A program made the position numbers and the translations under genes. Source: a virus. From it: a stretch of 40,769 bases of DNA. Under the pieces are notes generated by a model. It did no database searches and had not been told where the DNA came from. It saw only the letters and a program-made list of their open reading frames with translations. The stretch is from IMG/VR virus record IMGVR_UViG_3300031785_001307, positions 1-40,769 of that record, one strand, 5' to 3'. Shown piece after piece: positions 1 to 40,769 of this stretch; positions within the stretch are counted from its first letter, which is position 1, and each line of letters begins with the position of its first letter.

Positions 1-731
1 CATTGCTGATTAAACAACGCTGTCGCATAACCTTGACATTGTGGATCATACAACGGATCGTTATGACAAGGATTGGCTGAAAAGGTTAATTTTAATTCAG
101 AATCTCTTACATTAAATTCTGGACCGTATCTGCCAGTCCAACTTGCACTATCACTACCTTGTGCTAGTATGTTAATATCAGAAAAAAACGATGGAGGTAA
201 AAATTGATTTGGAAATGTTTCTGAGCCAGAATGCGTAGTCCAATTATGAGAGTGGCCGTAGTCATATTGATAAGTTTGATACGTATTACCATTAGAGTCA
301 ATAACATCTACCGTGATAACAAAATCATCTATTCCCGGTTGGTTTCCGTAAATGTTAGCATTACCATTTTTTACTCGCCATTTGTAAGTAAATCCATTTA
401 CTTGTACTCCTGCCTGTTGAAGTGCAGTGTTAATAGCTATAGTTGTGCTTATAATATTATCCGCACCGCCCCAAATAAATCCACTGTCTGTAGGTAATCT
501 ATTCGGTACACTTGGGTTTGTTGTATTAGGCTGTCTACTTCCACCCCACCAACCAGTACCATATGTACCAGACCAGTTCTGGGCACTGGGATCTAATAGA
601 TCACCTGTTGTAGATGTTTGAGGGGTTGTGTTTACAACCTGTCCAGATGCTGTACTACAATAAAAGCAGAAGCATAAGAGCACTACCAATAATGGTGCCA
701 AGTCCCACTGTAGCTTGTTTCTTTTGAACAT
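1..731 (-). CDS. Secreted phage protein, C-terminus beyond window
   Basis: The minus-strand frame is open from an ATG at 731 to the left edge (243 codons), so the gene is truncated by the window. The start lies inside the end of the upstream gene (77-bp overlap). The N-terminus has a positive start (MFKRNK), a hydrophobic stretch around residues 11-24 and a small-residue region (STASGQ), so a signal peptide is likely; a Cys near residue 25 makes a lipoprotein possible. The mature part is rich in N, T, G, W and Y (extracellular style). Near the left edge it shows C-x3-DPLYDPQCQGYATA, which looks like the first unit of a Cys-containing repeat continuing outside the window. Function is unknown; a virion surface or envelope-exposed role is inferred from the signal peptide and the neighbouring lysis and membrane genes. 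Confidence 0.75.
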   Translation of the reverse strand, partial: MFKRNKLQWDLAPLLVVLLCFCFYCSTASGQVVNTTPQTSTTGDLLDPSAQNWSGTYGTGWWGGSRQPNTTNPSVPNRLPTDSGFIWGGADNIISTTIAINTALQQAGVQVNGFTYKWRVKNGNANIYGNQPGIDDFVITVDVIDSNGNTYQTYQYDYGHSHNWTTHSGSETFPNQFLPPSFFSDINILAQGSDSASWTGRYGPEFNVRDSELKLTFSANPCHNDPLYDPQCQGYATALFNQQ

Positions 732-1218
732 CTTCTTTTGTCTCCAAAATTTCACGAGGTGGTATTTTTCCCGGGTTGGCCTGCCATTCATCAGATGCCT
801 GCTCACCTATTTTTCCTAAGTACGGACAAGGAGTACCTGCCATTTCCATAGCATCGTATACTCTTCTATCTTGACAGAGTACTGATACTGCCGCAACCTT
901 CATACCCATATCGTATAAAGTTTTTGATATTTTTAACCTTTCACAGTTTGCATCTCTTACAGTTTCGCCTGTTGAGATACCTAGTATTTGTGTTTGCACT
1001 GCACCAGCTACGCCAACTGTACATAGATCAGATGAAGAACTATTTACTGATGGAGTTATAGCAGATGGCGGAGGAGATATAACTATTGTCCTACCTTCTG
1101 TATTCACATTGGAGTCACTTTTAGTTGTCGTATTAACATTAGTCTCAGCATACGCATTTCCTAATGATCCAAAGATCATAGCAAACAACGTTGCCAAAAC
1201 CATTACCCTGATTTTCAT
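655..1218 (-). CDS. Exported protein with C-terminal membrane anchor
   Basis: 187 residues. The N-terminus is a clear Sec signal peptide: MKIR, a hydrophobic core, then GNAYA before ETNVN, giving a predicted cleavage near residue 24. A low-complexity T/S/N/P linker follows (about 25-65), then a compact domain with four cysteines (about 67-140: SDLCTVG, DANCERL, VLCQDR, GTPCPYLG) that may form disulfides. The last 18 residues are hydrophobic (GTIIGSALMLLLLL) and could anchor the protein. A perfect late octamer lies 30 bp upstream and a GAGGGA ribosome site precedes the ATG, so it is probably late-expressed. Its 3' end carries the start of the next secreted gene. I do not recognise a named family. 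Confidence 0.8.
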   Translation of the reverse strand: MKIRVMVLATLFAMIFGSLGNAYAETNVNTTTKSDSNVNTEGRTIVISPPPSAITPSVNSSSSDLCTVGVAGAVQTQILGISTGETVRDANCERLKISKTLYDMGMKVAAVSVLCQDRRVYDAMEMAGTPCPYLGKIGEQASDEWQANPGKIPPREILETKEDVQKKQATVGLGTIIGSALMLLLLL

Positions 1219-1248
1219 ATTTTTATTTTTCCCTCACGTTACGGCAAG

Positions 1249-1256
1249 TATTTATA
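1249..1256 (-). promoter_or_regulatory. T4-type late promoter octamer
   Basis: Minus strand reads TATAAATA followed by C, the exact T4 late -10 consensus, 30 bp upstream of the exported protein starting at 1218. Late octamers are read by the phage sigma gp55 with the sliding clamp; that role is known for T4 and inferred here. Confidence 0.7.
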
Positions 1257-1321
1257 ATACTATTAGTACTAAAAACTAACGGTATTATGGTCCAAACTGT
1301 AAGTAATTTGTACCTGCTGTT

Positions 1322-1337
1322 CGTCAAAATTTTGACG
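1322..1337. repeat. Perfect 16-bp palindrome in intergenic gap
   Basis: CGTCAAAATTTTGACG is self-complementary, and on the plus strand it is followed by a run of T (1339-1344), the shape of a rho-independent terminator. All nearby genes are on the minus strand, where it follows A6 and lacks a U tract. It could stop antisense transcription, be a weak bidirectional terminator or be a protein-binding site. A CTAAATAC late-like box (1349-1356, minus) sits just upstream of it. The rest of 1219-1356 holds only the late octamer at 1249. Confidence 0.45.
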
Positions 1338-1356
1338 GTTTTTTCCTAGTATTTAG

Positions 1357-1710
1357 TTATTTCCTGCTAGATGTGTATAGTCCAAACCATGCGGCTCCTG
1401 CACCTACTACAATACTAATCAGTCCAGACTGTTCAAGGGTTGGATTAGGTAGTGCCATATACCATATTACACATTTGTATAATAATATTATATAGGTTGT
1501 TATAAAGATACGTGGGAATATACGCCATGCATCTACTGCTCTTGCCATATGTATAATTTTTACATAAGGATTCGGACCAAGATCTTTTACTGTAGTATCT
1601 ACTTCCAGATCTAATTTTACTTTTTTACTAGCGCCAGAACTACTTGCAGGTACTGCTACTTCAGCATCTGGTTTTGGTGCTTCTAAATCATCAAGTGTCT
1701 TTCTTGGCAT
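1357..1710 (-). CDS. Small two-span membrane protein
   Basis: 117 residues. The first half is polar and charged (a K/D/E/P-rich tail, about 1-50), probably cytoplasmic. Two hydrophobic segments follow: about 65-87 (FPRIFITTYIILLYKCVIWYM) and about 95-112 (GLISIVVGAGAAWFGLY). It ends with a short SSRK tail. The two-span, small-Gly/Ala topology with charged ends would suit a holin or lysis accessory protein, and it sits in the cluster with spanins and endolysin, but sequence alone does not prove this. It overlaps the MscS-like gene upstream by 20 bp, implying co-translation. Confidence 0.75.
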   Translation of the reverse strand: MPRKTLDDLEAPKPDAEVAVPASSSGASKKVKLDLEVDTTVKDLGPNPYVKIIHMARAVDAWRIFPRIFITTYIILLYKCVIWYMALPNPTLEQSGLISIVVGAGAAWFGLYTSSRK

Positions 1711-2170
1711 TTGAATTTCTCCCTCTTTTTAATTCATTTATAGCTTTGCTATTGCTATTAATAGCTTCACTATTTTTACTTATATATGCATCTTGTGCTT
1801 TATCTATTAGTTCTTGCATTCTAAGCCCACGCTCTATATCTGAGTCTAAATGCAAGTCTTTGTTAATTATTTTTTCTAATTTTAGTGCTGGTATTCTATC
1901 ATTAGCTACATATCTCCAGGTGTAGCCTCTTGAACCATAACAACCAAAAACAGTTTCTCTTAATCCTATCTTTACAATAATAGATTGTTCTCCATCTAAT
2001 AATACTTCGTCGCCCTCGTTGAATGCTGGATTAAATCTAAACTTTAATCCTTGCATGAAGTTTGTTGCAAAATCTTTAAACCAAAAAGCGGCAGAAATAC
2101 TGATAAGAATAGCAATCCAAGGCACCAGCATTGTTGCGAAATCCAACCCCAGTTTATCAAACGCTTCCAT
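1691..2170 (-). CDS. MscS-like small membrane protein
   Basis: 159 residues. One or two hydrophobic segments (about 13-32, VPWIAILISISAAFWF) run into a KDFATNFMQGL stretch, then a soluble part containing FNPAFNEGDEVLLDGEQ and VKIGLRETVF. This order copies the pore helix and beta domain of MscS-family channels, where a Gly-rich helix leads to an FxxGD...G...V..IGLR.T signature. The usual large C-terminal cage and upstream helices are missing; instead a charged helical tail (about 100-159) ends the protein. I infer a miniature MscS-like pore or a regulator of host channels. The position between small membrane proteins and the spanin/endolysin genes suggests a role in lysis or osmotic control. 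Confidence 0.6.
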   Translation of the reverse strand: MEAFDKLGLDFATMLVPWIAILISISAAFWFKDFATNFMQGLKFRFNPAFNEGDEVLLDGEQSIIVKIGLRETVFGCYGSRGYTWRYVANDRIPALKLEKIINKDLHLDSDIERGLRMQELIDKAQDAYISKNSEAINSNSKAINELKRGRNSNAKKDT

Positions 2171-2455
2171 TTACTTCTCCAGTTTTGTAATTCTTTCTTC
2201 AAGTTCATCGATCTTTTTTGTTACATGCGGATATTTTTTGCGCCATGCGTCAGTAGGTTGTTCAAACCATGTCCAACCCCATCTTTCAACTAAAAAATCT
2301 AGAATACTATCAAATTTAGAATAACACCAAATTCCTATTCTAGTGCCTTTAAAATAGGTCGAAAAAGCAAGTCCAAATAATGAACCCGCTATAGCTGTAT
2401 AGATCCATAATCTATCAGTAGCCATTCTTCCAACCATTTCATAAAAATATTCCAT
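2171..2455 (-). CDS. Single-span membrane protein with coiled-coil tail
   Basis: 94 residues from the ATG at 2455; a TTG at 2458 is also in frame. One membrane segment (about 16-35: LWIYTAIAGSLFGLAFSTYF) is followed by an aromatic region (WGWTWFEQP) and a C-terminal heptad-like helix (KKIDELEERITKLEK). The stop abuts the MscS-like ATG, so the two are likely co-translated. A perfect late octamer ends only 6 bp before the ATG and no Shine-Dalgarno is seen, pointing to a leaderless late transcript. It might work with the MscS-like protein; the family is not recognised. Confidence 0.7.
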   Translation of the reverse strand: MEYFYEMVGRMATDRLWIYTAIAGSLFGLAFSTYFKGTRIGIWCYSKFDSILDFLVERWGWTWFEQPTDAWRKKYPHVTKKIDELEERITKLEK

Positions 2456-2461
2456 CAACAG

Positions 2462-2469
2462 TATTTATA
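2462..2469 (-). promoter_or_regulatory. T4-type late promoter octamer, start-proximal
   Basis: Minus strand TATAAATAC with only 6 bp between the octamer and the ATG at 2455. In T4 the start of transcription is a few bases past the octamer, so the mRNA would have almost no leader. Confidence 0.65.
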
Positions 2470-2479
2470 CTGATTTGGA

Positions 2480-2872
2480 TTACTCTTTGGTCGGTTGCTC
2501 TGGCTTTACTGCTTCTTCGTAATATACGATGATTTCGGTTTGTTGCTCTATGTAGCGTCTAAGATCTGCAATATTGATAGCAAGATTTTCGTAGTCTTTC
2601 ATAGATAATACAACATAGGCTAGCTCGCCGTGTTCGGCTGTAAATTCTTTCACAAAGGATTCGTAGTTGTCCTTTGTAACAACATATACTCTAGTATCAA
2701 CTAGATCAATTGGTTTTGGTCGAGCTACCGTTGGTACTGTTGTCTTCTCTATCTGTGTTACTACTTTCACTTCCGGTTCGCGGAACGACGAGCAACCAGT
2801 TAGGAAGAGGAGTATTACCATCACCGCCAGTAGCGGCTTCAAGCTCACGCCATAATTTAGCTGTGGCACCAT
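2480..2872 (-). CDS. o-spanin, outer-membrane lipoprotein (Rz1-like)
   Basis: 130 residues. The N-terminus is a lipoprotein signal: hydrophobic LLAVMVILLF, then the lipobox LTGC with Cys27 as the predicted lipidated residue, followed by SSF. The mature part has a Pro-containing stretch (TVPTVARPKPID) and a helical acidic C-terminal half. The first 167 bp overlap, in another frame, the 3' end of the i-spanin gene, the classic Rz/Rz1 layout. Function known for the family: it pairs with the inner-membrane spanin across the periplasm to fuse the membranes in the last step of lysis. It is longer than lambda Rz1 (60 aa). Recognition rests on lipobox, overlap and endolysin linkage. Confidence 0.8.
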   Translation of the reverse strand: MVPQLNYGVSLKPLLAVMVILLFLTGCSSFREPEVKVVTQIEKTTVPTVARPKPIDLVDTRVYVVTKDNYESFVKEFTAEHGELAYVVLSMKDYENLAINIADLRRYIEQQTEIIVYYEEAVKPEQPTKE

Positions 2873-3200
2873 TCATCCTTCCTTCTAAGTCTTTGCTATC
2901 TCTAATAGCATCTTGTACTAGATCTAATTCACGCAATCTATTGCGTAAGTTATCACCGTACTGTTCTGCTTTTTGCAAATCTTTTGTTAATTGGTCTGAC
3001 AAGTTATTAAGTCTTATATTATCTTCTTTAAGAAGTTCTATACTTTTTTCACTTGTTTCTACTGCTGTTTCAAGTTTAGCATTGTTAAGTCTCATTATTT
3101 CTAGATTAGATTGTAATTGTTTTACATAGAAAAAACCACCCCCAACGCCAGCCAGAAGGCCCACTACTAGAAGTAATTTTAATCCACTGAGGATACCCAT
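2706..3200 (-). CDS. i-spanin, inner-membrane subunit (Rz-like)
   Basis: 164 residues from the ATG at 3200 (MGILSGLK), 5 bp after the endolysin stop; a longer in-frame start at 3278 would overlap the endolysin. One N-terminal membrane anchor (about 8-27, KLLLVVGLLAGVGGGFFYV) is followed by a long Leu/Glu/Asn-rich coiled coil (about 30-115) and an S/T/N-rich tail (about 130-164). This is the topology of Rz i-spanins: N-terminal anchor and periplasmic coiled coil that contacts the o-spanin. Gene order endolysin, i-spanin, overlapping o-spanin matches many tailed phages. The C-terminal low-complexity tail is where the o-spanin reading frame overlaps. Confidence 0.8.
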   Translation of the reverse strand: MGILSGLKLLLVVGLLAGVGGGFFYVKQLQSNLEIMRLNNAKLETAVETSEKSIELLKEDNIRLNNLSDQLTKDLQKAEQYGDNLRNRLRELDLVQDAIRDSKDLEGRMNGATAKLWRELEAATGGDGNTPLPNWLLVVPRTGSESSNTDREDNSTNGSSTKTN

Positions 3201-3205
3201 ACTCT

Positions 3206-4054
3206 TTACCCTAACAACTTTCCCAAGGTCTTTGGACCAACAATACCATCTGCTACTAAGCCATTTGAACTTTGCCAATGTTTGACAATTTTCTCTGTGC
3301 CTGGTCCAAATATACCATCTGCTGGATTTATGTCTAATTTTTCTTGTACTTCTGCCACTAAAGGTCCCCTAGAACCTTTACGTATTGTTTGGTTTAAATC
3401 TATTTCAGGTTCTTCATAGTCACCGCCTAAAACATCAATAGCATGTAGATAATGTTTTTTACGATCATCTAATCCAATAGTGCCTCCGTTGATACGTTTT
3501 GTTGCACCTACAACATCCATGTCATCACACCACTTATTAATATTATTTGTATCCCAAAACCAACAAGCACTATCCAATGCACCTTTTTTAGTCCGTACAT
3601 AATCACATGCCTCCTCTGGGGTCATATCTACTGCTTTTCCGAATTGTGTGTAGTTGTATCTTCCTGTGAGTTGAAGAATGCCACCACCCCTAAAACGCCA
3701 ACCATCACCAGAGGCAGTATCGCCATTATCCATCCTATTTGCATAAACGATATTAGCAATTTTTTCTGGTTGTCTGTGGTATTCTTGTGCATTTCTTCCT
3801 GCCCTTCTAAAATATTTTGGAAAAATCTTGTTTAGTCCTGCGGCGCTGTAGTTTAAATTTTCTGACATAATTCTAAAGCCACCAGATTCGTGCCCGCATT
3901 GAGCAAGGAACATTGCAACTCTTTCAATAGTATCTACTGACCATAATGGTAGTATTTCTAACATTGCATCATACCATTCTTTCCAGTCGTCACGTGGAAT
4001 AAGCTCTTTAGCCATCCATTCTTCAAAATCAAATTTAAAATGTTCTTTAGCCAT
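3206..4054 (-). CDS. Endolysin: GH19 domain plus peptidoglycan-binding domain
   Basis: 282 residues. The N-terminal three quarters match GH19 chitinase/lysozyme-like endolysins: FLAQCGHESGGF with candidate catalytic Glu56, then SENLNYSAAGL with Glu66, FPKYF, and a Gly-rich GDGWRFRGGGILQLTGR loop. The C-terminal part (about 220-282) is a PG_binding_1-type module: KGSRGPLVAEVQEKL, DGIFGPGTE and ADGIVGPKT. The enzyme would cut peptidoglycan glycan strands during lysis. There is no signal peptide, so release would need a holin; candidates are the small membrane proteins downstream. The ATG overlaps the 3' end of a small zinc-ribbon gene by 8 bp. Confidence 0.9.
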   Translation of the reverse strand: MAKEHFKFDFEEWMAKELIPRDDWKEWYDAMLEILPLWSVDTIERVAMFLAQCGHESGGFRIMSENLNYSAAGLNKIFPKYFRRAGRNAQEYHRQPEKIANIVYANRMDNGDTASGDGWRFRGGGILQLTGRYNYTQFGKAVDMTPEEACDYVRTKKGALDSACWFWDTNNINKWCDDMDVVGATKRINGGTIGLDDRKKHYLHAIDVLGGDYEEPEIDLNQTIRKGSRGPLVAEVQEKLDINPADGIFGPGTEKIVKHWQSSNGLVADGIVGPKTLGKLLG

Positions 4055-4196
4055 TTTGTATTTCCTCTTGTTGGCAAACTTCCGATCTATACTGTTTGCA
4101 TACTTCTATCATAATAGGTTGATTATCACCGTCTTTGAATTCTTTCCATAAAGGACCATCATGTTGTTCATAACCACAGTTTTGACAGTAATTCAT
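4047..4196 (-). CDS. Small zinc-ribbon-like protein, 49 aa
   Basis: The minus strand encodes MNYCQNCGYEQHDGPLWKEF and on to a TAA inside the endolysin start. An AAAGGA ribosome site lies 6 bp before the ATG, and an AATAAATA late-like box lies 15 bp upstream. CxxC at residues 4-7 and two more cysteines near 33 and 41 (EVCKQ, EVCQQ) suggest one zinc site. The 8-bp overlap with the endolysin gene implies translational coupling. Function is unknown. The frame and Shine-Dalgarno support it, but its short length leaves doubt. Confidence 0.6.
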   Translation of the reverse strand: MNYCQNCGYEQHDGPLWKEFKDGDNQPIMIEVCKQYRSEVCQQEEIQNG

Positions 4197-4211
4197 TTAG
4201 ATCCTTTCTAA

Positions 4212-4219
4212 TATTTATT
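4212..4219 (-). promoter_or_regulatory. Late-promoter variant (AATAAATA)
   Basis: Minus strand AATAAATA, one mismatch from the T4 late octamer, overlapping the last codons of the upstream gene and 15 bp before the zinc-ribbon/endolysin start. It probably drives the lysis genes late. Confidence 0.4.
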
Positions 4220-4931
4220 GTACTCTTTCCAATACAAGTGTTTTCCCGGCGTTTTCAAAAGTAAGTTTATTGCCGTATTTTGTTATGTTATAGTCACCTA
4301 TGTATTTTGAAAGATAAATTATTTCTGCAAAATCCCAAGGATTAAAACTTTCTTTAAGATTATCTAAGATTGTTTGTTTATCTCCAAAATCAATAAAATT
4401 AAATTTTATCTTTTCAGCATAAGGTTTTTTAATAGTAAGTTCATTTTCTAATAAGTCTACAGATTCAACATAGCTTTTATCAAAAAAGTTTTTATAATTT
4501 TCCATTTGTGTGTTAGTTCTTGATATTCCATAATCCTCAGGATTTTTTGGAATTGTTATATCTAGATTTTCTAAAGTTGCATCTTTACTTTTAAAATTTT
4601 TATAATATCTAAACTTAAGGTTATCAACACCGCTAATTTTTCTTACGCCATCTAACACTTCAAAAACATTTTTTGCTACATTTCTATCTCTTTCTAGTTC
4701 AACAAATACTTTATATGTACCATCTGACTGTTCACCTGGTGTAACGTCTGCATCTAAAATAAAACTATAACCAGATTCTAAAAACTTTACTAAATCATCA
4801 GCAGGCGCTTTATCTCTTACACTAAAACTAAGTGTAACAATATCTTCATCTTCGCCCATTTTACTTGCAAAAGAATCAACTTCAAATATGTCATATAACA
4901 TATGTTTTAAATCATTTTGACGTAACCCCAT
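4215..4931 (-). CDS. Conserved phage protein, possibly virion-associated
   Basis: 238 residues, mixed alpha/beta, with no membrane segment or signal. The N-terminal half (MGLRQNDLKHMLYDIFEVDSF, then VTLSFSVRDKAPADDLVKFLE and YKVFVELERDRNVAKNVFEVLDGV) reads like a compact alpha/beta domain of a kind I associate with T4-like marine phages, but I cannot name it. The C-terminal half (about 125-238) is K/N/F-rich. It sits 1 bp after the stop of the gene upstream, so the pair is co-translated. No catalytic motif is visible. A structural or assembly role is only a guess from its neighbourhood. Confidence 0.7.
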   Translation of the reverse strand: MGLRQNDLKHMLYDIFEVDSFASKMGEDEDIVTLSFSVRDKAPADDLVKFLESGYSFILDADVTPGEQSDGTYKVFVELERDRNVAKNVFEVLDGVRKISGVDNLKFRYYKNFKSKDATLENLDITIPKNPEDYGISRTNTQMENYKNFFDKSYVESVDLLENELTIKKPYAEKIKFNFIDFGDKQTILDNLKESFNPWDFAEIIYLSKYIGDYNITKYGNKLTFENAGKTLVLERVQ

Positions 4932-4932
4932 A

Positions 4933-5505
4933 TTATGCTCCTGCTGGTTCCGCGGCTGGTGCGTCTGCCGCTGGTGCTGTGCCTAAGTCTGGTGCTGGAG
5001 GTGCAGGAGCCGCCGCTACTGCATCTGCTGGTTGTTGCCCACCTTCTGCTGTAGCAGGTTGAGCAGGATCAGCAACCATATCTTGAATTTCTTTGTATGT
5101 ACCATATATATCAACAAGTAATTTTTTAGGCATCATTATTTCAACTATCCATATAGGATGTCTATCTAATTTTCCTTTTTTAGTACCTGGTCTAATATCG
5201 TCCGGTTTACGAATTTTTCTTGGTTTTAAGAGTGTTGTTTTTTGATAATTTACTTTACAGTCATAATCTAATAATCTTTTGCCGCCCATTGGATCAGGCA
5301 TTTTAGATCTAGGCCACATAAACTTACAAGTAACCCAATGCCTATCTATATTTGGACCTTCTGCAAGTTCACCATCTTCCCAGTTGTCGTACACATAGAT
5401 ATCAAGTTCGTCTAGTACCCTTTCAAAATCCTTCAATATTTGAAATCCAGAGTCGCTTTCGTATATGCCTTCAACATTTTTTACAATATCGTAAATATCT
5501 TGCAT
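4933..5505 (-). CDS. Conserved phage protein with Ala/Pro-rich tail
   Basis: 190 residues. The core (about 1-150) is a soluble domain with FQILKDFERVLDELDIYVYDNWEDGEL, then HWVTCKFMWPR, GGKRLLDYDCKVNY and RKIRKPDDIRPGTKKGKL. The last about 40 residues are almost only A, P, G, D and Q, encoded by GC-rich codons that stand out in this AT-rich genome. I do not recognise the function. It forms an operon with the next gene (1-bp gap) and is preceded by a GATAAATA late-like box and a GGAGA ribosome site. It diverges from phoH. Confidence 0.7.
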   Translation of the reverse strand: MQDIYDIVKNVEGIYESDSGFQILKDFERVLDELDIYVYDNWEDGELAEGPNIDRHWVTCKFMWPRSKMPDPMGGKRLLDYDCKVNYQKTTLLKPRKIRKPDDIRPGTKKGKLDRHPIWIVEIMMPKKLLVDIYGTYKEIQDMVADPAQPATAEGGQQPADAVAAAPAPPAPDLGTAPAADAPAAEPAGA

Positions 5506-5530
5506 GAATTGTTTTCTCCAATTATACTTT

Positions 5531-5538
5531 TATTTATC
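5531..5538 (-). promoter_or_regulatory. Late-promoter variant (GATAAATA)
   Basis: Minus strand GATAAATA, 25 bp upstream of the gene starting at 5505. One mismatch from the T4 late consensus; the same GATAAATA form recurs at 18382 and 36019. Confidence 0.45.
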
Positions 5539-5576
5539 TGTAAAATGTATGTTGATATCTTTATAGGACCATGATA

Positions 5577-5584
5577 CTAAATAC
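5577..5584 (+). promoter_or_regulatory. Candidate late-like promoter for phoH (CTAAATAC)
   Basis: Plus strand CTAAATAC resembles the 3' seven bases of the late motif and would start transcription at about 5590, just where the leader hairpin begins. A weak TTGATA lies upstream, so a sigma70-like promoter cannot be excluded. Confidence 0.3.
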
Positions 5585-5588
5585 TTTT

Positions 5589-5622
5589 GTAGGGCTGAAT
5601 GCCCAACAGGGCGTGGCTCTAC
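5589..5622 (+). promoter_or_regulatory. Hairpin in the phoH 5' leader
   Basis: GTAGGGC (5589-5595) pairs with GCTCTAC (5616-5622), 7 bp with one G-U; inside it GCCC (5601-5604) pairs with GGGC (5609-5612) around AACA. The structure precedes the AAGGAGG ribosome site (5639-5645) by 16 nt. No U tract follows, so it is not a standard terminator. Confidence 0.5.
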
Positions 5623-5652
5623 TTACATAATCCATTGTAAGGAGGACACTTA

Positions 5653-6366
5653 ATGGGTGCAAAAAGACAGTCTCGCAAGTTGAGACAAAACACAAACGTG
5701 GTAGATTTACAAGTCTACCAAAAGAAAAATCAAGTTACTATCCTTCCAAGAAACAAAAATCAAGAAACATACATGCTAAAACTGCTAGACCGGAAAAAAG
5801 ATATAATCTTCGGTATTGGTCCTGCTGGAACCGGAAAAACACTTATTGCTGTTCAGGTGGCTGTAAAATTGTTTAAAGAAGGAAGAGTTGATAAAATTAT
5901 TGTTACTAGACCAGCTGTTTCTGTGGACGAAGATTTAGGTTTTTTACCTGGAACTTTAGAACAAAAAATGGCTCCATGGACCAGACCAATATTTGATGTG
6001 TTACGTGAATACTTTAATGCACGTGAAATATCTGGAATGATTGATGAAGGAATAGTTGAGATAGCACCATTAGCTTATATGAGAGGTAGGACATTTAAAA
6101 ATGCCTTTATATTAGCTGATGAAATGCAAAATGCTACCCAAAATCAAATGAAGATGTTATTAACACGTATTGGAACAGGCAGTAAAATGGTTGTCACAGG
6201 TGATTTAGCACAAGCTGATCGGTTACGTGATAATGGTTTGATTCGGTTCGTAGAACAACTTGAAGCAAAAGAAATAGCCCGTTTGGACATAGTCCGTTTT
6301 GCAAAAGGAGATATAGAAAGACATGAAGCTGTTCGAGAGGTTTTGGAAATTTACGGAGATATGTAA
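5653..6366 (+). CDS. phoH: PhoH-like P-loop ATPase
   Basis: 237 residues. Walker A is GPAGTGKT (residues 56-63), Walker B is FILADE (152-157) followed by MQNATQNQMKMLLTRIG, and VVTGD (about 180-184) is the sensor-like motif; the order and spacing are those of PhoH family proteins. These are ATPases widespread in marine phages; their role in infection is unresolved (RNA metabolism and phosphate stress have been proposed). The ATG at 5653 has a strong AAGGAGG site 7 bp upstream. It is one of two plus-strand genes here and its stop abuts the stop of the convergent methyltransferase, with no terminator between them. Confidence 0.93.
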   Translation: MGAKRQSRKLRQNTNVVDLQVYQKKNQVTILPRNKNQETYMLKLLDRKKDIIFGIGPAGTGKTLIAVQVAVKLFKEGRVDKIIVTRPAVSVDEDLGFLPGTLEQKMAPWTRPIFDVLREYFNAREISGMIDEGIVEIAPLAYMRGRTFKNAFILADEMQNATQNQMKMLLTRIGTGSKMVVTGDLAQADRLRDNGLIRFVEQLEAKEIARLDIVRFAKGDIERHEAVREVLEIYGDM

Positions 6367-7494
6367 TTATTTTCTAAAAACATAGACTCCTTCAAATTTT
6401 TCACGCCCGGCCAGTTTGTTATTTCCAACACCTGGTCGGGTATTGAGCATCATTTTTATAGTTCCTACATGTCTGAAACCTATTCGTTCAGATAGCGTTA
6501 TCCAATCATCGACAACTTTGTATTCTTTTTTGCCGTAGGTTTTGTAATCCGCAATGTTTGTAGCGAATATTCCATCTTGGTTAAGACTGTTATAAATGTT
6601 CTCAACAGTAGGCTCAGCGTATCCACTAAACCATTCGTCAAGGGTGCAATAACGTACCATACATTGTGTTTCTTCATCTGAATATTTCTCCAAGTTAAAA
6701 TAAGGTGGTGAACTAAATGCTAAATCAATATCATTAGGTTTGTATTCTTCACTAACATTTTGAACAATAGTGCCTTTAAATCCAACTGCTTCATCAAGTA
6801 TTTCATTAAAGTAGTTTAGATATTTAATAGTTTCTGTATTTGGATCAATACCTAAATAATTGTACGACATATTGCTACAACTTATGCCTAATAGTCTACC
6901 ACCATATCCTGCACTGTAATCATAAACATTACCCCAAAGCACAGGGCATAGATGTTCTGCTAATGCTCTAGCATTTTGAGGTTTAAAATTTTGTATATTT
7001 TCCCCTGTAACAAGTTCTAATGCTCTTCTAATTGCAGTAGGGTATACAAGTTTATGTCCTTCACGCATATCATAACATATTCTAATAGCTCTTTTCAATT
7101 TTTTATCATCATAGAATCTATCTTTGAGACTATTACTTCCGCGGCCTTTAGGTTCAGCTGTCATCATATTAGGAAATAAAAACCTGCTTAATGGCTGTCC
7201 TTTGTTATTTCCTAAACTAATTTTTGAATCTTTTACTGTATTATAGCTTATAGATTTGAAATCACGAACAGCGTTTATTAAACCTTTTTCAGTGAAATAA
7301 ATTATTGGGACTAGATTAATGCTTCTATAAATGTCAAATACTTTGTTAATAGTACCTTCAGGATCTTTGTTGTAAGCAGGCTTGTCTAATTTGTTTAATT
7401 GGTCGTAGACAGATTCATAGCCGGTAAATTCTTCAGCTACAATGTTACTAGGTTTTATACCCCAAAAATTATATATGTCCTGAAGTGTCGACAT
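6367..7494 (-). CDS. DNA methyltransferase (amino-MTase type)
   Basis: 375 residues from the ATG at 7494 (MSTLQDIY). The SAM-binding motif is DYSAGYGGRLLG (about 193-204) and the catalytic motif is SPPY (about 262-265), in the order found in N6-adenine/N4-cytosine methyltransferases; hydrophobic strands flank both. The N-terminal 190 residues are a phage-specific region with no motif I recognise, perhaps for DNA recognition. No restriction partner is adjacent, so it is probably a solitary enzyme protecting or marking phage DNA. The start lies 26 bp inside thyX. The upstream in-frame start at 7536 would overlap thyX further and is less likely. The target base and site cannot be read from sequence. 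Confidence 0.75.
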   Translation of the reverse strand: MSTLQDIYNFWGIKPSNIVAEEFTGYESVYDQLNKLDKPAYNKDPEGTINKVFDIYRSINLVPIIYFTEKGLINAVRDFKSISYNTVKDSKISLGNNKGQPLSRFLFPNMMTAEPKGRGSNSLKDRFYDDKKLKRAIRICYDMREGHKLVYPTAIRRALELVTGENIQNFKPQNARALAEHLCPVLWGNVYDYSAGYGGRLLGISCSNMSYNYLGIDPNTETIKYLNYFNEILDEAVGFKGTIVQNVSEEYKPNDIDLAFSSPPYFNLEKYSDEETQCMVRYCTLDEWFSGYAEPTVENIYNSLNQDGIFATNIADYKTYGKKEYKVVDDWITLSERIGFRHVGTIKMMLNTRPGVGNNKLAGREKFEGVYVFRK

Positions 7495-8152
7495 AATCGT
7501 TAACTGATGGGAATATTTCTGCAATAGCTTTCGCACATTCTATAGCTATTTCCATGTGTTCTTTTTGTGTGCCGTTAGCACTTCGTAATTCAATATAATG
7601 TATCCAGCTACGTAATGTTCCATTCATATACAATCTTGTTCTAGTAAGTCCTTCAGGTAAAACTGCTCTAGCCTGTTCTTTTGCAATACCGTTTTGCAAA
7701 GCCCATTCATATGCTCTCCTTGCTTGATCTATCACTTGGTTCTGCTGACTACTCCACATCATTTGTAATCTAGTGTCATCAGTTTCGATTGAATTTTGCC
7801 TGTTTTTTGGATCCTGCAATCTAGCTTCTCTATGCACAAAAATATCACCCATATCTTCCGGGTTCGCATATCGTTGACTAAATTCTTGAAAACTAAAACT
7901 TCTATGCCTTACAATTTGGTGTGCAATATCTCTTGTTGTATCTATTTCTAAACATGCATTTACCATTTCAAATGGTGACCAATGCTTATGCTTTGCAAGG
8001 TATTTCAACAATTTTTCACTTGTTTCTGTATTCATTTGATTTGCTGGGTTACTTACCCTTGCACAAAATGCTATTAAATCTTGTGCATCATCAATATCTT
8101 TTGCTAAAAAATGTGAAGCTGGTTGTGAATAACTAACTAAACGAACGGCCAT
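7469..8152 (-). CDS. thyX: Flavin-dependent thymidylate synthase ThyX
   Basis: 227 residues. The ThyX signature RHR-X7-S is present: Arg82-His83-Arg84 with Ser92 in RHRSFSFQEFSQRY. Further family features are HWSPFEM (about 57-63), the ARAVLPEGLTRTRLYMNGTLRSWIHYIELR block (about 161-190) and the late EIAIECAKAIAEIFP helix. The enzyme makes dTMP from dUMP using FAD and methylenetetrahydrofolate, supplying thymidine for an AT-rich genome. It overlaps the small gene upstream by 16 bp and the methyltransferase downstream by 26 bp, indicating one operon. A GGAGAAAAAGA ribosome site precedes the ATG. Confidence 0.95.
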   Translation of the reverse strand: MAVRLVSYSQPASHFLAKDIDDAQDLIAFCARVSNPANQMNTETSEKLLKYLAKHKHWSPFEMVNACLEIDTTRDIAHQIVRHRSFSFQEFSQRYANPEDMGDIFVHREARLQDPKNRQNSIETDDTRLQMMWSSQQNQVIDQARRAYEWALQNGIAKEQARAVLPEGLTRTRLYMNGTLRSWIHYIELRSANGTQKEHMEIAIECAKAIAEIFPSVNDYVDTSGHI

Positions 8153-8334
8153 TCTTTTTCTCCTTTTAAATTTCTTAATCTATCTTTTAAAAAGCTGATA
8201 GTAGTATGAATATGTCCTGTATCTTCTGGTTGAATTAAAGTTTTATAGTATTCTATTTCTTCTTCTAGTACACTTACTCTTACAATATCATTTATTAATT
8301 TTTTATTTTTAGTCGCCTTCGCCTGGATTTTCAC
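8137..8334 (-). CDS. Small helical protein between ferredoxin and thyX
   Basis: 65 residues, highly charged, predicted mostly helical, with a heptad-like stretch ([15 protein letters not shown] and [17 protein letters not shown]). It overlaps the ferredoxin gene by 26 bp and thyX by 16 bp, so it is embedded in a co-translated series. No motif reveals a function. The tight overlaps on both sides support it being real. Confidence 0.65.
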
Positions 8335-8647
8335 TAAAGTGTTCCTCTAATTTATTAGGTACATTCTTCCATTTTTCTGCATCTTCAGGTGGATCTTTTT
8401 TCTCTGTAATGTTAGGCCATTGTTCAGACCATTTTCTGTTAAATTCTACCCAAAAATCTTTATCACCTGTAGAGTCAGGAAGTATAGCATCTACAGGACA
8501 TTCTGGTTCGCATACACCACAATCTATGCACTCGTCTGGGTGTATTACTAACATATTTTCTCCCTCATAGAAACAATCTACAGGGCAAACCTCAACGCAA
8601 TCCATATGTTTGCATTTTATACAGTTGTCATTAACTATGTATGTCAT
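8309..8647 (-). CDS. fdxA: 7Fe ferredoxin, FdxA type
   Basis: 112 residues, full length for the [3Fe-4S][4Fe-4S] ferredoxins related to Azotobacter ferredoxin I. Cys9, Cys17 and Cys50 are placed to bind the 3Fe cluster, and Cys21, Cys40, Cys43 and Cys46 the 4Fe cluster ([27 protein letters not shown]); Cys12 and Cys25 are extra. The segment VWPNITEKK-like [19 protein letters not shown] and the final FSENPGEGD match the alphaproteobacterial form. It is probably a low-potential electron carrier taken from the host. Partners are not visible here; the flavoenzyme ThyX and ribonucleotide reduction are possible beneficiaries. It lies 3 bp after the clamp-loader gene. Confidence 0.93.
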
Positions 8648-8650
8648 ATG

Positions 8651-9565
8651 TTACAATCTTGATAATCTTATCAATGTTGCCGCCAAATTTATTTCTGGAT
8701 CGACAACAAGTGTGTGATCTACCAACCCTTGTTTAATAATCAAAACTGCTTGGTCTTGTTTTTCAGCATCTCCAAACAGTTCTATATTATCATAAAGCCA
8801 TCTATAAATTTCTTCCATTTCTTCTGGGCGAACAGTTCCGCAAAGCAGTTTTCTTGCTTCTTGTATTTTGCCTGCTTTAAACAGTTCAACCATATCAAGT
8901 TTCCAATCACTTTCCCCTGTATCGCCTTCGTTTGGTTTAAGCAAACTTTTATCCTGTACATTCATTTGCACCATATTAATGCATTTTCTTAAATCAGGAT
9001 ATGTTGCTTTTACATATGTATCTAGTATATCAAGATCGGGCTTTACTTCTTCAGTAATAAGAATCTCTGCCACTCTAGCAGTAAACTCTGTTTGATCAAT
9101 TTTTGCAATATGAAATCCTTGACATCTGCTATGTATAGCAGGAATAATCCTATTAGGATAATTACAAGTTAAAACAAATCTACTTGTAGTGTGATATTCT
9201 TCCATTACGCCACGTAATGCGGCTTGTGCATTTGGCGATAGATAATCTGCCTCATCTAACAATACAACCTTAAAATCACCAAATGGAATCATCTGTACAA
9301 AATTTACAATTCTATCACGTACATCGTCAACACTATTTGTTCTACTAGCATTTATTTCTAGTATATCATATTCATTAACTTCAAGTTCATTAAATAACAA
9401 TTTTGCAAGTGTAGTTTTACCAATACCTGCATTACCAGAAAATAACAAGTGCGGAATAGTCTTTTCTTTTATCCAATTTTTTACTTGCTTCTTTTGTGCT
9501 TCATCTCGAAATACATAACCATCAACTGTTTTAGGTCTGTATTTTTCTACCCATAATTCTTTCAT
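8651..9565 (-). CDS. 44: Sliding-clamp loader ATPase, gp44-like
   Basis: 304 residues. AAA+ clamp-loader features: Walker A GNAGIGKTT (44-52), Walker B LLDEAD (102-107), sensor 1 LTCNYPNRI (132-140) and the SRC arginine-finger motif (146-148). The opening ELWVEKYRPKTVDGYVF is the standard clamp-loader start. In T4, gp44 with gp62 opens and loads the gp45 clamp for replication and for late transcription, so this gene links replication to the late promoters seen in the window. The ATG overlaps the stop of the gene upstream (ATGA). No gp62-like gene is adjacent. Confidence 0.93.
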   Translation of the reverse strand: MKELWVEKYRPKTVDGYVFRDEAQKKQVKNWIKEKTIPHLLFSGNAGIGKTTLAKLLFNELEVNEYDILEINASRTNSVDDVRDRIVNFVQMIPFGDFKVVLLDEADYLSPNAQAALRGVMEEYHTTSRFVLTCNYPNRIIPAIHSRCQGFHIAKIDQTEFTARVAEILITEEVKPDLDILDTYVKATYPDLRKCINMVQMNVQDKSLLKPNEGDTGESDWKLDMVELFKAGKIQEARKLLCGTVRPEEMEEIYRWLYDNIELFGDAEKQDQAVLIIKQGLVDHTLVVDPEINLAATLIRLSRL

Positions 9566-9786
9566 CCAGCGAACCTTTCAATTGTTGCAATTACAACGTG
9601 ATATCCAAAATATAAAAACAAACAAGTAATACAAAATTTTAAAAACTTGTTCATACCATCATCAGCCATAACTTCCCAGTGTGGTCTATCATCTTTTCTA
9701 ATTGCATTCCACATGTCTTTTAGAACATTGCTCTTATGTTCTATTTTACATGCTTCTTCAAATTCACTATAATCTTTGTCGTTCAT
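9562..9786 (-). CDS. Small protein with C-terminal membrane anchor
   Basis: 74 residues from the ATG at 9786 (MNDKDYSEFEEACK), directly after the stop of the gene upstream, with a TTGGGAGA ribosome site. A longer in-frame start at 9852 would run into that gene. The first about 50 residues are charged and soluble; residues about 48-68 (FLKFCITCLFLYFGYHVVIA) form one membrane span. It overlaps the gp44-like gene by an ATGA. Tail-anchored topology suggests membrane attachment of a cytoplasmic helix. Function unknown. Confidence 0.65.
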   Translation of the reverse strand: MNDKDYSEFEEACKIEHKSNVLKDMWNAIRKDDRPHWEVMADDGMNKFLKFCITCLFLYFGYHVVIATIERFAG

Positions 9787-9787
9787 T

Positions 9788-9982
9788 CTATCTCCCAAAA
9801 AATTTCTTTGCCGCATGTAAAGGATTTTTGAGTCCGTCATACGTTTCGTCAATAAATCCTATATGTTTTGATAGTTTAGCATTAAGTTCGTCAACTGTCA
9901 ACTGTATTTTGTCCAATTTCTCATGAAGTGTTTGTAGTTCGTTTGTAAGTTGTTCTTTACTGCTAAAAAGTTCTTTGCTCAT
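9788..9982 (-). CDS. Small coiled-coil protein
   Basis: 64 residues. Almost the whole chain is a heptad-like helix (TNELQTLHEKLDKIQLTVDELNAKLSKHIGFID), ending in a basic tail (HAAKKFFGR). No catalytic motif. It is the first gene after a strong sigma70-like promoter (10018-10046) with an operator-like inverted repeat, so it and the gp44 operon are likely expressed early. A GGAGATT site precedes the ATG. It may be a scaffold or regulator; the function is not known. Confidence 0.65.
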   Translation of the reverse strand: MSKELFSSKEQLTNELQTLHEKLDKIQLTVDELNAKLSKHIGFIDETYDGLKNPLHAAKKFFGR

Positions 9983-9994
9983 TTAATCTCCATA

Positions 9995-10037
9995 AGGTAC
10001 TTTATCATTATACGACTAGTATAGCAATAAAGTACCT
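9995..10037. repeat. Operator-like inverted repeat over promoter
   Basis: AGGTACTTTAT (9995-10005) and its exact reverse complement ATAAAGTACCT (10027-10037) are separated by 21 bp; inside, TATAC and GTATA form a smaller inverted repeat. One arm lies in the promoter spacer, the other just past the start of transcription. No U tract follows, so an operator or a 5' leader structure is more likely than a terminator. Confidence 0.55.
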
Positions 10038-10046
10038 AAATGTCAA
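10018..10046 (-). promoter_or_regulatory. Sigma70-like promoter: TTGACA-17-TATACT
   Basis: The -35 box (10041-10046) matches 6/6, the spacer is 17 bp, and the -10 box (10018-10023) matches 5/6. It drives the operon beginning at 9982. A TATAAT also occurs on the same strand a few bases downstream. Confidence 0.75.
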
Positions 10047-10053
10047 GAAAAAA

Positions 10054-10737
10054 TTATTCTCTGTTGCCCAAAAGCATTAAAAGCATTTGGAAAAGATTAA
10101 TGAAGTTGAGGTATAAGCTGATAGCAAATTTTATGCCATATCTTTCATCTCTTGTTTGTATAAAGATTGTTTTTGCAGTTTGGGTATCATATGCAGTAAG
10201 TCCTGTAAAAATCAATACACCAATAATACTAATTGCAAACATCAAGGCACTACTAGCCATAAAAATGTTAACAACACTTGCAATGATAATACCAATCAAA
10301 CCAATAAACAAGAAACTTCCCCATGAGGTTAAATCTCTATTTGTAGTGTATCCATACAAACTTGCACCAGCAAACGTGGCTGACGTTATGAAAAATACTT
10401 GTGTAATACTATATGCAGTATATACCGCAAAAATTGTACTTAGGCTAAGGCCCATTAAAGTTACAAAAGCATAATAAAATAAACCAAGTTTTTGAAGGCT
10501 CCAATTTTGTCCTGCAAAACTGTACCAAAAAATCATCCCTAATGGTGCGAACATGGCTATGTAAAGCAAACTGCCCATTGCATACATTAGTCCACTACTG
10601 TAAGTAAGCCATGCAACAGCACCACTAACAGCCAATCCACTAGCAGTATGATTGTACATGGTAAGCATGAGTTGTCTTAGTCCTTCATCAAACTCTCTAT
10701 CACGAGTGCCTAAAACTGCTCTTTCAAGTTGATTCAT
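10054..10737 (-). CDS. Bax inhibitor-1/YccA family membrane protein
   Basis: 227 residues with about seven hydrophobic segments spread from residue 30 to 222. Family marks include the TAYDTQTAK motif (about 183-191) and the C-terminal ISLYLNFINLFQMLLMLLG. Family knowledge: BI-1/YccA proteins are calcium- or pH-sensitive inner-membrane proteins; E. coli YccA binds the FtsH protease and shields SecY from it. Carried by a phage, it could protect the membrane or phage proteins from FtsH, or delay stress-induced death; this is inference. It overlaps the HAD gene upstream by 14 bp. The first 25 residues are polar. Confidence 0.88.
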   Translation of the reverse strand: MNQLERAVLGTRDREFDEGLRQLMLTMYNHTASGLAVSGAVAWLTYSSGLMYAMGSLLYIAMFAPLGMIFWYSFAGQNWSLQKLGLFYYAFVTLMGLSLSTIFAVYTAYSITQVFFITSATFAGASLYGYTTNRDLTSWGSFLFIGLIGIIIASVVNIFMASSALMFAISIIGVLIFTGLTAYDTQTAKTIFIQTRDERYGIKFAISLYLNFINLFQMLLMLLGNRE

Positions 10738-11308
10738 AATGTTCTCCTTCTACTATTAATTTATAAATATCGCTCCAACTATTTACCCTAAATATATCTG
10801 GATTGGTGTAATTTTCGTTATAATGATGATTTATTAATATCACTTTATGTCCAGCATTTAATCCTGCTTCGGCATTTTGAGGTTTATCTTCTATCCACCA
10901 ATGTCCTGGTTCATAACTCTTTAGGATATCATCTTTATCACCGCCTTGTTCTAGACAAATTACTTTTCCTATATTATTTCCAAAATGTTGTTTTAAATTA
11001 TGTTCTCGTAATTTTCCTGCGTAATAATCAGTACTGAGACTAGTAATACATTCTATATTAAATCCAGCCTTGACTAAATCTGGCACAACCTCTACAGAAT
11101 CTCTTAAAGGTCTTAACCAACCTGTCCAAGCACTGTCATTAAATTGTGTTACTAATGCATCAGATTCATTTTTAGTAATTCCGTATCTTGTGTATTGATT
11201 GTAAACTTCTGGTTCTACTACAGAATAATTACGTTTTGACATCCAAGATGTAAAAGCATCCTCCCAATTAACTAGAACTCCGTCTACGTCTGTTAAAATT
11301 TTTTTCAT
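10724..11308 (-). CDS. HAD-family phosphatase, possible 5'-nucleotidase
   Basis: 194 residues. The N-terminus LTDVDGVLVNW has the HAD motif I with Asp7 (nucleophile) and Asp9. A motif II Ser/Thr lies at CITSLS (about 108-113) and the C-terminal acidic motif is likely WWIEDKPQNAEAG (about 138-150). Size and layout resemble small deoxyribonucleotidases or phosphatases of T4-like phages; with thyX and mazG nearby, nucleotide salvage is plausible, but substrate cannot be told from sequence. It overlaps endonuclease VII by an ATGA and the BI-1 gene by 14 bp. Confidence 0.75.
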   Translation of the reverse strand: MKKILTDVDGVLVNWEDAFTSWMSKRNYSVVEPEVYNQYTRYGITKNESDALVTQFNDSAWTGWLRPLRDSVEVVPDLVKAGFNIECITSLSTDYYAGKLREHNLKQHFGNNIGKVICLEQGGDKDDILKSYEPGHWWIEDKPQNAEAGLNAGHKVILINHHYNENYTNPDIFRVNSWSDIYKLIVEGEHYEST

Positions 11309-11724
11309 TTATTTTCCCTAGCAATATACTTTATTGCATTTTCTAATATTCTAATATCATCTTGTAATTGGCCGATTGCTCTATTACAAGTATGGCAGAT
11401 CCATCCTCTGAATTTGCCTGTTTTGTGATCATGGTCTAAACACCAATGACCAGATTTTTTACCACCGGCACCTTTGACTTGATCAGCATTCTTTTCACAT
11501 ATAGGACATGTGTGATTATCTTTTGGGGGAGGTGTAATTTTCCTAAGTGCATTTCTAACACGAACTAATTCTCTATTACAAGAGTTACATTCGGTTCTAC
11601 GATATTTTGCTCCACTAGATCGTCCAAAATTTTCTATTGGTAATTCTAATCCACATTTACTGCAAATTTTTGTGGATTCATTATAGGTCGCCTTCTTTTC
11701 TGTTTTCTGAATTTGTAACATCAA
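11305..11724 (-). CDS. 49: Recombination endonuclease VII, gp49-like
   Basis: 139 residues. An N-terminal zinc-binding part has CSKCG (about 21-25) and CNSC (about 46-49). The HNH/endonuclease VII core follows: CPICE (about 73-77), WCLDHDHKTGKFRGWICHTCNRAIG (about 93-117), with the DHDH metal site. In T4, gp49 cleaves Holliday and branched DNA so that the genome can be packaged. The duplicated CxxC region is larger than in many short HNH proteins and could help DNA binding. It overlaps mazG by 44 bp. Confidence 0.88.
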   Translation of the reverse strand: MMLQIQKTEKKATYNESTKICSKCGLELPIENFGRSSGAKYRRTECNSCNRELVRVRNALRKITPPPKDNHTCPICEKNADQVKGAGGKKSGHWCLDHDHKTGKFRGWICHTCNRAIGQLQDDIRILENAIKYIARENK

Positions 11725-12100
11725 ATTCTCCGCCTGGATATCTTGCCTTTAGTTTCTCTATATTTTCTGCTAATACATCATTAGGATCTATTCCCAATGC
11801 TCTGCATGAATTGGCCCAATACCACATAATATCACCCAACTCTCGCTTAATGTGGAATTGTGTGTCAGCGTCCAATGGCTTACCTTGAAATACACATTTT
11901 TTAACAATCTCAGCAAACTCGCCTCCTTCACTAGCTATGCCTATGGCTCCGGTCATTAAAAGAGCAACATTTGCTCCGGTTTCATTTTCGAGTGCCTCTA
12001 TTCTGTTGGCCATCTCTGTTGAAGAATTACTTGACTCACTTGTAACTCCGCTCACAAATTCTTGATATAATTTTAAATCTACATTTTCCAATTTATTCAC
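11681..12100 (-). CDS. mazG: MazG-like nucleotide pyrophosphohydrolase
   Basis: 139 residues. The MazG-type metal site is visible: EGGEFAEIVKK (about 58-68) and, 25 residues on, RELGDIMWYWANSCRALG (about 86-103), which fits the ExxE...ExxD pattern; DVLAENIEKLKARYPGG is the typical ending helix. Family members hydrolyse (d)NTPs or ppGpp-like nucleotides; in marine phages MazG was proposed to tune the host starvation response or degrade host nucleotides. It overlaps the GroES-like gene upstream by 8 bp and endonuclease VII downstream by 44 bp, so the genes are co-translated. Confidence 0.85.
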   Translation of the reverse strand: MNKLENVDLKLYQEFVSGVTSESSNSSTEMANRIEALENETGANVALLMTGAIGIASEGGEFAEIVKKCVFQGKPLDADTQFHIKRELGDIMWYWANSCRALGIDPNDVLAENIEKLKARYPGGEFDVTNSENRKEGDL

Positions 12101-12461
12101 CTATATATACATCGTTAGGTTGTTCATTTTGAAAAGCTAAAATACTTTCAGCTTCCACCATTCTTAAGATAATTTCTTCATTATCAATTTCAAGTTTTAC
12201 GCCTCTGGTCCAACGTCCATGTTCAACAAGCACCCATTCACCGACTGCATAGTCATCTTCATTCTTTGGACCTTTGGCATAAACTTTACCCCATCTAGGG
12301 TATATTCCTCTACTCTGTGCATCATCATCGAGAATAATTAAACCACTTTTAGTTTTTTGTTCTCCAAAATGCATGTCACTGACTAGGACTCTATTTCCAA
12401 TAGGCTTTAAATTGCCTTTGATAGCATTAATGTTAATTTGATTTTTTGCTTCTAATCCCAT
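12093..12461 (-). CDS. GroES-like co-chaperonin
   Basis: 122 residues. LKPIGNRVLVSDMHFGEQKTKSGLIILDDD (about 17-46) matches the first strand and mobile loop of GroES/Hsp10 proteins, and GKVYAKGPKNEDDYAVGEWVLVEHGRWTRGVKL with EIILRMVEAESILAF matches the beta-barrel and final strands. In T4, gp31 replaces GroES so GroEL can fold the capsid protein gp23; a similar role is likely. It is larger than bacterial GroES (about 97 aa). Start and stop overlap by one base with the gene upstream and 8 bp with mazG. Confidence 0.82.
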   Translation of the reverse strand: MGLEAKNQININAIKGNLKPIGNRVLVSDMHFGEQKTKSGLIILDDDAQSRGIYPRWGKVYAKGPKNEDDYAVGEWVLVEHGRWTRGVKLEIDNEEIILRMVEAESILAFQNEQPNDVYIGE

Positions 12462-12808
12462 TATTCACCTTTTTTTACAAAGTTACCATCTTCATCTTCA
12501 ACCCACTCTTCGGCATCATTCTCAACTACAAGTGGATCAGATACTTTTGCCTCTTCCTCATCAGCAAGTTGTTGTCTAGAAGCCATGTCTTCATCAGGCA
12601 TTCCTGGATTTGAATCATAGTAGTCCTGTAAAACTTGTTCTCTAGTTCTTACAATTTTACCACCAGGACCTAATTCATCGCCTCTAGCATTTACTTTTGC
12701 ATTGCCTACCGCAGGAGTAAGTTCATTTTTTTGACGTAACAAATCCATATCAATACTTTTACCTTGCATTGACTTGTATTGTTTACGTCCTGTTTGTTTC
12801 ATCGGCAT
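12461..12808 (-). CDS. Conserved hydrophilic phage protein
   Basis: 115 residues, no membrane or signal. A basic N-terminus (KQTGRKQYKSMQGKSIDMDLLRQKNELTPAVGN) is followed by GDELGPGGKIVRTREQVLQDYY and an acidic C-terminal half (EEEAKVSDPLVVENDAEEWVEDEDG). It is predicted to be largely disordered, and the opposite charges at its ends suggest binding to a partner. It has a strong AAGGAGG ribosome site before the ATG at 12808 and overlaps the GroES-like start by one base, hinting at a role in capsid protein handling. The family is not named here. Confidence 0.7.
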   Translation of the reverse strand: MPMKQTGRKQYKSMQGKSIDMDLLRQKNELTPAVGNAKVNARGDELGPGGKIVRTREQVLQDYYDSNPGMPDEDMASRQQLADEEEAKVSDPLVVENDAEEWVEDEDGNFVKKGE

Positions 12809-12836
12809 AAGATTACCTCCTTAGTTATATTAGTAC

Positions 12837-13358
12837 TTATCTCAGGAACTCTCTCCAATCCAGGCCATACTGGATTGAATTTACTTTATGTACACCTATT
12901 AAGAATAATACATAACTTGCTACACTTGATCCACGTCCAACGCCCCAGACAATATTATTATCTCGCATAAACTCTACCAAGTATACCATATATTGTAATA
13001 ACGGATACATATCACGTTTATGGAATTCATGTAGTTCTTCGTATGCACGTGATACTTCTTGTTCAGTTTTACATAGGTTTATAACAAAACTCTCAATATT
13101 AAGTTCCTTGTACTTTTCTGGCATAAACCATTCACTTTGACATACACCGTCAAATGTTTTTTGATCTACATCTAATGGTATATATTTTTTAAGTGGATCA
13201 AGACCTTTATCAGTCATAGCTGTGTTAAATTTATCTACGTCATCACTATGATCGCATAATACAACATGACATTTGTCTATATGACCTGAGTAAATCATAT
13301 CGACCAAATCTTTGTTGGTGAATCTTGGTATACCGAGTTCGTCTGTTTTCATTAGCAT
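12837..13358 (-). CDS. DnaE-like fragment (DNA polymerase III alpha)
   Basis: 173 residues. The C-terminal WGVGRGSSVASYVLFLIGVHKVNSIQYGLDWREFLR (from residue 138) matches the start of the palm region of bacterial DnaE (the GPGRGSGAGSLV...L..ERFL block), and the preceding helices (about 100-130) fit the region just before it. The PHP domain and the catalytic Asp motifs that follow in DnaE are absent; the ORF stops at FLR and only 28 bp separate it from the next gene, so no frameshifted remainder is present. It cannot be an active polymerase; it may bind clamp or DNA, or imitate part of the host enzyme. Its sigma70-like promoter overlaps the gene upstream. Confidence 0.65.
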   Translation of the reverse strand: MLMKTDELGIPRFTNKDLVDMIYSGHIDKCHVVLCDHSDDVDKFNTAMTDKGLDPLKKYIPLDVDQKTFDGVCQSEWFMPEKYKELNIESFVINLCKTEQEVSRAYEELHEFHKRDMYPLLQYMVYLVEFMRDNNIVWGVGRGSSVASYVLFLIGVHKVNSIQYGLDWREFLR

Positions 13359-13364
13359 ATATGT

Positions 13365-13393
13365 ATATTAACTGATATTAATCAAATTGTCAA
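13365..13393 (-). promoter_or_regulatory. Sigma70-like promoter: TTGACA-17-TAATAT
   Basis: -35 box (13388-13393) 6/6, 17-bp spacer, -10 box (13365-13370) 4/6. The -35 and spacer are the last codons of the gene at 13368-13595 and the -10 includes its stop codon. It drives the DnaE-like gene. Confidence 0.55.
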
Positions 13394-13595
13394 GATTTTT
13401 ATCATCGTTTTGTATACTTTTTTCTGCTCTGATTCTTCTGTTTAGTTCATATTTGAGATCATCTAATATTAAAGTCATTTGATCTCTAGCTTGTGGATTA
13501 CTGGTCATCCAATATTTCTTATGTAAAGAGGCAATTCTTTCTTCTAAATCGTTATCGGATAAGTCTTTTAAGTTGTCTACTAAAGGGTGAGACAT
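13368..13595 (-). CDS. Small helical phage protein
   Basis: 75 residues, all predicted helical: VDNLKDLSDNDLEERIASLHKKYWMTSNPQARDQMTLILDDLKYELNRRI, followed by a polar tail. Shares its start region with the stop of the fibre gene upstream (ATGTCTCACCC overlaps by one base), suggesting coupling. Its final codons (LDN...IS, stop) contain the -35 and spacer of the next promoter. Function unknown; because it lies between the fibre block and the DnaE-like fragment it could be a chaperone or assembly factor, but nothing in the sequence proves it. Confidence 0.65.
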   Translation of the reverse strand: MSHPLVDNLKDLSDNDLEERIASLHKKYWMTSNPQARDQMTLILDDLKYELNRRIRAEKSIQNDDKNLDNLINIS

Positions 13596-14164
13596 TAACC
13601 AAATGTACCAACAAACTGAGCATAAACAATTTGTCCACCATCAGATGTCCAAAAGTCTACAATCTTAGGTTGTGTAACACTTGCGATTGTAAATGGAGTT
13701 GGAAAAGTGCTTTCATATCTAAGCACACCACCAGCAGAAGCGGCAAATGTTACTGTTCTACTCACTCCATCACTTGTTATTACTAATCTTAATTTTCCAA
13801 GTTTTCCATTTGCTGGCCACTCTGTTAAAGTCAAAGTCAAGTCAGCACCAACTTGTACAGTTTGATAATGGCCATTGCTCCAGTTTACATTATTAGAACT
13901 ACTTACATTTCCAATACCGTATCTTTCTTCAGTACAGGCAATAAAATTTGCTTCGCTTATTTTATTTCCGTTGAAATCATTATTGGTTGCATTCTTTAAT
14001 GCCGCATTGGTATCTAAACTTGTTAAGTCTGCCGCAACGTTAGATAACTGTGTTCTTATAATGTTAAAATTATCTCTAAACCCTTGACTATCATTATCTT
14101 GTCCTGCAACAGGAAAAGTTTGGTCTATTCCTAGTATAGAGCTTGAACTTGTTGTTATTGCCAT
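13595..14164 (-). CDS. Tail-fibre-like structural protein (short)
   Basis: 189 residues. The N-terminus (GIDQTFPVAGQDNDSQGFRDNFNIIRTQLSNVAADL) has the D(N/D)xxxxFRxxFNxIxxxLxx pattern shared, in variant form, by the starts of three fibre genes upstream (16755, 18397 and 18936). The rest is beta-rich with T/S/N repeats and small Gly turns (TVQVGADLTLTLTEWPANGKLGKLRLVI), like fibre tips. Preceded by a perfect late octamer and a GGAGAA ribosome site, so it is a late gene. Exact position in the virion is unknown. Confidence 0.75.
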   Translation of the reverse strand: MAITTSSSSILGIDQTFPVAGQDNDSQGFRDNFNIIRTQLSNVAADLTSLDTNAALKNATNNDFNGNKISEANFIACTEERYGIGNVSSSNNVNWSNGHYQTVQVGADLTLTLTEWPANGKLGKLRLVITSDGVSRTVTFAASAGGVLRYESTFPTPFTIASVTQPKIVDFWTSDGGQIVYAQFVGTFG

Positions 14165-14181
14165 AATCTATTCTCCATATG

Positions 14182-14189
14182 TATTTATA
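14182..14189 (-). promoter_or_regulatory. T4-type late promoter octamer
   Basis: Minus strand TATAAATAC, 17 bp upstream of the fibre gene starting at 14164, with a GGAGAA ribosome site between. Confidence 0.7.
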
Positions 14190-14193
14190 TTAT

Positions 14194-16731
14194 TTAGACA
14201 TTGTATTCATAATTATGAAACAGTAAATATTGTTCTTGGCTATTTCCAGTAGTTGCATCTATTAAATATCTGTCTATATCAAAGTCAAACTGCTTGAAAT
14301 CTATGTTGTTAGCTTTTATAGCTGTCATAATCTGTGTGCTTGTGCCAGGTTTGCAGTAACACAAAGGAACTGCTTTTACATAGCCTAATATTTCAATTTT
14401 ACCTGGTTGTGATGTACGCATCCATAATGGCAAATAATTAATTTCAGTTTCTCCTACACTTTTAATACTTTCTCTCATATTTGTTATGTTAGACATGAAT
14501 TTCTTTGTGTCTTGAGTGCCATCAGTTTTTACATTTAAATTGTCTGCTTTTATTGTATTTTCAGGTACAGGTCTAAATCTGTATGGATCGCTTGTTCCTG
14601 CTACAGTTGCCTTAAGTGTTACATCGGTAGACCCTCTAATACCTATACTTATATTTTCATCTAAACTGGAGATTACATCTCCTGTTCTTGATCCAACTGT
14701 AAAGCTAGGATAGAAATAGTATGTTACATCACCATATCTTCTTGTACCTATTACAGTACCCGAAGGGCTTAGATTTTCTACACTATTCCCAGGAGCATCG
14801 TAAAGAGTAGAGTTTACCAAACGTTTTTCTTGGTTTCTAATTTGTAAGGTTTTTCGTGTTTTTCCTGTATCATTCTCTGCAGGATCAATTATTTCTAAAT
14901 AAATTACTTCATATACAGTATCGTTTGTACCTGGAGTTTTTGCAATAGCAGATTTTAATTCACCAAATCTAAACTTTTTTCTTTTATGATGTTTACTCAT
15001 TGCAGACATGTAATATTGTGCTTGTTTAGTTTCAATGCCTGCATATACTAACATTTTCATATCTTTTTGAATTCCAAAATTAGGATCATTAGGTCTATAA
15101 ATTAAACTGTTTTCAAATATGTTATTATTGCTGGTTATTAGTTCTAATGCAGATCTTTTTTCTAATTTTAAAAAAGGTTTTATATATACATTGCTGTAAA
15201 GTTTATCATCTGGGTCTGTTACTTTTAAACTAAATTCTCTTGTAATTGCACTATATCCAAAATGATCTTGTACTCTAACTGTAAATTTAAATTGTCTATC
15301 AATAAAGGTTGTGTTACCATCTAATTTAAAATTGTTATTATCAAAAATTGTAAGACCAGGAGCAGTTGCAGTGCCAAAGCTATTAATTTTTCCTATTATT
15401 TGTCCATCGTATCCCAAATTCAACCCTGGCGGTAAACTGCCACTTACAAGTGTATATAATAAATTGGCATTTGGTACAGTGCTTGTAGCTTGTATACTCA
15501 ATGTACTGATATAATTACTATCAATAGTGCCCATATCACTTGTTGTTGTCCAATTTAATACACTATCTATTTCTCCTAGCATTTTTACAGTGAATGTTTT
15601 GTCTTTAAAACTTTCTTCTGCTGTACCTGGAGTTTGTCTTCTTGCCCTAACAGTGAATTTATATTCTTTTGTCACCGCTGGTTGATACGGAACCAACCCA
15701 GCAATTTCTCCCGTTGAAGGGTCTAATGATAAACCTGGCGGTAAAGTTGTAGCAGAACCATCGTCATTTAAAGATTGTAATGAATAATCAATTACACCAG
15801 TTAAGCTGTTAGGATCTATCACATCTAAAAATAATGTGACGTAATTGTTTGCTCTTCTAAATCCAAAATTTGCCGGTGTTAACCAAATTGGAACTCTTAC
15901 GTTACTGTTGTCTGCTGTAAAGACTCCATTAGCAACTTTCATTATTGTGTTATCTGCACGTAAAAAATCATCTCCTACAACATAAATCCTAAAAGTTCTT
16001 TTTGATATGCTGTCACCGTCACTAACAGATACTCTGAATTCATAAAATCTATTAAGTTTCTTTGGGCTTCTAGATGGAGTAGAGGTGTCGTAAATAACTG
16101 TGTCATAAAAGAAACTGTCAAAGCCATTGTCTGGCCTAACACCAAAATCAAAAGGAAACTTTCCGAAGTTGTTACTATCAAAATGACCGCTAGATGATCC
16201 AGCTTCAAGAGCAAGTATAGGTTCTACAATACCAACTAGTCTTCCATCGGTTGTAAGCTGAATTCCTGGAGGTAATTCTCCATCACCGGCTTGTATATAA
16301 TATTCTATATTATCTCCTGCTATTGTATCAGGGTCACTAGCAATTAATTGGAAATCTAAAGGAGCACTGTCTATTATATAATAACTATTATTAGGTCCAA
16401 CCGGTAACAAATCTTCAGGAGTTGTCCATACTGGAGCATCAGCACCTGTAACTATAATTGTATATGTCCTATCATCTATTACACCATACTGTTCAGCTCT
16501 GACAACAAAAGTATAAGATGTATTAGTTTTAACTTCAAACGGAGTACCTTCTAAAGTAGCACCATTTAAACGTAGCCCATTTGGAATAGTACCTGAGATA
16601 ACCTTTACAGACATATTGTTACTTGTCAAAGGCAAGTAAGTTGAATCAATAGGTAAGGCGTAAGTAGTTGTAACTCTTTCTTCTAGTGTGGTTAATACAG
16701 TTCCAGATTTAGTAGTCCAAAAGTTGGCCAT
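14194..16731 (-). CDS. Fibre protein with four cadherin/Ig-like repeats
   Basis: 845 residues. At least four repeats carry the putative-Ig (He_PIG) pattern: IPNGLRLNGATLEGTP (about 50), LPPGIQLTTDGRLVGIV (about 153), LPPGLSLDPSTGEIAGLVP (about 331) and LPPGLNLGYDGQIIGKI (about 431), each followed by a strand ending in FTVR or FRVS. Such domains are common in phage adhesins and bind carbohydrate or other fibre parts. The C-terminal 300 residues lack them and may be the virion attachment or trimerisation part. No transmembrane segment. It lies in the fibre block and is probably a receptor-binding or tail-side protein. Confidence 0.8.
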   Translation of the reverse strand: MANFWTTKSGTVLTTLEERVTTTYALPIDSTYLPLTSNNMSVKVISGTIPNGLRLNGATLEGTPFEVKTNTSYTFVVRAEQYGVIDDRTYTIIVTGADAPVWTTPEDLLPVGPNNSYYIIDSAPLDFQLIASDPDTIAGDNIEYYIQAGDGELPPGIQLTTDGRLVGIVEPILALEAGSSSGHFDSNNFGKFPFDFGVRPDNGFDSFFYDTVIYDTSTPSRSPKKLNRFYEFRVSVSDGDSISKRTFRIYVVGDDFLRADNTIMKVANGVFTADNSNVRVPIWLTPANFGFRRANNYVTLFLDVIDPNSLTGVIDYSLQSLNDDGSATTLPPGLSLDPSTGEIAGLVPYQPAVTKEYKFTVRARRQTPGTAEESFKDKTFTVKMLGEIDSVLNWTTTSDMGTIDSNYISTLSIQATSTVPNANLLYTLVSGSLPPGLNLGYDGQIIGKINSFGTATAPGLTIFDNNNFKLDGNTTFIDRQFKFTVRVQDHFGYSAITREFSLKVTDPDDKLYSNVYIKPFLKLEKRSALELITSNNNIFENSLIYRPNDPNFGIQKDMKMLVYAGIETKQAQYYMSAMSKHHKRKKFRFGELKSAIAKTPGTNDTVYEVIYLEIIDPAENDTGKTRKTLQIRNQEKRLVNSTLYDAPGNSVENLSPSGTVIGTRRYGDVTYYFYPSFTVGSRTGDVISSLDENISIGIRGSTDVTLKATVAGTSDPYRFRPVPENTIKADNLNVKTDGTQDTKKFMSNITNMRESIKSVGETEINYLPLWMRTSQPGKIEILGYVKAVPLCYCKPGTSTQIMTAIKANNIDFKQFDFDIDRYLIDATTGNSQEQYLLFHNYEYNV

Positions 16732-16748
16732 AATATCTCCTTATACTG

Positions 16749-16756
16749 TATTTATT
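16749..16756 (-). promoter_or_regulatory. Late-promoter variant (AATAAATA)
   Basis: Minus strand AATAAATAC, 17 bp before the Ig-repeat fibre gene (ATG at 16731), with a GGAGAT ribosome site after it; it overlaps the stop of the gene upstream. Confidence 0.45.
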
Positions 16757-17462
16757 AGGAAATAAACTGACCGCCATCTACAGTAATATCCAATGGCGAT
16801 GCAAAAGACCCAAAATCAAAATCCTGTGTAAGGATAATAAAATCAAGGACACTATCTGCTGTTTGGGCAATAGTTCCTAAGTCAAAATCAACAAGTGTTT
16901 TGCTGATGTTCCTAATATCAATTCCGTATACTAAACCTTCTAAACTACCATTTATATTAGTAGCGGTCAAGGTGTTTACGTTTGAAATATTATTGTTGTT
17001 GGCATTAAGATTACCGCCTAGTGTAGGTGCAGTATCTGTAGCGACTAACCCAGTACCAACTACGTCAATAAAAAGGTCATCTGAAGTTACTCTTGTTTCT
17101 ACAGCGTTTCCGCCTTGAATTCTTAATGTTTGATTTCCTGCAGGTAATACTTTACTTCCACTATCTGATACAACAATTAATTGGTCCAATCCTGCTTGTG
17201 TGCCGGTAATTGTAATGGCATTTCCGCCTGAACTGATGCTAATTCCACTCCCTGCTGATATGCTTTTAAATTGTAATGTGTTGTCTGAACGTTGAGCAAA
17301 TATTCCAGTCCCAGTTCCTAAGTTTGCACCTTCAGTTGTCGTGTTGACTATATTGGTGTTTAATTCAGTAAAATTGTTGTTTACTTTTATAAATGCTTCA
17401 CGAAGATCATCACCTGTACCGTCGTTTGCAATATTACCTATATTAATTGTTTGAATAGCCAT
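16755..17462 (-). CDS. Tail-fibre protein with shared N-terminal module
   Basis: 235 residues. Starts with INIGNIANDGTGDDLREAFIKVNNNFTELN, close to the starts of the genes at 18936 ([30 protein letters not shown]) and 18397 (VNIGTSINKGDGDPLRTAFDKINQNFNELY), so these proteins likely share an attachment domain. The middle is T/S/G/N-rich beta sequence (TLTATNINGSL, GGNLNANNNNISNVNTL) and the end is a short compact domain. A late structural protein; fibre rod or adaptor is inferred. Confidence 0.75.
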   Translation of the reverse strand: MAIQTINIGNIANDGTGDDLREAFIKVNNNFTELNTNIVNTTTEGANLGTGTGIFAQRSDNTLQFKSISAGSGISISSGGNAITITGTQAGLDQLIVVSDSGSKVLPAGNQTLRIQGGNAVETRVTSDDLFIDVVGTGLVATDTAPTLGGNLNANNNNISNVNTLTATNINGSLEGLVYGIDIRNISKTLVDFDLGTIAQTADSVLDFIILTQDFDFGSFASPLDITVDGGQFIS

Positions 17463-17474
17463 TTTTATCTCCGT

Positions 17475-18362
17475 TTATACAAAACTCACTAGTGAAGCAC
17501 GTTTCCAACCTGCAGTGGTTTTTACATAAATGTGTGAACTTGTGTGCCTTATTTCGCCCAAAGCTCCAGTATCAAGTGTTCCTGTAGGTGTTGCTCCTGG
17601 TGTTGCTACAATAGTACCGTATAGTGTTTGACTATGTGCATCTAACATTTGAGTACTATCTTCAGCATATACAGATCCAGTAATACTGTTAGCAACCACT
17701 GTAGTTGTTTCTACCTTACCTGTAATTTTACCGTTTACACTATCTACAAGTAATGCTGAATCATCACCAAAAACTGAACCAGTTATGTCTATATTTGAGA
17801 TGTTAATAGTATTTCCGTTTGAAATTGTTACTTGACCGTTGCTATAACTTAAAGTTTGGCTATCTGTTGCTGATGTAATATATCCTGCATCATTGTTTAA
17901 TAAACTTACATTCATTCCTGCCTGTAAAGCATTATCCGCAAGTGTTCCTTGAGACGAAGATGCAAAACTTAAGGTTGCAGGTTCGTATCTACCTAAACTT
18001 GAATTATATAATAATGCCTGTCCATTAGCAGGTGCAGTTGAACCAACATTATCCAAACTTTCAAGTGTTGTTTTAATTGTAGGTTTATCAGTTAAATCTG
18101 TGTATGATCCACTAAATGGAGTAGGTGTGTTAGACAAATCTGTATAACTACCAGTAAATGCAACAGTGTTTAAACTTTGCCCATTTACAGTAAAAGCAGA
18201 TGTATCAACAACCATTGAATTAGCAGTTATAGTACCACTTGCAGTTACAGCAACAACATTTACTATATTATTACCACTTAAATTTAAATTATCACCTGAC
18301 GGTAATTCTTTTATTTTATTATCATCTGTTGTGTCTACTACTAATGGGTATCTTGTCGCCAT
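17475..18362 (-). CDS. Tail-fibre protein with repeated strand motifs
   Basis: 295 residues, rich in T, S, N, G and A. It contains LNLSGNNIVNV, GSYTDL repeated twice, and two copies of the GS(V/I)(F/Y)(G/A)(D/E)DS motif (GSVFGDDSALLVDSVNGKITG and GSVYAEDSTQMLDAHSQ), also seen in the neighbouring gene at 18397. Ends with IRHTSSHIYVKTTAGWKRASL, a likely globular tip. The start MATRYPLVVDTTDD differs from the shared module of the others. A GATAAATA late-like box precedes it. Confidence 0.75.
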   Translation of the reverse strand: MATRYPLVVDTTDDNKIKELPSGDNLNLSGNNIVNVVAVTASGTITANSMVVDTSAFTVNGQSLNTVAFTGSYTDLSNTPTPFSGSYTDLTDKPTIKTTLESLDNVGSTAPANGQALLYNSSLGRYEPATLSFASSSQGTLADNALQAGMNVSLLNNDAGYITSATDSQTLSYSNGQVTISNGNTINISNIDITGSVFGDDSALLVDSVNGKITGKVETTTVVANSITGSVYAEDSTQMLDAHSQTLYGTIVATPGATPTGTLDTGALGEIRHTSSHIYVKTTAGWKRASLVSFV

Positions 18363-18381
18363 ATCTTTTTCCTATTTGTAA

Positions 18382-18389
18382 TATTTATC
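18382..18389 (-). promoter_or_regulatory. Late-promoter variant (GATAAATA)
   Basis: Minus strand GATAAATA, about 19 bp before the fibre gene starting at 18362, with an AGGAAA ribosome site in between. Confidence 0.45.
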
Positions 18390-18396
18390 TGTCGCA

Positions 18397-18936
18397 TCAT
18401 AGAGCCGCTATTCTAAGTTTAAAAGCCGCAAAATCAGCACTTGCCGCTACTTCTGCCTTTAAAACACTTAATTTTACATAACCTGGTATATTTCCATTTA
18501 CTGCATCTACTAGCACTGTTGAATCATCTGCAAATACACTGCCGGTTAAGTCGCCATCAAATTTTCCTGAAAATGTTGAACTAGAACTGTCAAAAACTTT
18601 TGTACTATCGTCAGCAAAAATATCACCTTGAACATCTTTAATTTGCAAACTACCACCGTCTACTGTTATGTTTCCTGCGGCATCTGACTGCAATCTAGTC
18701 CCACCTATATATATAAAATCTCTTACATATAAATCACTCCATTGTTTAGTTGCTGATCCTAATGCAAACCCCCCGTCTGTGGTTGGAATCATATTAGAGC
18801 CAATACTGTCTAAGTCTAATGTAGTAGAAGCATACAGTTCATTAAAGTTTTGATTAATTTTATCAAAAGCTGTTCTTAAAGGATCGCCATCTCCTTTATT
18901 AATACTTGTACCAATGTTTACTAGTTGTTTAGCCAT
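18397..18936 (-). CDS. Short tail-fibre protein with shared N-terminal module
   Basis: 179 residues. N-terminal VNIGTSINKGDGDPLRTAFDKINQNFNELY is the shared module. The body has DGGFALGSATKQWSDLYVRDFIYIGGTRLQ, a repeat-like fibre segment, then GSVFADDSTVLVDAVNGNIPG, the DDS motif shared with the previous gene, and a short helical end. Its ATG overlaps the stop of the giant gene upstream by one base, so translation is likely coupled. Probably a fibre subunit attached to the same site as its paralogues. Confidence 0.75.
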   Translation of the reverse strand: MAKQLVNIGTSINKGDGDPLRTAFDKINQNFNELYASTTLDLDSIGSNMIPTTDGGFALGSATKQWSDLYVRDFIYIGGTRLQSDAAGNITVDGGSLQIKDVQGDIFADDSTKVFDSSSSTFSGKFDGDLTGSVFADDSTVLVDAVNGNIPGYVKLSVLKAEVAASADFAAFKLRIAAL

Positions 18937-21900
18937 TACACTCTCCCTACTACGACTTCAACAATACCTCTGTCGTCATCGTCTTTAGTACCAACTGCTT
19001 TACCAATCACTGTACCTACTACAGGATCGTTTTGAACTATACCATAGCCTTCAATTGCACTGGAAACAATTATGTCTCCTTTTTCAACTTTTCCTAACAC
19101 TTTACAAGGCACTCGTCCTTGTAAAGCAATAGCTACTGCATGTTCTCCTTGCAGTTCACTATTCATTAAGTATGCAGGATCAGTTGTAACAACACCTGCT
19201 ACTTTTCTATCACCTTTATATTTTGTTACAGTAACTTCTTGTTCTCCACCAAACACTAAAACTGTACCTGGTTCATACTCTGCATCTGCAAGATATTTCT
19301 CAGCCAAGTCAGCGTATTGTGCTGAAGTTGCTGTTCCCTCAAACACAGCGGCATAAACAGTATTCCATTTCCTATCTGTATGACCTATGTTTCTATTATT
19401 CGCGGTAGCGTCAGGTTCAAAATTAGAATCAACTCTTGAGTTAAATGTTACAGTATCAGCACTTGCATCATTTCCTATATCCGTATTTCCGGTGACACTA
19501 AAACCATCATTTACAACAACATTTCCAGTGCCATTTGCTTGTAAAGTTAAATTAGAATCTGCCGCAAAACTTGTTAATGAATTTGCATATAATCCGCCAG
19601 TTGAGACTTCTATACCTGTAGCATCTGATACTGTTAATTTGCCTGTTACTGTCGCAGTATCATTAATATTTACAGTTCCAGTGCCATTAGCACTTAAAGT
19701 TAAGTTTGTATCTGCTGTTAAACTGCTAATAGTGTCTGTTTGTAGCCCAGTTGTGTTTATTCTTGCTTGAGCCGCTCCGTTTGCAAATACAACAACAGTG
19801 TTTGCGGAACTTTCTGCAAAACCAGTATCAGCACCTAATACTATTCCTGTACTGTTCGTTCCGCCATTAGCTCCTTCGTCAATGGCTTCAATAGCTTTTG
19901 AGTAAACCCAGTTTGTAGCTACAAATCCTTTTCCTGCTCTACCCTTAACGGTTGTGCTAGGTGCACCACTATTAGTTTGTGCGTTACTTTCAGCAGTTAC
20001 TAATAGATTTGGTGTATTAGTTTGTGTATCGGCATATGGTTTACCAACATTTATTAGTCCTGGAATATCTACATTAAGTGAATTTGTTGATGTACCCGCC
20101 GCTTCAAGCACAGTTGCTTGTCCTGGTGTTTTTACTTGTAAAGTAGTACCATTCAAAGAAAGCACTTCGTAAGTGTCATTACCACCTAATATAATTGCCT
20201 CTGCTTGTAAAGCACCTGCCGCAACTCCTGTACTTGCAGTTTTTCTCAAAGCAACAGTGTCTGCACCTGAACTATCTGACAATTTTTTATTTGTGTAGCT
20301 ACCTGCACCATCTCTTAACAATACATCTATTGTACCACCTGTGGTGTTATAGGTGCTAAAGTCACCATCAGCAAGTCCGCCACCTTCAGTAATAATAGTT
20401 GAAAATGCTACAGCACTTACAGCACCCGCATTTGCGGCACTTCTACCTAGAACTGTATCAGTTGCAATATGTTGTAATTTTGCAGGATCAATACCGTCAG
20501 TTGTTGATGTTGCTGTTTGTAATTCTATCCAACCATTTGTAGCGTCAAATTCACTTGCTTTGAAACTAGCAAGGCCTAAATCAGATTGTGATATACCTGT
20601 AGCGTTTGCTCTAGTGCTAGCCGCAGTCATTGCTAATTTACTTTGGGCTATTGCGGCACTTGCATTTACGTCAGCATTTACAAGTGATCCTGGCTCATAT
20701 TGTAGATTTATTTCTGTATTACTGCTTGTTCTTGTTACGGTAATATTAACATCACTACCAGAAGCTTCAGAAGCATGTGTATATTCATCAAATGGTCCAG
20801 ACACGTTATTTACTAATGCGTTACTAATTGCGTTTGCAGTTGCAGTACCATTTGTATAAGATGCATCATTGTCAGGATCAAAAGTTCCTGTTACAGGTGT
20901 ATAAACAATTCTTCTTTTACTATTTCCAAATTGCTCGTCATTTACAGTTGTAACTTGTACAATAGTACCTGACGCACTTCCGCCGTTATTTTCTAAATTA
21001 TTTCCTGCTACAAAAGTTCCGCCTGTTTCTGCATCTGTTATAATAATTTTATTACCAGTAGCAACCATTATCTCATTAGTACCCGGTGTTTCTTCTGAGA
21101 AGTCTCTCATTTTTCCTAAAGTACTAAATGCTTCGGCATTACCATCTACATAATTTTTGTTTGTAACATCTGTACCGCTTGAAGGTAATCCTACGTTAGT
21201 AATATTATTACTGTTAAGATTTAAATTACCTTCCATTGGGCTTAAACCGTTTAGAGGTAAAAAGCCTGGTCCTATTCTATTTGATGTTCCTGGTATTTGA
21301 GCACCGGATTTAACATTGAAACCTAATGCCCTGTTAATAAAATTTCCTACAGCTCTTTCTGTTGGTACAGCTTGTCCTGATTCATCTGAAAAAGCATCGT
21401 CTGCACTAAATTCATTAATAGTGACACCTTTCTTAAATCCTAAACTGTTTGCATTTGAAAGTCCAATTTCACCTGCAAAAGTAATGTCACCTGTTGATTG
21501 ATCAACACTAAAGAATTTACCAACTCTAAAGAATCCGTCTTGGTCTGTACTTACAAAGAACACTCTACCTTTTCTACGTTCCCAAACTTGTGAATTACTT
21601 GCACTGTCTGCATCAGTATAAAAGTCTGCAAGAGCATTGACTGGATCACCTAGGATAACATTTGGGTAGTTTGAATCATTAAATGATCCAGTACCTATCT
21701 GTGTAAAGTCGTGTCCTGTTGCTCTTAACAATGATATAGCAACAGTGATTTCTGCTGTAGAACCTCCTATTAAACCTGCTTCTAATCTTTGAACAGTTCC
21801 AGTAGTTGGAATAGCCGTTGCTAATCCCGAACCAGATACTCCACTTATGTTTACATTTGGAGAATCGTCAAAATCTATAAATGCAAATTCAGCTGTTGTA

Positions 21901-24900
21901 ACAGTTGTAGGTGTTCCTAAATTTGTATTTGCACCAGAAGGATCTAATATTATATCAGCAGTAGTTGTAAATGCACCTGTTGCATTTATTACCTGTAATT
22001 CTGCTTGTCCTGAAATAGTATTTTTTACAGTAGCAGTAACAGTGGTAGCACCAACTGTTTGCTGAACTGTTTGACCTGCGGTTGCTGTTTTACCTGCTCC
22101 AAAGTCTATTACATCAACTTCGTCATAGTTTGTTATTTGATGAACTTTTCCATCCCATAGGAATATCATTCCTCCACCGTAGCCGCCATCTCCTGGTTGC
22201 TTACCTGCTTGTGTCGAACTATCTCTTGTTAATCTTAGAGCTTGTGTAAATTGACTAGTACCTCCTGATGTTACTTTATTAATTGCTAGTCTTGTATCAC
22301 CTGAATTAGCACCATACTTACCTGAACCAGCATTGTTATTTTCAGACATCCTTGCTGGTAATGGAGACAAATCAATAAAGTTGTATCCTTGCTCAAATGT
22401 TGTTAAAACTTGGTTTGCAGGTAATGCTTGACTTAAACTGTCACTTGTTGCAAAACTTGTACTTCTATAGGTTGTAGTATCGCTTTCATCAAAGTTAATA
22501 GCAGTACTTGGTCTAGTAACCAATGATGGCGGATCAGTTACTCCGCTGAACACATGGTTAAAGTTATTCCTAAATGCAATATCAGTGTTATCAGTTACAG
22601 TTGCCTGGAGTGTACCAAAGAAATCATCTTTTTGCACATCATCTGCTACTAGTTCTAATCTGTAGATGTTAAACATTTCAGAAGTAACTGCACCGGCAGT
22701 ATTTGTAGGTCCACTACTACCATACACTGTACCTACAGTAAATGTCAAATCATTGGTAGGTGTTGCACCACCTATAAGATCGCCTGCAACCTTAAAAGTA
22801 TCGCTTCCTGCGTATCCTGTTCCACATTTTATTATAGTTGCAGTTGCACTTGAACCGCCTGATTGAACAGTTACTGAAACAGTTAAACCTGTTCCAGAAC
22901 CACTAACATTTGTTGTTGTTAATCCATTTGCATCTTGTCCGAAAGTGGTTGTTGATCCTAAGTTAGGTATTGTGCCAGAAGCATATGTTGCGGTTTTTAC
23001 ACCTGTTCTAAGTATGTCTCCGCTTTCACCTACAACACCGTCATTGTCTGTATCAGAAAGGTTAGTCACTGCACTCACTTTATATCTTAATATTCCTGTT
23101 GCACCGCCATGATCGATTGTAAATTCACTTTGTGATGTTGGCGGAGTTGCAAAGTTGTACACTGTTATGCTAGGATCTAAATTAGCATTTGTCAATGCAG
23201 AATCTGTGTATGCCTTAATAGGTTGCATCATGTTATGTGTAAGTGTAGTTTGATCCGGAATCTCATTTGGATCAGCACCTTCTGCAATTAATCCAAAATT
23301 ACCATAACCATTTGAACAATTTAATGCTCTAATTTCAGATCCATTATTTGCATACATAGCTGTTTGACAGTAGTAAGTAAATGTTGATACTTGCTCTGAG
23401 AAAGCCGCATTGTTTGCAATCAATCCGTATCCTAAATCGTTAATTTGTGTAAAGTCATTTGCCAGCATAGATCTGTTACCAGCTGTTTGTAGGAAAATAT
23501 CTCTTTCTACAGTAGCAGATGTAAATTGGGATTCATCATAACCTACACTGTCATTTGAACCTGCATCTAAAAATAAAGTTGCTGTTCCTTGGCCCCCGTC
23601 ATAGTTTGCAATAGCATTTACCTGATAACGTCTACCTTCTACATAGAATGGACATGGTAATTGAGGTGGTCTAAGTCTAAGTCCTTGACCAACTGGACTT
23701 TGTACATTAATTTGGAAATTTCCATTTTTACTTAAAATCCGTGTTGGTAAGTTACCAACATAGGCATCTACATACATACCTCCAGAAAACGTTTTCTTGT
23801 TAATACTTTTACTGAAACTTGATGCAGTTTGAATGTACGGAGATTTAACTAGTACCTGTCCCTCAGGATCAAGCACACACATAAACCCTCCGTGTCCTCT
23901 AACTGTTACATTTCTAATAATAGTTTGGTCGCCCATTAGGAATACATCCATTTGGTCGTTTCTTAAAGGTGGATTATAATCAACATTGAATACAAAAGTT
24001 ATTTTGTCGATTAAACTTCCAACTATTGTAGATGTACCTGCTTCACCCGAACCTAATGTAAGGTCTGGTGTTTCTATGACACCACCTGCGGTGTATGTAC
24101 CTCCAAAAGTCACTGCATTGGTTGTAGCACTGAAAAAGGTATGATCATATTGTGCCGCTCCTGGTGACGCACCAACATTTACTGTAATAGTATTTGCTCC
24201 TACAGCCGTGATTGGTACTTGTTCACCATAAACAGGATCTGATATTCTTACAGCACCTGCTGTCGCACTAACAAAACTATGTGTACTTGTATCTGAACTT
24301 ACTCCTACATTTACTGTAATCGATTCTGGTGTATGAGCTGAAATAGTTAGTTTTGTGTTATATGCAGGATCTGTTACTCTTGGATATGTATGAAGAGTTG
24401 AATTACCATCTGTTGCACACGTGAATGTAAAACTGTTTGGAACCAGTGTAATTTTCTCACCATTTTCTAAAGGATGAGCTTTGTTTATGCTGTTTGCTGT
24501 AGCACTTACAAATGTATGAGCATATTGTGTGCCTACAGCTGATGGTCCTACATTAACTGTGATTGTTGTTGAGGTAATTTCATTAACAGTTAGTGCTTTT
24601 CCTGAAGCAGGATCACTAGGTCTTGGATATTGATGTTGTGACACATTACCGTCTTGGGTACATGTAAAAGTAATTGAACTATCATCTATCACAACGTAAT
24701 CATTGACTTGGAAGTTATGAGTGCCTAGTACAAGTGTCATTCTACCTGTGCTAGGATCGTATGAAGTACCACCTAAGGCTGTGTATTCATCTTTTGCAAG
24801 TAACTGTATTACTAAATCACCAGTATTTGGGTTATAAGCTGTGTCTCCAACTACAGGAGTAAAAGTTCTTAATCTTGGGTGTGACAGTCTTCTTATGTTT

Positions 24901-27900
24901 TGATCTGATGCACAAGTAAATGTTAAACTATTTGCATCAAATTTTACTGTCTGTCCTACTTTTAAATTATGTGTGCCTATGTTTAATACCATATCACCTG
25001 TACTTGCATTATAGTTGGTGACATCTTTAAACAAGGTTACTGCATTTGTAGTTGCAGATTCAAAAGTGTGTACGTATTGATTACCTATTAAGGAAGGACC
25101 GACATTTACAGTATAAGTGTTTGCAGTAGTGGCTGATACTTTGAGTGGTCTACCTGCCGCTGGATCTGTAGATCTAGGATAGGCATGAGTAGTTGCATTG
25201 CTATCTAAGTCACATCTAAAAGTAATACCACCTGTTGCAATAGTAATTAAATCATTGACAGCAACATTGTGTCCGTTGTTTGTTATTTCAAGTAATCCAC
25301 TCGCAGGATTGTAAGTTGCATCTGTAGGAGTATACTGGGCATTCTGTGTACCTGCTGTAGGTGTGAATTGGCTTATAGCATCTGTATATGTAGGAGCAGT
25401 TGCACTTAACAAACTGTTACAAAGTTGACTAATGTTTTGTATTGCGGCTTCTGTTGCAGTTTCTTGGGTTGAGTCGCCTAACTGTGTTAAAAAGTCTGTG
25501 TAACCTAGTTCATGGTATGATCCTTGTGTTTCTAGTGTTCTTTGTTCTCCACCTGCTTTTAAGTCAAATACAATACTATCAATTATAAGCCTAGTATCTC
25601 TTCTACATTTTTCCACATCATAAACTAGATCTGGAAATCTTGCAGTGATAAATTGTATTGTTTCAGCTACAATATAATCTTTATTAGCTTCGATAATCGC
25701 GGCCGCAGTATTGTAATTACCTGCATTTGTTACCGTACCACCTAAGTTAATAGGATATTCTGGTCTATACAAATAGTGATATCCAAACTTACCTTGATCA
25801 ATACCTTCTTGGTTAAGGAATGGAGTTCCTCCCCTTGCAACAGTCATTCCGTCAAATTCGTTATCTCTATAGAAATAAGTCTGTGCCCATTTACTTTGTG
25901 AAACTCTAGGAGCTCTACTATCAGTTTCTGATTTTGGTTTTATTATAACACGTCTAAATTCATCACCTTTGAGTGAAGTATTTGCAGGAAGTTTGATAGG
26001 ATAGTCTTCTTCATATATTCCTGATTCAACTCTAATAGTTACTTGTTTATCAGTAACAATATTACCGTATTCTAGATCTTCTTCTGGTTCAAAGTCTTTA
26101 GCACTTAATAAATGAACTTGGAACACAGTTGGATTAGGTTCGACAACACCTTCAAAAGTGTCTTGTCCTGCCTCTGCGGTAACATTGTTTGTAAAACTTA
26201 CAATCTGTCCTATAGCTTCTGATCTTTTACCTCTAATAACTTTACCAGGTAATGCGTCTGTGTTATTTGGATCAGTTTGATCTACATAGCTAGAAGAACC
26301 ATTTGTAACAACGATTTTATATGTACTTCCATAAACAACACTTGGTCCTGCATCAATACCATCTGATACAATAGTTTTTACAGTTTCAAATTTGTCACCA
26401 ATAGCTGTAACAGCATTGACATTAGCATCACTATCTTTTGTTAAACGTCCACCATCTGTGAATAATACTGCTCCTGTTGAAGAGCTTATAAAAGTATGCA
26501 CACTGGTATTGCTTGATACTCCAACATTGACTGTTATAGTTGTAGGAGTTCTTGCTAAAATTTCTAATTGTGATCCTGATGCTGGATCTCCTGACCTTGG
26601 ATATGTATGGGTAGTTGCATCGTTATCTGTAGCACAAGTGAATGTCAAACTATTGTCTTGAATAGTAATTACCTGCCCAACTTGAAGTTGATGGGATCCA
26701 ATGTTTAATGTAATTAATCCAGATGATGGGTTATATACTGTTCCTGTGGTAGGAGTAAATTGTGTAACACTGGTTGAATATGTTCCAAACGCAGACCCAT
26801 CTAATGCATTTTGTGTTATAAATCCGCCCGTAGATGTAGCAGAAGTACCAAATGTTGCAAAAGATGCTGATGCAAAAGAACTACCAGCAACGGCTGTACT
26901 TAAACCTATATCTGAATATAAATCTATTGTTGTATCATTTATTTTTTTTGCGTAAAATTGTGTTTGATTAGGTTCTGTAATCGAACTTAATTGTGTTATA
27001 GAGATTAAATTAGTATCTACTAAACCGTGATTACTTGTGGTTACTACTCTAATAGGAGTTGTTAAAGCTACTGTTGAAATAGCTGTATTACTAAATTCTG
27101 CAGAATACAAGTCTATTACTTTATCACTAATACGTCTTGCTTTGTAAGTGTTATTGTTAAGTTGTGTCATTCCGTTGACACCACTAATTGTTACGTCTTC
27201 GTTATCATTTACAAAGTGATCAGTAGTAGTTGTTATCCTTACTGGTACAGTTTTAGTTGCATTATTAATAAATTTTAAACCGTTATCAAAATATTGGTCT
27301 TCATCTTTTTGATATCTTAAACCTACTAGTCCGCCAGTTGTATAGCCTGTAAAAGCACTTGTATCTAAAGGAATAGTCAAATTAGCATCTGTGTATAGTT
27401 CAAAGGTATCAACACTTATCACTTTGATATAGGCTTTTGTACCTTCTATTTCTGTCATTCCGCCTATGTTCTTGAATAATACAATATTTTTATTTGACCA
27501 ACCATGATTACCTGATGTAGTAACCCTACCAATTGCTGATCTTGTAATGTCGCTAATTGTCTGTTGTTGTAATAGGTCGTTAGTTAGAATTTTAGTTACA
27601 AGTTCTTTATGAAAATTTAAACTTGCTATTGTTTCTGTTTTTTGCACAGTAACAGCAATTCTACCACTAACACTTGAAAAATATCTTTCAGCCGCCTGTC
27701 TAGTCAAATAGTTTGCATTCAAACCTCTGTTGATGTCTAACGCTATAGCATCTAAAATTAATCCTGTATCTCTTTCACATAATGCTTCATCGTATGAAAA
27801 ATTAGGAAATGTGTATGCTATAAATCCTAATGTTTCTTTTTGAACAAATTTTCTGTTTCTTTCTATAAGCAATCTTGCTTGTTCGAAAACTGGAACATCT

Positions 27901-29213
27901 ACATCTGCGGCCATCACTCTTGCATTTTTACTCTTACTGGTATGAGTAAGTGTTTGCATGTACGAGCCTGGTGCTTTCTGTGCAGAACGTATTAAAATAT
28001 CAGCTCGTTGTGCCGCGGCGTTTATTGTCTTAAAAGCATATGTAAATGATGTACCTTCTTTTCCTGGCGGTACGCCTTTCATAGAGTCATCGCCCTTTGA
28101 ACTTACAAAAAGCACCTCAGGTGAACTGTATGCTGTATTGTCAACGTAAAATTTTGTTGCGGCTTGTAAATCTTCAGGACCGTTAGGAGCACCTTGTCCA
28201 GAAAGTTCTCCTGGATGGTCATTAAGAAATAAACTGCCAGTCATACTATCGCCTTGTCTACGCACAATACTCTGTCTTGGCATACCTACATCATCTAGAA
28301 AATTTCCTGCTAGTGCATTATCTAACGAGTCATCTGTGATAGTATGAACATCATCTGCACTAATAGTTCCAGATACATTTATTTTATTTGCTTCTGCATC
28401 TGCTTCAATATCTGTAGTAGCATATTGCTTATTCCCTTCAGTATAGAAATACAATCTTGTAGGAGATACAACTCTAACATAATATAAAGTTCCTGATGTA
28501 AGTCCAGTTGGATTGGTGTCTTCTACAGTAAAACGCACAGCTAATCCATTTGATCCATTGTCTAATCCGTGCCCTCCTGATTGTAATGTTTGATCTACAG
28601 CATAATGATTATCAATTTGGATACTGTTATCTACATAGCCTGTAATTTGCCATGTATAGTGTAATTTGCCAGTAGGCTCGGTAGCTATCCTTAAAGGCAA
28701 TCCTGAAGTAATATATCTTTGATCAGCATAACCTTTTGTAATTACTAGATCGTCAATTGTGATACCGCTTACACCATCATGTGCCGCATTTACAGCATTT
28801 GCCGCAGAAGTGCTGATTCCTACATTGGCTATTCCATAACCTGCCGCATTAACAGGACCACCTAAGGTAGGTGATAAATCATCTGAAACTTTTGTAAAGG
28901 AGCTACTAATAATAAGTTTACCTGGCACGGAGTAATTAAAGGCAATAGTATCTACAGCACCTCCGCCTAAAGCAGAGTTACTTGCTAGTTCAGCTAGTTG
29001 TAATTGTGTTCCTGAGCTGTTTACAAAAGCTATTGTATTAGGTGTTAACACATCAGGCGTGTCACTTAGTGTGGTAAAATTAATTTGTCCACCAACACCA
29101 AATACAGCATATAATTCTGTAAAGTTTTCGTTTACTTTTTTAAACGATTCTCTAATACTATCGCCGGTGCCGTCATTACCCTCAACACCAATGTTTACGT
29201 CTTGTTTTGCCAT
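18936..29213 (-). CDS. Giant tail-fibre/structural protein, 3425 aa
   Basis: 3425 residues in one unbroken frame of 10.3 kb. N-terminal shared attachment module (VNIGVEGNDGTGDSIRESFKKVNENFTELY). Then about 350-600 and again about 1150-1260 a helical motif (FPNFSYDEALCERDTGLILDAIALDI; FPDLVYDVEKCRRDTRLIIDSIVFDL). A beta repeat with FTC(A/T)xDxxxxxHxYPRxxDPAxG and ITVNVG...HTF occurs about five times between roughly 24.1 and 26.8 kb. The C-terminus (last about 150 residues) is a compact YADLAEKYLADAEYEPGTVLVFGG domain, ending IVEVVVGRV, likely a folding or tip domain. A GGAGTAAATT ribosome site precedes the ATG. No catalytic motif seen; late virion protein. The repeats suggest domain shuffling. 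Confidence 0.85.
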   Translation of the reverse strand: MAKQDVNIGVEGNDGTGDSIRESFKKVNENFTELYAVFGVGGQINFTTLSDTPDVLTPNTIAFVNSSGTQLQLAELASNSALGGGAVDTIAFNYSVPGKLIISSSFTKVSDDLSPTLGGPVNAAGYGIANVGISTSAANAVNAAHDGVSGITIDDLVITKGYADQRYITSGLPLRIATEPTGKLHYTWQITGYVDNSIQIDNHYAVDQTLQSGGHGLDNGSNGLAVRFTVEDTNPTGLTSGTLYYVRVVSPTRLYFYTEGNKQYATTDIEADAEANKINVSGTISADDVHTITDDSLDNALAGNFLDDVGMPRQSIVRRQGDSMTGSLFLNDHPGELSGQGAPNGPEDLQAATKFYVDNTAYSSPEVLFVSSKGDDSMKGVPPGKEGTSFTYAFKTINAAAQRADILIRSAQKAPGSYMQTLTHTSKSKNARVMAADVDVPVFEQARLLIERNRKFVQKETLGFIAYTFPNFSYDEALCERDTGLILDAIALDINRGLNANYLTRQAAERYFSSVSGRIAVTVQKTETIASLNFHKELVTKILTNDLLQQQTISDITRSAIGRVTTSGNHGWSNKNIVLFKNIGGMTEIEGTKAYIKVISVDTFELYTDANLTIPLDTSAFTGYTTGGLVGLRYQKDEDQYFDNGLKFINNATKTVPVRITTTTDHFVNDNEDVTISGVNGMTQLNNNTYKARRISDKVIDLYSAEFSNTAISTVALTTPIRVVTTSNHGLVDTNLISITQLSSITEPNQTQFYAKKINDTTIDLYSDIGLSTAVAGSSFASASFATFGTSATSTGGFITQNALDGSAFGTYSTSVTQFTPTTGTVYNPSSGLITLNIGSHQLQVGQVITIQDNSLTFTCATDNDATTHTYPRSGDPASGSQLEILARTPTTITVNVGVSSNTSVHTFISSSTGAVLFTDGGRLTKDSDANVNAVTAIGDKFETVKTIVSDGIDAGPSVVYGSTYKIVVTNGSSSYVDQTDPNNTDALPGKVIRGKRSEAIGQIVSFTNNVTAEAGQDTFEGVVEPNPTVFQVHLLSAKDFEPEEDLEYGNIVTDKQVTIRVESGIYEEDYPIKLPANTSLKGDEFRRVIIKPKSETDSRAPRVSQSKWAQTYFYRDNEFDGMTVARGGTPFLNQEGIDQGKFGYHYLYRPEYPINLGGTVTNAGNYNTAAAIIEANKDYIVAETIQFITARFPDLVYDVEKCRRDTRLIIDSIVFDLKAGGEQRTLETQGSYHELGYTDFLTQLGDSTQETATEAAIQNISQLCNSLLSATAPTYTDAISQFTPTAGTQNAQYTPTDATYNPASGLLEITNNGHNVAVNDLITIATGGITFRCDLDSNATTHAYPRSTDPAAGRPLKVSATTANTYTVNVGPSLIGNQYVHTFESATTNAVTLFKDVTNYNASTGDMVLNIGTHNLKVGQTVKFDANSLTFTCASDQNIRRLSHPRLRTFTPVVGDTAYNPNTGDLVIQLLAKDEYTALGGTSYDPSTGRMTLVLGTHNFQVNDYVVIDDSSITFTCTQDGNVSQHQYPRPSDPASGKALTVNEITSTTITVNVGPSAVGTQYAHTFVSATANSINKAHPLENGEKITLVPNSFTFTCATDGNSTLHTYPRVTDPAYNTKLTISAHTPESITVNVGVSSDTSTHSFVSATAGAVRISDPVYGEQVPITAVGANTITVNVGASPGAAQYDHTFFSATTNAVTFGGTYTAGGVIETPDLTLGSGEAGTSTIVGSLIDKITFVFNVDYNPPLRNDQMDVFLMGDQTIIRNVTVRGHGGFMCVLDPEGQVLVKSPYIQTASSFSKSINKKTFSGGMYVDAYVGNLPTRILSKNGNFQINVQSPVGQGLRLRPPQLPCPFYVEGRRYQVNAIANYDGGQGTATLFLDAGSNDSVGYDESQFTSATVERDIFLQTAGNRSMLANDFTQINDLGYGLIANNAAFSEQVSTFTYYCQTAMYANNGSEIRALNCSNGYGNFGLIAEGADPNEIPDQTTLTHNMMQPIKAYTDSALTNANLDPSITVYNFATPPTSQSEFTIDHGGATGILRYKVSAVTNLSDTDNDGVVGESGDILRTGVKTATYASGTIPNLGSTTTFGQDANGLTTTNVSGSGTGLTVSVTVQSGGSSATATIIKCGTGYAGSDTFKVAGDLIGGATPTNDLTFTVGTVYGSSGPTNTAGAVTSEMFNIYRLELVADDVQKDDFFGTLQATVTDNTDIAFRNNFNHVFSGVTDPPSLVTRPSTAINFDESDTTTYRSTSFATSDSLSQALPANQVLTTFEQGYNFIDLSPLPARMSENNNAGSGKYGANSGDTRLAINKVTSGGTSQFTQALRLTRDSSTQAGKQPGDGGYGGGMIFLWDGKVHQITNYDEVDVIDFGAGKTATAGQTVQQTVGATTVTATVKNTISGQAELQVINATGAFTTTADIILDPSGANTNLGTPTTVTTAEFAFIDFDDSPNVNISGVSGSGLATAIPTTGTVQRLEAGLIGGSTAEITVAISLLRATGHDFTQIGTGSFNDSNYPNVILGDPVNALADFYTDADSASNSQVWERRKGRVFFVSTDQDGFFRVGKFFSVDQSTGDITFAGEIGLSNANSLGFKKGVTINEFSADDAFSDESGQAVPTERAVGNFINRALGFNVKSGAQIPGTSNRIGPGFLPLNGLSPMEGNLNLNSNNITNVGLPSSGTDVTNKNYVDGNAEAFSTLGKMRDFSEETPGTNEIMVATGNKIIITDAETGGTFVAGNNLENNGGSASGTIVQVTTVNDEQFGNSKRRIVYTPVTGTFDPDNDASYTNGTATANAISNALVNNVSGPFDEYTHASEASGSDVNITVTRTSSNTEINLQYEPGSLVNADVNASAAIAQSKLAMTAASTRANATGISQSDLGLASFKASEFDATNGWIELQTATSTTDGIDPAKLQHIATDTVLGRSAANAGAVSAVAFSTIITEGGGLADGDFSTYNTTGGTIDVLLRDGAGSYTNKKLSDSSGADTVALRKTASTGVAAGALQAEAIILGGNDTYEVLSLNGTTLQVKTPGQATVLEAAGTSTNSLNVDIPGLINVGKPYADTQTNTPNLLVTAESNAQTNSGAPSTTVKGRAGKGFVATNWVYSKAIEAIDEGANGGTNSTGIVLGADTGFAESSANTVVVFANGAAQARINTTGLQTDTISSLTADTNLTLSANGTGTVNINDTATVTGKLTVSDATGIEVSTGGLYANSLTSFAADSNLTLQANGTGNVVVNDGFSVTGNTDIGNDASADTVTFNSRVDSNFEPDATANNRNIGHTDRKWNTVYAAVFEGTATSAQYADLAEKYLADAEYEPGTVLVFGGEQEVTVTKYKGDRKVAGVVTTDPAYLMNSELQGEHAVAIALQGRVPCKVLGKVEKGDIIVSSAIEGYGIVQNDPVVGTVIGKAVGTKDDDDRGIVEVVVGRV
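24060..26790 (-). repeat. Internal repeats in the giant fibre gene
   Basis: Four good copies and about two degenerate ones of a roughly 90-110 residue unit: strand Y(N/D)P(S/A)(S/T)G..., then FTCATDxxxxxHxYPR, DPA, ITVNVG, VHTF...A. Approximate places: 26.45-26.79, 25.04-25.37, 24.84-25.02 (degenerate), 24.48-24.77, 24.24-24.48 and 24.06-24.24 kb (partial). Confidence 0.65.
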
Positions 29214-29224
29214 AATTTACTCCA

Positions 29225-29575
29225 TTAAGCAGGTACTTTTAGCTTGTCAAAATCAAAATTTACACTTACTCCGCAACCACAAGAACTTTTAGCATTTGGA
29301 TTACGTATTTCAAAATTTGATCCAAATATCTGACTCACGTAGTCTAATTCAGTATTGAATAAAAACATAATACTTTGTTTTCCAATTACTAAATTTCCTG
29401 TTCCTGTATTAATTAATTCATCTCCTGGTTCGGATTCTTCCACAAATCCCCAGTCATATTCAAATCCGGCACATCCTCCGCCTTTTAAATTTAAACTAAC
29501 TGCAAAGGCATTTTTTTCTGCACACAGCTCATTAATTTTAGCTTTTGCTTTGTCTGTAAGTGTAACTATTGACAT
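29225..29575 (-). CDS. A-type Fe-S cluster carrier, IscA/HesB-like
   Basis: 116 residues, the usual size. The three conserved cysteines are Cys35 (GGGCAGFEY) and Cys99/Cys101 (SSCGCGVSV), as in IscA/ErpA/SufA proteins, which receive and pass on Fe-S clusters. The phage also encodes a two-cluster ferredoxin, so cluster delivery to it is plausible. A perfect late octamer lies 19 bp upstream. Late expression next to the giant fibre is notable: some T4-like marine phages place such genes in the structural region, where the product could serve a virion or late function. The stop is 11 bp from the fibre ATG. Confidence 0.9.
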   Translation of the reverse strand: MSIVTLTDKAKAKINELCAEKNAFAVSLNLKGGGCAGFEYDWGFVEESEPGDELINTGTGNLVIGKQSIMFLFNTELDYVSQIFGSNFEIRNPNAKSSCGCGVSVNFDFDKLKVPA

Positions 29576-29594
29576 TTAAACCCCTATCTTAATG

Positions 29595-29602
29595 TATTTA
29601 TA
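29595..29602 (-). promoter_or_regulatory. T4-type late promoter octamer
   Basis: Minus strand TATAAATAC, 19 bp before the IscA-like ATG. An 11-bp direct repeat (ATCTTAATGTA at 29586-29596 and 29616-29626) spans this divergent region; the second copy precedes the plus-strand gene. Confidence 0.7.
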
Positions 29603-29635
29603 TAGATTTTTTATAATCTTAATGTAAATATAATT

Positions 29636-29923
29636 ATGTTCATAAAAGAATTTGAAGAGAAAACTAGGCACTTACGTAAGTCTAAAAATGGTAAACAACA
29701 TGCGTACTATAGACATAAAACAGTTGTACTATTGAGATGTGATAATTGTGATAGGATTTTTCAAAGACCAAGGGGTAACATGAATCCCACTAGGATTAGC
29801 AATAATTTCTTTCATGTGTGCGATAGTTGTGATTCTAAATCTTTTGCTCAACGTAAAGGCGTTGAGAGGAAGCAAATATGGGATCTACCTGCTTCCTCTG
29901 ATTTAGATATAAGTAAAATTTAA
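29636..29923 (+). CDS. Small zinc-ribbon protein on plus strand
   Basis: 95 residues. LLRCDNCDRIFQRPRGNMNPTRISNNFFHVCDSCD gives two CxxC pairs (about 36-39 and 61-64) that would bind one zinc, in a basic protein (K/R-rich start EEKTRHLRKSKNGKQ). It may bind nucleic acid. It is one of only two plus-strand genes, convergent with the mini-membrane gene; its stop overlaps that gene's stop. No Shine-Dalgarno is evident and the upstream 60 bp is AT-rich (TATAATCTTAATGTAAATATAATT). Function unknown. Confidence 0.75.
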   Translation: MFIKEFEEKTRHLRKSKNGKQHAYYRHKTVVLLRCDNCDRIFQRPRGNMNPTRISNNFFHVCDSCDSKSFAQRKGVERKQIWDLPASSDLDISKI

Positions 29924-30087
29924 CCTTTTTTCCAAATAGTCCATGCTCCGTATGCAATAGCAATTCCTGCCGCTATTTTTGCAAGTGGAGAAAGGAACAA
30001 CACTAAAAGTCCAAGGATTATCAAAACTGCTCCGTCCCAAGTAGTCCTTTCACTTTTTCTTTGGTCTATCCATTTTTTAATCATCAT
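29920..30087 (-). CDS. 55-aa single-span membrane protein
   Basis: Encodes MMIKKWIDQRKSERTTWDGA, then a hydrophobic span (VLIILGLLVLFLSPLAKIAAGIAIAYGAWTIW) and a KKG end. The ATG overlaps the stop of the gene upstream (ATGA), and the stop overlaps the plus-strand gene's stop. Basic N-terminus and tail suggest a cytoplasmic N-terminus, possibly a hairpin of two short spans. Members of this coupled set are likely co-expressed with SOD. Holin-like size, but no evidence of function. Confidence 0.65.
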   Translation of the reverse strand: MMIKKWIDQRKSERTTWDGAVLIILGLLVLFLSPLAKIAAGIAIAYGAWTIWKKG

Positions 30088-30281
30088 TTACTCCCTATGT
30101 AACCTGCAATTACACCTATCATGCCTGTAAGCGACATTTTCATTAGTGTAATTACACTTTCGTCTACTGGCCTATTTTCTTGTAATGCTACATAATAGTC
30201 GCCAATAATTATAACTCCTAATAATACTAATACTCCAAAAGTAAGTATGATTATTACTAGATCTTTTAAGTTCTTTATCAT
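30084..30281 (-). CDS. 65-aa two-span membrane protein
   Basis: From the ATG at 30281 (MIKNLKDLVIIIL), which overlaps the upstream stop as TAATG; a TTG at 30290 is also in frame. Two spans: about 8-28 (VIIILTFGVLVLLGVIIIGDYYV) and about 45-62 (LMKMSLTGMIGVIAGYIG), joined by an acidic loop (QENRPVDESV). The size and topology fit small phage membrane proteins of unknown role. It is coupled to its neighbours on both sides. Confidence 0.7.
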   Translation of the reverse strand: MIKNLKDLVIIILTFGVLVLLGVIIIGDYYVALQENRPVDESVITLMKMSLTGMIGVIAGYIGSK

Positions 30282-30379
30282 TATACCCAACCTTCTAGGT
30301 TAGGATTTACGTCTTGGTTCTTAGGAGTAGACTTTACTTCCCAACCCCATTTTAATTTAAAACATTTAAAAATTTTCAT
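30281..30379 (-). CDS. 32-aa mini-protein after SOD
   Basis: MKIFKCFKLKWGWEVKSTPK onward to WV, stop. The ATG overlaps the SOD stop (ATGA) and the stop overlaps the next ATG (TAATG), with a GGAGGGC ribosome site just upstream. Basic and aromatic, no membrane span. The exact coupling on both sides supports it as a real gene despite its size. Function unknown. Confidence 0.55.
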   Translation of the reverse strand: MKIFKCFKLKWGWEVKSTPKNQDVNPNLEGWV

Positions 30380-30924
30380 TTGCCCTCCTTTATTACTATT
30401 ACTCCACAAGCTAATCTATCACCTGCATTGCCTGTTTTTAAAGATTCTTCATCACCGCCTTTTCCTAAATCGTCTTCGTCGGCATGAACTACAATAGCTC
30501 TGCCTACTACACTTCGGTCGCCTATTAAGTCTACTCTTTTTGCAATTATTTCAACTTTGGCCGTACCGGAAGTATCTGCTTCAATATTTCCCAAATCGCC
30601 AACATGACCTTTTTCAAGATCTCCATGATCGACTCCGTCAGGATTATAGTGAGCTCCAGCTGATTCGCACCCATTGCTTAAATCTCCAAATTCGTGTATA
30701 TGAAATCCGTGTAATCCTGGCTCTAAGCCTGTTACTTGTCCTACTATCATTGTAGGACCTCCAGATTTTTGTTTAAATAAAAATTTTCCTTTGACTTTGT
30801 CCGAATGCACTAATACTGAAGTTGCAGTTACAACTTGTTCTGTATCTTCTTTCAAAGATATATTTTCGCAATAACAGGTGTTTGCTTTAGTTCTAGTACA
30901 ATTTGGTAAGTCTGATAAACGCAT
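30376..30924 (-). CDS. Cu/Zn superoxide dismutase
   Basis: 182 residues from the ATG at 30924; a TTG at 30942 lies inside the promoter region. All metal ligands are present (numbering from that TTG): His81 and His83 (FHIHEFGD), His98 (GAHYNP), His106 and His113 with Asp116 (zinc), His153 (VVHADEDDLG); also Cys92/Cys179 for the disulfide and the active-site Arg177 (DRLACG). It removes superoxide. The N-terminal 40 residues have five polar or Cys positions but no clear signal peptide. Directly preceded by a perfect late octamer, with no Shine-Dalgarno. The gene starts a coupled cassette of three mini-proteins. Possibly a protective virion or late enzyme. Confidence 0.93.
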   Translation of the reverse strand: MRLSDLPNCTRTKANTCYCENISLKEDTEQVVTATSVLVHSDKVKGKFLFKQKSGGPTMIVGQVTGLEPGLHGFHIHEFGDLSNGCESAGAHYNPDGVDHGDLEKGHVGDLGNIEADTSGTAKVEIIAKRVDLIGDRSVVGRAIVVHADEDDLGKGGDEESLKTGNAGDRLACGVIVIKEGK

Positions 30925-30928
30925 ATAG

Positions 30929-30936
30929 TATTTATA
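30929..30936 (-). promoter_or_regulatory. T4-type late promoter octamer, start-proximal
   Basis: Minus strand TATAAATACTATATG: only 4 bp between octamer and the SOD ATG, with no ribosome site. Transcription would start at or within a few bases of the ATG. Confidence 0.7.
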
Positions 30937-31216
30937 TAACAAACAATTGGACGAAAGCCCAAGTGTTCATTATAGCAAACCATGCGACTAGGAGTATTGC
31001 ACTACTTCGTCTTATATATGTGCTAACCATTGCGAGTATACTCCCTACTAGGTATAGTGGTACAAATATTTTTGTTGCGGGGTCTAATATTGTAAAACTT
31101 AGTATTGCACTTCCTGTGACTAACAACAAGGTTTCAAATACTTCACAGTAAAAAGCTAATTTACTTTTTTGATAACTTTCTTTAAAATAATCAATTATTT
31201 TGTTGATAGTATTCAT
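30932..31216 (-). CDS. Three-span inner-membrane protein
   Basis: 94 residues from the ATG at 31216 (MNTINKIIDYFKES); 31270 is an alternative. Three hydrophobic segments: about 20-42 (FYCEVFETLLLVTGSAILSF), 46-67 (ATKIFVPLYLVGSILAMVSTYI) and 72-92 (AILLVAWFAIMNTWAFVQLFV). The start overlaps the UV-endonuclease gene by 26 bp. The first loop holds a basic helix. It resembles small transporter-like membrane proteins of marine phages but I cannot name a family. Confidence 0.65.
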   Translation of the reverse strand: MNTINKIIDYFKESYQKSKLAFYCEVFETLLLVTGSAILSFTILDPATKIFVPLYLVGSILAMVSTYIRRSSAILLVAWFAIMNTWAFVQLFVI

Positions 31217-32210
31217 ATAATTTTTCACTTGCAAGATTCTTTGCTTTGCTTTCAACCATAATATCAGCATGTTCCCAAAAACTCATAGCCCAATCATTTA
31301 CCGCAGTATTCCACATGTAATCTGAATGTGCTCTCAGTTTTTGTTTTTTGTACCCGCCAACTAGTAATGCTTCCATGTTAGGTTTTTTAGATGCAGTATG
31401 TCCATCAAGATAATCTTCACGTGAAACTGAATAATGTATTACGGGCCGAACACCACGCCAACTGTCTACTATGCGAGAAAATCTATCGTCGGTGGGCGAG
31501 ATATATTCACCTGTTTTGACCCAGTGATGGTGTATGTCAAGGACCAATGCGAGCTTGTGTCCGAGTTGAAGACTTGCTTCGATGCCCCACGAGTTTTCGT
31601 CATTTTCGATTGTGATCGTTTTTCTCGCTTCTTCAGAAAGTCTTGGGTAGACGTCGAGGATGCCTGCTGGACCTTTCCTGCCGGAGATGTGTACATTGAT
31701 CTTAAAATCTTGGAATTGTTTGCCGTATCCAAGCCACCTTGCGATATCCACATGATATTCAAACTCCTCTATACTTCTATTTACTATATCGTCACTATCA
31801 CTAGCAAGGACAGTGAACTGACCAGGATGCATACTAAGGCGTACATCGAGATTACGAGCCAACTTGCCGACTGGAGCGAAAGCCCGTTCACAGTAATTGC
31901 GTACATCAGGTAAGTGCCAGTAGTAAGACCAAGTAGGCTCAGTATAAACAGGCAATACATCAGAACCGAGTCTAACCATACGTAATTCATTTTTTAATCC
32001 TCCAACATAATTGATTAAGTTTTTATATGATTCAATGTTATGAACCATTATGTCCCATAGACGTTGCTCTGCAACTTCTTTAGTTTGTCTATTAAGCCAA
32101 GCAACGGTTGTGCTACGAGTATTTAGCGGTCGCTGAATTTCTTCTAGCAGTTTCTTTTTCTGCGTTTGATCATGATGCATGAATTTACATGCAAAACCTA
32201 TACGTTTCAT
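31191..32210 (-). CDS. uvdE: UV damage endonuclease, UvdE/UVDE
   Basis: 339 residues, TIM-barrel UVDE family. Motifs in order: RLSMHPGQFTVL with HPGQF at 128-132, INVHISGRKG (171-180), IENDENSWG with ENDE at 202-205, and LVLDIHHHW (223-230); these carry metal-binding His/Glu/Asp residues. The enzyme nicks DNA on the 5' side of UV photoproducts, starting a repair route independent of photolyase. This would protect a phage from sunlight in surface water. Its ATG overlaps the stop of the nuclease-like gene (ATGA). The size is normal for the family. Confidence 0.93.
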   Translation of the reverse strand: MKRIGFACKFMHHDQTQKKKLLEEIQRPLNTRSTTVAWLNRQTKEVAEQRLWDIMVHNIESYKNLINYVGGLKNELRMVRLGSDVLPVYTEPTWSYYWHLPDVRNYCERAFAPVGKLARNLDVRLSMHPGQFTVLASDSDDIVNRSIEEFEYHVDIARWLGYGKQFQDFKINVHISGRKGPAGILDVYPRLSEEARKTITIENDENSWGIEASLQLGHKLALVLDIHHHWVKTGEYISPTDDRFSRIVDSWRGVRPVIHYSVSREDYLDGHTASKKPNMEALLVGGYKKQKLRAHSDYMWNTAVNDWAMSFWEHADIMVESKAKNLASEKLYEYYQQNN

Positions 32211-32680
32211 TTTATTAGATCAACCTTTTTCTTTTCACATTGTGAAACATAATATCCAAACCAATGTTTGCCATATTGATTGTTTATTTCTTTGTAAAAC
32301 TTAGGCTTTTCATGAACATTTGCAATATAAAAATGTTCTGGATCTTTTTCTGCACAATAAAATATAAGAAAGCAAGGACATTTATATTTTTCCGCAAAAT
32401 ATCTATAATCTAAATGTTTTTCATCAGTGCTGAAAAAAGGCTCATGTCCTCTTACATTGTAGATTGCGTTTTTGTTTTTAGAATCAAACAATGCTACAAC
32501 CTTTTTACCTTTTACTACGATATGATCTGGAATTGCTTTTTTATCTATTCTGTATGATGGAGGTGCTTTTATATTACATCCAGGATATATTTTTTTTATT
32601 AGTTTTAATGCATCACCTTTTTCTAGTTTGTCACCAAATTGGACAGATTTTTCAAAGGTCATTTTAGTAGTGTGTTTCAT
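32207..32680 (-). CDS. Nuclease-like protein, possible PD-(D/E)XK fold
   Basis: 157 residues, basic. PDHIVVKGKKVVALFDSKNK (about 51-70) has the hallmark pattern of PD-(D/E)XK nucleases: an Asp in PD, then a strand ending in DSK. Further Lys and aromatic residues follow (YAEKYKCPCFLIFYC). No other motif. This is a motif-level guess: a nuclease that acts with the UV endonuclease encoded immediately downstream (ATGA overlap) in repair or recombination is plausible. The ribosome site is weak (AAAATG after AT-rich leader). Its promoter overlaps the glycosyltransferase end. Confidence 0.5.
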   Translation of the reverse strand: MKHTTKMTFEKSVQFGDKLEKGDALKLIKKIYPGCNIKAPPSYRIDKKAIPDHIVVKGKKVVALFDSKNKNAIYNVRGHEPFFSTDEKHLDYRYFAEKYKCPCFLIFYCAEKDPEHFYIANVHEKPKFYKEINNQYGKHWFGYYVSQCEKKKVDLIK

Positions 32681-32686
32681 TTTATT

Positions 32687-32715
32687 AATATACTATATTT
32701 TGTGCCAGTTGTCAA
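32687..32715 (-). promoter_or_regulatory. Sigma70-like promoter: TTGACA-17-TATATT
   Basis: -35 (32710-32715) 6/6, 17-bp spacer, -10 (32687-32692) 5/6. The -35 and spacer are the last codons and stop (TAG) of the glycosyltransferase gene. It drives the nuclease-like and UV endonuclease genes. Confidence 0.75.
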
Positions 32716-33520
32716 TGATAAATGGGTCTTCGCATCTATGCGGGTTTGGATCTCCATGAAATGCTATAATTGAACAGGCTGGAGGTGCTCCACAGTTTTC
32801 TATTTTATCAAAAACTCTATTACCTTTTGTTCCTCCTACTTTAAACCTCTTGTCTTGCCTGATTTCCCATTTCCAACTCAGACACCAGCTGTCTGGCCAT
32901 AATGTTGCTTGGCCTCTAGTTTTTTCAAAAAGATAATCTTGATCACCAAATAATCTTCTAGTTATTACATCTGGATTTCTTTTAAATTCTTCCCATACAT
33001 CATCCAATTGACCTTTTTTAAATCTAACCAAACTGCTATTATATTTTTCCCATTTAGGCCTCATTGCTCTTGTAAAGTCTCTCAACACACAATAACGATT
33101 AGCCTCATAAGTAAAAAACTTATCTATATTATCTACAATAACCATGTCTAGGTCAATATAAAGAACAGTGCCTTCAATAGGTAAGTCTTTAGAATAAATG
33201 TAAGGTTTGTACCACCAGCCTTCAACATTCATAATAGGCAAAGGTATTACGTTTATTTCTTTTTCTAAACCGTCTGCATTTTCAGTTAAACAATAAAAAT
33301 TAAATGGCAAGGTACAATGTTTACTAACCATCTTGTACATTTTATTGACATACTCAGGCCCGTATTTTTTACCGTGTTTTAAAACAAGAATATTATTTGC
33401 AAACGGGCCTTTGTCATTTAAATTTTTTTGATATTGCTTTGCAAGTTTTTTATTACGTTTTTCTTGTAATAAAATTTTTATTTGGGTTTTGGTTAGGTTT
33501 GTTTTGTCTAACTTTGCCAT
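32693..33520 (-). CDS. GT-A type glycosyltransferase
   Basis: 275 residues. LYIDLDMV has the DxD metal/nucleotide-sugar motif (Asp123, Asp125). Other GT-A features: HCTLPFNFYCLTE (about 69-80), NVIPLPIMNVEGWWYKPYIYS (about 90-110) and the later GDQDYLFEKTRG and WCLSWKWEIR blocks, as in family 8-like enzymes. The N-terminal 40 residues are Lys-rich. It may transfer a sugar to phage DNA or protein, or to host surface glycan; the acceptor cannot be read. Nearby QueD-like and NGESR-type genes suggest a modification cluster. Confidence 0.8.
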   Translation of the reverse strand: MAKLDKTNLTKTQIKILLQEKRNKKLAKQYQKNLNDKGPFANNILVLKHGKKYGPEYVNKMYKMVSKHCTLPFNFYCLTENADGLEKEINVIPLPIMNVEGWWYKPYIYSKDLPIEGTVLYIDLDMVIVDNIDKFFTYEANRYCVLRDFTRAMRPKWEKYNSSLVRFKKGQLDDVWEEFKRNPDVITRRLFGDQDYLFEKTRGQATLWPDSWCLSWKWEIRQDKRFKVGGTKGNRVFDKIENCGAPPACSIIAFHGDPNPHRCEDPFIIDNWHKI

Positions 33521-33529
33521 TGATCATTT

Positions 33530-34003
33530 TTACCCCTGGCTAATTTTTTGCCACGTAAAGGGAGTAAAAATTGCACTGTTAGCTCCGTGCTCCATGCATT
33601 CAACTGATTCACACCAACAACGTCCGTCGGACATTTCATTAATTAACCTGTCTGCAAATCGCCAAGCATGTTCTGCAAACTTCTCTGCACCTACACCATC
33701 TAACACAACAACACTACAAAGATCTTTAGTTTCTAAAATTCTAAATTCGTTTAAGTGCGGATCATTTGTATCAATTACAGTTTTGTGATCAAATGTATCT
33801 TCTAACCATTTCTTCAAAGGCTTCAATCCTCCAAAGTCTACAGCCCAGTTTTTATTGTCTAACTCACTACAACCAAATGTAAACTTAAATGCTAAACTAT
33901 AACCATGCAATAAATGACAATGGGAATGATCTGCATCAGGTTGTCTAAATACTGCTGATAGGCCTATGTTATGCCCATATGTTTTTGTACTATAGTATGC
34001 CAT
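33530..34003 (-). CDS. QueD/6-pyruvoyl-tetrahydropterin synthase-like
   Basis: 157 residues. Family marks: SAVFRQ near the start (residues 16-21), CHLLHGYSLAFKFTF (29-43), VDFGGLKPLKKWLED (74-88), FDHKTVID (90-97) and the closing SVECMEHGANSAI. In QueD, a Cys and three zinc His (in SAAHR and HGH) form the active site. Here the positions read SAVFR and HGY, so two zinc His seem replaced (Phe19, Tyr35); neighbouring His26, His28, His30 and His33 may substitute. The enzyme may act in 7-deazaguanine or pterin synthesis, perhaps for DNA or tRNA modification. GGAGAAAA ribosome site; its promoter sits in the gene upstream. Confidence 0.7.
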   Translation of the reverse strand: MAYYSTKTYGHNIGLSAVFRQPDADHSHCHLLHGYSLAFKFTFGCSELDNKNWAVDFGGLKPLKKWLEDTFDHKTVIDTNDPHLNEFRILETKDLCSVVVLDGVGAEKFAEHAWRFADRLINEMSDGRCWCESVECMEHGANSAIFTPFTWQKISQG

Positions 34004-34026
34004 ATTTTCTCCTATGCTTTGTAATT

Positions 34027-34055
34027 ATTATATTATAAATTGCTGACATTGTCAA
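34027..34055 (-). promoter_or_regulatory. Consensus sigma70 promoter: TTGACA-17-TATAAT
   Basis: -35 (34050-34055) 6/6, 17-bp spacer, -10 (34027-34032) 6/6. The -35 and spacer are the last codons and TAA stop of the gene at 34033-34617. It drives the QueD-like gene. Confidence 0.85.
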
Positions 34056-34617
34056 GAAAAACATTACCTAAACGCCATTGATTTGGTAACTTCCATCCAC
34101 TTTTCTGATAAACAATAAATTTATTTTTTGGAAAACATTCAAAAACCTTACCGATTTGATAAATCCAGTATCTGGGATCAATTGCATCTTTTGTTCCTTC
34201 ATCATAATGTTGTGTATCTTTATATATATTATTAACACTACCTGTTTCGCTAAAAAGGTCAAAGCCCACTAATCTTAATGTAAATTTAGAATTTGTACTG
34301 ATATTTGCCCCCAACAATACTGCATAAGGTCCACTCCCCCATTGAAATGGTTGATCCATTCTGACATCTCCATCATAGGGTATATCCGGCACTGTAGTAA
34401 CATTGTTGTGTTTTTTAAAAGAGTTTACCCAGTCTTGTCTAGTATAAATTGTTCCGTTGTATTGTAAGTCAACTGCTTCTTGGACCATGCGTCTATCAAC
34501 ACAGATTAAATGATCTACTTTATGATCTCTGCAGATAGCATTGCATCCTATCTTTATACCATCTATGTCCGATAAATTAATTGTTTGACGGCTCTCGCCA
34601 TTTCCTATTATAAGCAT
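34033..34617 (-). CDS. NGESR-motif protein, possible sugar-modifying enzyme
   Basis: 194 residues. It opens MLIIGNGESRQTINLSD with a Gly-rich loop, then IGCNAICRDHKVDHLICVDRRMVQEAV (about 22-49), a pattern seen in phage-encoded proteins near surface-glycan genes and in DUF115-like or sialyltransferase-like families. Later: QWGSGPYAVLLGA (about 92-104), LRLVGFDLFSE (about 114-124). The role is uncertain. Its neighbours (QueD-like, GT) support a modification function. The ATG is 5 bp after a TTAAATAC box; no ribosome site is seen. Confidence 0.5.
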   Translation of the reverse strand: MLIIGNGESRQTINLSDIDGIKIGCNAICRDHKVDHLICVDRRMVQEAVDLQYNGTIYTRQDWVNSFKKHNNVTTVPDIPYDGDVRMDQPFQWGSGPYAVLLGANISTNSKFTLRLVGFDLFSETGSVNNIYKDTQHYDEGTKDAIDPRYWIYQIGKVFECFPKNKFIVYQKSGWKLPNQWRLGNVFLDNVSNL

Positions 34618-34621
34618 AAAG

Positions 34622-34629
34622 TATTTAAT
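34622..34629 (-). promoter_or_regulatory. Weak late-promoter variant next to start
   Basis: Minus strand ATTAAATAC lies 4 bp before the ATG at 34617; two mismatches from the late octamer and no ribosome site. Same layout as the SOD and 2455 starts. Confidence 0.3.
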
Positions 34630-34946
34630 TACTTTTTATTTTTTGGCAAATCTTTTCTGAGGTCATGAATTTCTTTTGATATTTTTTCGTATCTATCTAC
34701 ATTATCTTTAAACATTTGCATTATCCACTGCATAGTGTCCATAGCCCACCACCACCAAATAATTGCAAATCCACTTACTAATGTTAAGCCTAATACTGCC
34801 CATAGTCTATATGGTGTTCCTTCGTCTATCCAATAGAATGATAATGACCCCACAAGATATAATACGGGGATAACTCTGGCACACCATTGCCAAATGTTTA
34901 TCTGTTTTAATTTTTTCAATCCTGAATTAACCCGAATGCCTTCCAA
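34629..34946 (-). CDS. Two-span membrane protein with coiled-coil tail
   Basis: 105 residues. Two hydrophobic spans: about 22-39 (CARVIPVLYLVGSLSFYW) and about 48-68 (LWAVLGLTLVSGFAIIWWWWAM), then an amphipathic and charged helix (VDRYEKISKEIHDLRKDLPKNKK). The start at 34946 overlaps the fibre-like gene by 31 bp. Trp-rich interfacial region (IIWWWWAM) is distinctive. Might be a holin or membrane-anchored scaffold. Function not recognised. Confidence 0.65.
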   Translation of the reverse strand: MEGIRVNSGLKKLKQINIWQWCARVIPVLYLVGSLSFYWIDEGTPYRLWAVLGLTLVSGFAIIWWWWAMDTMQWIMQMFKDNVDRYEKISKEIHDLRKDLPKNKK

Positions 34947-36013
34947 TCACCAGGTGTACCTGAGCGTGTACAAATCCATCCTACGTATCCTGATGGAATA
35001 GGATTATCGTTCCAGACAATGTCGCCTTTTATATAACTACCATTGTCAGGAATCCCACTTCCAACTTCGTATTTCTTTCCTTGCATCCTTACAGGCCCTG
35101 CTGTAGTGATATCGGCGTCGTCCGCAAAGTTTCTAACGCCTATACCTAATTTGCCATTTATAAATAGATCTTTTTTAATTCCAACATGCCCACTTCTATT
35201 TACACTTATTCTAACATTGTTATCTGTAACAATATTCAAATCAGTTGTAGTCCATGTACCTAAATTGAATGTTTTTTCTGAAGTTGAATCTATTATAAAT
35301 TCGTGATCTATATCTTTAATACTTACTAAACCGTTAGGTTCTGCTGTTCCAATTCCTAGTTTTTGTGCACCACTGTCCCAGAAGATAAATTGATCAATAT
35401 TCAAATTACCTTCAGTTTCTAAATGCTGGACAACACCTAGTTGTTGTAAGCTACTTTTTATTACTGAAGGGCCTAGTGACGTCAAATTAAGCACAGGCAA
35501 ATTGTCTACTCTATATGCTTTTTGGCCATGTAAATCTATATCTTCACTTGACCATAAACGGTCGTTGCCTTGCATAAACACAAATTGTCTTGTATGATCT
35601 GCACCTGACCAAATAAGTCCTTTACCACCTAAATTACCATTTTCGGCTTTGAATTCTAAAGGTGATGTTCTTTCGTTCCTGACGTCAGCACTAATTTCAT
35701 CTACTTGTAGTTTTTCCGCTTTAATTTGGCCTTTTACTGTAAGCTCACCTTGAACTGTAAGCGGGTTAATAATCTTACGTGCATATATATTGTCTACAGA
35801 AATTCCACCATCGTGTACTTGTAGCACTTGTTTTGTAGACTCATCTTTAATACCAACTGATGCAAAATTAGTGATCATGCCACCATTAATTTTATTACCA
35901 CTTAATTCTCTGTCTAAAATTTTAGGTTGTGGTGCTGGTTGTTGTTGCAGTTCGCCTACTGCGTCTACAAGTTCGTTTAAACTATTACGGATATTTTTTA
36001 CATTAATGCTCAT
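34916..36013 (-). CDS. Fibre-like structural protein
   Basis: 365 residues. Begins with a coiled-coil-like SINVKNIRNSLNELVDAVGELQQQPAPQPK, then beta-rich repeats (VQGELTVKGQIKAEKLQVDE, LEFKAENGNLGGKGLIWSGADH, NVRISVNRSGHVGIKKDLFINGKLGIGVRN) typical of phage fibre shafts with short strands and Gly turns. The C-terminus (VWNDNPIPSGYVGWICTRSGTPGDWKAFG) is a globular tip motif common in fibres. Late-like GATAAATA 5 bp before the ATG, no ribosome site. Possible fibre or receptor-binding protein. The stop lies within the next gene. Confidence 0.72.
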   Translation of the reverse strand: MSINVKNIRNSLNELVDAVGELQQQPAPQPKILDRELSGNKINGGMITNFASVGIKDESTKQVLQVHDGGISVDNIYARKIINPLTVQGELTVKGQIKAEKLQVDEISADVRNERTSPLEFKAENGNLGGKGLIWSGADHTRQFVFMQGNDRLWSSEDIDLHGQKAYRVDNLPVLNLTSLGPSVIKSSLQQLGVVQHLETEGNLNIDQFIFWDSGAQKLGIGTAEPNGLVSIKDIDHEFIIDSTSEKTFNLGTWTTTDLNIVTDNNVRISVNRSGHVGIKKDLFINGKLGIGVRNFADDADITTAGPVRMQGKKYEVGSGIPDNGSYIKGDIVWNDNPIPSGYVGWICTRSGTPGDWKAFGLIQD

Positions 36014-36018
36014 GTAAG

Positions 36019-36026
36019 TATTTATC
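36019..36026 (-). promoter_or_regulatory. Late-promoter variant, start-proximal (GATAAATA)
   Basis: Minus strand GATAAATACTTACATG: 5 bp between box and ATG; no ribosome site. One mismatch from the T4 late octamer. Overlaps the stop of the gene upstream. Confidence 0.5.
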
Positions 36027-37317
36027 AGATTACTTTAAGTAGCACGGTATCAGGATTACAACGTCCGTTTAGCTTTGTATCTGTAGTTTTAATATCATCT
36101 AAAAATTTTCTCAGCTTGACTTTACCGCAATCTTTAAATTCTTTCAATTGTTGCTCGGGTTTACGTAAAGTTTTTTGAATACTTGTAGTTTCGTCGAAAC
36201 CTATAATTGAAGTTCCTTTAACACTCAATCCTGTTCCTTCTCTTTGTTGTCCTAGCGGATCAATGTTTTTAGCAATGTATTTGCCTATCTTACGTGTCTT
36301 CCTGTTAAATACCCAAAGCTCGTTAGCTTTAACAATATCCTCAGGAGATATACTTGCTACTTTGAATTTTTCATCTGCCTTACAGTATTTTAATTTTTCT
36401 ACAAGTTTTTGAGCACTCTTAGGCTTAGACTTTCTAGGTTTACGATTAGCTTTAGCACTTGCTATGACAAAGTCTAATGCTACTAATAAATTGTCTATAG
36501 CGGAAATATATTTTTTTGTATCAGCTTTAGACAAATGACTGTAACCTTCTTTCAATTGAGCCCACTCGTCTGCTTCTTTTTCTGTCATCTTTTTTAGTTG
36601 AGCAGATGTAGGCATCCTCAGCAAATCTTTGAAGTCTTTATGTTCGTTTTCGTAAAAAGTTTTTAGTTTTCTTGCATGTGCTTGAGAAACTCCTTTTTGT
36701 TGAAAATGTTTTTTAAAATCAAAACCTTTAGGATCAAACTTATCAGGAGTAAGTGTGAATACTTCCAACCATTCTTCTATAGCTTCACTTTGCACATATG
36801 CTTGTTCACGAATTCTTTCTTGTATACTCGGTGGAGGCACAGTTTTTGCTTTCTTTTCAGCTACCTCTTTTCTATCTCGCAACACAACACTGCCAGCATC
36901 AATGGCTTCTTTGATACGTTTTTTTAAAAATATACTTACAGGTTGGGTATTGCCCATTGTGCCTGCAAGAGTTTGCCAGTAGTCATCTTCCTTTTGGTTG
37001 AAGTCAGGCATACCATCCAGTAACTGCTTTGCAATTATACCTGCGGTAATGCTTAGACAATGTGTCGGAGCCGCTTTAATTTTTGTAATGTCGTCCTTTG
37101 TATACCCATTCTCTGCCATCCATTTATATGTGTGGGGGTATAAATCTGCGGCTTTGTAATTAGAGTAATAAAATTCTCTGCTACGGTCTTTATGCCTGTG
37201 AAATTCTTCGCCAGTCCATTCTTGCCAACCTTCCCACTTTGGGGCTTGTAGTTTATCTCCACGTTTAATGTGAGGAGTGGCACGATTCTTTTTTCTTTTT
37301 GTTACTTTAATAGCCAT
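36025..37317 (-). CDS. Large basic conserved phage protein
   Basis: 430 residues, Lys-rich and hydrophilic, no membrane or signal. N-terminus KRKKNRATPHIKRGDKLQAPKWEGWQEWTGEEFHRHKDR; the middle is helical and charged (RKEVAEKKAK; HFQQKGVSQAHARKLKTFYENEH). The C-terminus (LWVFNRKTRKIGKYIAKNIDPLG, then LSVKGTSIIGFDE and KTLRKPEQQLKEFKDCGKVKLRKFLDDIK) is more globular. I do not recognise a family; DNA or RNA binding, or a virion-internal role, is guessed from charge. It has an AGGATTT ribosome site. Confidence 0.7.
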   Translation of the reverse strand: MAIKVTKRKKNRATPHIKRGDKLQAPKWEGWQEWTGEEFHRHKDRSREFYYSNYKAADLYPHTYKWMAENGYTKDDITKIKAAPTHCLSITAGIIAKQLLDGMPDFNQKEDDYWQTLAGTMGNTQPVSIFLKKRIKEAIDAGSVVLRDRKEVAEKKAKTVPPPSIQERIREQAYVQSEAIEEWLEVFTLTPDKFDPKGFDFKKHFQQKGVSQAHARKLKTFYENEHKDFKDLLRMPTSAQLKKMTEKEADEWAQLKEGYSHLSKADTKKYISAIDNLLVALDFVIASAKANRKPRKSKPKSAQKLVEKLKYCKADEKFKVASISPEDIVKANELWVFNRKTRKIGKYIAKNIDPLGQQREGTGLSVKGTSIIGFDETTSIQKTLRKPEQQLKEFKDCGKVKLRKFLDDIKTTDTKLNGRCNPDTVLLKVI

Positions 37318-37338
37318 TTGAAATCCTGTTTATTGTAT

Positions 37339-37368
37339 ATTATAAAAATGAAAAAAAGTGATTATCAA
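37339..37368 (-). promoter_or_regulatory. Sigma70-like promoter: TTGATA-18-TATAAT
   Basis: -35 (37363-37368) 5/6, 18-bp spacer, -10 (37339-37344) 6/6; lies 21 bp upstream of the ATG at 37317. A late-like AATAAATA lies at 37375-37382, so the gene may have both promoter types. Confidence 0.6.
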
Positions 37369-37374
37369 TTTTGG

Positions 37375-37382
37375 TATTTATT
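37375..37382 (-). promoter_or_regulatory. Late-promoter variant (AATAAATA)
   Basis: Minus strand AATAAATACC, 57 bp upstream of the large basic protein, overlapping the stop of the small secreted gene. Confidence 0.35.
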
Positions 37383-37569
37383 GTTTCTTGATACATTTTA
37401 TATCAGACCAGTGAGATTTTTTCTCTTTGCCTTTTACAAAAATAGTAGGCGGGTTGCCATCAATAAATTTTTGTTTGGCAATGCTACAAGTTATGTAACT
37501 TCCCATTTGATTTTTTATTGTAATATCAGGCATACCTGCTATTGATAGCACTAATACAAGCCAATACAT
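37378..37569 (-). CDS. Small exported protein
   Basis: 63 residues from the ATG at 37569 (MYWLVLVLSIAG), which overlaps the upstream stop as TAATG; a start at 37584 is also in frame. Residues 1-12 are a short hydrophobic signal-like segment; the rest is polar with two Cys (TCSIAKQ, IKCIKKQ) that may form a disulfide. Small periplasmic or superinfection-exclusion type roles are possible. No family recognised. Confidence 0.6.
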   Translation of the reverse strand: MYWLVLVLSIAGMPDITIKNQMGSYITCSIAKQKFIDGNPPTIFVKGKEKKSHWSDIKCIKKQ

Positions 37570-37832
37570 TATTCCGCTTTCCATCTGTAAACTTCTGGTA
37601 TACAGAAGTTTCTACCAAACTTACATGTGTTGTCGCTTTTGCAAACTCTTTCATGTTTGCTATTTTCCCAACAATCACTTTTCCACGGGTCTCCATACTT
37701 TTGTAGAAATCTGTCCCAGGTATCGTCAATGGTCATCATTGCGGCAATAGGAAGAACCATTGTAAATAAAATAATTGTTAAAAAGGCTAGGCCGAATCCT
37801 TTGTTATGATATGGTTCATTTGGATCACTCAT
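37569..37832 (-). CDS. Small membrane protein with Cys-rich external tail
   Basis: 87 residues from the ATG at 37832 (MSDPNEPYHNKGFG); 37856 is the alternative. One membrane span (about 13-33: FGLAFLTIILFTMVLPIAAMM), then a periplasmic-looking tail with DDTWDRFLQKYGDPW and four cysteines (DCWEN, RVCKS, NTCKF, NFCIP). The ATG overlaps the upstream gene by 8 bp. Cys-rich, exported tails suit disulfide-stabilised phage surface or exclusion proteins. Not identified further. Confidence 0.65.
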   Translation of the reverse strand: MSDPNEPYHNKGFGLAFLTIILFTMVLPIAAMMTIDDTWDRFLQKYGDPWKSDCWENSKHERVCKSDNTCKFGRNFCIPEVYRWKAE

Positions 37833-38187
37833 GTTCTCCTCCTGGATCATTTTCATCTAATTTTACTTTTTTACCATTTATCCACATGTTTTGTCTGGCC
37901 CTTGGATAGCTATGATATCCTTTCTTCAAATCGAAAGGATTTATTCCACGTTTACCTGCTTCAAATGTGCCAACAGTAATAGCAATAGCACCTAGCAATG
38001 CCACGTGAGCTATAGCACTTACTCCAAACACAAAAAAACTTCCAATATAAAAACTAAAAACAATACACCACATCCATGCTAATACCTGCATAATCATATG
38101 CCTAGCATGTAAGTCTGGAATATGTCGCAACGGATTACGTTCGTAATTCATCACACTATTCCAACAATCATATACCCATTGTCTCAT
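37825..38187 (-). CDS. Two-span membrane protein
   Basis: 120 residues. Hydrophobic spans at about 30-53 (HMIMQVLAWMWCIVFSFYIGSFFVF) and about 56-78 (AIAHVALLGAIAITVGTF), with a basic soluble tail (KRGINPFDLKKGYHSYPRARQNM). The ATG directly follows the stop of the 25-aa gene upstream. Three genes here (37569, 37825 and the exported one) overlap and form a small membrane/secreted set. Function unknown. Confidence 0.65.
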   Translation of the reverse strand: MRQWVYDCWNSVMNYERNPLRHIPDLHARHMIMQVLAWMWCIVFSFYIGSFFVFGVSAIAHVALLGAIAITVGTFEAGKRGINPFDLKKGYHSYPRARQNMWINGKKVKLDENDPGGEHE

Positions 38188-38265
38188 TTAAAAATCTCCA
38201 TCTAATCCATTAATTGTATATGTTTTACCTTTGTAACCTTCGTCCATTTTTTTAACGTCGGTCAT
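38188..38265 (-). CDS. Possible 25-aa peptide
   Basis: MTDVKKMDEGYKGKTYTING, then LDGDF and a TAA abutting the next ATG. A GGGGAC stretch lies just upstream of the ATG, 28 bp after the ligase stop. A longer in-frame version starts at 38388 inside the ligase gene and is less likely. No homology is claimed; it may be a leader peptide or a small gene. Confidence 0.35.
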   Translation of the reverse strand: MTDVKKMDEGYKGKTYTINGLDGDF

Positions 38266-38293
38266 TTTGTCCCCGTCTTTTCTTTCTTTGGGG

Positions 38294-39637
38294 TTAAATT
38301 TTTTCTCCTGCTTCGAAACCTCGGAAGCATTTGAACCTTGGGAACCTGAGACTAAACGTTTCAGCATCCTGAGACTGCGTTCTAGCATCTGCTCTAATTT
38401 CTACTAACTGACCAATGAGACTATCACGTTCAGCCCAGTACTCATCACGTTGAGCATCAGTGAAGCCGCTCCCACAGTTAAGGCTATAATTGTATCCATC
38501 ATCTTCTCCTTGTATTATAATTGCTCCTAGCCTGCCTTCATTACGGCCTGTTCCTTCTTCTACATCTGCAACTTTTAATGTTACTTCAATAAAAGGTTTC
38601 GCTTTTAACCAGCTATGTGTTCTTTTACATTCATACGGTGCATTAGTATCTTTTATCATAACACCTTCATAACCACCGTCTACAGCCGCTTTATTAAGCT
38701 CTACAAAGCGATCTTGACCTTCAGGAGTGTCTAAGTCTACATCTTCCCAATCAAGTGCTTGTACGTGTTGTAAAACATTTTTATTTTGTTCTACCCATGC
38801 CTTTACTGCTTGGCTTCTAAATGATTGTGGCTTGTCCCACATACCTTTTTGAAATTCTGATAATGGACACATATCAAATAAATGTAAGACTGCGTCTTTT
38901 GATTGTTTTCCATCTTTTCTGTGTACCTGCTTCATTAAATCTTGAAAGTTAGCACTCATAACTTCTCCGTCCAAGACTAAATCATATGGAGGAGGATTGT
39001 CTTTTATAACTTCTTCTATTTCGGCAATGATGTGACCAAAGTTATGAAACTGTTTACCATTACGACTAAACATCTCTACTCTGCTAAACTTACCATGACT
39101 AGTATCACCTTGGATTACTGTAATGACTCTTACACCATCTAGTTTAACTTCTACTTGTTTTTTTCCTATCATTTTCTTTTCATGGTTTGCACTATCATGT
39201 GCAAGTGGACAAGTAAATACAGGAATAGCATATTGTGGAAATTTCTTAGCAATTTTGTTTACAGTTTTTTCACTTACTCCACAACGTAAATCCTTAATTA
39301 AGATCCTTCTATAAAATCCATTCCATTGTTCTGTAGTAGCAACACCCATTGAAAGTTCGATTGCATCACGTGCCGCATGTCCTGTAAGTTCTCTGTTAAT
39401 AAGTTGGTTTGCTAGTGTTTTAAAATTATTCCAAGATAATCCTTGCCCTGTCAAAACATCGCTTCTTTCAGGTACTTGTTTAACTCCAAAAGTTACAAGT
39501 GGATCAAGGGCCATACGTAACCCAACGAAAAATTCGTCCAGTCCTTCTTGCATAGCAGATTCAATTACTGCTTCTTTTGCTAATCTACTGTTGTCTGCTT
39601 CTAATTTTGCGATTACTTCTTGTGGTTGTGTTCTCAT
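38294..39637 (-). CDS. ATP-dependent DNA ligase
   Basis: 447 residues. The nucleotidyl-transfer motif is EVKLDGVR (163-170) with Lys165 as the adenylated lysine. Later motifs: LDGEVMS (about 224), EGVMIKD (about 324), WLKAKPF (about 342). The N-terminal part (about 1-150) is a helical DNA-binding region as in T4 gp30. The C-terminal OB-fold (about 360-440) contains GAIIIQGED and LVEIRADARTQ. It joins Okazaki fragments and nicks left by repair, for example those made by the UV endonuclease. Promoter TTGACA-17-TATATT lies 32 bp upstream. A GAGGCAA ribosome site precedes the ATG. Confidence 0.93.
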   Translation of the reverse strand: MRTQPQEVIAKLEADNSRLAKEAVIESAMQEGLDEFFVGLRMALDPLVTFGVKQVPERSDVLTGQGLSWNNFKTLANQLINRELTGHAARDAIELSMGVATTEQWNGFYRRILIKDLRCGVSEKTVNKIAKKFPQYAIPVFTCPLAHDSANHEKKMIGKKQVEVKLDGVRVITVIQGDTSHGKFSRVEMFSRNGKQFHNFGHIIAEIEEVIKDNPPPYDLVLDGEVMSANFQDLMKQVHRKDGKQSKDAVLHLFDMCPLSEFQKGMWDKPQSFRSQAVKAWVEQNKNVLQHVQALDWEDVDLDTPEGQDRFVELNKAAVDGGYEGVMIKDTNAPYECKRTHSWLKAKPFIEVTLKVADVEEGTGRNEGRLGAIIIQGEDDGYNYSLNCGSGFTDAQRDEYWAERDSLIGQLVEIRADARTQSQDAETFSLRFPRFKCFRGFEAGEKI

Positions 39638-39668
39638 TTGCCTCTCATGCCTAATTGTTTATAATACT

Positions 39669-39697
39669 AATATACACTCTAAAAAATCAATTGTCAA
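39669..39697 (-). promoter_or_regulatory. Sigma70-like promoter: TTGACA-17-TATATT
   Basis: -35 (39692-39697) 6/6, 17-bp spacer, -10 (39669-39674) 5/6. Drives the DNA ligase gene; begins 7 bp after the tRNA-Arg 3' end. Confidence 0.75.
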
Positions 39698-39703
39698 CTA
39701 TTT

Positions 39704-39780
39704 TGGTGGGCCTGATGCGATTCGAACACACGACCTTTGGTTCCGCAAACCAATGCTCTATCCAGCTGAGCTACAGGCCC
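39704..39780 (-). tRNA. tRNA-Arg (anticodon GCG)
   Basis: 77-nt cloverleaf with encoded CCA. Acceptor GGGCCTG/CAGGCCC, D-arm GCTC..GAGC with GG and A20, anticodon stem TTGGT/ACCAA and loop TTGCGGA (anticodon GCG, reading CGC/CGU), T-arm GTGTG/CGCAT with TTCGAAT; discriminator A. GCG is unusual, since bacterial Arg tRNAs for CGN normally have ACG. Its promoter places the start of transcription at about its first base. Confidence 0.93.
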
Positions 39781-39787
39781 GTATGTT

Positions 39788-39816
39788 ATATTATTATAAT
39801 TTGATGCAAATGTCAA
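39788..39816 (-). promoter_or_regulatory. Sigma70-like promoter: TTGACA-17-TAATAT
   Basis: -35 (39811-39816) 6/6, spacer 17 bp, -10 (39788-39793) 4/6, predicted start at about 39781, right at the tRNA-Arg 5' end. Confidence 0.5.
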
Positions 39817-40197
39817 CTAGTTTGGCATAGTAAATAATGCTTTAACTCCTGATCTATCTTCAGGTTGTTTTCTAGCAAATACTACCCACTTTGGATTGTA
39901 ATCAAAAGACATGGTACGATAATGCTCATCGCAGTATTCTTTAAAACTTGCACCAGTGGTATACACATCATCAACAATCATAGGAGGACCTACAGTTGCA
40001 TATTCCGTAAGTGCCATTGCTAATGGTAGTCCACCTCTTGGTATTCCTTCAACTGATCCGAATGATCTAGTTTCATAATCCATAATCATTCGTGCAAGTC
40101 CTTTCCAATCATCCGGGGTTAAAGCATCACATTCTATTTTCCAATTGAGGGGTAATCCTGCGTGGCTAATAAAAGATTTTTTTTGAAACAAATTCAT
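39817..40197 (-). CDS. Phosphoribosyltransferase-like protein
   Basis: 126 residues. The PRPP-binding motif IVDDVYTTGAS (74-84) is the hallmark of type I phosphoribosyltransferases; GIPRGGLPLAMAL (51-63) is the upstream loop. It is short: ordinary PyrE/PRTases have about 200 residues, and the N-terminal hood is reduced to about 45 residues. It may act on a pyrimidine or purine base in salvage or in nucleotide modification. AAGGA ribosome site; begins 16 bp after the type II tRNA. Its last codons lie next to the tRNA-Arg promoter. Confidence 0.78.
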   Translation of the reverse strand: MNLFQKKSFISHAGLPLNWKIECDALTPDDWKGLARMIMDYETRSFGSVEGIPRGGLPLAMALTEYATVGPPMIVDDVYTTGASFKEYCDEHYRTMSFDYNPKWVVFARKQPEDRSGVKALFTMPN

Positions 40198-40213
40198 TTA
40201 TCTATCCTTTAAT

Positions 40214-40315
40214 TGGCTCTGGGGGGAGGACTCGAACCTCCACGCTAAATATATTGCAGTACATTCAACCACAGGAGAAACAATCCTGCGTGTCTACCAA
40301 TTTCACCACCCCAGA
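40214..40315 (-). tRNA. Type II tRNA with anticodon GUU (Asn-like)
   Basis: 102 nt with encoded CCA. Acceptor TCTGGGG/CCCCAGA (7 bp), discriminator G73, D-arm GTG..CAC with AAATTGGTAGA as in tRNA-Leu, anticodon stem CAGGA/TCCTG and loop TTGTTTC (GUU), a variable region of 30 nt that folds into a stem of about 10 bp (GTTGAATGTA with TATATTTAGC, including G-U pairs), and T-arm GGAGG/CCTCC with TTCGAGT. GUU with G73 is the AsnRS identity set, yet the body is Leu-like with a very long arm. The 5' end is 7 bp after the synthetase-like gene stop. Decoding of AAC/AAU is inferred; Ser identity by the long arm and G73 cannot be excluded. Confidence 0.8.
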
Positions 40316-40321
40316 TCATTT

Positions 40322-40769
40322 TTATTTGTCTAGTGCGGCAATCATTCTAGTCATGCCAATGCCTCCACCCACTCTTGGGAAGAAGTCAAATTCTAAGAAC
40401 TTTTCAAGTTCTGCTTCAACTCTATCTTGTCCAAATAATTCAAACAACAATTTTGAATATGCACCTTCAGTAATAGTATGAAAAGTATCTCTCATCATAT
40501 CTACATCTGTAGATCTTTCTGCCGACCCTATTGTTTCCATACCACCTAATATTACATCAATTTTTTTACTATGAACTCCGCTGTCATATCTACTCATATT
40601 CCAAAACGGTGAAGTAAATTCAGGGAAGTCTGTAATCATTGCAGTTTCAAAATCTTCAAACATTTTATTTTCATGCTCTGCTTCTAGTTCTGCTTCAGCA
40701 CCTAATTCAAAATGTCTTTGCCATGCTTCGTATGTTCTTTCTTCTGGCTTTTTAAATCCTAAGTAATCC
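40322..40769 (-). CDS. AsnRS/AsnA-like class II synthetase, N-terminus outside
   Basis: The frame is open to the right edge, so only the C-terminal 148 residues are here. ITDFPEFTSPFWNMSRYDSG resembles AspRS/AsnRS motif 2-to-3 regions (ITDFP..FYM), GGMETIGSAERSTDVDMMRDTF resembles the E-x-x-x-G-S-x-R stretch of AsnRS, and FFPRVGGGIGMTRMIAALDK is motif 3 (GGGIGxxR; Arg). It belongs to the Asp/Asn/Lys-type class II group; whether it charges tRNA-Asn or, like AsnA-type relatives, makes asparagine from aspartate cannot be settled here. It is followed immediately by the GUU tRNA, a strong hint of a partnership. The first in-frame ATG in the window at 40663 is internal. Confidence 0.72.
   Translation of the reverse strand, partial: DYLGFKKPEERTYEAWQRHFELGAEAELEAEHENKMFEDFETAMITDFPEFTSPFWNMSRYDSGVHSKKIDVILGGMETIGSAERSTDVDMMRDTFHTITEGAYSKLLFELFGQDRVEAELEKFLEFDFFPRVGGGIGMTRMIAALDK

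Follow-up and report, generated by a model that had tools for sequence, protein, structure and literature searches.

A type II tRNA with a GUU anticodon and an AsnRS-like enzyme paired in marine viruses, with a possible link to pyrimidine synthesis

The window analysed here, a 40.8-kb virus fragment from IMG/VR taken at its whole length, ends on the right with three minus-strand genes, which encode, in this order along their strand, a class II synthetase-like protein, a tRNA and a PyrE-like phosphoribosyltransferase (Table 1). The first two are separated by 6 nt, and not by the 7 bp given in an earlier sequence-only reading of this locus. Reciprocal linkage of these two genes, the AsnRS-like fold of the enzyme and its Q[ST]xQxxLE signature strongly support a dedicated enzyme-tRNA pair. 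For its function I tentatively favour, at somewhat less than even confidence, a viral module in which a pyrimidine-linked, adenylating AsnRS-type enzyme would work with its own type II tRNA, the presumed aminoacyl partner, mainly off the ribosome.

Table 1. Coordinates of the features discussed, all at the right end of the window.
Feature	Position	Strand	Basis or remark
OB-less class IIb AsnRS-like enzyme, C-terminal 148 aa	40322..40768	(-)	Member of PHROG 29758; N-terminal part lies beyond the contig end
Type II tRNA with encoded CCA and tRNA-Asn-type identity set U1-A72, G73, GUU	40214..40315	(-)	Rfam, fold, relatives, covariation
Anticodon GUU	40279..40281	(-)	Sequence; 100/100 relatives
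U37, next to the anticodon on its 3' side; a position usually occupied by a purine	40278	(-)	U in 88/100 relatives
Variable region, 30 nt, with 10-bp stem	40242..40271	(-)	Fold; helix kept in relatives
Small PyrE-like phosphoribosyltransferase, next gene after the tRNA	39817..40197	(-)	Identity to the L145 phosphoribosyltransferase

The PyrE-like gene of the window is 41% identical to a phosphoribosyltransferase that adjoins the enzyme in a cellular locus (L145) and that itself matches Pribosyltran at 1.7e-5, and a gene ∼90% identical to it is found at the same place in two other loci (L013 and L014). An ordinary tRNA-Arg (GCG; 39704–39780) lies on the same strand as the type II tRNA, about 430 nt further downstream, and elsewhere in the window, at 12837–13358 (-), is a fragment of 173 amino acids resembling the DNA polymerase III alpha subunit.

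Intact relatives of the enzyme are ∼265–300 amino acids long (271–296 for the close relatives of the window enzyme). The ORF of the window matches Pfam PF00152 (tRNA-synt_2, D/K/N) at 4.3e-9, the family matches PHROG 29758, which has no assigned function, and the best match in a profile search is the AsnRS 2xgt (4.6e-13). When an AlphaFold (AF2) model of the enzyme (pLDDT 93.8) was searched with Foldseek, the top matches were mostly AsnRS, with AspRS close behind, and the catalytic core alone was aligned; together with the length of the intact proteins, this indicates that the N-terminal OB anticodon-binding domain is absent. The class IIb core possesses its adenylation motifs, and the arginines of motifs 2 and 3 are invariant in the family. 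Within the Q[ST]xQxxLE signature, the loop QTGQMWLE resembles the QSSQLYLE of AsnRS and differs from the QSPQLYKQ of AspRS, the lysine of which contacts the Asp side chain. The enzyme nevertheless scores far under the cut-off of every curated model for AsnRS, AspRS and asparagine synthetase: asnS gives no match, the best NCBIfam match stands at 28 bits where 353 are required, and the AS-AR/AsnA model gives 23 bits against 389.

The Rfam tRNA model matches positions 40217–40315 (-) at 47.5 bits, against a gathering score of 29; ARAGORN at default settings did not call this tRNA. It runs from T1 at 40315 to G73 at 40217 and CCA at 40216–40214, is 102 nt long with the CCA, and folds into an acceptor stem of 7 bp, a T stem of 5 bp, an anticodon stem and a variable stem of 10 bp, with a folding energy of −36.7 kcal/mol (z −2.35). 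The type II tRNA with GUU, G73 and a variable stem of roughly 10 bp that had been recognised by eye is therefore real, and its D arm is identical to that of some tRNA-Leu, in keeping with the Leu-type body ascribed to it.

I compared 100 distinct viral tRNAs of this kind. The U1-A72 pair, G73 and GUU are invariant (100/100), and the variable region is 13–38 nt long and bears a stem, unlike the short loop of type I tRNAs. All 45 tRNAs among the matches listed in a broader sample, gathered with a conserved enzyme motif, likewise have GUU. In the tRNA alignment 99.7% of the cells for the 23 stem pairs keep the pairing, and 19 of these pairs show compensatory changes. Because these distinct relatives share the same features and their stems covary, the tRNA is not a sequencing error, the artefact that the sequence-only reading had itself raised; the conservation of the stems with compensatory changes also rules out a chance tRNA-like fold. 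The anticodon loop is less regular. Position 37 is U in 88 tRNAs, A in 7 and C in 5, and never G, while position 33 is U in 91, C in 8 and G in 1, so that the U33 and A37 (the t6A site) expected of tRNA-Asn are present in 91/100 and 7/100, respectively. By comparison, among the remaining tRNAs of these viral loci 97/98 have U33 and 96/98 a purine at position 37. Judged by its sequence, the tRNA thus bears the identity set of a tRNA-Asn on a body like that of tRNA-Leu, with an anticodon loop unusual for an elongator.

That Asn codons (AAY) might be read as another residue, Ser or Leu, had been raised as an alternative in the sequence-only reading, and the type II body with its Leu-like D arm is in keeping with it. 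It is, however, very improbable: the enzyme has an AsnRS-type active site, and Asn residues conserved without exception across the family, in cells as in viruses, are encoded by AAY in the phage gene as well (for instance N181 of FWNM, which is aat in the window), so that codon reassignment is unsupported.

The enzyme is encoded on at least several hundred IMG/VR contigs, 216 of them confirmed, mostly from marine viruses. Where at least 130 nt of downstream DNA was available (153 viral loci), it is followed by a type II GUU tRNA in 145, within 30 nt in 139, at a median distance of 8 nt; in the broader sample the tRNA is present in 45 of 70 loci among the matches listed. The reverse test, starting from two tRNA patterns, found 110 viral tRNAs, and all 98 with upstream DNA carry the enzyme there. 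On the enzyme tree, the tRNA-bearing enzymes fall in two separate lineages. Some viruses have the enzyme without the type II tRNA, and in two of these (L051 and L052) a DHOD gene lies directly 3' of it, showing that the tRNA is not always needed. Two enzyme-bearing jumbo phages have an ordinary type I tRNA-Asn in its place. Just past the enzyme stop of a further locus (L092), the sequence TCCGGGGTCCCCCGGAGCCA resembles the acceptor-stem halves and G73-CCA of the type II tRNA, with the body missing, perhaps through a deletion or an assembly effect.

The cyanophages P-SSM2 and P-SSM7 also carry the pair. Their GenBank annotation (T4-GC194 'tRNA ligase' and tRNA-Asn, the latter being how the paired tRNA is labelled in the P-SSM7 record) describes the same two genes and was deposited years ago, and the pair is listed in Sullivan 2010 (PMC3037559), a comparison which gives a single tRNA for the 252-kb P-SSM2 genome. 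In neither source did I find a comment on the pairing itself, on U37 and the type II form of the tRNA, or on pyrimidines, and a literature search for the enzyme-tRNA pairing or a pyrimidine link returned nothing. In the P-SSM2 record (NC_006883.2) the tRNA-Asn is placed at 164094–164179, whereas it actually lies at 162083–162168, directly after the enzyme; the annotation is offset.

A genome-contig scan yielded 125 relatives of the enzyme, mainly in Bacteroidota, Patescibacteria and Dependentiae, with some in Proteobacteria and DPANN archaea, and the bacterial and archaeal relatives are ∼55–60% identical. Among these relatives, L087–L089, L097 and L150 are virus-like contigs with a type II tRNA. 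With a covariance model, no type II GUU tRNA was recognised in 12 enzyme-bearing cellular genomes, the listed top matches that were checked being all Leu. AsnRS or GatB is present in 11 of 12 tested genomes, which speaks against the enzyme being an AsnRS required for cell translation, and asnB is over its cut-off in 9 of 12, which speaks against asparagine supply as the cellular role. For one genome only (L138, a Bandiella numerosa draft), neither an AsnRS over cut-off nor GatB was found; provided that this draft is complete, Asn-tRNA formation there may have the OB-less enzyme as its sole candidate. A plasmid search gave no match to the enzyme. In an SR1 MAG (L139) the enzyme frame, translated with table 11, is interrupted by TGA, which fits a code in which TGA stands for Gly.

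The neighbours of the cellular enzyme point to pyrimidines. Unsupervised clustering of the genes around 80 cellular loci showed that, after the enzyme, the commonest are PyrE/F (21 loci) and DHOD (19); this is the cleaner test, since counts made with iterative profiles for PyrE and for OMPDC, which converged on one another's families, are supportive only. In Bandiella and relatives the order is enzyme, pyrF, a pyrE-like phosphoribosyltransferase, a pyrD-like gene, PRPP synthase and transketolase; Pasteurella atlantica has pyrD (on the opposite strand), enzyme, pyrF and a phosphoribosyltransferase; and a Parcubacterium has pyrD, two genes reading as pyrE and pyrF, an ASL-like gene and the enzyme. 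The enzyme family thus clusters with pyr genes as a replacement for ATCase or DHOase would. An argininosuccinate-lyase-like (ASL-like) gene adjoins the enzyme in L121, L123, L163 and L164, which belong to Patescibacteria and Cytophagales. L123 also has a PRK06886 amidohydrolase and L164 a relative of it; these genes possibly contribute further steps to an alternative early route to pyrimidines. Among 16 enzyme-bearing genomes, many of them reduced or incomplete draft MAGs in which pathway gaps are common, CarB is over its curated cut-off in 3 and PyrB in 1, against 14/14 for each in controls that were standard genomes and not relatives lacking the enzyme; PyrC-like matches occur in 6 of the 16.

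Viral operons show the same association in places: DHOD-enzyme-tRNA-phosphoribosyltransferase (L013), enzyme-tRNA-PyrF-DHOD (L023), PyrE-enzyme-tRNA (L185, L190 and L207) and enzyme-tRNA-PRPP synthase (L041). Among the cyanophage records of a phage collection, with gp23 as the denominator, the enzyme was found only in P-SSM2, P-SSM5 and P-SSM7, which are also the only ones matching a phage PyrE query. Local pyrimidine linkage is a minority feature in viruses, seen in 7 of 80 among the matches listed in the broader sample; starting from the partner genes, the enzyme lies within ∼7 kb in 5/14 viral phosphoribosyltransferase loci and 2/9 DHOD loci.

Since the bacterial relatives of the enzyme sit among pyrimidine genes, the tRNA may serve metabolism rather than code reading. 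The family would then catalyse an ATP-dependent step in which asparagine or aspartate is turned into dihydroorotate or the compound directly before it, and would replace CarAB and PyrB and sometimes PyrC. Asparagine, CO2 and ATP offer one chemically reasonable route, as asparagine holds all the atoms of the dihydroorotate ring except C2. The phage tRNA would be the aminoacyl partner of the enzyme, mainly off the ribosome, and the supply of pyrimidines for viral DNA would thereby be tied to a dedicated tRNA. Against this combined reading stand the lack of a type II tRNA partner in the cellular relatives, the viruses that keep the enzyme alone, the small share of viral loci with pyrimidine genes nearby, and the PyrC-like matches and the reduced or incomplete state of many of the cellular genomes. 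A fuller version, namely that dihydroorotate or its precursor is made from asparagine in a tRNA-dependent manner that bypasses carbamoyl phosphate, a route begun in cells, where ordinary tRNA-Asn perhaps served, and continued in marine phages with a non-ribosomal type II tRNA, is rather unlikely.

The cellular enzymes, and some viral ones, that occur without the tRNA could also mean that the enzyme works in pyrimidine synthesis with no tRNA at all; the tRNA would then supplement translation independently, regulate the enzyme or serve in processing the operon. This is improbable, given that in 98 testable loci the tRNA never occurs without the enzyme, and that it has been kept in two separate lineages.

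For the invariant GUU the simplest explanation is codon reading, or else a synthetase that reads the anticodon, and because it never varies, the main rival is a true orthogonal translation pair, in which an OB-less minimal AsnRS would recognise the acceptor stem and variable arm, in a SerRS-like manner, and the Asn-tRNA would decode AAY. The AsnRS fold and signature, the equally invariant U1-A72 and G73, the obligate linkage of tRNA and enzyme, and the type I tRNA-Asn of the two jumbo phages all fit such a pair. I nevertheless consider it doubtful: U37 in ∼88% of the tRNAs and the loss of U33 in ∼9% are very unusual in elongator tRNAs and so argue against an ordinary codon reader, the neighbourhood of the enzyme family is one of pyrimidine genes, and most enzyme-bearing cells tested already have AsnRS or GatB. 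The orthogonal Asn pair proposed in the sequence-only reading therefore survives as a dedicated pair, on its reciprocal linkage and AsnRS-like fold, but one that is probably pyrimidine-linked, with a non-ribosomal tRNA partner. That the loop varies around a fixed GUU would also suit defence evasion, in which a tRNA-Asn substitute, charged by its own synthetase, would resist host anticodon nucleases by means of its long arm and changed loop; evasion of defences that target tRNAs has been proposed for phage tRNAs whose anticodon loops are altered (PMC10264068). Such a role would make the linked synthetase and type II body unnecessary, and leaves the pyrimidine linkage and the tRNA-less cellular family unexplained; I regard it as about as improbable as a tRNA-independent enzyme.

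The module resembles several known systems in part. It shares with AsnRS (class IIb) the catalytic-core fold, the signature, the motif 2 and 3 arginines and a linked tRNA with GUU, U1-A72 and G73, and differs in its missing OB domain, its scores far below the curated models, its type II, U37-bearing partner and its pyrimidine neighbours. With AS-AR/AsnA it has in common a class IIb core and no anticodon domain (the AS-AR 3p8t is a weak profile match, at 8.6e-5); set against this are its score under the curated model, its linked tRNA and the fact that most enzyme-bearing genomes already have asnB. EpmA/PoxA, GluQ-RS and HisZ are paralogues in which a synthetase core is likewise reused without an anticodon domain; none is known to have a dedicated tRNA gene or to lie in pyrimidine clusters. 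Glu-tRNA-dependent tetrapyrrole synthesis is a precedent for an aminoacyl-tRNA feeding a non-protein pathway, albeit with another amino acid, other enzymes, another pathway and an ordinary cellular tRNA-Glu.

If true, the pyrimidine-linked reading would add nucleotide metabolism to the uses of tRNA, and would supply the missing early pyrimidine enzyme of bacteria and archaea that keep pyrD, pyrE and pyrF without CarB and PyrB. On the milder reading, the module would be a natural orthogonal pair, widespread in marine viruses, in which an AsnRS core of ∼270 amino acids that lacks an anticodon domain recognises a type II tRNA, and would be directly useful for genetic-code engineering.
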